NCBI GenBank assembly: GCA_002753515.1
Contig: PEAK01000043.1
Location: 1 to 39,058 of the forward strand
From: Magnetococcales bacterium
GTDB lineage: Bacteria; Pseudomonadota; Magnetococcia; Magnetococcales; UBA8363
Direction of reading: 5' to 3'
DNA: 39,058 nt
The notes below the pieces were generated by a model that saw only the letters and a list, made by a program, of their open reading frames with translations, did not search any database and was not told the origin of the DNA. Shown here one piece after another: positions 1-39,058 of this stretch. The position numbers and the translations under genes were made by a program. Every line of letters begins with the position of its first letter. Position 1 is the first letter of the stretch.

Positions 1-11
1 CCGGACTCAAG

Positions 12-105
12 GGGTGAAGGTCATTGGCCTCCTTTGGGTGAAAAGGGGTGGCCTACCATGGGTGAAAACGGTGGCCTACTATGGGTGAAAACGGTGGTCT
101 ACTAT
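12..105. repeat. Four 23-24 bp tandem repeats, probable IS21-family end
   Basis: Four head-to-tail units start at 12, 36, 60 and 83. Each begins GGGTGAA and the best conserved pair differ at one base (GGTGGCCTACTAT versus GGTGGTCTACTAT). IS21-family elements are known to carry multiple internal repeats at their ends as transposase-binding sites, and the similarity in layout suggests this is such an end, with the body lying before position 1. The Rpn-like relic that follows has lost its N-terminal part exactly at this boundary, as expected if the element inserted in that gene. No transposase is visible, so the family assignment is inference. Confidence 0.45.
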
Positions 106-119
106 AGGGCGGTTACTGA

Positions 120-568
120 CATTACCTGATCAAAGTGAGAAATTTCGATGATATCCCCCGCGATACCCTGGATGAGTGGATCTATTTCTTGAAGAATTCC
201 GACATCCGGGATGATTTCACGGCCCGTGGCCTGAAAAAGGCCAAAGAAAGGCTTGATGTCCTGCAATTGCCGGAGACCGAACGCAAAGCCTACGAACGCT
301 ATCAGGAAGACTTGCATGATCAGGCGAGCTTTGTACTCTCTCCACCTATGGTGCGGGTAAATGGGAAGGGCTCCAGGAAGGTAAGCGGATTGGCGAACTG
401 AGAGGCGAGGCTAAAATCCTGGCCCGTGAGTTGCAACGCCGCTTTGGTACCTTGTCTGACTGGGCCATTGAAAAAATTGCCAATTCTGATCTTCAAACTT
501 TGGAGGCGTGGAGCCTTCGGGTCTTGGACGCCCAGTCCCTGTATGACGTTTTTGCAGACAAGATGTAA
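120..568 (+). pseudogene. C-terminal relic of a PD-(D/E)XK (Rpn-type) transposase-like nuclease
   Basis: Translation from about 120 gives VRNFDDIP, LDEWIYFLKN, ARGLKKAKERLDVLQLPETE and RKAYERYQEDLHDQAS, which I recognise as the C-terminal half of the recombination-promoting nuclease / PF12784 family. The reading frame breaks near 345-355. The next part, with the typical glycine-rich run (GKWEGLQEGKRIGELRGEAK) and the terminal helix ending in YDVFADKM, continues in another frame to the TAA at 566-568. The N-terminal nuclease core (about 200 residues) is absent, an in-frame stop lies at 117-119, and IS-like repeats abut it. The gene is therefore both truncated and frameshifted and should be inactive. 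The family call is confident; the truncation mechanism is inferred. Confidence 0.75.
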
Positions 569-652
569 TGCGCAGCAGGCAACCTGATCCCAGTGATCCC
601 ATCCCAAACTCCGGGCTGGAACAAGAATCAGGGGAAGGTGAAATTTGGTTCT

Positions 653-1852
653 CTAGAGGTCAACAGCGCACTCAACAAGCATTCTGATATTGCTTTTATT
701 GACCAAGTTCTTATCGATTGTAAATTTTTCCAGATAACTGCGCAACTGTTCCAGGTCTCCTTGCTTGGCGACGAGAAGATACAACAAGAAATAAACTGAA
801 ACGCCTTTTAAAATATACTCATGATTCTTTTTGACCCCAAAAATATATTTTGAAACTCGAAAAACGATTCTTCTGTGCTTATAAAGCAATTCTTCAATAT
901 CTCCGCTTGTTTTAATTACGCCTACCAAACCAATGGCGTCCACCAGGACATCCATAGCCTTATCAACATACAACAATCGTGCATCATAGAGAGTCGCAAT
1001 GACGCCATCCACGTGTCGTACAAAGACGCTGGTCAATATCACATTTTCCAGCGCAGTTTTATCAATCGGGACACCCTTGTCAGGAACGATCTTTGACAAA
1101 GCAGGGTCGTCAAACTCGGCAAACTCGTCGAGGGGCATATCCAACAGATTTGGAACATGCAAATCTTCACTTTCCTGTTCTTGTGGCACTACTTTAATTT
1201 CATTTTCTACGTTATTTTCAGGTAATTCTGATTGCCACGATATCGGTGTTAAGAAATCCTTGATCGAATTCAGCTCAGTGTCATACAATTCAAGGATATA
1301 AGCCAACTGACTGAATTCACGTAATTTTTCGTTAGGGAATAGCTTATGTTTATACCCGAGGTAGGTCTCAGTCTTTTCCCATGCGTGCTGCATGATAGTG
1401 CAAATTTGCACCTCAATTTTATAGCCGGAATAACGTTCATACTCTAGAAATTCCAGGCGGTGTTCTGGCAATTCCACGACGAGGGTTGTCATCGGGTAAC
1501 CTGAGAAACTGGGATTCTTGTCCAAAATAAGTTTTGGTTCAAGGCTGTGCAGAACCTTAAATCTTTCTCTAACGGCCCTAACAACTGGTAGAACTTCATT
1601 GGCACAATAAACAACGATCCGCAATCCGATCAAGTCATTAATTTCCTTGACTGATACGATTGAACCGATATCATCACTGGCTAATTTACGCTTTAAACTA
1701 TCAAGACTTTTGACACGGCCAGCTATGTCATAGACTTCAAGTCTACTGTAGGTTAAGATATCCTCAACAAATGTAGCCATTCGTAATAGATATTTATTAA
1801 GAATATCACTTTTTACCAAATATTCAGATATTAATTTTTCAGTGATAGTCAT
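653..1852 (-). CDS. RelA/SpoT-domain protein (putative alarmone synthetase), second of a tandem pair
   Basis: A protein of 399 residues. Residues ~40-175 match the RelA/SpoT nucleotidyltransferase (ppGpp synthetase) domain: R46-x-K48-S49 with K54 and K56 (ATP-binding segment), D73 in NDLIGLRI (Mg-binding Asp), and E147 in IEVQICTIMQHAWEKTE (the E-x-Q loop of active synthetases). There is no HD hydrolase domain, TGS or ACT domain, so it is a small-synthetase type with an extra C-terminal half. That half (residues ~260-395, ending in GVSVYFLLYLL.GDLEQLRSYL) resembles the C-terminal half of the neighbouring upstream protein. The ATG directly follows the TAG of that gene (positions 1855-1853 then 1852), so the two are translationally coupled. 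The key residues argue it could pyrophosphorylate a nucleotide or tRNA, as toxSAS enzymes do; the substrate is unknown. Confidence 0.8.
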   Translation of the reverse strand: MTITEKLISEYLVKSDILNKYLLRMATFVEDILTYSRLEVYDIAGRVKSLDSLKRKLASDDIGSIVSVKEINDLIGLRIVVYCANEVLPVVRAVRERFKVLHSLEPKLILDKNPSFSGYPMTTLVVELPEHRLEFLEYERYSGYKIEVQICTIMQHAWEKTETYLGYKHKLFPNEKLREFSQLAYILELYDTELNSIKDFLTPISWQSELPENNVENEIKVVPQEQESEDLHVPNLLDMPLDEFAEFDDPALSKIVPDKGVPIDKTALENVILTSVFVRHVDGVIATLYDARLLYVDKAMDVLVDAIGLVGVIKTSGDIEELLYKHRRIVFRVSKYIFGVKKNHEYILKGVSVYFLLYLLVAKQGDLEQLRSYLEKFTIDKNLVNKSNIRMLVECAVDL

Positions 1853-3016
1853 CTAACCACCATAAGAATTTGAACTATTGATAATTCTCCGCACTGTTTC
1901 CTTGTCCCCGCTTAGTGATGAAATTTTATAAAACATATATAACAAGGACATCCCTCTTACCATATAGCTTCTATCAGCCGGAATTTCATGGAGGAATTCT
2001 TCCTTGATAAAGTCAATTTCCTTCATGTGCTTTTTAAGGATATTTTTCACATCATCGTAGGAAAAATGGCTGAATCTGGCTGCAATCTTACTGAGTTCAA
2101 TGACGAAATGCTCTTTGTATTCCAAATGGGTGTCATAAATATCTGCAATTTTTCTATCAAATATTCTTACATCAGCATCATTGAGAACCAATTCTGAAAT
2201 CTTTTCAAAATTGGCTGCTTCTTCACTGTCCATGGCATCATGAGCGACACGAGGCAGATTGAGCGGTTCTCCCTGGGATTGCATAACAGGAGTATTTTCT
2301 TCAACTTCCTGGATAGATTGATGGGAATTTTGGCCAGGTAGGGGGTCGATGGGGGGGGGCATCACATCTGGAGCTGGCTTTGTTGATTTGTTAATATTAT
2401 TATTTATCAGTTTAACTCTCTTCAACTCTCTATCGGCAATTTCCAGGGCACCGATCACGCGGCTACAAGCTCGGAACAGTTCGGGATGACTTGTTTTACC
2501 CTCTTCACCAAACAACAGGTATTGAATTTCAAACCAAGCGTGCTGGAGTAGTGATTTAACTTCGATTTTAAGCTTTAAATTTTTGAATCTACGATACTCT
2601 ATCCATTCCAGCCTTGAATCCAACATTCGAGTAATATATTGTCTCGGGTAGTATCCAAAGCGTTTCGGATCCCTGGTCTCCGGCTTCATGAAAAAATCAG
2701 TGACAACATTGAATTCACTACCAATAATTTCAGAAATATTATCCGCATCATCCTCAAAAAATGTTAAAACTCTGATAGACACCAGGTCATTAACTTCATT
2801 GATCGTTGAAATACTTCTAAACGGACCAGACATTTTTTTTATCAACGTCTCTCGGTCAAGAATATGACTGTCTATCGAGTAGACACTGATTTTATTTTCT
2901 TTAATGAATGCATCAAAAAGCTTTAAATTGACTTCGACAAAATCTTTATAGACACCAATCTCCCGATCATACTCTGAGATGATTTCACGCTGCAATTTTC
3001 CAAGAGAATCCGACAT
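1853..3016 (-). CDS. Divergent RelA/SpoT-domain protein, first of a tandem pair
   Basis: A protein of 387 residues. The RelA/SpoT fold is seen in VNDLVSIRVLTFF (D77), GYYPRQYI and IEVKSLLQHAWFEIQYLLFG (E152), but the usual R-x-K-S segment is replaced by HILDRETLIKKM and the glycine after the metal-binding Asp is Ser. It may be a weak or inactive synthetase, or a partner/inhibitor of the coupled protein. A proline-rich linker (residues ~210-240) contains a C9 homopolymer, followed by a C-terminal domain shared with the neighbour (D..IADIYD, FVIELSKIA, VRGMSLLYMFYK). I chose the ATG at 3016 because GGGTGGG lies just before it; a TTG at 3034 is the alternative and has no Shine-Dalgarno. The region upstream is very AT-rich, unlike the rest of the window, which fits horizontal transfer. 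Confidence 0.75.
   Translation of the reverse strand: MSDSLGKLQREIISEYDREIGVYKDFVEVNLKLFDAFIKENKISVYSIDSHILDRETLIKKMSGPFRSISTINEVNDLVSIRVLTFFEDDADNISEIIGSEFNVVTDFFMKPETRDPKRFGYYPRQYITRMLDSRLEWIEYRRFKNLKLKIEVKSLLQHAWFEIQYLLFGEEGKTSHPELFRACSRVIGALEIADRELKRVKLINNNINKSTKPAPDVMPPPIDPLPGQNSHQSIQEVEENTPVMQSQGEPLNLPRVAHDAMDSEEAANFEKISELVLNDADVRIFDRKIADIYDTHLEYKEHFVIELSKIAARFSHFSYDDVKNILKKHMKEIDFIKEEFLHEIPADRSYMVRGMSLLYMFYKISSLSGDKETVRRIINSSNSYGG
2351..2359. repeat. G9/C9 homopolymer inside a RelA/SpoT-domain gene
   Basis: Nine consecutive G on the plus strand encode three prolines at about residue 220 on the minus strand, in the linker between the synthetase-like and C-terminal domains. Tracts of this length are prone to slipped-strand errors; a one-base change would cut off the C-terminal domain and uncouple translation of the next gene. 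Confidence 0.9.
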
Positions 3017-3220
3017 GTCCCACCCATTTGCCAATTAAAAATTAAAGTATTAATTCACAAGATTATTTATATAAAGCGCTGTGTAGGATAATCTGGCAAG
3101 TAAATCATGAATAAATCGAAATTAAGACACCATCGCACGCGAAAGGCTATCACATTCAACGCCCTTTAAAAAGCCGTTTTCTTTCCGTAATGGGAACAAC
3201 GATCCGGTTCTCCCCATCCA

Positions 3221-5362
3221 TCAAAACCCGCTTTCACGTACCAAAACAGCGTGCAAGGCCTGCCACATGCGAAAAATGGGACGCTGCGGAACACCTGTCA
3301 CGGAGATGGTTCCACGGGTGACACTGGATACCGTACTATCCTGATCCAGACCCAGATCCACACGATACATCGCCCCCTCTACAACCAGTTTGCCACTACG
3401 GTCCTTACGCACCGGCAAGGTACCTCCGTACAAAGATGCCAGATAAGGTTCGGACAACACATGGGTTGTCGCCCGATCTTTGCGCAATACCCGCCCTGAT
3501 AGCGGGGAAAGATCCGGATTATCCGCATGGAAAATACCCACATCCCCGGGCTTCACCTTGCTGAATTGCAATTCGGAAACATATCCTTTAACAATGGGGC
3601 GCTGGGCATCGATCATGGTCAGCAGAGGCTCTTTGGCGCTCACCCAGTCGCCAATGGCCACGTCTTCCACGACATCAACCACCATGCCGGAAAATGGTGC
3701 CAGGACTTGCAGTTTACCCAATTCCGCCTGGATGGCTTGACGTTGCGTCAGGGCGGTAATTAATTCTTCTTCCAGGGTCTGGGCGCTCTTTTGCGTTACA
3801 GAATCCCCAACCGATTCGGAAAAATCCACCCCTTGCACCGCCAAACGCCAACGGGTCATAACAATGGTGCGCTCAATGCTCTCCAGGCGGTATTGCAAAT
3901 CGGGATCGGTCAATTGCAACAACACATCCCCTTGAACAACACTCTGCCCCGAACGAACCGGCATCTGCGTCACCCGGGCACTGGCAGGGGCGTAGATCAC
4001 CATATGGTTTTCCGCCTGTAACATGGCCGGAGCCTGGGCAATGGTAACCTGCCAGGGGTGGACCAGCATCAGGATCAGGGCCAGGAACAACGCCAGCGTC
4101 AGCCCCAGGTTGCGATTAAAACGGAGTGTATCGCGGAGTCTGTACCAAACCATGATTTCCCTCCCCATGGGGCGCAGGATAAACCACCCGACTTCGACCA
4201 TAAACAGGAAAATTCCCAACAGCTTGAAAGTCGCATGATACACAAGCAAGGCAATGCCAAAAAATAAAAACAAGCGATAAATCCATATGGAAAAAGCAAG
4301 ATAAGTCAGTAAATTTTGCCTTGATGGAGGCAGTATCTCAGGTGGTTTGGCGTTTAATCCAAACAGCCATTCGCGTAATCGCCACCGACCCAGGGCAAAA
4401 GCCCGATCATTAAGATTGGGAATCTCCAGGAAGTCCGAGAGTACGAAATAGCCATCAAACCGCATCATCGGGTTCAGGTTGATGGTCAACGTGATCATCC
4501 ACAGGGCACTGGCCAGGAGAAAAGCGGCGCTGCGTAATGGACCATCGGTAAGAAAACTCCAAGCCAATGCCGCCATGGCAGCCAACATCAACTCTGCCGC
4601 CATTCCGGCCAAACCAACCACCATGCGTTGTCGGCGGGAGGTCAGTTTCCAGACATCGCTGGTCTCGGTGTAGAGTACCGGGACCATGACCAATAACGCC
4701 ACCCCCATGCTGGGGACCCGACAACCAAAGCGTTTCGCAGCGTAGGCATGTCCCAATTCATGGACCATCTTGCTCAAGGATAAAACCCCAGCATAGGCCA
4801 GCAATCCGCTCCAACTGAAAAAATAGGGAAACGTGGTATGAAAAGATTCCCATTGCCTGATGATCAATCCCAGTGCAACCAGCGCCATTGTGGCGAGAAT
4901 GATTAGAAATTCTTTGGAAAACAACCATGTAATAAAAGGCAGGGTGCGATCCAGAAAGCGATCGGGATGCCACAGAGGAAATCGCAGGAACAAATAATGA
5001 TGCAGCAGCCAACGACCCCAATGGGGGCGACTCTTGTACTGAATCTGTACGAAGCGTTCCCGTTCCTGAAATTGCCCGGGACGAATCAGATGACTCCGCA
5101 GCAAATATTGCGCAAACCGTTCCACTTCATACGGGGTCAACTTCAAGGACGTTTGCCCATCGATGGCCTGGGCAATGGCCTCCGGATTGCCCAAATCCCA
5201 GCGGGAGAGCATCTGAAACTCGCTGAGCCCAAGGCGAAAAAAACGATTGCTGGCCGGGTCATGCAGGGTCCATGTGGGGGAACCATCGGCGGCATGGGAA
5301 CCAGGGTAGAGGGAGAGTTCCTCACGCAAGTCCGGCAGTTGCGTATCCATGGCACTCTCCAT
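3221..5362 (-). CDS. M50-family zinc metalloprotease fused to a HlyD-type adaptor
   Basis: A protein of 713 residues. The N-terminal ~110 residues look like a PqqD/winged-helix-like region. Membrane segments follow (about 150-170 and 183-205). The zinc motif HELGH is at 201-205, and the second M50 motif, LNPMMRFDGYF, is at about 296-306 (N297 and the Asp at 303). More membrane helices run to ~435. Residues ~445-700 form a HlyD/biotinyl-lipoyl domain (APASARVTQMPVRSGQSVVQGDVLLQL, a short coiled coil, then LAPFSGMVVDVVEDVAIGDWV). M50 proteases cut within or next to membranes. M50-HlyD fusions are known in export loci, but their substrates are mostly unknown. It is the last gene of a three-gene operon; its ATG is 1 bp after the TGA of the GAF-HlyD gene, and an in-frame ATG at 5350 is a possible alternative start. 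No ATPase is encoded beside it. Confidence 0.88.
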   Translation of the reverse strand: MESAMDTQLPDLREELSLYPGSHAADGSPTWTLHDPASNRFFRLGLSEFQMLSRWDLGNPEAIAQAIDGQTSLKLTPYEVERFAQYLLRSHLIRPGQFQERERFVQIQYKSRPHWGRWLLHHYLFLRFPLWHPDRFLDRTLPFITWLFSKEFLIILATMALVALGLIIRQWESFHTTFPYFFSWSGLLAYAGVLSLSKMVHELGHAYAAKRFGCRVPSMGVALLVMVPVLYTETSDVWKLTSRRQRMVVGLAGMAAELMLAAMAALAWSFLTDGPLRSAAFLLASALWMITLTINLNPMMRFDGYFVLSDFLEIPNLNDRAFALGRWRLREWLFGLNAKPPEILPPSRQNLLTYLAFSIWIYRLFLFFGIALLVYHATFKLLGIFLFMVEVGWFILRPMGREIMVWYRLRDTLRFNRNLGLTLALFLALILMLVHPWQVTIAQAPAMLQAENHMVIYAPASARVTQMPVRSGQSVVQGDVLLQLTDPDLQYRLESIERTIVMTRWRLAVQGVDFSESVGDSVTQKSAQTLEEELITALTQRQAIQAELGKLQVLAPFSGMVVDVVEDVAIGDWVSAKEPLLTMIDAQRPIVKGYVSELQFSKVKPGDVGIFHADNPDLSPLSGRVLRKDRATTHVLSEPYLASLYGGTLPVRKDRSGKLVVEGAMYRVDLGLDQDSTVSSVTRGTISVTGVPQRPIFRMWQALHAVLVRESGF

Positions 5363-5363
5363 G

Positions 5364-6728
5364 TCAAAAGCCGACCAGTCGTCGCATCAGGGCCAGGGGG
5401 CGACGCATGAGATAATAAAACAGCGACACCCGTTGCCCATGGATTTTCGCCGTCCCCCGCAGACCCAACCTGGGGAGTGACTGCCCTTTGAAATCGGCTT
5501 TGAGGCGGTATGCCAATACTTCCTCGGTGGTCAGCTCGGCCCGATAACTGAAGTAACGCAACTGTGCCGCATAGGATAGATCGGGTTCCGCCACGGGATA
5601 CAATTCGATTTCGCTTCCAGGTGGCAGGGCAATGGCATCCGCGATGGGAAGATTGATTTCCAACGCCACCTGCTGTGGATCCGCCAAAGTCATAATACGC
5701 TCGCCAATGGTCACCGGACGACCGATCCAATCATTGGCATCGGTGAACACCGCCACCCCATCGCGCACGGCCACAATTTTGGTCCGTTCCAACTGTTGCC
5801 GAATGTACTGCAAGTCGGCGCTGCGTTGTTCCATGCGCCCTTTCAGGAGAGCGACCTTGGCATTGTCACGCTGGCTGTGCAGGGCGGTTTGTACCGCCTG
5901 GCGATGTTCCGCCCGGGCAACTTCCAGTTCATTGCGGGTCACTGCCAGGAGGTTTTCCAATTTTTTGGCATCCAGGCTCAAAAGGGCTTGCCCAACCACA
6001 ACCGCCTGGTTGGGGGTGACGTAAAATTCATCCACGACGCCATCGATAGCCGCACGGACGATGACGGGGGCGCGGGGCACCACCTCTCCCGGTGCCAATA
6101 CCGATTGCCGCACTGGGATCATCAGCACACCGACGAGTGCCACCACCAACAGCATGCGTCGTCCATTGGGCAACCTTTCCCGCAAGCGGCGCCAGGGATT
6201 GCGACGAACCAAAAGGCTCCACCACACCGGGGCCATGGTAATCCGCAACTGATCGAGGATTTGTTGATCCGCGCCACGCCACGGTTGTTCACGCGCCAAC
6301 ACAACACCACCCAGCAAAGGGGCGGTTGGCTGTGCCTGATCGCCAGGAAGGGCGATGGGAATCCAAAGCCCATGCTCCGGCAACCACTCCCCCCACGCCT
6401 GCGCCAAGGTGTTGGGCAAATCGGAAGCGGTGATGAGAGTGGGAGAGCGTTCCTTGCGTATCCCCAGATGGCGACACACCAGAGTGAGCCACTGCACATA
6501 GGGCACGTCCCGGTCCAATATGGGCAGACCGGAAATGGCGTCGATCTCTCCTTCACCCTTTGCAGAACTCGCTCGCCACAAGGCCGCTTGGCGATAGGGG
6601 ATGAGATAGTTGATCTCATTGACCACCGAATAGTGAAACTCCTCCAGGCTGGCAGCGGTACCCAACCGTTTCTGCAGAGTGAGCAAAGTCCCCAGCGTGG
6701 CATCCAATGCTTCGATGGGGGAACTCAT
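5364..6728 (-). CDS. HlyD-family adaptor with N-terminal GAF-like domain
   Basis: A protein of 454 residues. Residues ~15-175 match the GAF-like domain seen in some HlyD proteins (SLEEFHYSVVNEINYLIPYRQAALW, VQWLTLV, EWLPEHGLWIPI, GGVVLAREQPW). One membrane helix lies at ~191-207. From ~210 to 440 comes the HlyD membrane-fusion module: lipoyl half-motif LAPGEVVPRAPVIVRAAIDG, a coiled-coil hairpin (~255-320), the second half-motif DGVAVFTDANDWIGRPVTIGE, and a beta-barrel. The orientation puts the GAF-like domain in the cytoplasm and the adaptor in the periplasm, so a cytoplasmic cue could be sensed by an export complex (inference). The ATG overlaps the TGA of the preceding HlyD gene (ATGA), and the M50-HlyD gene follows after 1 bp. 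Confidence 0.85.
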   Translation of the reverse strand: MSSPIEALDATLGTLLTLQKRLGTAASLEEFHYSVVNEINYLIPYRQAALWRASSAKGEGEIDAISGLPILDRDVPYVQWLTLVCRHLGIRKERSPTLITASDLPNTLAQAWGEWLPEHGLWIPIALPGDQAQPTAPLLGGVVLAREQPWRGADQQILDQLRITMAPVWWSLLVRRNPWRRLRERLPNGRRMLLVVALVGVLMIPVRQSVLAPGEVVPRAPVIVRAAIDGVVDEFYVTPNQAVVVGQALLSLDAKKLENLLAVTRNELEVARAEHRQAVQTALHSQRDNAKVALLKGRMEQRSADLQYIRQQLERTKIVAVRDGVAVFTDANDWIGRPVTIGERIMTLADPQQVALEINLPIADAIALPPGSEIELYPVAEPDLSYAAQLRYFSYRAELTTEEVLAYRLKADFKGQSLPRLGLRGTAKIHGQRVSLFYYLMRRPLALMRRLVGF

Positions 6729-7624
6729 GGTTTGGCGGCTGATTGCTGACGCAATCCGGAAATGATCCGACCACTCATCCCTGGGGAGAGTTCCGGGAAA
6801 TGACCGATGATTTCACCCAGGACTTTCACATGCTGGCTGACAGCATCGATTTTCGCTCCAAAAGAGATGATTTTTGCGGGATAGCTTTTATTGGTTTCAT
6901 CGATGCGCACCATGAGACGATCCTGCTTGTGTACGCGCTGCAACCATCGGGATGGCATGTTGAACGCTATTTCCAGTTCGCGTGGGTCAAGGATTTCCAT
7001 CAATGCTTCACCGGGCTTGACATACTGGTGTTGCCGCACCGCCAAACTGACGATTTGCCCGGCAAACGGAGCGAAAATACGGCAACTCGCGACTTCTGTT
7101 TGTATGATGGCCAGTTCTGCCCTGGCTTTTTCCTCTTCGGCCTTGGCCGTTACCATTTCAATCGTACTGGTGACTTTGAATTGATCGAGACGACTGTAGA
7201 CCCCGGCCTTGGCAACCTCAGCCGCCAATATGGCTTTGGCCCGCTCCAACCGGGCTTGCGGCAACTTGCACTGCAATTCCACCAGCAATTCCCCCTCGGT
7301 AAACGCTGCCCCTTCGTGCGCGGGAGCGCTCACTACCCGCGCAGCCAATTCGCTGGATAACGTGGTCACTTTCCGGGGGATGAGTTCCACACGCACCTCG
7401 GTTTCCTCTACCGCCACCCGCGAAGTCGGAGCCGCCATCGGTCCCGAAGAGGTCACAGGGGCTTCGGCAGGTTTCTCCGCCCCCTCCTCGGCCAGGAGGC
7501 ATTGCGAACCAATCAACAGCGGGACAACAAGCAACCACCTCCACTTGAAATCACCGGGGGTGGCTGGCCGTTGCTCCGTTGAACACAAACTTTCGTTACG
7601 GTATAGTGCGTGGTGGGGGCACAT
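6725..7624 (-). CDS. HlyD/RND-type periplasmic adaptor (membrane fusion protein)
   Basis: The conserved part shows an N-terminal hydrophobic export signal (WLLVVPLLIGSQCLLAEE), then lipoyl half-motifs around a short hairpin (VELIPRKVTTLSSELAARVV, HEGAAFTEGELLVEL and SCRIFAPFAGQIVSLAVRQH), and a beta-barrel (LEIAFNMPSRWL, GEIIGHFPELSPGMSGRI). This is the periplasmic adaptor of a tripartite efflux or secretion pump, first in the minus-strand operon. The start is uncertain. The frame stays open to 8047, but the N-terminal 140 residues of that extension do not look like protein. I give the ATG at 7624 as an outer limit; a TTG at 7534 sits 3 nt after GGAGG and just inside the signal peptide. The stop overlaps the next start as ATGA. 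Confidence 0.75.
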   Translation of the reverse strand: MCPHHALYRNESLCSTEQRPATPGDFKWRWLLVVPLLIGSQCLLAEEGAEKPAEAPVTSSGPMAAPTSRVAVEETEVRVELIPRKVTTLSSELAARVVSAPAHEGAAFTEGELLVELQCKLPQARLERAKAILAAEVAKAGVYSRLDQFKVTSTIEMVTAKAEEEKARAELAIIQTEVASCRIFAPFAGQIVSLAVRQHQYVKPGEALMEILDPRELEIAFNMPSRWLQRVHKQDRLMVRIDETNKSYPAKIISFGAKIDAVSQHVKVLGEIIGHFPELSPGMSGRIISGLRQQSAAKP

Positions 7625-8085
7625 CCGGGATCTGACAGCGTACCAATACCTCATCGTTTCTTGCCATCGGGTGGGTTTGCCATGCATCGAAACGTTCGTC
7701 ACAGAAGCCACCCTGTTGGTTGGTGGGTGTTGTTCGTACTGGCCAATGGTTGGTTTTCTGCGTGCTCCCTGGCTGATGGTAGCAAAGAGTACCCTGAGAT
7801 AAAAGGCTTTCATACCGACCAAACCTTGAGCGACCCAATCAACCTGGAAGGTTTTCATGCCGTTCCAGAAGATAGTGCAAACAGTTTTGGCGGGTTTGAA
7901 ACCGGAAATGATGAGATTGAACCCGGGGATCGTCCGGCGTTTGCTGTTTGCCGTTCCCAGCATAGCGTAACATTTTGGGATTCTGGAGGCGGGTGCCACT
8001 GAAGAATGGGGGAGAACATGGGTAGTCGAGTATTTGTCACTCTTCAAGGTGTTCCGGGATTGCGATCAATAAATTAAGAGTGACC
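7625..8085. other. Divergent intergenic region between adaptor operon and sensory operon
   Basis: About 460 bp separate the minus-strand HlyD operon from the plus-strand PBP-channel gene and should hold both promoters. The minus strand is open across the whole stretch and a second open frame runs on the plus strand (7610-8002), but neither translation has a recognisable domain or credible composition. The sequence may be a decayed mobile or duplicated segment. I see no clear -35/-10 pair or sigma-54 site in it. Confidence 0.5.
8036..8084. promoter_or_regulatory. 9-bp inverted repeat just before the PBP-channel start codon
   Basis: GTCACTCTT (8036-8044) and AAGAGTGAC (8076-8084) are perfect inverted arms separated by 31 bp. 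The right arm contains the likely ribosome-binding site AAGAG and ends 2 nt before the ATG at 8086. It could be a protein operator or an mRNA stem sequestering the ribosome-binding site; chance is not excluded. Confidence 0.35.
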
Positions 8086-10206
8086 ATGCGAAAAATTCAT
8101 TTTTTTCTGGTAATCCTGGCCGGGTTGGTCGTTCTTGTCACGGCGGCGCATTGGAGTTGGTTCCTCCCGGAAAAAAAAGAGGTGTTGACCATTGGACTGG
8201 GCGGTCCCATGAGTGGCACCTATAAGGAAATTGGTTTTTCCATGCGCCGGGGCGTGGAATTGGCGATCAAAACCATCAATAAAAGCAATCTGCTCAAACA
8301 CTATGAACTCAAGCTGGCGGTGGTGGATGATCACAGCCAGACCAACACCACGGTGACTGCGGAAAAAGCGGCCAGGGAACTGGTGGCAATACCCAACCTG
8401 ACGGCAGTGGTAGGCCATTATTTCAGCGTCCCTTCGGCAGATGCCGGTGATGTGTACCGCATGCATTCCATTCCATTCGTCACCCCATCCGCAACACTCC
8501 CCGCATTGACAGCCAACAATGAATGGGCCTTTGGCATCATGCCGGACGATTATTATCAGGCAACCTTCCTGGCGAATTATGTTATCCATGGTTTGGAACG
8601 CAAAAAAATTGCCGTAATCCATTCCAAGGATCCCTATGGCAATTCCCTGACCGATTTTTTCGTCAATGAGCTAAGGGTCAACGAACTGGCACCCACAGTC
8701 AATGTCGCCATTGACCCAAAGGATTTCGATCCAACATTATTGAAAAATTGGATCGATGAATTTTCCAATTCCGACATTGTCTTTCTGGCAATGAATTATG
8801 TCCATGCCGCCAAGGTCATCCAATATTTGCGCAAAAATGGCATGAATACCGATTTTATCGGTTCCGAAAGCCTTGGTGGTACTCATTTCATCCAGGAAGC
8901 GGGCATCTATGCCGAGGATGTCTATGCCGTTACCCCGTATTTGCCAAGTCTGTTTGGCGAAGAGTCCAAACATTATCAGAACGACTATATCAAAGAATTT
9001 CAACTGGAACCCGATTGGGTCTCCACCTATTCCTATGAATCGGTGCAACTGATCGCCCATGCGATCGGTAATGTGGGGCGTGACACCACAAAGATTCGCA
9101 GCTTTCTCCGCAAGATGATTTCTCCACTGGAAGCGATGCCAAGTATTGCCGGTGACCTTTACTTCAATGGATCGGGCTCCAGCCGCCGCAGTCTTGCCGT
9201 TGGTCAGGTCAAGCAGGGGCGTTTCGGGCCGGCGCGCTTTCAATTGACCCATGTTAAATATCAGGAATTGGCAAAAGCGAAAAAGGAGGCGGAAAGCTCG
9301 GAAATTTTTACCATGGATGGTCAGTACATGAAACGGGCCACTGTGGTCTATACAGGGATTTATGTCAGTGAAATCAAAGCCTTCAATCCGGTTGAAGGGA
9401 GTTTCACCGCCGACTTCAACTTGTGGTTTCGCTGGGATCCCAGCAAGAATAGCGCCCTGGACTTTGAAATGACCTACGGCAAAGTATTGACCGCCAGTAT
9501 TTTAGAAAAATATTTTGATAAAAAGACAAACAACAACTTCATATCCTATGCCGTCTCGGCACGAATGAACGATGAATTCCCTCTTCAGGAATACCCATTT
9601 GATGTACAAGTATTAAAGATTCGCATCAAGCCCAAGGTGAAAACCAATGAAGATTTAATCCTGGTAACCGACATCGACGATGATTCGGTACTGCGAAAAT
9701 CATTGGATTTCGGTCCGTGGAAGGATAGCAACCATTTACAGTTCACCAATAACAAAGAATTTCTTTGGAGCTATCGCAACCCCAAATATGATCGCAAACT
9801 GTTCATGCTTGATCATTCACAATATAATTATCACGTCATCATGAAGAGGAATTCCGCCGCATACGTCATTACGTTCCTCCCCCTCATGATCCTGGTGGGT
9901 ACCGCCTACCTGATTTTCACTCTGGATTTTGATGTATTTTCATCCCGTTACTCCATCGGGGTTCTATCCATTTTGAGTGCCATGTCCTATCACAATGTCA
10001 ACAAATTGGGGGTGGGTTATCTCGTGCGGGGCGACCTGTTTTTCCTGGCCTCTTACGTTTTGTTTTTTTACACAATTCTTGAAACTTCCGTATCCGCTTA
10101 CTTGAAAAAGATCGGGCACGAAACAATCGCCTATCGCCTGGACATTGCCTCCCTGTTCTTTTACCCTCTCGTTGTCTGGGCCGCCTTGTGGGCTTTGCTA
10201 AAATAA
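8086..10206 (+). CDS. Periplasmic binding protein fused to a pentameric ligand-gated ion channel
   Basis: A protein of 706 residues. A hydrophobic N-terminus (~5-28) acts as signal or anchor. Residues ~33-390 are a type I periplasmic-binding fold of the leucine-binding kind (IGLGGPMSGTYKEIG, GVELAIKTINK, AVVGHYFSVPSADA, IAVIHSKDPYGNSL). Residues ~415-585 look like the Cys-loop receptor beta-sandwich (VYTGIYVSEIKAFNPVEGSF, DFNLWFRW, and the Pro-loop signature QEYPFDVQ at ~501-508, without the two cysteines, as usual in bacteria). Four membrane helices follow: M1 ~592-613 with its conserved Pro (FLPLMILV), pore-lining M2 ~620-640 (YSIGVLSILSAMSYHN), M3 ~648-672 and M4 ~685-704. Known biology: pLGICs open a pore on ligand binding. 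The fusion implies gating by a solute bound to the N-terminal domain, parallel in layout to ionotropic glutamate receptors (inference). The ATG at 8086 is preferred over a GTG at 8080. The MCP-like gene follows after 10 bp. Confidence 0.85.
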   Translation: MRKIHFFLVILAGLVVLVTAAHWSWFLPEKKEVLTIGLGGPMSGTYKEIGFSMRRGVELAIKTINKSNLLKHYELKLAVVDDHSQTNTTVTAEKAARELVAIPNLTAVVGHYFSVPSADAGDVYRMHSIPFVTPSATLPALTANNEWAFGIMPDDYYQATFLANYVIHGLERKKIAVIHSKDPYGNSLTDFFVNELRVNELAPTVNVAIDPKDFDPTLLKNWIDEFSNSDIVFLAMNYVHAAKVIQYLRKNGMNTDFIGSESLGGTHFIQEAGIYAEDVYAVTPYLPSLFGEESKHYQNDYIKEFQLEPDWVSTYSYESVQLIAHAIGNVGRDTTKIRSFLRKMISPLEAMPSIAGDLYFNGSGSSRRSLAVGQVKQGRFGPARFQLTHVKYQELAKAKKEAESSEIFTMDGQYMKRATVVYTGIYVSEIKAFNPVEGSFTADFNLWFRWDPSKNSALDFEMTYGKVLTASILEKYFDKKTNNNFISYAVSARMNDEFPLQEYPFDVQVLKIRIKPKVKTNEDLILVTDIDDDSVLRKSLDFGPWKDSNHLQFTNNKEFLWSYRNPKYDRKLFMLDHSQYNYHVIMKRNSAAYVITFLPLMILVGTAYLIFTLDFDVFSSRYSIGVLSILSAMSYHNVNKLGVGYLVRGDLFFLASYVLFFYTILETSVSAYLKKIGHETIAYRLDIASLFFYPLVVWAALWALLK

Positions 10207-10216
10207 TGGTGTTATC

Positions 10217-11935
10217 ATGCTTGCTTTGGATAAATTAAAATTATCATCACACCTGCTTATTCTTTTTTTCTTTGTGGCGATAATTGCCTTGATTATGGGA
10301 AACCTGACCCTGCAAGTCATGAACCGCCTGGAGAATCGCATCCTGGATATCGAAAATACGGATTCCCCCTTGATTTTAGCCGTTTCCGAAGCCTCCAGGC
10401 TGCAAATGAATCAAGCCTTGCGTATGAACGAAATCTTGCTGTACGCCAATGTGGATGACCGACAAAATTTTGAAGTCGCCAACGATGGTTTCATCCGGGC
10501 CGGCAAACAAATGGTCGATGTGTTGGTGGCCACCCGGCATATTGTCCAAAAAAATCTGGAGATACCCTCATCCAACACCGTTAAAAATCAATTGGAGAAA
10601 ATCAAGGCGGCCCTGAATGATATGGAAAAAATCCACGCTTCCTATGAACACCTGGGGGGCTCCATCATTCGCAGCCAGTTCAAATTTCGCTTTTTGACCA
10701 AAGCGGGAATCATCACCGGGAATACCATCCAGGCACCGGAGCAGAGCGAAAAAGAATATCTACAAGCCTTGAGCAAGAACACTTCGGAATTGGATGATGA
10801 AACCAAACGTTTGGAAGCCAAAATAAAGGAAGCTTTCTACCTCACCAAAGATATGATCCGCAATCTGCCGGAACAGGTGGCCAGTGTCCATCACATGGCA
10901 TTGGTCCTCTATATCGCCTGTATGGCCTTTTTGACGATTGGTGGCTTGTTTCTGGTTCTGTTCATTTATAAAATCAACAATGCTCGCACCAAAGAATTAA
11001 GTGACACCCTGGAAAGTTTGTCCCTTCCCTTTCAGGAACATGTGGCATCCCTGCTTAAAAATATTCACCATTTGGATGCAACACTGTCCCGTTTGTTCAC
11101 CGCCAACAGCCAGTGGCAGGAGACTGCGGACAGCTCGGAAATTTCTTTGGCCAGACTGGAAACCTTGTCCCAAGGTACCATCCGCTCCAACATGGAAACC
11201 TTGGCCCTGGTACAGGAAAATGCCCGCAGGCTGTCCGATTCGGATCGCCTGATCGCGGTATTCGCCGATGTTTCCACGAAATCCATGGCGTTGGGGGAGC
11301 AGATTCAAAAAGGGGCGCAACATCTCAGTCAATTCGCCATGCAAATGCACCTGTTGGCCACCAGTGCCAGCGCAGAAGCCTCCCGCTCGGATACGTCCCG
11401 TGGATTCGTTGTATTCACCGAAGAACTGAAACAGATGGCGCAAAAAGTGATCCATTCCGCTGAGGAGATCGCCGAAGCGGCACAAATGACGGTCCGGGAT
11501 CTTCGATCCGGGTATGAAGGGGTGGATGGTGCCCGCAGGCTCTTCCAGGATATTGCCAACGTCGGGGAAAGGCTGAAAACCGAAACCAACAGCGTTATTG
11601 CCACATCACAGCAACACTCCGAGATGGTACGTTCCGTCCACAAAAATACGGTCTCGTTGCGAGAGGGGTTTACGGTGTATTCCAAACTGATCGCAGAGAG
11701 CGAAGACGCCTGCCGCATGTTTCGGGATCAGACCGATGCCATTGCCGAATTGTTGCAGGAAATGCTGGCAACGCTTGAGGAACGGCAGCACCTCATTGAA
11801 CAAGGCGTTACAAGCGGCGATTTGCCCGAGATCCCTGGCGCTATCCAACCCCTGCGCAAAACCTTTGAAAATGACGCCGTCAAAGTTGCCAATGGCATTC
11901 TTCATGGGGACAGCGAAAACACGGAAAAGCACTAA
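10217..11935 (+). CDS. MCP-like membrane signalling protein
   Basis: A protein of 572 residues. TM1 is at ~11-31, followed by an all-helical periplasmic sensor region (~35-225, four-helix-bundle type), TM2 at ~228-252, then a long cytoplasmic coiled coil. Residues ~373-407 (AMQMHLLATSASAEASRSDT then SRGFVVFTEELKQMA) align with the hairpin tip of methyl-accepting chemotaxis proteins, whose consensus is roughly A..TNLLALNA.IEAARAGE.G.GF.VVA.EVR.LA. Several normally invariant tip residues differ (AA to AS, ARAGE to SRSDT), so contact with CheA/CheW may be changed or lost. No obvious HAMP domain follows TM2. It is almost certainly co-transcribed with the PBP-channel gene (10 bp gap), suggesting one sensory unit. 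Its TAA stop coincides with the end of a MITE, but removing the element leaves the same stop, so the C-terminus looks native. Confidence 0.8.
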   Translation: MLALDKLKLSSHLLILFFFVAIIALIMGNLTLQVMNRLENRILDIENTDSPLILAVSEASRLQMNQALRMNEILLYANVDDRQNFEVANDGFIRAGKQMVDVLVATRHIVQKNLEIPSSNTVKNQLEKIKAALNDMEKIHASYEHLGGSIIRSQFKFRFLTKAGIITGNTIQAPEQSEKEYLQALSKNTSELDDETKRLEAKIKEAFYLTKDMIRNLPEQVASVHHMALVLYIACMAFLTIGGLFLVLFIYKINNARTKELSDTLESLSLPFQEHVASLLKNIHHLDATLSRLFTANSQWQETADSSEISLARLETLSQGTIRSNMETLALVQENARRLSDSDRLIAVFADVSTKSMALGEQIQKGAQHLSQFAMQMHLLATSASAEASRSDTSRGFVVFTEELKQMAQKVIHSAEEIAEAAQMTVRDLRSGYEGVDGARRLFQDIANVGERLKTETNSVIATSQQHSEMVRSVHKNTVSLREGFTVYSKLIAESEDACRMFRDQTDAIAELLQEMLATLEERQHLIEQGVTSGDLPEIPGAIQPLRKTFENDAVKVANGILHGDSENTEKH

Positions 11936-12082
11936 ACCGCAACCAACACGGGAAACGTAGTTTTCCAGTGTCATTCCCGCGAAAGCGGGAATCCAGAAAG
12001 TCAGGGGAGGTAGGAAAGTCCTCTGGATCCCCGCTTTCGCGAGGATGACAATAACTACACATCCCAAGATAGCTGCGGTTTA
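11933..12082. mobile_element. MITE-like element, family A, copy 1 (150 bp)
   Basis: Bounded by TAAACCGCA (11933-11941) and TGCGGTTTA (12074-12082), with a likely TA target duplication. Inside, inverted blocks make the whole element one long imperfect hairpin. One of them is ATTCCCGCGAAAGCGGGAAT at 11973-11992, which fits the dRS3 consensus. It is near-identical in layout to copies at 24182 and 38679. It carries no gene, so it must be moved in trans if mobile. It was inserted in the stop codon of the MCP-like gene without changing the encoded protein. Confidence 0.85.
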
Positions 12083-12402
12083 AAACCCATCCTACGTCAT
12101 ATTTTTGTCGAACCCCCGATTGCCCCCCCCTTTGCCTCTCCTGCCATAATCATTTGTTATTCATTGGGATTCACCTTTCACCAACTCTTTCATTAATAGT
12201 AATGGCCTCCATTTTGCTTATTAACGACGGTCAGTCATTGAACCCTGTCGGGCCACGAGATGGATAGTCCCCTGTGCGTTTTTTTTCAGGTTAGCCGATG
12301 TTGCATTCCCGAAGCACCCACATCCCTGCCACCAGGCATGCCAAGGGCAAAACGGATCCTGTTTCCTTATATTGCCGCACCGGTAACCTGCGACCCATTA
12401 GC
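12083..12402 (+). other. Upstream region of the TolC-like gene
   Basis: A 320-bp stretch after the MITE. It contains a C8 run near 12124-12131, an AT-rich part, and a sigma-54 candidate at 12203-12218. The frame of the TolC-like gene is open from an ATG at 12298, but the residues before 12403 do not look like part of the protein. Confidence 0.5.
12203..12218 (+). promoter_or_regulatory. Candidate sigma-54 promoter of the TolC-like gene
   Basis: TGGC (12203-12206), seven bases, then TTGCT (12214-12218): an exact fit to the TGGC-N7-TTGCW core of RpoN promoters, with GG and GC at the correct spacing. Transcription would begin near 12230. No enhancer-binding protein gene is in the window. Confidence 0.5.
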
Positions 12403-14763
12403 ATGGTGCGTCCCATGCTGGGCATGGCGCTGATGATGGGCCTTGTCGCCTGTTCCATCATACCGGAACCCCTGAAACAACAAGAAATTGCCGCAACTCT
12501 GCGCCTGGACCAAATCAAACTGTTCGCCGATCAGGAACCGGTGCATCGCCCCATCGACTTGTACGAAGCCATGGCGCGGGCCTTGAAGTACAACCTTGAT
12601 CTGCGGATGCAAATGCTGGAAAAAGCGGTGGTCAGTTCCGACATCGAACTGGCCAATAACGATTTATTGCCCATGCTGGCTGCCAACGCCGGTTTTACCA
12701 GTCGCAACAATGCCGAGGCCTCCAGCAGTTTTTCCATTACCACCGCATCCCCATCCAACAGTTTTTCCACCTCACAAGATCGGCAGAAGACCACGGCAAA
12801 CTTAAGTGTGGCATGGAGTGTTCTCGACTTCGGCGTCAGCTATTATCAGGCAAAACAAATTACCGACCGATTTTTGATTGCCGAGGAAAACCGGCGCAAA
12901 CTGACCCACACCCTGATCCAGGAAGTGCAAACCGCCTACTGGCAGGCCCTGGGTGCGCAAAAATTGCACAGTCAGATCGACCCCATTCTCCAGCAAGCCA
13001 AACAAGCCATCGAAGCTGCCCATGAGTTGGAAGTGCAACGCCTTCGGCCTCAATTGGAAATGGTACGCTATCAACGCGCCTTGCTGGATATCATCCGGCA
13101 ATTGGAATCCCTGCAGGAAGAACTCCAACAGGCCAAAATCACTCTGGTCAAGCTGATCAATCTTCCCCCGGGTCTTCCCTTCGAATTGCTGGAACCCGAT
13201 GAGAGAACCTTTTGCATTACCCCCGTTCGCGTCACCCCGGGCGAGATGGAACAGTTGGCATTACTCAACCGCCCAGAGTTACGCCAGGAACTCTACCGCG
13301 CCCGTATTGGCATTGCCGATACCAAAAAAGCCCTGCTGCAAATCCTTCCGGGGTTGGATTTTAACGCCACGCACAATTATGACAGCAATTCTTTTGCCAT
13401 GAACTCGGTTTGGGAAACGGCGGGAATCAATGTGACGGGCAAGTTGCTGCGGTTGGCAGCGCTGCCAGGGGAACTCCGCAAGGAAGAAAGTCAGGCTGAA
13501 CTCAACCAGATGCGTCGTCTGGCCCTGAACATGGCCATCATCACCCAGGTCCACATCGCCAACCGGCAATACCGGGATGCGGTCAGGAAATTTGATGACG
13601 CTAGCAAAATCAACGCCATCGATCAAAAAATATTAAAGAATATTACGCTGGAAACGGCAAGCGGCTCCCAAACCCGTCTGGAACACATTCGCGCCGCCAC
13701 CCAGGGGGTCATGTCCGAGTTGCAGCGTAGCAAGGCGTTCGCCGATGCCCAGAATGCCGTTGGAATGATTTATGTCTCCCTGGGTGTGGATCTGTTGCCC
13801 AAAATAGCCCCGGGCGACACGATCGATACCATGGCCAAAGCCATACGCGAAGCATTGGAAGCCTGGAACGAAGGCATTGCCCTGCCACCACCGGGAACGG
13901 AAGAAATCGACAGTGCGATGGCTGCAACCGCTCTGAAAGGTGAGACCCCCGAGGAAAGTCAGGCTAAAGCACCCACCGTCGAAAAAGCCATCGAGCAGGA
14001 ACACGTTCCGCCCCCTGTCGTGACAAAACCTATCGTGACAAAACCTGTCGTTAAACGGGAACGGATCACAACGCGTGACACCCTTGTTACTGAGGCACAA
14101 CCTGTGCAGGACGTGCCCACCCCTGCGACTCCAACCCCGATCATCGATCCAGAACCGGAAATCAGGCAACTCATCGAAGCGTGGGCCGATGCCTGGTCGC
14201 GCCATGGCATCCAGGAATTTTTCCGCTTTTACTCAGACAACTTTGCCCCCGCCAATCAGTTCACCTTGCAGCAGTGGAAGGACGCTTACACACTGCTATT
14301 CGACACAAGCAAATCGGTCAAAGTTGCCCTGGTTGACCTGGTCGTGGAAGTGGAGTCGGCCCATCGCGCCAGGGTATCCGTTATCTTGAATTTTGAGGAC
14401 CACGACAGTCAAAACGAGAAACACAAAATTTTAATCATGAATAGGGAGCCCAAAGGGTGGCGCATTGTCGAGGAAATTTCCGAAGTCACATTGAGTTCGG
14501 AGCAATCCCGCACGATCACCAACGTCAAACCCATGGCCGTTAGCCATAACGATCCGCTTGACGACCGCAAAGCCCCTTCCCCCGTTGCAGAGACGTTCCT
14601 CCCGATAGCCACACCTGCCGTGATTGAAGGTATCATCCTTCACGGTCCCAAGCGTCCCTTGCCCAAGGATTGGCAAACCCAAACGCCTCTCTTCAACGCG
14701 GATCCCAACCCACCGGAACTGTGGATGTGGCGGAATGACAGTTACATGACGCTAAAATTGTAG
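12403..14763 (+). CDS. TolC-family outer membrane lipoprotein with C-terminal NTF2-like domain
   Basis: A protein of 786 residues. From the ATG at 12403 there is a lipoprotein signal with lipobox LVAC (MLGMALMMGLVAC). The ATG at 12298 would put 35 unlikely residues before it, so I chose the later start, although neither has a strong ribosome-binding site. Residues ~35-490 show the duplicated outer-membrane efflux (TolC) architecture: IDLYEAMARALKYNLDLRM, VAWSVLDFGVSYYQAK, LIQEVQTAYWQAL, LLNRPELRQELYRARIGIAD and VHIANRQYRDAVRKF. Then comes a Pro/Thr/Val-rich linker (~525-580). Residues ~583-690 resemble the SnoaL/NTF2-like (Cds6-type) domain: EIRQLIEAWADAWSRHGIQE, FYSDNF, QQWKDAYTLL, GWRIVEEI. 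Together with the HlyD proteins it could complete a tripartite export channel. The extra periplasmic domain is unusual for TolC proteins. Confidence 0.82.
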   Translation: MVRPMLGMALMMGLVACSIIPEPLKQQEIAATLRLDQIKLFADQEPVHRPIDLYEAMARALKYNLDLRMQMLEKAVVSSDIELANNDLLPMLAANAGFTSRNNAEASSSFSITTASPSNSFSTSQDRQKTTANLSVAWSVLDFGVSYYQAKQITDRFLIAEENRRKLTHTLIQEVQTAYWQALGAQKLHSQIDPILQQAKQAIEAAHELEVQRLRPQLEMVRYQRALLDIIRQLESLQEELQQAKITLVKLINLPPGLPFELLEPDERTFCITPVRVTPGEMEQLALLNRPELRQELYRARIGIADTKKALLQILPGLDFNATHNYDSNSFAMNSVWETAGINVTGKLLRLAALPGELRKEESQAELNQMRRLALNMAIITQVHIANRQYRDAVRKFDDASKINAIDQKILKNITLETASGSQTRLEHIRAATQGVMSELQRSKAFADAQNAVGMIYVSLGVDLLPKIAPGDTIDTMAKAIREALEAWNEGIALPPPGTEEIDSAMAATALKGETPEESQAKAPTVEKAIEQEHVPPPVVTKPIVTKPVVKRERITTRDTLVTEAQPVQDVPTPATPTPIIDPEPEIRQLIEAWADAWSRHGIQEFFRFYSDNFAPANQFTLQQWKDAYTLLFDTSKSVKVALVDLVVEVESAHRARVSVILNFEDHDSQNEKHKILIMNREPKGWRIVEEISEVTLSSEQSRTITNVKPMAVSHNDPLDDRKAPSPVAETFLPIATPAVIEGIILHGPKRPLPKDWQTQTPLFNADPNPPELWMWRNDSYMTLKL

Positions 14764-14799
14764 TGATCACACTTCTTTTTGCACATACTGAAATATTTA

Positions 14800-14815
14800 T
14801 GGCACGCATCATGCT
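14800..14815 (+). promoter_or_regulatory. Candidate sigma-54 promoter of the proline-rich lipoprotein gene
   Basis: TGGCACG (14800-14806), four bases, then ATGCT: only the first base of the TTGCW element differs from the consensus TGGCACG-N4-TTGCW. Transcription would start near 14826, leaving a ~60-nt leader before the ATG at 14886. Confidence 0.55.
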
Positions 14816-14885
14816 TGACTGGTCGTGATGGGCATGAGTTTGCACCTGAATGGGAAAAAACCATCTTAATGAAGGAATCCAAACA

Positions 14886-15413
14886 ATGGGAAGCGATGAC
14901 ATGGCTAACACAACGATCAGAAGAAATTCACTATTCTACGTGGCACTCCTGCCTGTGTTGGCAGCCTGCGCTCAAGCTGTGATCCCCGTCGAACCGGCTC
15001 CAGCTATAGTTGCACCGCCTCCTGCCATGGCCGTAGGTTCGGCTCCGGTGACCTATCAGATGCCGCCAAAAATCATTCCGCAACCGCCATTGGCCGTCCC
15101 ACAACCGCCAAAAATGCTGCAACCGCCCCCAAAACTGATCCCACAACCACCGCTGGTCGTTCCGCAACCGCCATTGGTTATCGAACAGCCGCCAAAGATT
15201 TTTGAACAACCACCCCTTTTGGAACAACAAGCACCCATTATGATACCGCAACCCCCACAAATGGTAGCGCAACCGCCCATCGTGGTGCCACAACCATCCG
15301 TAACCGTCCATCCACCCTGGTTGCAGGTCAATCCTCCTGCCCCCCCCGGAGTATTGGCACCAGCACCTGTCATGGTTCCGGGTTGTCAGCCGGTTGGTGG
15401 ACCCTGCATGTAG
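14886..15413 (+). CDS. Pro-Gln-Pro-Pro-rich lipoprotein
   Basis: A protein of 175 residues. The ATG at 14886 has AAGGA at about 9 nt upstream and gives a lipoprotein signal with lipobox LAAC (LFYVALLPVLAAC). A start further upstream at 14850 is open but less likely. After the cysteine the protein is almost entirely a degenerate repeat: PQPP with two or three hydrophobic residues between (IPQPPLAVPQPPKMLQPPPK and so on, ~15 units over residues 60-150). It ends in PGCQPVGGPCM with two cysteines. Such chains form extended polyproline rods, so it may span the periplasm or lie on the surface as a spacer (inference). It follows the TolC-like gene and has its own sigma-54 candidate. No family recognised. 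Confidence 0.7.
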   Translation: MGSDDMANTTIRRNSLFYVALLPVLAACAQAVIPVEPAPAIVAPPPAMAVGSAPVTYQMPPKIIPQPPLAVPQPPKMLQPPPKLIPQPPLVVPQPPLVIEQPPKIFEQPPLLEQQAPIMIPQPPQMVAQPPIVVPQPSVTVHPPWLQVNPPAPPGVLAPAPVMVPGCQPVGGPCM

Positions 15414-15444
15414 TGACAAACAAGCAGTTCACAGGCAATACCGT

Positions 15445-15480
15445 GTGGCTTGGCAGGAGATGCCAAGCCACTCCGTTTTG
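15445..15480 (+). terminator. Rho-independent terminator after the lipoprotein gene
   Basis: An 11-bp perfect stem, GTGGCTTGGCA (15445-15455) with TGCCAAGCCAC (15461-15471), loop GGAGA, followed by TCCGTTTTG. It lies 31 bp after the stop codon. The T-run is short but the stem is strong. Confidence 0.75.
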
Positions 15481-15634
15481 ATCACCCGGTACAGATGCGG
15501 CGGAACCGCTCCCGGTATCCAGTTCCGCCCACGTCATCGTCAGCGCCAAACTGTTGGGGCTTGACCCAACCTCCCCGGAAATGACCCTGCTGCTGGTCAT
15601 GTAATACCGCACCATTCGTGCGCCCCGTTTATTC

Positions 15635-16321
15635 CTAGCCCCCACCCTGCCCCTCCAGACGTCCAAACACCGTACATGGGGCGCTGTCGATTCCGCGCAC
15701 GAGCAAGGGTGCCACAACCACCTGAACAAGGTCACCCAAAGAATACCCCAAATCCATGTCTTCAATCAGCAGTACTGGCTGACCAGAACCGTTGGGATCC
15801 AAAAAGGCGCGATGGCTTGCATGCCCTGCGGATCGGTCCCGCCGCGCCGATAGCGAGACAAAATCCATTCCCAAGGCCCGAACCCGGGGTCGATGGTTGC
15901 GCAACCAGAGGCCTACCTCCGCCAAGACCCCCGGGTTGTCATGACTGTAAACATCCTGGCCACGATGCCGTTGGAAACCTGTACGGAGTAACACCAGGTC
16001 GCACACCATGTCCACATCCTGAAGCGCCGCAACACCGATCATCTCCCCTGCTCCCGCAGGCACGTCCACGACAGTGGGGGCAGAAAAAATCCATTCCCCA
16101 GCACCAAAATCAGCGACTGAGCGACCGTGTGCAAAAAAATGCGCCGGTGTGTCCACATGGGTCCCCCAATGATTCTCCATGGTGATGCGAAACACATTCG
16201 CGGCATCGCCGGCTTCAAGGGACTTGACGGGATTGATGACAAGAGTGGCTGCGGTATGGCCATAGACGGGAACGACAGCGGCCAAGGGATGCGAAAGGGT
16301 GATCCAGCGCGAGCGGCCCAT
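15635..16321 (-). CDS. Cyclase-family metal-dependent hydrolase (kynurenine formamidase-like)
   Basis: A protein of 228 residues, the usual length for the PF04199 cyclase family. The metal-binding signature H-x-G-T-H-x-D-x-P-x-H is at 51-61 (HWGTHVDTPAH), and LLLIEDMDL-like and VVAPLLVRGIDSAPCTVFG segments fit the C-terminal half. Family members open amide or ester bonds, for example N-formylkynurenine to kynurenine; the substrate here is not evident and no tryptophan-degradation gene is nearby. The ATG at 16321 has GGGAGGG 5 nt upstream, so I prefer it to the in-frame ATG at 16342. It ends 165 bp from the terminator of the convergent lipoprotein gene. Confidence 0.85.
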   Translation of the reverse strand: MGRSRWITLSHPLAAVVPVYGHTAATLVINPVKSLEAGDAANVFRITMENHWGTHVDTPAHFFAHGRSVADFGAGEWIFSAPTVVDVPAGAGEMIGVAALQDVDMVCDLVLLRTGFQRHRGQDVYSHDNPGVLAEVGLWLRNHRPRVRALGMDFVSLSARRDRSAGHASHRAFLDPNGSGQPVLLIEDMDLGYSLGDLVQVVVAPLLVRGIDSAPCTVFGRLEGQGGG

Positions 16322-16368
16322 AAAACCCTCCCTTAAACCCAAGGCTACGAGGCATCACGCAAAGGATG

Positions 16369-16382
16369 CCCCCCCCCCCCCC
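16369..16382. repeat. C14 homopolymer between two minus-strand genes
   Basis: Fourteen consecutive C on the plus strand (G14 on the coding strand) lie 47 bp upstream of the cyclase start and 6 bp after the stop of the preceding gene. Tracts like this vary in length during replication and can alter transcription or read-through. Confidence 0.9.
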
Positions 16383-16388
16383 ACAGGC

Positions 16389-17171
16389 TTACCCTTGGAA
16401 ATCGGCAAGCAATGCATTGGCCATCTGAACCCGATATTTTTGAACATTTTCATCACAGTTGGCAGAGCGAATGGCCGAAGCCTGGTAATCTTCCAACTGT
16501 TGATTGAACACAGGCCTAATATTATCGGTATGGTAGGATTCGACCAGGTTATTCAGGCTTTGAATCAAACCCGGCAAATCCTTGGGATGGTATGAACGGA
16601 CAAAATCGCGTAAAAAACCAAATTTATCCAGGGTAAACGAATGCTTTGCCATCATTCGATCCAGACAAACACCGAGCAGTCCAGGTATTTGTGTCCAAAT
16701 CTGGCTACGGGCATAACTCATACCCAAAGACAACTCTGCACCCGTGAGCAACTGCGCCAACTTATCCTTGACAACCGGGTTGACCGCCACACTCAGACGC
16801 AGTAGGTGAACATGTCTCTCCACCGCCACCTCTGGCAATTCCAGCACAGTGGAACTTTCGCCAAAGAACACCTTGCAACGCAAGGCCTCCGCCGCCAAAC
16901 GGGCAATGAGATCCCGCTCTTCCCCCTGTGACACGCCTTCCAATGGCAAAGAAGGTTCGCATTGGGCACGATCCTCCATGGTGGGGGTGAACAGGGGCGA
17001 CACCAGGAGGTCAACCTCATACTCTTCGCGATGCTGCAAAACGCCCGGTTTAAGACCCAGGAGGGGGTCGTCCACATTCAGTTGTGTCGCAATAGCCCCG
17101 GCATTCCGCGACGACAGATAACGATCCCGGGTCAATTGCCCACGTATGATTTCCGCCAAGGCTGTATTCAC
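16389..17171 (-). CDS. Unrecognised protein downstream of the EAL-domain gene
   Basis: A protein of 260 residues, soluble by composition, with no signal peptide or membrane helix and no motif I can assign. The C-terminal half is helical (HSFTLDKFGFLRDFVRSYHP, LIQSLNNLVESYHTDNIRPV). I chose the GTG at 17171, which has AGGGGG 6 nt upstream. The frame is open to an ATG at 17232-17234, but that codon lies in the loop of a 15-bp perfect hairpin and lacks a clear ribosome-binding site. It follows the EAL-domain gene in the same direction, so the two may be co-transcribed with the PFOR genes. Confidence 0.6.
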   Translation of the reverse strand: MNTALAEIIRGQLTRDRYLSSRNAGAIATQLNVDDPLLGLKPGVLQHREEYEVDLLVSPLFTPTMEDRAQCEPSLPLEGVSQGEERDLIARLAAEALRCKVFFGESSTVLELPEVAVERHVHLLRLSVAVNPVVKDKLAQLLTGAELSLGMSYARSQIWTQIPGLLGVCLDRMMAKHSFTLDKFGFLRDFVRSYHPKDLPGLIQSLNNLVESYHTDNIRPVFNQQLEDYQASAIRSANCDENVQKYRVQMANALLADFQG

Positions 17172-17215
17172 GATAACCCCCTGTATCCAACACCCCTGAC
17201 CATCAAGGGTATCAA

Positions 17216-17251
17216 CCAGCCTGAAGCCGGCCATGACCGGCTTCAGGCTGG
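17216..17251 (-). promoter_or_regulatory. 15-bp perfect hairpin between the EAL gene and the next gene
   Basis: CCAGCCTGAAGCCGG (17216-17230) and CCGGCTTCAGGCTGG (17237-17251) are perfect inverted arms with a 6-base loop. It begins 13 nt past the EAL-gene stop codon on the minus strand. No T-run follows, so simple Rho-independent termination is doubtful; attenuation, mRNA 3'-end protection, or control of the ATG in its loop are alternatives. Confidence 0.6.
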
Positions 17252-17263
17252 AAAGATCAGCAA

Positions 17264-18550
17264 TCAGATTGCTTCTTCACGCCACAGCACATCGCAACAC
17301 AAAATGTTGGTCTGTCCATCGATCACCACGGTGACCGTCAGCGTGGTCACGGTTTGCAGACTGGCAATGGAACGATAGGGCTGCGACATATGCACCTTGC
17401 CCGGTTCCCGTACCGAATCCTGGAATCCCGACCGATGGGCCACAGTGGCACCACGCAACTGCTGGATGGGCTTGAAGCGTTTGTCCAACTCATCCTGGTG
17501 GCCCGGGGGGTAAACACTCTCCGCATTTTGTACCCCCTTATGGTCCAACAGGTACACCCGGAGAACCCGATCCAATCCGAGCAATGGTTGCGCCGCCGTT
17601 TCCAATGGCACCCCATCAGCAACGGACCAGGCACACTCTTGAAATTCACCGGAGAAGATACCCATTTCCATGGTGTTATGCTTCAAATCCTGGAAATATT
17701 TCCTCTCCGCTCTGGAGACGAGGCCATGGAAGCTGCCGGGGGTATCGCCCGGACTCCAACGCACCGGACGGGCCACGTGCGCCCCCCAATACTTGCCTTG
17801 GCAAAAATCGGCTTCCACCTTGCGCGCCAGGAAAGCCTCGTCCTCGGTCTCAATCTTTTCCATCAAAACCAGGGCACCGGAAGCGTGCAGCAGCGATACC
17901 AGACGACTGAGCATCCGTTTGGCCTTTTTCGATTTGGACGCATTTTCGATAGCGGTACGCTGCAATTTGACGATATCGGGATTGTGTTGCCACAGATGAT
18001 CCAAATTGGCAGCCGCGCCATTGAAATCATCAAAAAGAACCAAGCAACCCAGTTCACGAATTTCCTTGACCAAGTCCTTGAACACCGTCTCGTTCTCACC
18101 TGGATGTTCGCGGAGCATCACCACCACCTGGTGCGTTGGCAAGCCGTTTTTGCGCAACACATCGTGGAAGAAACTGATATCGGGTTCTTTGCGTCCCACC
18201 ATGACCTTGGGCTGGATATTGATAAACAGCCAGCGGTCGTCAATCTTGGCCGACACAAAGTTTTTCACATGCAGAATCAAGCGCATGCGATCCATCTGCA
18301 AGGCATCGTCCGGATTGGTCAATCCGGCGAAGATATCGGCGCTGGGAATCACCCGTCCCGTATCGTCCACACCCTGGAAAAAGGCTTCAAAACCCACCTG
18401 GCGTTGATGGACGAAACTGAACACACGCTGAAAACCCGTTCCCACTTTCTTGTCCTGGTAGCGGGCAAAGAAGACCCCACCCTCCTCGTGGATGGATTTT
18501 TCAAGCACTTCAAGGCTTTTGCCACCGTACAAACCCGTTCCTGCGGTCAT
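17264..18550 (-). CDS. Diverged EAL-domain protein with C-terminal sensor-like domain
   Basis: A protein of 428 residues. Residues ~25-270 follow the EAL (c-di-GMP phosphodiesterase) fold: VGFEAFFQG in place of E-A-L-L-R, LFINIQPKVM, LVLFDDFNGAAANLDHL where active enzymes have DDFGTG, DIVKLQR, LMEKIETEDE, and ADFCQGKYWG for the Q-G end. Some metal-binding acids are kept but the catalytic loop 6 is changed, so c-di-GMP binding without hydrolysis is plausible. The C-terminal ~110 residues (LDRVLRVYLLDHKGV, GATVAHRSGFQDSVREPGKV, TLTVTVVIDGQTNILCCDV) look like a PDC/Cache-type fold found in other EAL proteins, here without membrane helices. GGAGAATGGAAA precedes the ATG. It lies 46 bp after the PFOR delta/beta gene and probably belongs to that operon. 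Confidence 0.75.
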   Translation of the reverse strand: MTAGTGLYGGKSLEVLEKSIHEEGGVFFARYQDKKVGTGFQRVFSFVHQRQVGFEAFFQGVDDTGRVIPSADIFAGLTNPDDALQMDRMRLILHVKNFVSAKIDDRWLFINIQPKVMVGRKEPDISFFHDVLRKNGLPTHQVVVMLREHPGENETVFKDLVKEIRELGCLVLFDDFNGAAANLDHLWQHNPDIVKLQRTAIENASKSKKAKRMLSRLVSLLHASGALVLMEKIETEDEAFLARKVEADFCQGKYWGAHVARPVRWSPGDTPGSFHGLVSRAERKYFQDLKHNTMEMGIFSGEFQECAWSVADGVPLETAAQPLLGLDRVLRVYLLDHKGVQNAESVYPPGHQDELDKRFKPIQQLRGATVAHRSGFQDSVREPGKVHMSQPYRSIASLQTVTTLTVTVVIDGQTNILCCDVLWREEAI

Positions 18551-18596
18551 TTTCCATTCTCCTTTATTTGCCCCTTTTCACCGTTGCCAAGAGCGA

Positions 18597-20249
18597 CTAT
18601 GCAGCACCTTTCTGCTTGGACCGCTGTTCCTCCCATTCGGCCTCGCGATCCACGTTGGCAATGCCAGCCAACTCCTGCAGCAGACGCCAATTGTCCAACC
18701 GATCTTGCTGGGAACGGAGTATGACGTCACTGGGGTTGCCATCCTTGTCGAAATGCTTGGAAAATCTCCCTTCCGTCCTGGCGAAGGTGAGGAAATTAAC
18801 CACCTCTTCCCCTTCCTTGGTCTTGCGGAAATGCCAGTCGCGTTTGACCGACGGATTGCCTTGCAACGACATACGCGATGCCAAGGTGGGTCCACCCTCG
18901 GGATTGTGGACAAACACCGGAAAGGCACGGGATTCCACCGCCAGGAGTGCCTGAGCACATGAGACATCGTCAGCCACCTGATGTTCCGGCTGACATGTGG
19001 TGTAGATATTGATGAGAGCGGGACCTTGATACCGCAGGGCCGCCTCCACCCCTTTGTAAAAATGGCTGGTCATGGGACCCGCCGTCTGCACCACGAACAC
19101 ACTGGGGTGCATCATGGCAATGTTGGCCAACTCTTTGCGCCGCTCCATCTTACCCTGGACCGCCGAACCATGGACCGACATTTTGGCTTCCTGGCCGATG
19201 AAAGAGGCTGTGGAGGCCTGACCACCGGTATTGGAATACACCTGGGTATCCACGCACACCGCTTTGATATTCATCCCCGAAACCAACATACGCGACAGGG
19301 ACTGGAAACCGATGTCCAACATGGAACCGTCACCACCCAAGGACAGAATCACATGATCCTGCCGCCCGATCTGATCCCAATGCGCCCGGATGCCCATGGC
19401 CACGGTGCCGCAGTTTTCAAACAGGGAATTGACCCAGGGGATACGGAACGGGTTGTAGGGATAGGTGGAACCATACACCGTATTACACCCCGTGTTGGCG
19501 GTGATACCGAATTTATTGCCATACACTTCCTGGGTAATCGCCAACAATTGGCGAAGCGCCGAAGTTTCGCCGCAACCCATGCAGGAACCCGCACCACCCA
19601 CATATTGGTTGGCGCTATCCTTGAGCATGATATCAACCTTGAGTTTCGGGTTGATATACTCACTGGGCGTTTGCGGTGTTTTCTTGTAGTAATCCCAGAT
19701 GGCGAAATAATCGGGGAGGTTATCCTTTGTTTTCTTGATCATCTTCAGGGCTTTGTGATCACCGCAAGCCGTCACGCACTCGCCGCACCCTTTGCACTTG
19801 GTGGGATCGGCAAAAATACCGAACCAAGCCCCTTCGGGGGCGCTGCCGTCCTGAGATTTTTTCTTTTCGTAGGTCTTCCAAAACTTGGTGGTCTGCACCA
19901 ACTGACGCCTGACCAGCGCCCGATTGTCATCGCTATCGCAAACGGCAAGCGTTCCATCCAGCTTGCTGCCCGGTATCACCAAGCCCCAAATCGCCGAGTC
20001 GGGACAGTTCTGCACGCACTCCATGCAGGCCACGCAGCTTTCGGCATCAAACTCTGGCAAGTCGGGGGCGATATACGAAAAATCACGGTAGGAACCGGTA
20101 CCGGCCGGCACAGCCGAAACACCGACGAATCTGTCGGCGGGCTGTCCCGAACCACTACCTGAATTGTAAGCGTTGATGATTTCCTTGGCCCGATTGACAT
20201 CGTACCACTGCGGGGTAGGCTCTGAATAAATCTTTGCACGTTGACTCAT
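18597..20249 (-). CDS. Pyruvate:ferredoxin oxidoreductase, fused delta/beta subunit
   Basis: A protein of 550 residues. It has two 4Fe-4S ferredoxin motifs, CVACMECVQNCP (~73-84) and CKGCGECVTACG (~152-163). The thiamine-diphosphate-binding beta domain follows: GSCMGCGETSALRQ, NTGCNTVYGSTYPYNPF, LGGDGSMLDIGFQSLSRML and QVYSNTGGQASTASF. This corresponds to the C-terminal half of single-chain PFOR. The enzyme converts pyruvate and CoA to acetyl-CoA and CO2, reducing ferredoxin, and is oxygen-sensitive. The ATG has GGAGGATGTC before it. The gene follows the alpha/gamma gene by 53 bp; the pair together covers nearly the full length of the single-chain enzyme (about 1230 residues). The substrate could be another 2-oxoacid, but the similarity is to PFOR. 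Confidence 0.9.
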   Translation of the reverse strand: MSQRAKIYSEPTPQWYDVNRAKEIINAYNSGSGSGQPADRFVGVSAVPAGTGSYRDFSYIAPDLPEFDAESCVACMECVQNCPDSAIWGLVIPGSKLDGTLAVCDSDDNRALVRRQLVQTTKFWKTYEKKKSQDGSAPEGAWFGIFADPTKCKGCGECVTACGDHKALKMIKKTKDNLPDYFAIWDYYKKTPQTPSEYINPKLKVDIMLKDSANQYVGGAGSCMGCGETSALRQLLAITQEVYGNKFGITANTGCNTVYGSTYPYNPFRIPWVNSLFENCGTVAMGIRAHWDQIGRQDHVILSLGGDGSMLDIGFQSLSRMLVSGMNIKAVCVDTQVYSNTGGQASTASFIGQEAKMSVHGSAVQGKMERRKELANIAMMHPSVFVVQTAGPMTSHFYKGVEAALRYQGPALINIYTTCQPEHQVADDVSCAQALLAVESRAFPVFVHNPEGGPTLASRMSLQGNPSVKRDWHFRKTKEGEEVVNFLTFARTEGRFSKHFDKDGNPSDVILRSQQDRLDNWRLLQELAGIANVDREAEWEEQRSKQKGAA

Positions 20250-20302
20250 GACATCCTCCAGACTTAGTTTCCGTCAACAGGTCCTTGAAGACCCGCCGGT
20301 GG

Positions 20303-22342
20303 TTAAATGAAGAAGGCGTTAACGTCCTTGCCCTTGGCATCCCACTCCACCTTGCCCTCGGCCAGGACTTCAGGAGGTGTTGCGTCCATGATATCCCTGG
20401 TAACCTCCATCACCCGATCATAACCACGTTGGGCCGCTTGGAGATTGTCTTCAACCACTTTGGAACCACGCTTGCCAAAATATTTGGTCAATGGCTTGCG
20501 AACCTTTTCAAACAAATCTTCCTTGCTCATCCCGGCATTGGACCGGAACGGAGTCACCCGCAAAAACACCCCGAGGAGGACGATACCCTGGAAGCGTTGG
20601 ATCAATGAGGCGTCCGAACGGCACGATTCCCGGGCAATCTCGATGGTATCCACCCCGTAGAAGTGAATCTTGTGTTCCCGTATGAAATATTTGGCATAAG
20701 CCGGCAGCGAATTCCACAAAGCTTCCGGAGTCAACTCGTCAGTGTGTTGGAAAACGATGCCACCTTCCTGCAACCCGACCAACGGGTTGCCCATGAACCA
20801 GGTGGTCGGATCCATCAACGGCACGAATTCTACCTGTTGCAGTTCGCAGTGGGTCAAGATTTTGCCCACCGGGGTCACCGTCAGGTAGGTATTCGTCGGC
20901 AGACCTTTTTTCTCGGAACCATACTTCGGAGCCGCCTGGACGCGGAAATTGAAGATATCGCCCAACATGGTGGCGATAATCTTGTTGGTGGTGATGGTAC
21001 CATAACCACCCACCGAGTGGGCGCGCACCGAAAACGATCCCGGGGGACGAACGTCGGGCTCTTCAGTCAGTTCCAAAGCCGTTGGATGATCGATGGCGAT
21101 GGTGAAAAACCGTTTGCGCCGGCCATCCTCATTCATCATATTGCGCACCACCGCCAAAACGTGACCGGGGGTGGTATCCCGCGAGCCCAAACCTGCAGCC
21201 CCGGAACAAACATAAGGAATGCTGCTCAACTTTTCAAAACCATCAATCCCCATCACCGCCTTGGCCAGGGCCGCTTCCACATCGGTGGTCAAGGGATTGT
21301 CCACCATGGTGGGAATGTCGCACCGTTCGATAACGCTGACCGCTTTGCAATTTTTGATGGCGGAAACCAGCGCTTCGGCGGGGAAGGGACGATAGGAGAT
21401 CACATTGATGACACCCAGGCGCACCCCCATTTTGCTGCGCACGGTATCGATGACCGAAATAGCCGTTTCCGACAACGTTCCCATGGCGATGATGGCGTAC
21501 TCGGCATCTTCCATGCGGATGCACTGAATGGGATCATAGCGCCGACCGGTCAGGCGATAGAATTCATCCATGCTCGCCTGGATGATTCCCGGAAGCTTAT
21601 CGTAAAAGTGCCGTTGCGCAATTTTACCCTGCATGTAGGCGTCCTGGTTTTGCACCACGCCGACCTGCAATGGGAAATCGGTATCGAAAACCCGCCGCAT
21701 CATCACCCGGGGATCCCCCAGGTAGTCCCGAATCAGTTCATCCTCGGGATAATTCAGGTTTTCAATGGTATGGGTGCCCAAAAATCCGTCCTGGACGTTC
21801 ATCATGGGGATGAAGGAGCGTTCCGCCACATGCCGGGCGATCAGACACAGATCGGCATTGGCTTGGATGCAGTGGCCGAACAAAATACCCCAGCCGCAAT
21901 CGGCAACGCCCATCACGTCATCGTGACCCGCATGCACGTTCAGCGATTGCGATGTCAGGGCGCGGGCACCGACATTCAAAACTTGGGGAAGTTTTTTGCC
22001 GGAGATGGTGTACAGCACCTCCTTCATGAGGATCAAACCTTGACCCGAAGTGAAGTTGGTCACCCGTCCCCCGGCCAGGGCAAATCCTTCGCAGGCCGAA
22101 GCGGAAGAGTGTTCCGATTCCAACTCCATCCAGGCCAAAGGTTGGCCCCAAACGTTTTTAAAACCATTCGCCACCGCAACCTGAAAATGCTGCCCCATGA
22201 TTGTCGATGATGTAATGGGATATGCTGCCGCTCCATCCGTTGCTCTGGTTTCAACATAGGAAATAGCATCGGAACCGTCTCCGGTCCCGGGGATTCCCGG
22301 ATAGGGAAAGGCCTGTGGGTGTTCAGCGTTCGGCGTGGCCAT
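20303..22342 (-). CDS. Pyruvate:ferredoxin oxidoreductase, fused alpha/gamma subunit
   Basis: A protein of 679 residues. Domain order matches the N-terminal half of single-chain PFOR. First comes the pyrimidine-binding domain (AAYPITSSTIMGQHFQV, ESEHSSASACEGFALAGGRV, FTSGQGLILMKEVLYTISGK, HAGHDDVMGVADCGWG). The transketolase C-terminal-like domain II follows (AIIAMGTLSETAISVIDTV, VISYRPFPAEALVSAI, VIERCDIPT). The gamma domain comes last (RAHSVGGYGTITTNKIIATM, VNTYLTVTP-like strand, GGIVFQHTDELTP). The ATG at 22342 has GGAGGG at 8 nt; the frame is open to 22483 but the extra residues are not PFOR-like. It is the first gene of the operon. The leader upstream contains a poly-C tract. The two-chain split is the notable point. 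Confidence 0.9.
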   Translation of the reverse strand: MATPNAEHPQAFPYPGIPGTGDGSDAISYVETRATDGAAAYPITSSTIMGQHFQVAVANGFKNVWGQPLAWMELESEHSSASACEGFALAGGRVTNFTSGQGLILMKEVLYTISGKKLPQVLNVGARALTSQSLNVHAGHDDVMGVADCGWGILFGHCIQANADLCLIARHVAERSFIPMMNVQDGFLGTHTIENLNYPEDELIRDYLGDPRVMMRRVFDTDFPLQVGVVQNQDAYMQGKIAQRHFYDKLPGIIQASMDEFYRLTGRRYDPIQCIRMEDAEYAIIAMGTLSETAISVIDTVRSKMGVRLGVINVISYRPFPAEALVSAIKNCKAVSVIERCDIPTMVDNPLTTDVEAALAKAVMGIDGFEKLSSIPYVCSGAAGLGSRDTTPGHVLAVVRNMMNEDGRRKRFFTIAIDHPTALELTEEPDVRPPGSFSVRAHSVGGYGTITTNKIIATMLGDIFNFRVQAAPKYGSEKKGLPTNTYLTVTPVGKILTHCELQQVEFVPLMDPTTWFMGNPLVGLQEGGIVFQHTDELTPEALWNSLPAYAKYFIREHKIHFYGVDTIEIARESCRSDASLIQRFQGIVLLGVFLRVTPFRSNAGMSKEDLFEKVRKPLTKYFGKRGSKVVEDNLQAAQRGYDRVMEVTRDIMDATPPEVLAEGKVEWDAKGKDVNAFFI

Positions 22343-22736
22343 CCGTCTTACCCTCCGTGGGTTGGTTGATTTGTGTATGCAATCAAAATTGTTCCATGTG
22401 ACAAAAGAATCATCGAAACAAGCCATCCTGAGCAGGAAAACCGGCCTGTCAGGCCCATTTCCGCAGCACGGGAGCGGCATCAAAATCCTGCACTCAAAAC
22501 CTCACCTGTATACCATGCGCCAGCGAGTTACACAAAGTATCGCAGTTCAATGAGCAACTTTTTTAGAAAAAAAAACGCACCCCCCCCCCCCCAGACGAGG
22601 GGAAAACACCCGACAGCGAACAATCACCATGGGAGAGACGTTAGATGTAAAAAAGCCATAAAGAGCTACTGTTCCAAGCAATCCCTATAGAACAAAAACA
22701 AAGAGTGGAATCTGCCCGCCCCTATCTCATTCCATG
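22343..22736. other. Leader and promoter region of the PFOR operon
   Basis: A 394-bp region without a gene. It includes a 9-A run followed by a 13-C run (22580-22592), an A+T-richer part near 22370-22430, and, next to the end of the AAA ATPase gene, 6-bp inverted arms (TGGAAT/ATTCCA) followed on the minus strand by a T-rich stretch, a weak terminator candidate for that gene. No confident promoter boxes seen. Confidence 0.5.
22580..22592. repeat. C13 homopolymer upstream of the PFOR operon
   Basis: Thirteen C directly follow ACGCA, with an A9 tract just before that. It lies 238-250 bp upstream of the alpha/gamma start codon. It resembles the C14 tract at 16369 and the C9 coding tract at 2351. 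Confidence 0.9.
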
Positions 22737-24101
22737 TCATCCCGGAACCCGACGCACGCGATTCATCGGCACTTTGCTGAAATTGCCACGCAAAAAGAAT
22801 TCCGGCCAATTCTGGTTCTTGCCCACAGGAATTTCCATCTCGCACAAAGGATAAAGACAAGATTCGTGGAATTCATCTTTTTCCATCATCCATAACTGGT
22901 CTGGACGCATGAAATCCTGGTCCATCAGTTTGGATTTGTGCGTGGTGGCCACGAGCTGCGCCCCCCTGTTGTTCCTGGCCGGATCGTTGAACAGATCCAG
23001 CAAAAAGCGCGACAAGCGATAATGCAAGCCAATTTCCGTCTCGTCTATCAACAGGACATAGCCATTGTCTATGACATCCTTCACACAACTGGCCATGGCG
23101 AACACCCGATTGGTCCCTTGGGATTCCATGCTGGCACTGAACGATACGGAATCGCCCGTCTTGGGCATGGACCGGACAATCTTGAGTTCGCGACTTTGAA
23201 AATCCAACCCCAGCTTGGCCAAAGCCTCGGTATCGCTCGCCTTGATGGCATTGACCAGGGCCGATTTCTTCTCGTGCGATGTGGTAACCCGCCCCACCAA
23301 ATCAATCAGATCCAGTTGTACATCCGGTGATAACCGTTCCGATTTCTCCAACTGCAACGTGTCGATCCCCCGATCCACCACCTGCAAAAATTTCAAGATC
23401 CACACCATCCGGTCGCCATCCCTGGAAAGCTCCAGGGCTTTGTCATGGGGTACCTCATGAATGATCGGCATCACCCGCAACTTATCCTTGAACCAGTTGT
23501 ACACCCCATGGACATCGGCCCACTGATCCTCCGCATCCTTGTGAAAATGCCCCTGGCACACATGGGTCAAAGCCAGCCAATCCTCGGGAACGTGCTGAAT
23601 CGCCAGCTTGATACCCTTCAAACCTTTCACCTCAACCTGATAGCTGTTCGACTCCTGGTCATAGATACGCCGAAATCCATCGGGAGCGCCACGGCGACTG
23701 CCATAAATGGAGAGCCACTCCTCCCAGATCAGATTGCGGTCCACCTTGAAACCGTAGCGACACAAATGACCATTCACAACGATGGCCACTTCCAGGGTAC
23801 TGGGACGCTTGGCCGATTCGGGGTCCAACAAAAACGGGGCAATCGCCAGTTTTTTCTCCACCGGTTTCCGATTGGAGTTCAACACCAGATCACGCATGAA
23901 CTGGGCAGCTTTAACCATCTGGCTTTTGCCAGAGGCATTAAAACCGTAGATCAACGCCGTGGAAGCAACGCGCAAGGGATGCTGCTTCAGGCCCGTCGCA
24001 AACATGTTGCCCGGTAAACGTTTGATCTTCGTGGCCGCCATCTCCAGGCATTGCGGTTTGTTGAAGGATCCAAAATTTTCAATGGTAAACTCAATCAGCA
24101 T
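22737..24101 (-). CDS. AAA15-family ATPase, RloA/AbiL-like
   Basis: A protein of 454 residues. The opening MLIEFTIENFGSFNKPQ and Walker A GFNASGKS (53-60) are typical of COG1106 ATPases (AAA_15/AAA_21). Further matches are APFLLDPESAKRPSTLEVAI, the RYGFKVDRNLIWEEWL strand, the signature-like region before GTNRVFAMA, Walker B YVLLIDETEIGLHY, and the H-loop LVATTHKSKLMDQ. These proteins act with RloB-like partners in abortive-infection systems; no such partner is adjacent (the neighbours are PFOR and a MITE), so it is an orphan or a solo nuclease-less ATPase. I start at the ATG at 24101 (GGGGTGG upstream). The frame is open further, to 24365, but that part translates a MITE. Confidence 0.85.
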   Translation of the reverse strand: MLIEFTIENFGSFNKPQCLEMAATKIKRLPGNMFATGLKQHPLRVASTALIYGFNASGKSQMVKAAQFMRDLVLNSNRKPVEKKLAIAPFLLDPESAKRPSTLEVAIVVNGHLCRYGFKVDRNLIWEEWLSIYGSRRGAPDGFRRIYDQESNSYQVEVKGLKGIKLAIQHVPEDWLALTHVCQGHFHKDAEDQWADVHGVYNWFKDKLRVMPIIHEVPHDKALELSRDGDRMVWILKFLQVVDRGIDTLQLEKSERLSPDVQLDLIDLVGRVTTSHEKKSALVNAIKASDTEALAKLGLDFQSRELKIVRSMPKTGDSVSFSASMESQGTNRVFAMASCVKDVIDNGYVLLIDETEIGLHYRLSRFLLDLFNDPARNNRGAQLVATTHKSKLMDQDFMRPDQLWMMEKDEFHESCLYPLCEMEIPVGKNQNWPEFFLRGNFSKVPMNRVRRVPG

Positions 24102-24419
24102 AGCATCCACCCCTGTCTTTTTCAATGTCAGACCCGCTTGAGTTCCAAGCTTTCTGAAGCCCCGTCCCCCATGTACTATTCTAAACCGCAACCAGCGCGG
24201 GATGCGTAGTTTTCCCGCGTCATTCCCGCGAAAGCGGGAATCCAGAAAGTCAGGGAAGGTAGGAAGATCCTCTGGATCCCCGCCTTCGCGGGGATGACAA
24301 TAACTGCGCGTTCCAAGATAGCTGCGGTTTAATATTGACAAACAAACATACCAACGGAACACCAACGAGTCACCCCGAAATAAAACTCGTCCGCAAATAA
24401 AGATTTACGCCATGAACAC
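24102..24419. other. Intergenic region with a MITE between the AAA ATPase and recR
   Basis: A 318-bp region between two minus-strand genes. About half is the family A MITE (24182-24331). The rest shows no gene or strong terminator. Confidence 0.6.
24182..24331. mobile_element. MITE-like element, family A, copy 2 (150 bp)
   Basis: Ends TAAACCGCA (24182-24190) and TGCGGTTTA (24323-24331); dRS3-like core at 24222-24241. Same length and layout as copy 1. It lies 80 bp upstream of the AAA ATPase start and supplies part of its leader. Confidence 0.85.
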
Positions 24420-25034
24420 CTAGAATTGTCGGCGCCCCTCCAGAGCCTGATACAAAGTTGATTCATCCAAATATTCCAACTCCCCCCCCATGGGCAAGCC
24501 ATAGGCAAGCCGAGTCACCCGCGCAACGCAAGTCTGGGCCAACTGCGCCACATAATGCGCCGTTGCCTCACCTTCCACAGTCGGGTTGGTGGCGATCACC
24601 AATTCATCCACGCAACCACCCTGCAAACGCTGCCGCAAGCTCTCCATCCGCAACTGCTCCGGGCCAATGCCACTCAATGGATTCAACCTCCCACCAAGGA
24701 CATGATAGCGCCCACGAAAAATATTCGCCTTTTCCATCGCCAGCAAATCAGCCGGCTCTTCAACGACACACAACAACGATGCGTTGCGCAAGGGATCCAT
24801 GCACACCCAGCAGCGTTCCCCTTCCGCCAGGTTATGGCAATCGACACACACACCCACCCGTTGCCGTAACTCATCCAACGCCTGGAGCAACTGTCCTATT
24901 TCCGAGCCATCGCCGCGCAACAGGAATTGGATCATCCTTTGCGCACTCTTCCTGCCAATTCCGGGTATGCGTGACAGCACAAGAATGGCCTTGTCCACAG
25001 ACGGCAAACCGCTCCTCGTCGCATCCTGGTACAC
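24420..25034 (-). CDS. recR: Recombination protein RecR
   Basis: A protein of 204 residues, standard length. The N-terminal helix-hairpin-helix (LSRIPGIGRKSAQRMIQFLL) is followed by a zinc finger with C63, C66, C75 and C78. The Toprim domain (LLCVVEEPADLLAME, LVIATNPTVEGEATAHYVA) and the C-terminal TRLAYGLPMGGELEYLDESTL are intact. RecR loads RecA with RecF/RecO at gaps in DNA. It starts with GTG at 25034 (AGGGGG 7 nt upstream), 21 bp after ybaB, in the conserved dnaX-ybaB-recR order. Confidence 0.97.
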   Translation of the reverse strand: MYQDATRSGLPSVDKAILVLSRIPGIGRKSAQRMIQFLLRGDGSEIGQLLQALDELRQRVGVCVDCHNLAEGERCWVCMDPLRNASLLCVVEEPADLLAMEKANIFRGRYHVLGGRLNPLSGIGPEQLRMESLRQRLQGGCVDELVIATNPTVEGEATAHYVAQLAQTCVARVTRLAYGLPMGGELEYLDESTLYQALEGRRQF

Positions 25035-25055
25035 TTGAAGTCCCCCTGACGAGAA

Positions 25056-25379
25056 TCAAAACGGCATGTTAAACCCCGGCGGCAAATTCAGCCCCCCCGC
25101 CAATTTGGACAAACCTTCCTGCGTCATGGCCTGGACTTTCTTCTGCGCATCGTTGAACGCCGCCGCGATGATATCCTCCAAAAGCTCCACATCATCCTTA
25201 TTGACCACCTCGGGATCAATGCGCACCCGACGCACCTCCTGCTTGCCATCCATGGTGATCTCAACCATGCCGCCACCCGCTTGACCGACGACCGTGGTTT
25301 CGGCCAATTTTTCCTGAATTTTGGCCATTTCACCCTGCATCTTCTGGGCTTGCTTAAGGATATTTCCCAAATTTTTCAA
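25056..25379 (-). CDS. YbaB/EbfC nucleoid-associated protein
   Basis: A protein of 107 residues. MKNLGNILKQAQKMQGEMAK, GQAGGGMVEITMDGKQEVRR and the C-terminal LNLPPGF are characteristic of the small dimeric DNA-binding YbaB/EbfC family. It lies between dnaX (18 bp upstream) and recR (21 bp downstream), its standard position. Its role is nucleoid organisation and possibly replication/repair support. Confidence 0.95.
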   Translation of the reverse strand: MKNLGNILKQAQKMQGEMAKIQEKLAETTVVGQAGGGMVEITMDGKQEVRRVRIDPEVVNKDDVELLEDIIAAAFNDAQKKVQAMTQEGLSKLAGGLNLPPGFNMPF

Positions 25380-25397
25380 TGGTTTTCTCCAAAGATC

Positions 25398-27038
25398 CTA
25401 ATGTAGGTTAACGCGCTCCGTCGGCGCTATAGACACAATTTCCGCATTAAAGCGGGTCCTTAACGATTGGAGAACCGGATTGGAATGCACGTCACTCTCC
25501 AACTGACTCAGGGTTTCCCCCGCTTCCCGTACCTTTGTCTCCTGGAGCGTTTCTGGACGTCCCGAATCCGCGCCCACGGTTACGACCACAGTAACCGTGG
25601 CTTGAAAATGCCTGGAAATAAAACCCTGAACCTTGTTGCGAATCTCTTCCGGCGTACCAAAACAATCGTTGACCAGCACCAACGCCACATGTCCAGGCCC
25701 CTGCGCATCCGGAACCCGGTATTCCGGGCAGGCCAGTTGCGCATTCAATATCATGCCCAACGTCGGTTCCAGGCGGCGTATCGTGCCGACCATCTGCTTC
25801 CAGCTACCGGGAAACGCTTCCGCCCCGCCCCTGGCCGCAGCCGCAGGAGACGATGACGCGGCGGACGGACCCTGCGAAACCGGGGGTGCCACGGCACCGC
25901 CACCACCGGAAGTCGTCTCCCGTCCCAGGACTCGTATCAACTTGCCCAAATCGGGAACCGGTGCCAGATAGCAGACCCGGAGCAAGAGCATCTCCAGGGC
26001 GCGCCAGGGACGGTCGGTCAGATGCAGTTCGTTCCCCCCCTTGTTCAATACCATATACACCATTTGCAAATGTTCCAGCGTCACCGACTCGGGCAGTCGA
26101 CCAGACCATTCCGCCCCATCCCCCTGACTGACGGGAATACCAATGACCTTGCCCCGCACTTCCCCATGCAACCGCGCCAACAAATCCCGAACCACCATTT
26201 CGGGCTCGACACCATTCTGATGGGCATTCGCCACCGTTTCCAACACCCCTTTGCCATCACCCGTCAAGATCTGGCTCAACAAAACGTGTATGGTTTCGCG
26301 ATTGGTCAATCCCAACAATTGCTCGACCGTGGCATGGGCCACCGCCCCACCACCATGGGCAATCACCTGATCCAGCAACGACAGGCTATCGCGTACCGAG
26401 CCTTCCGCTGCCTGGGCTACCAAGGCCAGCGCCTTGTTTTCGTAAGCGATACCCTCCTGATCCAATATATACGCCATGTGACCCAGCAGGACATCTTCGG
26501 CAACCCGTCGCAACTCATAGCGTTGGCAACGACTTAAGATCGTCGCCGGGAGTTTACGCAGTTCGGTGGTCGCAAACAAAAATTTAACGTGTGACGGCGG
26601 CTCTTCCAATGTCTTGAGAAGCGCATTGAATGAGGGTACCGAAAGCATGTGGACTTCATCGAGAATAAAAATGCGAAACCGGGAGTGGGTCGGCGCGTAG
26701 GCCACCATGTCGAGCAACTCCCGCATCTGCTCCACTTTGGTACGTGAAGCCGCGTCCACTTCCATGACATCGGGGTGGTGACCCGCTATGATCTCGCGGC
26801 AGGAACCACACGCACCACACGGTTTCGACGTTGTCCCCTGCTCGCAGTTCAGACACAGCGCCAAAAGTCTGGCCAGGGTGGTCTTTCCGGTTCCACGAAT
26901 ACCTGAAAAAAGAAAGGCGTGCGACAATCTCCCGCCGTCCAGTGCATTGACCAATGCCCGAGTCACATGCTCCTGGCCAACAAGGGTATCGAACGAACGG
27001 GGGCGCCAACGACGGGCCAGAACAACATAATCAGACAT
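25398..27038 (-). CDS. dnaX: DNA polymerase III subunit gamma/tau
   Basis: A protein of 546 residues. It opens with YVVLARRWRPRSFDTLVGQEHV. Walker A GIRGTGKTT is at 46-54, zinc ligands are C65, C74, C77 and C80, Walker B is in ILDEVHMLS, and sensor 1 is in FLFATTELRKLP with the arginine finger in SRCQRYELRR. Residues ~370-410 are the Ala/Pro/Gly-rich linker, and the C-terminal part (~410-546) is the polymerase- and helicase-binding tau region, shorter than in enterobacteria. It loads the sliding clamp as part of the replicase. The SRP RNA lies 9 bp upstream in the same orientation. Confidence 0.97.
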   Translation of the reverse strand: MSDYVVLARRWRPRSFDTLVGQEHVTRALVNALDGGRLSHAFLFSGIRGTGKTTLARLLALCLNCEQGTTSKPCGACGSCREIIAGHHPDVMEVDAASRTKVEQMRELLDMVAYAPTHSRFRIFILDEVHMLSVPSFNALLKTLEEPPSHVKFLFATTELRKLPATILSRCQRYELRRVAEDVLLGHMAYILDQEGIAYENKALALVAQAAEGSVRDSLSLLDQVIAHGGGAVAHATVEQLLGLTNRETIHVLLSQILTGDGKGVLETVANAHQNGVEPEMVVRDLLARLHGEVRGKVIGIPVSQGDGAEWSGRLPESVTLEHLQMVYMVLNKGGNELHLTDRPWRALEMLLLRVCYLAPVPDLGKLIRVLGRETTSGGGGAVAPPVSQGPSAASSSPAAAARGGAEAFPGSWKQMVGTIRRLEPTLGMILNAQLACPEYRVPDAQGPGHVALVLVNDCFGTPEEIRNKVQGFISRHFQATVTVVVTVGADSGRPETLQETKVREAGETLSQLESDVHSNPVLQSLRTRFNAEIVSIAPTERVNLH

Positions 27039-27047
27039 GGATTTAAG

Positions 27048-27163
27048 GGCGGCTCCGGTCAGGTTGGATACGGCACACGCAAGATCCCATTACCGCTGCT
27101 ACCTTCCGGTCCTGACGGGGTTCATGGGTTTGCGTTGCGTACGACCTGACCATCAACGCCGCC
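27048..27163 (-). ncRNA. ffs: Bacterial SRP RNA (4.5S)
   Basis: On the minus strand the conserved helix-8 tip reads GTCAGGACCGGAAGGTAGCAG, matching the Ffh-binding domain (GGAAGG...AGCAG with symmetric internal loops). The ends GGCGGC (5') and GCCGCC (3') pair to close a long hairpin of about 116 nt. It is located just before dnaX, a common arrangement. Exact ends are inferred from the pairing. Confidence 0.93.
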
Positions 27164-27211
27164 CGCATGGCTTACAAGGAGTACTCTCAATCTTGGGCAA
27201 ACCTAAATCCC

Positions 27212-27703
27212 CTAGTTACATACAGGACTGTAACCATTGATATTCAGTTTTTTAGCCGTTGCAGACCGAGCATTTTTGAAAGCTGTGCAAAAGGAACTAT
27301 CAATAACAGAGTTTGACAAACCCGCTTTGAGAGCCGAGTTGACAAAACTGACACAATTTTTCTTTCCACTGGAAGACAATGCGGAATCTTTGTTGCACAC
27401 AGCTATTGCGTTATTCAACAAAGCGTTATCGCAGGCGGATTTGGTCCATGTCCAATAGGTCGAACCCGTGTTGTTCGAGCTGGTACCATTGTAGCAATAG
27501 TCGTGATCCCTGCAAACATCCTTAAAATCGGCATAACCGAGATGAAAACCAGAACTCGAAAAAATATCAGAAATCTGGAACGGATATTTGTCCGGTATCA
27601 AGGGATTATTCCAGCTACTCCCGCAGGCGGCCATACCATTGGAAACATGGAGTACAGGAGCAAGGGCTAAAACCAGCAGAGCAAGCTTGAAGATCCGTTT
27701 CAT
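27212..27703 (-). CDS. Secreted prokaryotic phospholipase A2-like protein
   Basis: A protein of 163 residues with a clean signal peptide (MKRIFKLALLVLALAPVLHV, cleavage near residue 25). The PLA2 catalytic signature C-R-D-H-D-Y-C-Y is at 64-71, with His67/Asp68 as the usual catalytic pair. Other cysteines (27, 91, ~104, ~117, ~139, ~162) could form disulphides. It should hydrolyse the sn-2 ester of phospholipids outside the cytoplasm. The ATG at 27703 has TGGAG 7 nt upstream; an earlier in-frame start at 27736 would spoil the signal peptide. It lies between the tRNA and the SRP RNA; its use of an AT-richer sequence than its neighbours suggests later acquisition. Confidence 0.82.
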   Translation of the reverse strand: MKRIFKLALLVLALAPVLHVSNGMAACGSSWNNPLIPDKYPFQISDIFSSSGFHLGYADFKDVCRDHDYCYNGTSSNNTGSTYWTWTKSACDNALLNNAIAVCNKDSALSSSGKKNCVSFVNSALKAGLSNSVIDSSFCTAFKNARSATAKKLNINGYSPVCN

Positions 27704-27848
27704 CCGAATACTCCAGTCATTGAAGTTAAGGAACACCCCTGTACGGCTTCACAAAGACATACACATTCAAAAAAAGGGATTTTTATCCAATTCGCACAAT
27801 CTACAGATGCATTGAAGCTCAATTCCCCTGTTTTTCCGAACATCAGGG

Positions 27849-27939
27849 TGGCGGAGGGAGAGGGATTCGAACCCTCGGTACCCTTGTGGAGTACACACGC
27901 TTTCCAGGCGTGCACCTTCAACCGCTCGGCCATCCCTCC
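27849..27939 (-). tRNA. tRNA-Ser (anticodon GGA)
   Basis: On the minus strand: acceptor GGAGGGA pairs with TCCCTCC, discriminator G and encoded CCA follow. The anticodon loop is CTGGAAA (anticodon GGA) on stem CACGC/GCGTG. A long variable arm typical of class II tRNAs and the T-loop GGTTCGAATCC are present. Length 91 nt. Confidence 0.97.
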
Positions 27940-28018
27940 CTGCCTGCCGGTCCAAACCGTGCGATACTGCACGGCACTGGAACTTACTGAAATCTGCACA
28001 ACCCATACATTAGAAAAT

Positions 28019-28498
28019 TTACCGGCGCTGTTCAAAGAAAAAACGTAACAAAGCCGCCGAAACATCCCGGAACGAACGGGCGGACGCAAGCTGGAAGGGT
28101 CTTGAATCCCATGGCCAACGCCTTGTTTCTGAAGGTTTACCTCCCCTATCCTGCCGGTCACTCCCCGCCAAAAAGGTCCACTGAAATATTCTTGCTGTTT
28201 CCAGGGCGGCCACGCACATGGCACAGGGTTCCAACGTAATAACGAGGCGACAACCGGACAAACGGTAATTTTGCATGCGTTCCGCCCCCTGCCTGAGGGC
28301 ACGAAGTTCCGCGTGTCCCAAGGGGTCGTTCCCATGCACCGTCTGATTACCCGACTCACTGAGAACCCGGCCCACAGGGTCGCACAGCACCGCCCCGACA
28401 GGCACCTCACCCCGCTGCCCCGCCTTGGATGCCGCCACAAGGGCCAAACACGCCAAAGAATCGTCCTGAGATAAAAAACGGACCGCTGGCTTGCTCAC
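28019..28498 (-). CDS. tadA: tRNA-specific adenosine deaminase
   Basis: A protein of 159 residues. Zinc/catalytic motif H62-A-E64 (LGHAELRAL) and P91-C92-A-M-C95 (LEPCAMCVAAL) identify a cytidine-deaminase-fold tRNA deaminase; EVPVGAVL is also typical. TadA converts A34 to inosine in tRNA-Arg(ACG). It starts with GTG at 28498, overlapping the stop of the DUF2155-like gene (GTGA), and lies just upstream of tRNA-Ser. Confidence 0.93.
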   Translation of the reverse strand: MSKPAVRFLSQDDSLACLALVAASKAGQRGEVPVGAVLCDPVGRVLSESGNQTVHGNDPLGHAELRALRQGAERMQNYRLSGCRLVITLEPCAMCVAALETARIFQWTFLAGSDRQDRGGKPSETRRWPWDSRPFQLASARSFRDVSAALLRFFFEQRR

Positions 28499-29046
28499 GA
28501 ATCGCCCTCAGTGGACTCCGCCGGGCCAAGAAATGTTAAATCATAGCGCTGATGATCCCAGGCCGTTTGCGCCGTGTCCCGGGAAAAAACCCAACTCTCA
28601 TGAAACGGGTTGCCCTGTTCGTCCTGCAGGACGATCCACACCGCCGGATTGACGTGTCCCTCGGGTCCATGCAACGCCGTCCCTTCAAGAAGAACCAGGT
28701 CTGGAACATAGGCCACCGGATAAATCCAACCATCCCAGGGGGCTTTGATCTTCTCCCCTGTCTTGACCATCATGCGATACACATTGAGAGTACGCTTGTC
28801 CAAAATCATGAAATGCAGGGGCACCGCCGGTGCCGCAACCATATCCTGACTTGGACGTGCCGTAATCTTGGTGACGTGGGGTGCCAGGGAAAGCAAGTCT
28901 TTGCTTTTCTTTCCGAGGGTCAAATACACCTTGCTGGTCTTCTGCCCGAGCAAAAAGACCGAGATGATCAACGTCACGATAATCAGAGAGAGAAGGAATC
29001 TGCCCAAGGCACGAACAAGGTCAGCAAGGGGTTGACGAAATGCCAA
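28495..29046 (-). CDS. DUF2155-like membrane-anchored protein
   Basis: A protein of 183 residues. One membrane helix near the N-terminus (~15-34, GRFLLSLIIVTLIISVFLLG) anchors a periplasmic domain. The C-terminal part (MILDKRTLNVYRMMVKTGEK, then PFHESWVFSRDTAQTAWDHQ and RYDLTFL) resembles DUF2155, whose consensus ends in W-x-F-x-x-S/D..A..HP.YD. DUF2155 proteins are mainly alphaproteobacterial; function unknown. Translation is coupled to tadA through a GTGA overlap. Confidence 0.6.
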   Translation of the reverse strand: MAFRQPLADLVRALGRFLLSLIIVTLIISVFLLGQKTSKVYLTLGKKSKDLLSLAPHVTKITARPSQDMVAAPAVPLHFMILDKRTLNVYRMMVKTGEKIKAPWDGWIYPVAYVPDLVLLEGTALHGPEGHVNPAVWIVLQDEQGNPFHESWVFSRDTAQTAWDHQRYDLTFLGPAESTEGDS

Positions 29047-29079
29047 GCTTCAGGACGCCGGAACGCAATGCGGAGCGGA

Positions 29080-29563
29080 TCACTTCCATGTCGGCAATTG
29101 TGGAACCGTCTGGCGTGTTTCCTGGCCAGAAACAGGGACAAACTGAACCGGCAAGGGCCATGCCCGCATGAGACCGAACAAGATACCGATACCCGCCAGG
29201 ATCATACCTCCCATTTTGATGACCATCCTGAGTTCAAGTTCCTTAATTCTACTTTGTCACATTAGAATATACGTTCTGGATCCCCGCTTTCGCGGGGATG
29301 ACGAAGCAGAAAATCCGTTGAAAAAAGGTAACCGTCATTCCCGCGAATGCGGGAATCCAGAGGCCACAAACTCCGAACTGGAAATGTGACAAAGTAGAAT
29401 TAATATCCCGCTTCAACTCCGCAATATCCCTCTTTGTGGCCAGACGATCCTCCACCAAGCCTACCAAGGCTTCAGCCTGGACTTCCGCCTGCCGTTCGTC
29501 TACTCCGGCTTCCCGGAGCTTCTTGACGTAAGCGTGGGTGTCAAATGCGATCGTATCCCCCAT
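29080..29563 (-). pseudogene. DUF1640 (CCDC90-like) coiled-coil membrane protein, split by a MITE
   Basis: The 5' part (29563-29404) encodes MGDTIAFDTHAYVKKLREAG, then the acidic/Ala coiled coil ending in TKRDIAELKRDI. After a 161-bp element the same frame resumes with KELELRMVIKMGGMILAGIG then ILFGLMRAW, a coiled-coil end and membrane helix typical of DUF1640, to a TGA at 29080-29082. Removing the element with one TTAA restores the frame exactly (AELKRDI-KELELRM). GAGGAGCCAGC precedes the ATG. As it stands, the ORF reads into the element and stops there, giving a 104-residue protein without the membrane anchor. Confidence 0.82.
29243..29403. mobile_element. MITE-like element, family B (161 bp) in the DUF1640 gene
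   Basis: Perfect 21-bp terminal inverted repeats at 29243-29263 and 29383-29403, starting TTAATTCTACTTTG, include a TTAA (or central TA) target duplication. Internally it carries the same dRS3-like 20-mer type as family A (29337-29356, ATTCCCGCGAATGCGGGAAT) plus a second inverted block at ~29278-29302. Non-coding. Element boundaries are confirmed by the restored reading frame of the interrupted gene. Confidence 0.9.
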
Positions 29564-29810
29564 GCTGGCTCCTCACAAATGCGACGACAAGAGCCCCCAC
29601 TCGAAGTTTACGACCCATTGGGGCAACAAAAATGGCGGAGAGAGAATCTGCCAAGCTAATCATGTAACACAATGTTTCTACTCGATTTTGTCTGAGGATC
29701 ACTTCTCTCTACCCACAGATCTACCCACAATGAAAACGTCGCTTGGAAACTCGTCAATACGGGGTACACATGCCTCACGTCTAGGAAGGTATATTTTGTT
29801 CCAGGGAAAT

Positions 29811-29975
29811 TCAAGGGATTTTACGTTTGCCCATATTTACCTCAATTTTCCTTGGTCTGGTTTCATTGATTTTGTCCCACTCCAGTCCCGTCAGCACCTC
29901 CTGCTGTTTGAAATAGCGTTGGAGTAAGCTGTTTGGGGCGTCTCGGAAGAACTTGCGGGGGTGGTAATTGGCCAT
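29811..29975 (-). pseudogene. N-terminal remnant of a conserved gene after hsdR
   Basis: An ORF of 54 residues: MANYHPRKFFRDAPNSLLQR then YFKQQEVLTGLEWDKINETR and a divergent end, MGKRKIP. The beginning resembles the N-terminus of a longer hypothetical protein family (opening YHPR.F.R...N.LL..YF) that I recall but cannot name. GAGGAACC lies just before the ATG, which is 24 bp after the hsdR stop, so it was probably the last gene of the hsd operon. It now ends early and nothing downstream continues it. It could instead be a genuine short gene. Confidence 0.5.
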
Positions 29976-29999
29976 GGGTTCCTCGAAGATACCGTTGGA

Positions 30000-32900
30000 T
30001 CAAATGGAAAATGCGCCGAACCCCAACGGCTCGGGCATGGATTGGAACACATGGTGGAAGATCCGTTCGGTCATGGCCTCCACCTCCTCTTCGGCGTAGC
30101 TGTCAACGGGAAGGCCGGTGTCATCAGCGTAGAGGAAATCATGGATCTCCTGCCGCACCGCATCCCGGGTGGCTTGGCGCTCCCGCCAATCATGGATGCG
30201 CTCCACCTCGGCCCGCACCTTGGCCAGAAGCTCCCGGGCCACCTGCTTCACCCGTTCCCGCTCCTTTTTGGAAATGTCCGGCTTGGCCAGCAGGTCGAAC
30301 AGGGCCAGGGAGGCCTCGTCCAGTCCCTCCCGGACCGCCCGTTGCTCCTCTTCATCCAAGCACGCCGTGAATTTCAGAAGTTCCTCGAAGGTGCGCTCGA
30401 TGGTGGCGCGGTCCTTCTCCCGGTTGTACGCCTCCACAATCTTTTCGTAGTGGCGCTGTAGGTCGGATCGCAGAGGGTTCTGCCGCAACATGCGCTGGAG
30501 CCGTTTTTCCACTACGTCCTTGAGGCTTTGCACGGTGGAATTCTTGGCCGGGGAGCGTTCAAACTCCTTTTTCAGCCGCTCGAAGTCGATGCGGCTGATG
30601 TCGTAGGGTTCCGGGTCCGCCCCCTGGTCTCTTGTCGTGGTGTCGATGGTCTCGTCCACCACCCGGTGCAAATCCCTGATGATATCGGTGATGTCCGCCT
30701 TCTCCCGGTCCTCCTGGAGTTTCTTGTAGATGACGTTGATGGCATCGTAGGCGTGGCGGTAGGGATTGACCCGCTCCTTCAGGGGAATACAGGCCTTGAA
30801 CTTGCGGAAAACCGCCCGCGCCATGATTTCAAAACGCTTGCGGGATTCATCGTTTTCGTTGGCCGCCTCCTTGGCCTTGAGAATGGCAGCGTTGCGGGCA
30901 AAGCCGGACAGTTCGGTGATGTCGTCCAGACGGGATTCCCGGGCTTCCAGAAAGCCCCGCACCATGTCGATGGCCTCGGCCAAGTCGGCCAGCAACTCCT
31001 CATCCGGTTTCACAGGGTTCGGGTTGTTGTCGCCACCTCCATTTCCTCCGGTTCCGGCAAAAGTGGCCAGAGCCTGGCGCAGGTTTCTCAAAATACCGCA
31101 GTAGTCCACGATCAGGCCGTTGTTCTTGCCCTCGTGGACCCGGTTGGCGCGGGCGATGGCCTGCATCAGGGTGTGGGCCTTGAGCGGCTTGTCCAGGTAG
31201 AGGGTGGAGAGGCTGGGCACGTCGAAGCCGGTCAACCACATGGCGCAGACAAACGCCACCCGCAAGGGGTGATCCTGGCGCTTGAAGGCGGTCTCCACGT
31301 CGATGCGCTGGCCGTCCGGGGTTTCAAAGCCATTCTTGATCAGGGCGCGGTGCGGGGTGATGTCTAGGTCCCTGGCCTTGAACTTGGCCACCTCCCCCTG
31401 CTCCTCACTCACCACCACCGCCATGCGGATTTCCCGCATCCAGGCGATCTGGCGACGCAGGTGGGCGGCCTGCTGGTCGTCCGTGGTTTGGTTCGCCTCT
31501 TTTTCCAGTTCGGTGATTTTGTTGTGCCAGTAGCCTGGTTTACGCTCTTTGTCATCCGGTTTTTTCTCTCCCATGACCAGATCGTACATGCGCACGCAGG
31601 TCACCTTGTCGATGCAGACGAACATCGCCTTACCTGTTTCCCACGCTCTGGCGTAGTGATCCACGAAATCTCGGGCGATCTGTTCCAGCCGCTCAGGGGC
31701 CGTGATCAGCTCGTAGTCATTCTTAAGCGCCATTTCCAGCTTCTGGGCGACGTCGATGTCATCGATCTCCAGCGACTCCAGTTTCTCCGCCACCCGTTCG
31801 TTCAGGTCATCGGTGGCCACCCTCAGCCGGTCGCCCCGGGCATCGTAATAGAGGGGCACCGTGGCGTTATCGTCCACCGCCCGCTGAAAGTCGTAGGTGG
31901 AGACATACTGGCCGAACACCCGGCTGGTGATCTCGTCATCCTTGAACAGGGGCGTGCCGGTAAAGCCGATGAAGGCGGCGTTGGGCAGGGCGTTGCGCAG
32001 ATTCAGGGCCAGGCGGCCATACTGGGTGCGGTGGGCCTCGTCGGTGATGACGATGATGTCGTCCCGGTCGGAATAAGGGTTGGCAGGGTCCACGTCCTGG
32101 TTGAATTTCTGGATGAGGGAAAAAACGAACCCCTTGCGCTGGCCGAAAAGCGCCCGCAGGTGTGCGCCCGAATCGGCACGGCAGGTGTCGCGGTCGTTGT
32201 CCACCAGCCCGCACCCGGCAAAGGTCTTGTAGATCTGGCTGTCCAGGTCGTCCCGATCGGTGAGGATCAGGAAGGTGAAGTGGCCGCCCAGCTTGCGCCG
32301 CGCCTTGCGGGTGAAAAAAACCATGGAATAGGACTTGCCGGAACCCTGGGTGTGCCAGAACACCCCCAGCCGCCCCCGGCGTTCCCGCCGCTCCGCCACC
32401 GCCTGCATCGCCCGGTTGACGCCCAGGTATTGATGGTTGCGGGCCAGGATCTTGATGGGCGGCCCCTGGCGGCTTTCGTCCCACAGGATGAAGTTTTCCA
32501 AGATGTCCAGGAGGTTGCGACGGTCACAGATCCCCTTCAACAGGGTTTCCATGTCCACCACGCCGGGGGCCTCCTCCTCCAGCCGTTTCCATTCGTGAAA
32601 ATGGCCGTATTGGCTGGAGAGCGTGCCGATTTTCGCTTTCACGCCGTTGCCCAGCAGCAGAATGGCGTTGTGGTGGAACAGGTGGGGGATGGTGTCGCGG
32701 TAGTCGGCCAGGTTTTTCTCGAAGGCGGCCCGGGTATCCTTGTGGATGGCCTTCATCTCCATCCAGATCAGCGGCAAACCGTTAACGAAGCCGATCAGGT
32801 CCGGGCGGCGGCGGTAGAGCGCCCCTTTGACCCACATCTCGCGAACGATCAAAAAATGGTTGTTGTCCGGGTTATCGAAGTCGATCACCCGCAACCGCTG

Positions 32901-33242
32901 TTTGACCCGCTCCCCCTTGTCGTTCTTGAAGGCCACCTGGACACCATCGCGCAGCAGTTTGTCCTTCTCCTGGTTGATCTGGAGGGGAGACTGGGAGACG
33001 GAAACGGCCAGGATCTGCCGCAGGGCCTCCTGGTAGGCGGTCTCAGACAGTCCGGGATTGAGTTTGACCAGGGCCTCCCCCAGATAGCGAGTCAGCACCA
33101 CCTCCCGGTCGTCAACACGGCCCAGGCTACCCTCGGGGCCGAAGGTCTCGGCGTTGTAGGCGGTGACCGACTCCCAGCCCAGCTCCCGCTGGAGATAGTC
33201 CGCCGTGGTCTCCTGGACCAGGATGTCTTCGTTGAGGGCCAT
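30000..33242 (-). CDS. hsdR: Type I restriction endonuclease subunit R
   Basis: A protein of 1080 residues. The N-terminal nuclease motif is D148...E162-x-K164 (PDLIGFVNGLPLIWMEMKA). Helicase motifs follow: Walker A HTQGSGKS (297-304), DEAH in VITDEAHRTQYG, and GFTGTPLF. Then come AMFVCIDKVTCVRMY, a conserved WLTGFDVPSLSTLYLDKPL, and the QAIARANRVHEGK motif. The C-terminal region is helical. It is the translocating and cleaving subunit of the R2M2S complex. It lies 6 bp after the HicB-like gene, so translation is likely coupled. No disruption seen. Confidence 0.95.
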   Translation of the reverse strand: MALNEDILVQETTADYLQRELGWESVTAYNAETFGPEGSLGRVDDREVVLTRYLGEALVKLNPGLSETAYQEALRQILAVSVSQSPLQINQEKDKLLRDGVQVAFKNDKGERVKQRLRVIDFDNPDNNHFLIVREMWVKGALYRRRPDLIGFVNGLPLIWMEMKAIHKDTRAAFEKNLADYRDTIPHLFHHNAILLLGNGVKAKIGTLSSQYGHFHEWKRLEEEAPGVVDMETLLKGICDRRNLLDILENFILWDESRQGPPIKILARNHQYLGVNRAMQAVAERRERRGRLGVFWHTQGSGKSYSMVFFTRKARRKLGGHFTFLILTDRDDLDSQIYKTFAGCGLVDNDRDTCRADSGAHLRALFGQRKGFVFSLIQKFNQDVDPANPYSDRDDIIVITDEAHRTQYGRLALNLRNALPNAAFIGFTGTPLFKDDEITSRVFGQYVSTYDFQRAVDDNATVPLYYDARGDRLRVATDDLNERVAEKLESLEIDDIDVAQKLEMALKNDYELITAPERLEQIARDFVDHYARAWETGKAMFVCIDKVTCVRMYDLVMGEKKPDDKERKPGYWHNKITELEKEANQTTDDQQAAHLRRQIAWMREIRMAVVVSEEQGEVAKFKARDLDITPHRALIKNGFETPDGQRIDVETAFKRQDHPLRVAFVCAMWLTGFDVPSLSTLYLDKPLKAHTLMQAIARANRVHEGKNNGLIVDYCGILRNLRQALATFAGTGGNGGGDNNPNPVKPDEELLADLAEAIDMVRGFLEARESRLDDITELSGFARNAAILKAKEAANENDESRKRFEIMARAVFRKFKACIPLKERVNPYRHAYDAINVIYKKLQEDREKADITDIIRDLHRVVDETIDTTTRDQGADPEPYDISRIDFERLKKEFERSPAKNSTVQSLKDVVEKRLQRMLRQNPLRSDLQRHYEKIVEAYNREKDRATIERTFEELLKFTACLDEEEQRAVREGLDEASLALFDLLAKPDISKKERERVKQVARELLAKVRAEVERIHDWRERQATRDAVRQEIHDFLYADDTGLPVDSYAEEEVEAMTERIFHHVFQSMPEPLGFGAFSI

Positions 33243-33248
33243 GAGTCG

Positions 33249-33632
33249 TCAGACCGCTATGATGGTAGTTTCAAAACGCTCATCCGGAACCGGCAATCCC
33301 CGTGCGCGCAGGGCGGCCACATGAGCCAGGATGGCCTCCTGAATGCTGGCAATGGCTGCTTCCCTGGTCTCGCCTTGGCTGATGCAGCCGGGCAGGCTTG
33401 GGCACTCCGCCAGCCAGAATCCATCTTCGCCGGGCCGGAGGATGACTTGGCGCGGCTTGTATTTCTCTTGGACCGATGGGGTTACCCAGGGGTCACCCCG
33501 GAGGATGATGGGCTCCAGGCCCGCCTCCCGTGCCTGCTGCTGGGCTTTGGCGGCGGCGCGATGCAGTGCGGCTTCAGCACGGCGGAAATCGGGATCGTTC
33601 AACCGGCGGACCGGTTCAGCGGGTTGGGTCAT
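33249..33632 (-). CDS. HicB-like protein (orphan antitoxin type) within the hsd operon
   Basis: A protein of 127 residues. The N-terminal half is a helix-rich, Ala-rich segment. Residues ~55-115 show the HicB partial RNase H-like fold: PRQVILRPGEDGFWLAECPS, LPGCISQGETREAAIASIQE, AILAHVAAL. Normally HicB is paired with a HicA toxin of ~60-80 residues; none is visible on either side. The ATG at 33632 is chosen since the residues before it (to 33686) cross a repeat-rich region. A large inverted repeat lies 52 bp upstream. It may have been retained as a regulator of hsdR expression (inference). Confidence 0.75.
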   Translation of the reverse strand: MTQPAEPVRRLNDPDFRRAEAALHRAAAKAQQQAREAGLEPIILRGDPWVTPSVQEKYKPRQVILRPGEDGFWLAECPSLPGCISQGETREAAIASIQEAILAHVAALRARGLPVPDERFETTIIAV

Positions 33633-33683
33633 GGTTCTCCCCCGCGTCGAACGGAATCCTCGTTGTGTACGCTCCACGAGACA

Positions 33684-33735
33684 CAAACCGATTTGTGTAC
33701 GATAAAATGCGATATACCGTACACAAATCGGTTTG
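33684..33735. promoter_or_regulatory. 18-bp perfect inverted repeat upstream of the hicB-like gene
   Basis: CAAACCGATTTGTGTACG (33684-33701) and CGTACACAAATCGGTTTG (33718-33735) are perfect inverted arms around a 16-bp AT-rich spacer. A further partial copy, TTGTGTACG, lies at 33663-33671. It sits between the fic stop and the hicB-like start. This looks like an operator, for instance for the HicB-like protein itself, with a promoter in the spacer. A hairpin in the fic transcript is the alternative; there is no T-run. Confidence 0.65.
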
Positions 33736-33767
33736 CTGCTTCTGGGCCGTATCCAAGCGGGATGCCA

Positions 33768-34880
33768 TCAGAACACCTCCCGCCCTTCGGCGATGGTAAT
33801 CAATCGGGGGAGGGTGTAAGCAGCAGAACGGCGTCCGGAGCCTTGGCGGAGTATTTGGATCAAACCCTGCTCCGTCAAGGTCCGCAACAAGGCGTTGGCA
33901 CTCCCGCGATTGGTCATGCCGCTTAACTGGATGAAGGTTCCCGTGTTCAGAATGGGCCGGGTGAAGAAGGCGTCCAGCGCCGCTACGGCAAACTGGGAGT
34001 GGGTCACTTTCCGGAAATTCTCTTTCAACTCCTCATACAGGGCATGAATTTGTTTGGCTTTGTTGATGTTGCCCTCCGCCTGCTTCTGTATCGCCTTTAG
34101 AAAGAATTCCACCCACCCTTGCCAGTCGCCCTGGTCAGTGATGGCCAGCAGGCGGGCTCGGTATTCCTGATCCGAAGCCTCCAGATAGTCGCTGAGGTAG
34201 AACATGGGACGTTGCAAGACCTGTTTTTGATAAAGTAGCAGCGGAATCAGCATGCGTCCCAAACGTCCATTGCCGTCATTGAAAGGGTGGATGATCTCAA
34301 ACTGGGCATGGGTGATGGCCAGGTGTACCAGGGGATCGGAATCGTCACTGGCCATGTAAGCCTCCAGATTCTCCAGGGCATCGTGCATCATCAGAGGGGA
34401 TGGCGGGACGAACCGGGCCTCCTTGATGGTGCAGCCTTTCGGACCGATCCAGTTCTGATCGGTACGGAAGGTCCCCGGGGTTTTGTCGCCGCCCCGAACC
34501 TGGTTCATGAGCATGGCATGCAATTCTCGAATCAGGGAAAGAGTGATTGGACGCTCTTTCAATATCGACTCGGCGGTGAGCAACGCTTTCCGGTAGTTCA
34601 TGATTTCCTGGATGTCGCCGCGCTTGCCTTCGCTGTATCGTTCGCCCGCCTCATGTTTCAACACCTCGGTAAGCGATGCCTGGGTTCCCTCGATGCGGGA
34701 GGAGAGTACCGCCTCCTGGTTGGTGATGGGAGACAACAGCACCGCCGCATTGATCATGCCGTCCAATGTACCGTCATAACGGGCCACGGCCTGCATCGCC
34801 TTGCTGGTGAAGGGGGCCAGCCGTCGCCAGTCCAGATTGGGGATGGGCAGGGTATCGGGAATGCAGGGTGTGCGACTCAT
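33768..34880 (-). CDS. Fic-family AMP-transferase-type protein in the type I RM operon
   Basis: A protein of 370 residues. The Fic motif HPFNDGNGRLGR is at 198-209 and fits the active consensus HPFx(D/E)GNGRxxR, so adenylylation of a target protein is expected. An inhibitory helix S-S-R-I-E-G-T at 60-66, of the (S/T)xxxE(G/N) type, lies before the Fic core, making it a self-inhibited class II enzyme. The N-terminal Fic_N-like segment and a C-terminal winged-helix (TRPILNTGTFIQLSGMTNRG, ALLRTLTEQGLIQIL) complete the usual architecture. The ATG overlaps the hsdS stop by 4 bp, so it is coupled to the RM genes. Confidence 0.93.
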   Translation of the reverse strand: MSRTPCIPDTLPIPNLDWRRLAPFTSKAMQAVARYDGTLDGMINAAVLLSPITNQEAVLSSRIEGTQASLTEVLKHEAGERYSEGKRGDIQEIMNYRKALLTAESILKERPITLSLIRELHAMLMNQVRGGDKTPGTFRTDQNWIGPKGCTIKEARFVPPSPLMMHDALENLEAYMASDDSDPLVHLAITHAQFEIIHPFNDGNGRLGRMLIPLLLYQKQVLQRPMFYLSDYLEASDQEYRARLLAITDQGDWQGWVEFFLKAIQKQAEGNINKAKQIHALYEELKENFRKVTHSQFAVAALDAFFTRPILNTGTFIQLSGMTNRGSANALLRTLTEQGLIQILRQGSGRRSAAYTLPRLITIAEGREVF

Positions 34881-36118
34881 ACCGCAATCTCCCCGTTCAT
34901 CAGGCGGGGGAGGAGGAGGTCGCGGGCAGCGCGGAGTTTGTGGTTTTGTTTTTCTAGCGTCTCAATCTGGGAAAAATTTACATGGGCAAATGAGTGAAAA
35001 ACTTTCATTAAATTCCTTTTTGGGACAATCAATTCAAGCCCCGCAATGGTGTCCTTCGTCAAAGCCTCCCTTGTCGCCCCTCCTGCTCTGGCAATATTGA
35101 GAATGAATTTTTTTTGGCCCCCTGAGTTGATCGCACACATTAAATATTCAGGGCATACAATTTCCTGAACAGGACGCATGATCATAACGTGCTGATTAAC
35201 CCTGGCGGGCAGGTGCCGATTTGGAACGATACAACAACGTGCTACTGAAGCCCCGGTAATATTGATTAGTACATCTCCAGTTTCAACGGTGACATTTGAA
35301 AGTTTTTTGGCTTGTTTCTCATCAATATACACGACCCCATCATCTTTAAATTCATAATCGTAAATATTCAAACTCCGAATAAGAGTGATGCCCTTAGACT
35401 GATAACTAGCGGCCCCGCCACGCGGAGTAGCCCCACTTCCAATTTTGGTACAGAAATCGCCGATGCGCTTCCTCTCCCACCCCTCCGGCACGCCATCGAT
35501 GATCTTCACATGCTCATGGCCGGGGAAGCGGAAATGGACGAACCACTCCCGGTAGAGCAGCCGGGCCGCCTCCTCCAGCAACCGGATGCGGCGGCGGTTG
35601 TTTTCGATAAGGTCGTCGTAGGTGGAGAGGATGGAGGAGATACGGCGTTGGGTCTCTTTTGGGGGAAGAGAAACTTCCATTTTCTTGAGGCGCTCAATGG
35701 TATACGCTGATTGAGAAGTCCCGATTGTGCATTTCCTTAATTGGGCCTTGCCACTAGGCGATATTAACCAATAAAAAAGGAACTTACTATCAATGGCTTT
35801 CATGTTGCGAAACCATGTTAAATTCCCATCTTTAAAATAGAACTCTTCATCCACAACCAGGAAAGGAAATCCAAGAGTTCCAACCGATGTCAGGAGAATA
35901 TCCCCAGGTTGAGGAACCCCAAACTTACCAGCAATATCTTCAAATCTATTTCTTGTGATAAAAAGCGGTGTCGTTGGGTTTCCTGCTCCATTAAATCTCT
36001 CGACTATTTCTTTGCCTCGGTAAAAAGGAACGCCTTCTGGAACATAATCCTTTGCAAAAATCCTTTTGCTGGAGGTGATGTCACACAATTCCTCCATTTG
36101 GGAAATTAGCCACCTCAT
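34877..36118 (-). CDS. hsdS: Type I restriction-modification specificity subunit S
   Basis: A protein of 413 residues. Two target-recognition domains (~1-150 and ~210-370) are each followed by a conserved helix: QRRISSILSTYDDLIENNRR, RIRLLEEAARLLYREWFVHF between the two, and FSQIETLEKQNHKLRAARDL then LLPRLMNGEI at the end. It determines the split DNA target of the complex. Base composition of the recognition domains is AT-richer than the flanking hsdM and hsdR, as often seen for exchanged S domains. The ATG overlaps the hsdM stop by 4 bp (ATGA). Confidence 0.93.
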   Translation of the reverse strand: MRWLISQMEELCDITSSKRIFAKDYVPEGVPFYRGKEIVERFNGAGNPTTPLFITRNRFEDIAGKFGVPQPGDILLTSVGTLGFPFLVVDEEFYFKDGNLTWFRNMKAIDSKFLFYWLISPSGKAQLRKCTIGTSQSAYTIERLKKMEVSLPPKETQRRISSILSTYDDLIENNRRRIRLLEEAARLLYREWFVHFRFPGHEHVKIIDGVPEGWERKRIGDFCTKIGSGATPRGGAASYQSKGITLIRSLNIYDYEFKDDGVVYIDEKQAKKLSNVTVETGDVLINITGASVARCCIVPNRHLPARVNQHVMIMRPVQEIVCPEYLMCAINSGGQKKFILNIARAGGATREALTKDTIAGLELIVPKRNLMKVFHSFAHVNFSQIETLEKQNHKLRAARDLLLPRLMNGEIAV

Positions 36119-38199
36119 GCCCCCAACTCCTCAAAGTTGCGAGCGATGCGGTCGGCTAAGTCGGATGCTTCCAGATTGAGGTCCAGCAACTCCATGTGAA
36201 TCTCCCGCAGGGCCTCCTCGAAGTCGAACTCCTCGTCCACCGCTTCCGGGGCCACTCCTACGTAACGACCCGGGGTCAGGCTCCAATCGTTGGCTTTGAT
36301 CTCGGCCCGGCCCACCAGATTCACCAGTCCGGGCACATGGCGCAGCTCGGCATCAGGAAAACGCTCCTGGAGCCAGCGGGCCTGTTTGAAGAAATAACGC
36401 GCCAATTTCAACTGCTCCACCGCCCCATGGCGGGCGGCGTCCAGGGCCTTGATGGCTTTATTCACGTCGCGGGTGATCCAGGCATCATGGCTCTTGGAGG
36501 CCAGCTCCTTCTCACAAACCTCCACCACCCTTGCGGCCAGTTTGTAGAGCAGATCCGCCTGCTTCACCAGATCCCGGCAGGTTTCCGCCAGTGGAGCGAA
36601 TGTCTCAGCGGCATCATGCAATCCGGCATTATCCCGGGGGCTCTTCATCCATGCCTCGGCGGCTTTCTGGATGTCCTGTTTGAACGCCTTGGCGTCGGCC
36701 CGCAAAGTCTTCTCCACCCCGATCAGCTCGGCCAGGGGCTCCTTGAGGGGTTCCGCATCTTCGTTATCTTTGAGAAAAGGCAAGATCCGGTTGATAAGCA
36801 CTGACAAGGCCGCAAGCAACCCGTTCAACGGCGCTTCGGTAGTCAGCAGTTCCCGGGCGGTCCGATCCAACCAATCGGTCACCAGGGCCAGGAAACGCTC
36901 CCGCTGTCCCCGGTACAGCCAGACAATGGCAGCGAGGTTTTTCGTTTGTTCCGGGCTGAAGTCGTAGATCTTGCGGGTGACTTGGCGGTAGACGTTGCGG
37001 GCGTCGATCGTCAGTACCCGGTCCCGCATCGCCTCGGCCTTTCCTTTGTCAAAAAACCACAACTCGCAGGGCACGGTGCGGGTATAGAAAAAATTGGAGC
37101 GGATGGCCACCATCACATCCACATGGCCGCTCTCAACGATCTTGCGCCGAACTTCCGCCTCCTGCCGCCCGGCGGAAGAGGCTTGGGACGACATGACGAA
37201 CCCGGCCCGCCCCGTCGCGTTCAAATAACTGTAAAAATAACTGATCCACAGATAGTTGCCGTTGGAGACCACCTTTTTTTTGTTGATGCCCGGCAGGCCG
37301 AAGGGCAGGCGCGGGTCGTTCTTCACCTTCTCAGCGTCCACCTCGTCCACGTTGAAGGGGGGATTGGCCATTACAAAGTCCGCTTTGCCCATCAGTTCGT
37401 GGGGGTCTTCATAATAGGTGATGGCTTTATGGATCTGCCCTTCCAGGCCGTGAACCGCCAGGTTCATCTGCGCCAAGCGAATGGTGGTGGGATTTTTCTC
37501 CATGCCGTAGAAGGTGGCCGCCTCGGCGGGGTTGCCGTTCAGACCCTCGATGAAATGGGCGGACTGCACAAACATGCCGCCAGAGCCGCAGGCGGGGTCC
37601 AGCACCCGGCCATGGTCCGGCTCAATAACGTTCACAATAGTCTGCACCAGGGAGACTGGGGTGAAGAACTCGCCGCCGTCGTGGGCCTTCTGGTCGGCAA
37701 ACTGGGTCAGAAAATATTCATAGATGCGCCCGAAGATGTCCCCGGAGGCCTTTTTCAATGCGGCATCGTCGAAGGTGTTGATGAGGGTGCCCAATACCTC
37801 GTTGTCCAGCTCCTGGTATTCCCCCTTGGGCAGTACACCCAACAACGCGGGATAGTCCGTCTCGATGGTCTCCATGGCGTGAATCACCGCCTGGGCGCGA
37901 TCCTGTCCACCGGGCAGCCCCACCAGATGGTCGAACTGGGCCTCCTCGCGCAGATACAGGGCGGACTTGCGGGAGAAATCTTCTTTTGTCAGTGCCCGGG
38001 TCTTGCCGCCCCGCGTGGGCAACCCGGCCACGATCTCCTCTTTCACTGTCAGGAACCGGCTGAAGGCGTGACGCAGGAAGATCAATCCCATGACCGGGAG
38101 GAAATATTCATTGCTGGCATAATTGGAGTTCGCCCGCAGGTTGTCGGCGCTGGACCACAACCGGCGTTCGATGGCTTCAATGTTTTCAAGCTGGGACAT
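36115..38199 (-). CDS. hsdM: Type I restriction-modification DNA methyltransferase subunit M
   Basis: A protein of 694 residues. The N-terminal HsdM domain (NIEAIERRLWSSADNLRANS) precedes motif I DPACGSGG (201-208, SAM binding) and motif IV NPPF (279-282), the signature of N6-adenine methyltransferases. Residues ~470-690 are a helical C-terminal extension longer than in EcoKI HsdM (529 residues), which may dock HsdS. First gene of the operon. Confidence 0.95.
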   Translation of the reverse strand: MSQLENIEAIERRLWSSADNLRANSNYASNEYFLPVMGLIFLRHAFSRFLTVKEEIVAGLPTRGGKTRALTKEDFSRKSALYLREEAQFDHLVGLPGGQDRAQAVIHAMETIETDYPALLGVLPKGEYQELDNEVLGTLINTFDDAALKKASGDIFGRIYEYFLTQFADQKAHDGGEFFTPVSLVQTIVNVIEPDHGRVLDPACGSGGMFVQSAHFIEGLNGNPAEAATFYGMEKNPTTIRLAQMNLAVHGLEGQIHKAITYYEDPHELMGKADFVMANPPFNVDEVDAEKVKNDPRLPFGLPGINKKKVVSNGNYLWISYFYSYLNATGRAGFVMSSQASSAGRQEAEVRRKIVESGHVDVMVAIRSNFFYTRTVPCELWFFDKGKAEAMRDRVLTIDARNVYRQVTRKIYDFSPEQTKNLAAIVWLYRGQRERFLALVTDWLDRTARELLTTEAPLNGLLAALSVLINRILPFLKDNEDAEPLKEPLAELIGVEKTLRADAKAFKQDIQKAAEAWMKSPRDNAGLHDAAETFAPLAETCRDLVKQADLLYKLAARVVEVCEKELASKSHDAWITRDVNKAIKALDAARHGAVEQLKLARYFFKQARWLQERFPDAELRHVPGLVNLVGRAEIKANDWSLTPGRYVGVAPEAVDEEFDFEEALREIHMELLDLNLEASDLADRIARNFEELGA

Positions 38200-38521
38200 G
38201 CGCTCTCCCGCAATCCATGGGTCAATGGCTCAACCAGGTATGGGTGGACTGATGAATACGACCGGAACTCTCCATCTCTGGAACTATGAAATCTATCGCA
38301 TCGGGGAGGTTTAGGGAACGGAATGCAGTAGAGACCCTACTAATAACAGTATTTTATTGTAAAATCAGTCAGTAGTTAACAACGGTGCAGGAGGTTTTCA
38401 ACACGACTTGGAAGGTTATCTGATTCCGTGGTATAAACCTAAATCCTGCAGTTGCCAAACCGGTTATGTTATCCATCATATTGAATGTTAAGTGGAAACA
38501 TCAATTTGACGGAGTCACCAA
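38200..38521. other. Upstream region of the hsd operon
   Basis: A 322-bp region between divergent hsdM and the transposase relic, with an AT-rich part at 38335-38380. On the minus strand TTGTTA (38382-38377) and TACAAT (38361-38356), spaced by 15 bp, are the best promoter-like pair, about 157 bp before hsdM. The spacing is short, so this is a weak call. No gene seen. Confidence 0.4.
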
Positions 38522-38910
38522 ATGGGTGAGGCAAAAAATCGGCAAAAATCCGGGAATCGGGAACTGCTTGGTACGTTAAAATTACTCACACTTGGTGGTG
38601 TTGTACAGGTTCAATGGAAACCTCAAGAATCAGCCACCCCAATGGGGCAAATGGCTTTTTTTATTGAATTTCTTAACCTAAACCGCAACCAACGCGGGAC
38701 ACGTAGTTTTCTAGCGTCATTCCCGCGAAAGCGGGAATCCAGAAAGTCAGAGAAAGGTGTGTAGGTCCCCTGGATCCCCGCTTTCGCGTGGATGACAAGA
38801 ACTACGAATCCCAAGATAGCTGCGGTTTAACAAAATTATGGGCTGACTGGGTCGAAGCATGTCCCTTGGAGTACAGTAGTCCAAATGCTCCAGATAAAAG
38901 AGATGTATTA
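38522..38910 (+). pseudogene. N-terminal relic of an IS1380/IS4-like transposase, interrupted by MITEs
   Basis: The frame begins MGEAKNRQKSGNRELLGTLK and runs to MAFFIEFLN. A family A MITE (38679-38829) follows. Removing the MITE with one TA gives ...FFIEFLN-LTKLWADWVEAC then PLEYSSPNAPDKRDVL, which I recognise as the N-terminus of DDE transposases (...CPL.Y.SPNAP.KRDVLGT). A second, truncated MITE begins at 38909 and the window ends before any continuation. GGAG lies 6 nt before the ATG. It cannot be active as seen. Confidence 0.75.
38679..38829. mobile_element. MITE-like element, family A, copy 3 (151 bp)
   Basis: Ends TAAACCGCA (38679-38687) and TGCGGTTTA (38821-38829); dRS3-like core at 38719-38738. 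Inserted in the transposase relic, with a TA duplication. Excision in silico restores the frame. Confidence 0.88.
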
Positions 38911-38949
38911 AACCGCAACCAACACGGGAAACGTAGCTTTCCAGTGTCA
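38909..38949. mobile_element. MITE-like element, family A, truncated copy 4
   Basis: The first ~41 bp of the family (TAAACCGCAACCAACACGGG to CCAGTGTCA) match copy 1 closely, then the sequence diverges. No right end is seen before the window ends. It also lies in the transposase relic. Confidence 0.75.
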
Positions 38950-39058
38950 CCCTTTAGCCGACCTTGTCTACAGGAAAAGGGGATCCCGTTGCCACGATCT
39001 TCATTTTTCGCAGCTTCTTTTTTCATCCAGCCGCAACATCAGTACGAGTATCGCACCC

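Follow-up and report, generated by a model that had tools for sequence, protein, structure and literature searches.

What would a bacterium do with a protein in which a periplasmic binding protein runs directly into a subunit of a pentameric ligand-gated ion channel (pLGIC)? A genome of the Magnetococcales, which are magnetotactic bacteria, encodes such a protein, and we asked whether the fusion is real, what would open the channel, and which system in the cell would respond to it. The gene lies in a stretch of 39,058 nucleotides of contig PEAK01000043.1, which we call the window.

One frame, a binding protein and a channel subunit

The gene and the domains that it encodes are:

8080..10206, + strand: PBP-I/pLGIC fusion gene (single open frame; domain matches and orthologs)
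8083..8163, + strand: N-terminal hydrophobic signal or anchor segment, residues 2-28 (hydropathy; helix in the AF2 model)
8176..9249, + strand: type-I periplasmic binding domain (PBP), residues ~33-390 (Pfam, fold match, residue comparison)
9304..9849, + strand: Cys-loop-type (Pro-loop) extracellular beta-sandwich (ECD), residues ~409-590 (profiles, model)
9853..10200, + strand: four-helix pLGIC pore, residues 592-707 (model, profile alignment, ortholog conservation)

The frame is intact from 8080 to the stop codon at 10206, and the initial annotation of this DNA had likewise described one continuous frame. If translation starts at the GTG at 8080, the protein has 708 amino acids; the ATG at 8086, which the initial annotation used, would give 706. 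We number residues from the GTG. The leucine-binding-type fold that had been noticed in the N-terminal part is clear: Peripla_BP_6 from Pfam matches residues 36-378 (E = 5e-35), and the AF2 model of this part superimposes on LivJ (4gnr) with a Z score of 43 and an rmsd of 2.3 over 344 aligned residues. This is a monomer model of the 708-residue channel, built from an alignment of 17 sequences, with a pLDDT of 79. When the full model was used in a fold search, only PBP-type proteins were found among the matches listed, because matches to that domain take up the whole listing.

The channel part is less obvious to standard tools. The initial annotation had proposed checking the protein with HMMER against Peripla_BP_6 and the Neur_chan models, and only the first half of this check turned out positive. 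The Neur_chan models of Pfam do not match the single channel sequence at E <= 1, so that the test would look negative; some orthologs and relatives do give weak scores. Because these models miss the single sequence, NCBIfam and profiles of orthologs are needed. The NCBIfam model LGIC_1 ("ligand-gated ion channel") matches residues 499-698 (E = 2.9e-16). A profile of 12 orthologs (residues 404-708) finds the GLIC-GlyR chimera 4x5t (E = 2e-16) and 5osa (E = 4e-15), with alignments that cover the late ECD and the TMD, and it finds the pores of GABA-A, GlyR, and GluCl receptors at E values of about 1e-11 to 1e-12. Also, phmmer aligns DeCLIC (6v4a) over residues 500-705 (E = 2e-4). In the AF2 model, strands occupy residues 409-590 and are followed by helices at 592-613, 620-640, 645-677, and 681-707, which agrees with the beta-sandwich and the four C-terminal helices that had been claimed. 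The sequence QEYPFDVQ, which had been taken as a signature, is at residues 503-510; its PFD motif (506-508) is invariant in the family, and YPFD (505-508) is unchanged in 17 members. The domain identity of the fusion is secure: it is a complete pLGIC subunit behind a PBP. By analogy with the rest of the family, the channel would be a homo-oligomer, and pentameric. GLIC, GlyR, GABA-A, and GluCl have a homologous ECD and TMD but no PBP domain, and the channel that we describe lacks the Cys-loop cysteines in its ECD.

The initial annotation called a complete fusion rare. It is not a new kind of protein. Since such fusions were published in 2004, the PBP-pLGIC architecture is already known. Where Tasneem et al. 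(2004, PMC549065) treat domain context, they report pLGICs from Magnetospirillum magnetotacticum and Bradyrhizobium japonicum that have a PBP-I domain fused to their N-terminus (PBP-I/ART-LGIC), with the same order of PBP-I, Cys-loop LBD, and four-TM pore; they note PBP-II and Cache neighbors of prokaryotic pLGICs; and they propose from this context that prokaryotic pLGICs are chemoreceptors. Their text on the fusions describes no MCP gene as a partner. The fusion was rightly called functionally uncharacterized, as such domain associations are known at the genome level only (Jaiteh et al. 2016, PMC4795631). DeCLIC is the only pLGIC with a partly characterized N-terminal domain (PMC12664993). 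It shares with our channel a large N-terminal periplasmic domain and a homologous prokaryotic pLGIC core (PDB 6v4a, 9ftg), but its N-terminal domain consists of two jelly-roll lobes linked to Ca2+ (PMC12664993) rather than a PBP.

We find the proposed likeness to the layout of ionotropic glutamate receptors loose. In those receptors, the PBP-I domain is a modulatory N-terminal domain, and the agonist binds a PBP-II domain. This PBP-II domain is interrupted by an inverted K-channel-type pore, whereas our protein has a pLGIC pore, which is unrelated. Pfam and a profile search found no PBP-II domain in the channel protein.

The predicted ligand site and the chemoreceptor-like partner

Given the fold, which ligand should we expect? 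We compared the PBP domain to the E. coli leucine-binding protein (LBP; letters verified as 1usg). Residues S116, T139, and E263 of the channel align with S79, T102, and E226 of LBP, which in LBP and LIVBP bind leucine by its alpha-amino and carboxylate groups. This anchor is complete in all 16 of the Magnetococcales PBP-pLGICs that we checked, and the full set is usually lost in the distant pLGICs and in a branch with MscS pores (see below). W18 and Y202 of LBP are both replaced. Judging from the anchor, an alpha-amino-acid-like solute is the likely gating ligand, and the idea of gating by a nutrient-type solute survives in this narrower form. LBP and the LIV-binding proteins share the fold and the anchor with the channel, but they serve an ABC importer, while this PBP is joined to a pore.

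Alternatively, the PBP might have a ligand that is not an amino acid (an amide, say, or a different carboxylate), or it might merely modulate a channel whose agonist binds at the classical site between subunits of the ECD. Relatives among the fold matches listed bind aromatic acids, amides, or urea, and the loss of W18 and Y202 fits this as well. However, it is hard to square with an anchor that is kept in all 16 Magnetococcales PBP-pLGICs checked and is usually lost in the MscS branch and the distant pLGICs, and we consider it unlikely.

As for what the channel would report to, there is a candidate immediately downstream:

10217..11935, + strand: MCP-like chemoreceptor, 572 amino acids, 10 bp 3' of the channel's stop codon (MCPsignal, Tsr match, co-occurrence)
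10328..10885, + strand: periplasmic domain of the MCP-like partner, residues 38-223 (40% mean pairwise identity)
11303..11476, + strand: signaling-hairpin tip of the partner, residues 363-420, SAEASR...RGF (41% identity; Tsr-tip alignment)

Like MCPs of the Tsr/Tar type, the partner has two TM segments, a periplasmic domain, and a hairpin tip that aligns with Tsr: SAEASR is aligned with AVEAAR, and the E385/R388-type E and R are present. This type of motif is retained in most members and is altered in L042 and L048. The partner differs from Tsr and Tar in its link to a channel gene, in a hairpin loop with one residue fewer than that of Tsr, and in a signaling domain that falls below the threshold. 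MCPsignal from Pfam scores 34.1 bits in the window's partner, against a cut-off of 34.6; it scores 35.8 bits in the partner from L090, and of nine further partners scanned, eight score 24-34.6 bits and one (L047) has no match. The partner from Ca. Magnetocorallium, whose channel is 40% identical to ours, exceeds the cut-off. There is no Pfam match to HAMP in the window's partner or in ten other members scanned. Mean pairwise identity falls to 18% in the linker and 16% after the tip, versus the 40% and 41% given above for the periplasmic domain and the tip. In one MAG (L037:7640-9331), the partner loses homology shortly past its second TM segment, which is probably due to a sequencing frameshift.

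The association between the two genes is tight. Wherever the contig of a close ortholog extends far enough, the partner gene comes directly after the channel gene, even where the remaining neighbors differ. In the close family, about 0-96 bp separate the two genes, with an overlap in one gene model; in Ca. Magnetocorallium, the distance is 287 bp. Separate searches of 48 Magnetococcales genomes, one for the core of the channel (E <= 1e-56) and one for the periplasmic domain of the partner (E <= 1e-47), found 20 channels and 20 partners in the same 18 genomes and neither in the other 30 (Fisher test, 1e-13, not corrected for kinship). Two genomes, G040 and G042, have two channel loci and two partner loci each. 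Between these genomes, the corresponding pairs are 80% identical for the channel and 65% for the MCP; within each genome, the values are 51% and 26%. Duplicated channels in G040 and G042 thus retain their own cognate MCP. The identities of channels and MCPs are correlated overall (r = 0.92), and the window's own genome has 21 matches to CheW domains. The simplest reading is a channel-chemoreceptor pair, and this one-to-one pairing of a PBP-pLGIC with an MCP appears to be new in the literature that we searched. Distant PBP-pLGICs are without this partner: L143, from outside the Magnetococcales, has housekeeping genes as neighbors and no MCP, and L139 has a PBP-II gene. In the latter (L139:2257-6212), the PBP-pLGIC gene overlaps an SBP_bac_5 (PBP-II) gene, which resembles an arrangement that Tasneem et al. 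give for other pLGICs.

How might the pair work? An alpha-amino acid would close the PBP domain of each subunit. This movement would travel through the Cys-loop-type beta-sandwich, as a twist of the ECD, and through the PFD loop to the M2-M3 region, and would open a probably anion-conducting pore. The MCP-like partner would convert the channel event into a CheA/CheW signal. By analogy with Tar and maltose-binding protein, the MCP most likely touches the periplasmic part of the channel through its own conserved periplasmic domain; alternatively, it may sense the ionic or potential change. The main uncertainty lies in how the MCP is coupled and in whether the pore conducts. The data show the domains, the pairing, the conserved anchor and pore residues, and the nested tree described below; from these we infer the ligand, the gating, the anion selectivity, and the coupling to the MCP. 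We give about an even chance to the full proposal, in which the channel is opened by an amino acid, probably conducts anions, and signals to the chemotaxis system by way of its own MCP.

It could also be that the channel acts alone and that the adjoining MCP is an energy-taxis receptor, which would sense a change in potential or ions with no contact between the proteins. MCPs that sense the energy state exist, which we count in favor of this idea, and the best partial match of the partner in NCBIfam is the signaling domain of an Aer2-type aerotaxis transducer. But a pure voltage sensor would need neither a conserved periplasmic domain nor cognate pairs, and in the partner the periplasmic domain and the signaling tip are equally conserved, and the paralogs keep their pairs. 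We find the energy-taxis explanation rather doubtful.

Two other regions of the window are on the minus strand. At 3221-8047 are an M50 protease/HlyD fusion, which resembles daptide-type intramembrane metalloproteases below the cut-off, and two HlyD-like genes. Of 17 channel orthologs, only about 7 have HlyD or M50 genes beside them, so these genes are outside the conserved core of the locus, and we dropped the idea that the window's channel gene is linked to secretion. Two tandem RelA/SpoT-like synthetase genes lie at 653-3034.

The pore and the distribution of the family

The initial annotation was sound about the fusion and pointed towards a likely type of ligand, but it overlooked the MCP partner, the anion-type M2, and the MscS sister family. 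With M2 anchored on GlyR, the pore has R0', S2', G4', L9', N16', and K19', where R623 is 0', L632 is 9', and K642 is 19'; His is at 15', next to the Asn at 16'. R0', G4', L9', and K19' are kept in all 15 aligned orthologs, and none of the 15 has an acidic residue at -1' or -2'. The combination of Arg 0', Leu 9', and Lys 19' without a Glu at -1' or -2' looks like that of an anion channel (R0', L9', and a basic 19' are shared with GlyR), so the pore is probably anion-conducting, if M2 sequences are a guide.

Might the pLGIC part instead be a non-conducting scaffold that lets the PBP signal to the MCP? Coupling to an MCP would not strictly need a current, and the upper pore is polar, with its Asn and His. 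Yet orthologs retain the conserved M2 residues just listed, and the sister clade swapped in another channel pore rather than losing one, so we think that a scaffold is quite improbable.

The channel has about 20 full-length orthologs. The closest, from a Magnetococcales MAG, is 98% identical, and the most distant member of the close family, from Ca. Magnetocorallium paracelense, is 40% identical. In a sample of 398 genomes across the phylum, members of the close family turned up only in the window's own order, Magnetococcales, and no relatives were found in the viral contig set that we searched. The initial annotation had raised the danger that an assembly error or frameshift joined two genes, and these are MAG data, but about 20 orthologs that are intact in independent assemblies, none with internal stops, exclude such an artefact for practical purposes. 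The same genome has a second pLGIC-like gene, on contig C33, which encodes 399 amino acids and no PBP (L074:6245-7444). Elsewhere, a distant PBP-pLGIC (775 amino acids) overlaps a PBP-less pLGIC-like gene (401 amino acids; L073:5015-8525), and these two possibly form a heteromeric channel.

A sister family with an MscS pore

Some distant relatives, of about 950-1140 amino acids, combine a PBP-I domain and an ECD of the same family with an MscS channel. Examples are:

L064:5001-8021: PBP-I + Cys-loop-type ECD + MscS fusion
L057:2106-5537: the same
L071:3856-7269: the same
L185:5974-9042: the same, in Azospirillum sp. B510
L093:4785-7907: the same
L140:3871-6711: the same
L055:4220-7813: split version in two adjacent genes, PBP+ECD (716 amino acids) and MscS+cNMP-binding (476 amino acids)

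The MscS part matches PF00924 (E = 1e-17 to 1e-20), and two of the fusions have a C-terminal cyclic-nucleotide-binding domain (cNMP_binding, E = 1e-16). The PBP+ECD protein of the split version has a possible C-terminal TM segment. Known MscS and bCNG channels share the PF00924 beta-domain and sometimes cNMP_binding, but the sister family bears a PBP-I domain and a Cys-loop-type ECD ahead of the pore.

That the ECD of these proteins is homologous to that of pLGICs is supported by a profile-profile comparison, a tree, and a low-confidence model. First, the MscS-type ECD matches the ECD of the window's family with 98.2% probability (E = 3e-14, 177 columns). In a sequence search of the PDB, a profile built solely from the MscS-type ECD matched no pLGIC. 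The MscS-type ECD is without the PFD loop, which in pLGICs contacts the pore. Second, in a tree of ECDs, rooted on PBP-less pLGICs and with some long branches, all 16 MscS fusions form one clade (98/93) that is nested inside the PBP-pLGICs, and L139, which has a pLGIC pore, is its sister (95/86). A constraint that kept the pLGIC-pored proteins together was rejected (p-AU = 0.018). This nesting points to a swap of the pore. Third, a model of the ECD from L093 matches GLIC with a Z score of 13.9 over 158 residues, and only pLGICs or AChBP are found among the matches listed. This model is of low confidence (mean pLDDT 56), and because its alignment included pLGIC rows, it is not independent evidence.

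Magnetococcales genomes have about 30 loci with MscS-type ECDs, and such ECDs also occur in a MAG of the Thiotrichales (L093) and in one complete genome from another family (G384). In Azospirillum sp. B510, WP_012976639.1 is annotated as an ABC substrate-binding protein and has the PBP-ECD-MscS architecture. Its gene (AZL_RS21910) shares four bases with the gene for the ATPase in a type I secretion operon (ABC, HlyD, TolC) and adjoins a gene for a giant cadherin-like/VCBS protein. Eight further Azospirillum replicons carry the architecture, and type I secretion genes are adjacent in all three that we examined. About 10 of the Magnetococcales loci with MscS fusions also have such genes within a few kb. 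We did not find this architecture in the literature that we searched, so the pore-swapped family appears to be new.

Perhaps the Cys-loop ECD is a portable coupler between a PBP and an effector: a pLGIC pore and a chemoreceptor in Magnetococcales, which together would make an ionotropic sensor for chemotaxis, and in the sister clade an MscS pore, sometimes with a cyclic-nucleotide domain and often with type I secretion and giant-adhesin neighbors. We hold this view tentatively, with slightly more doubt than confidence. If it is true, then the sister family is a natural functional chimera of the pentameric nerve-receptor and MscS families, and it would show that a Cys-loop ECD is able to drive the pore of an unrelated channel. 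This would bear on how force is transmitted from ligand to pore in nerve receptors. One carrier of the architecture, Azospirillum, is culturable and can be manipulated. For the prokaryotic channels with pLGIC pores, chemoreception as the role in the cell was a guess that Tasneem et al. made from domain context in 2004. An obligate MCP partner that duplicates along with the channel makes that guess directly testable.
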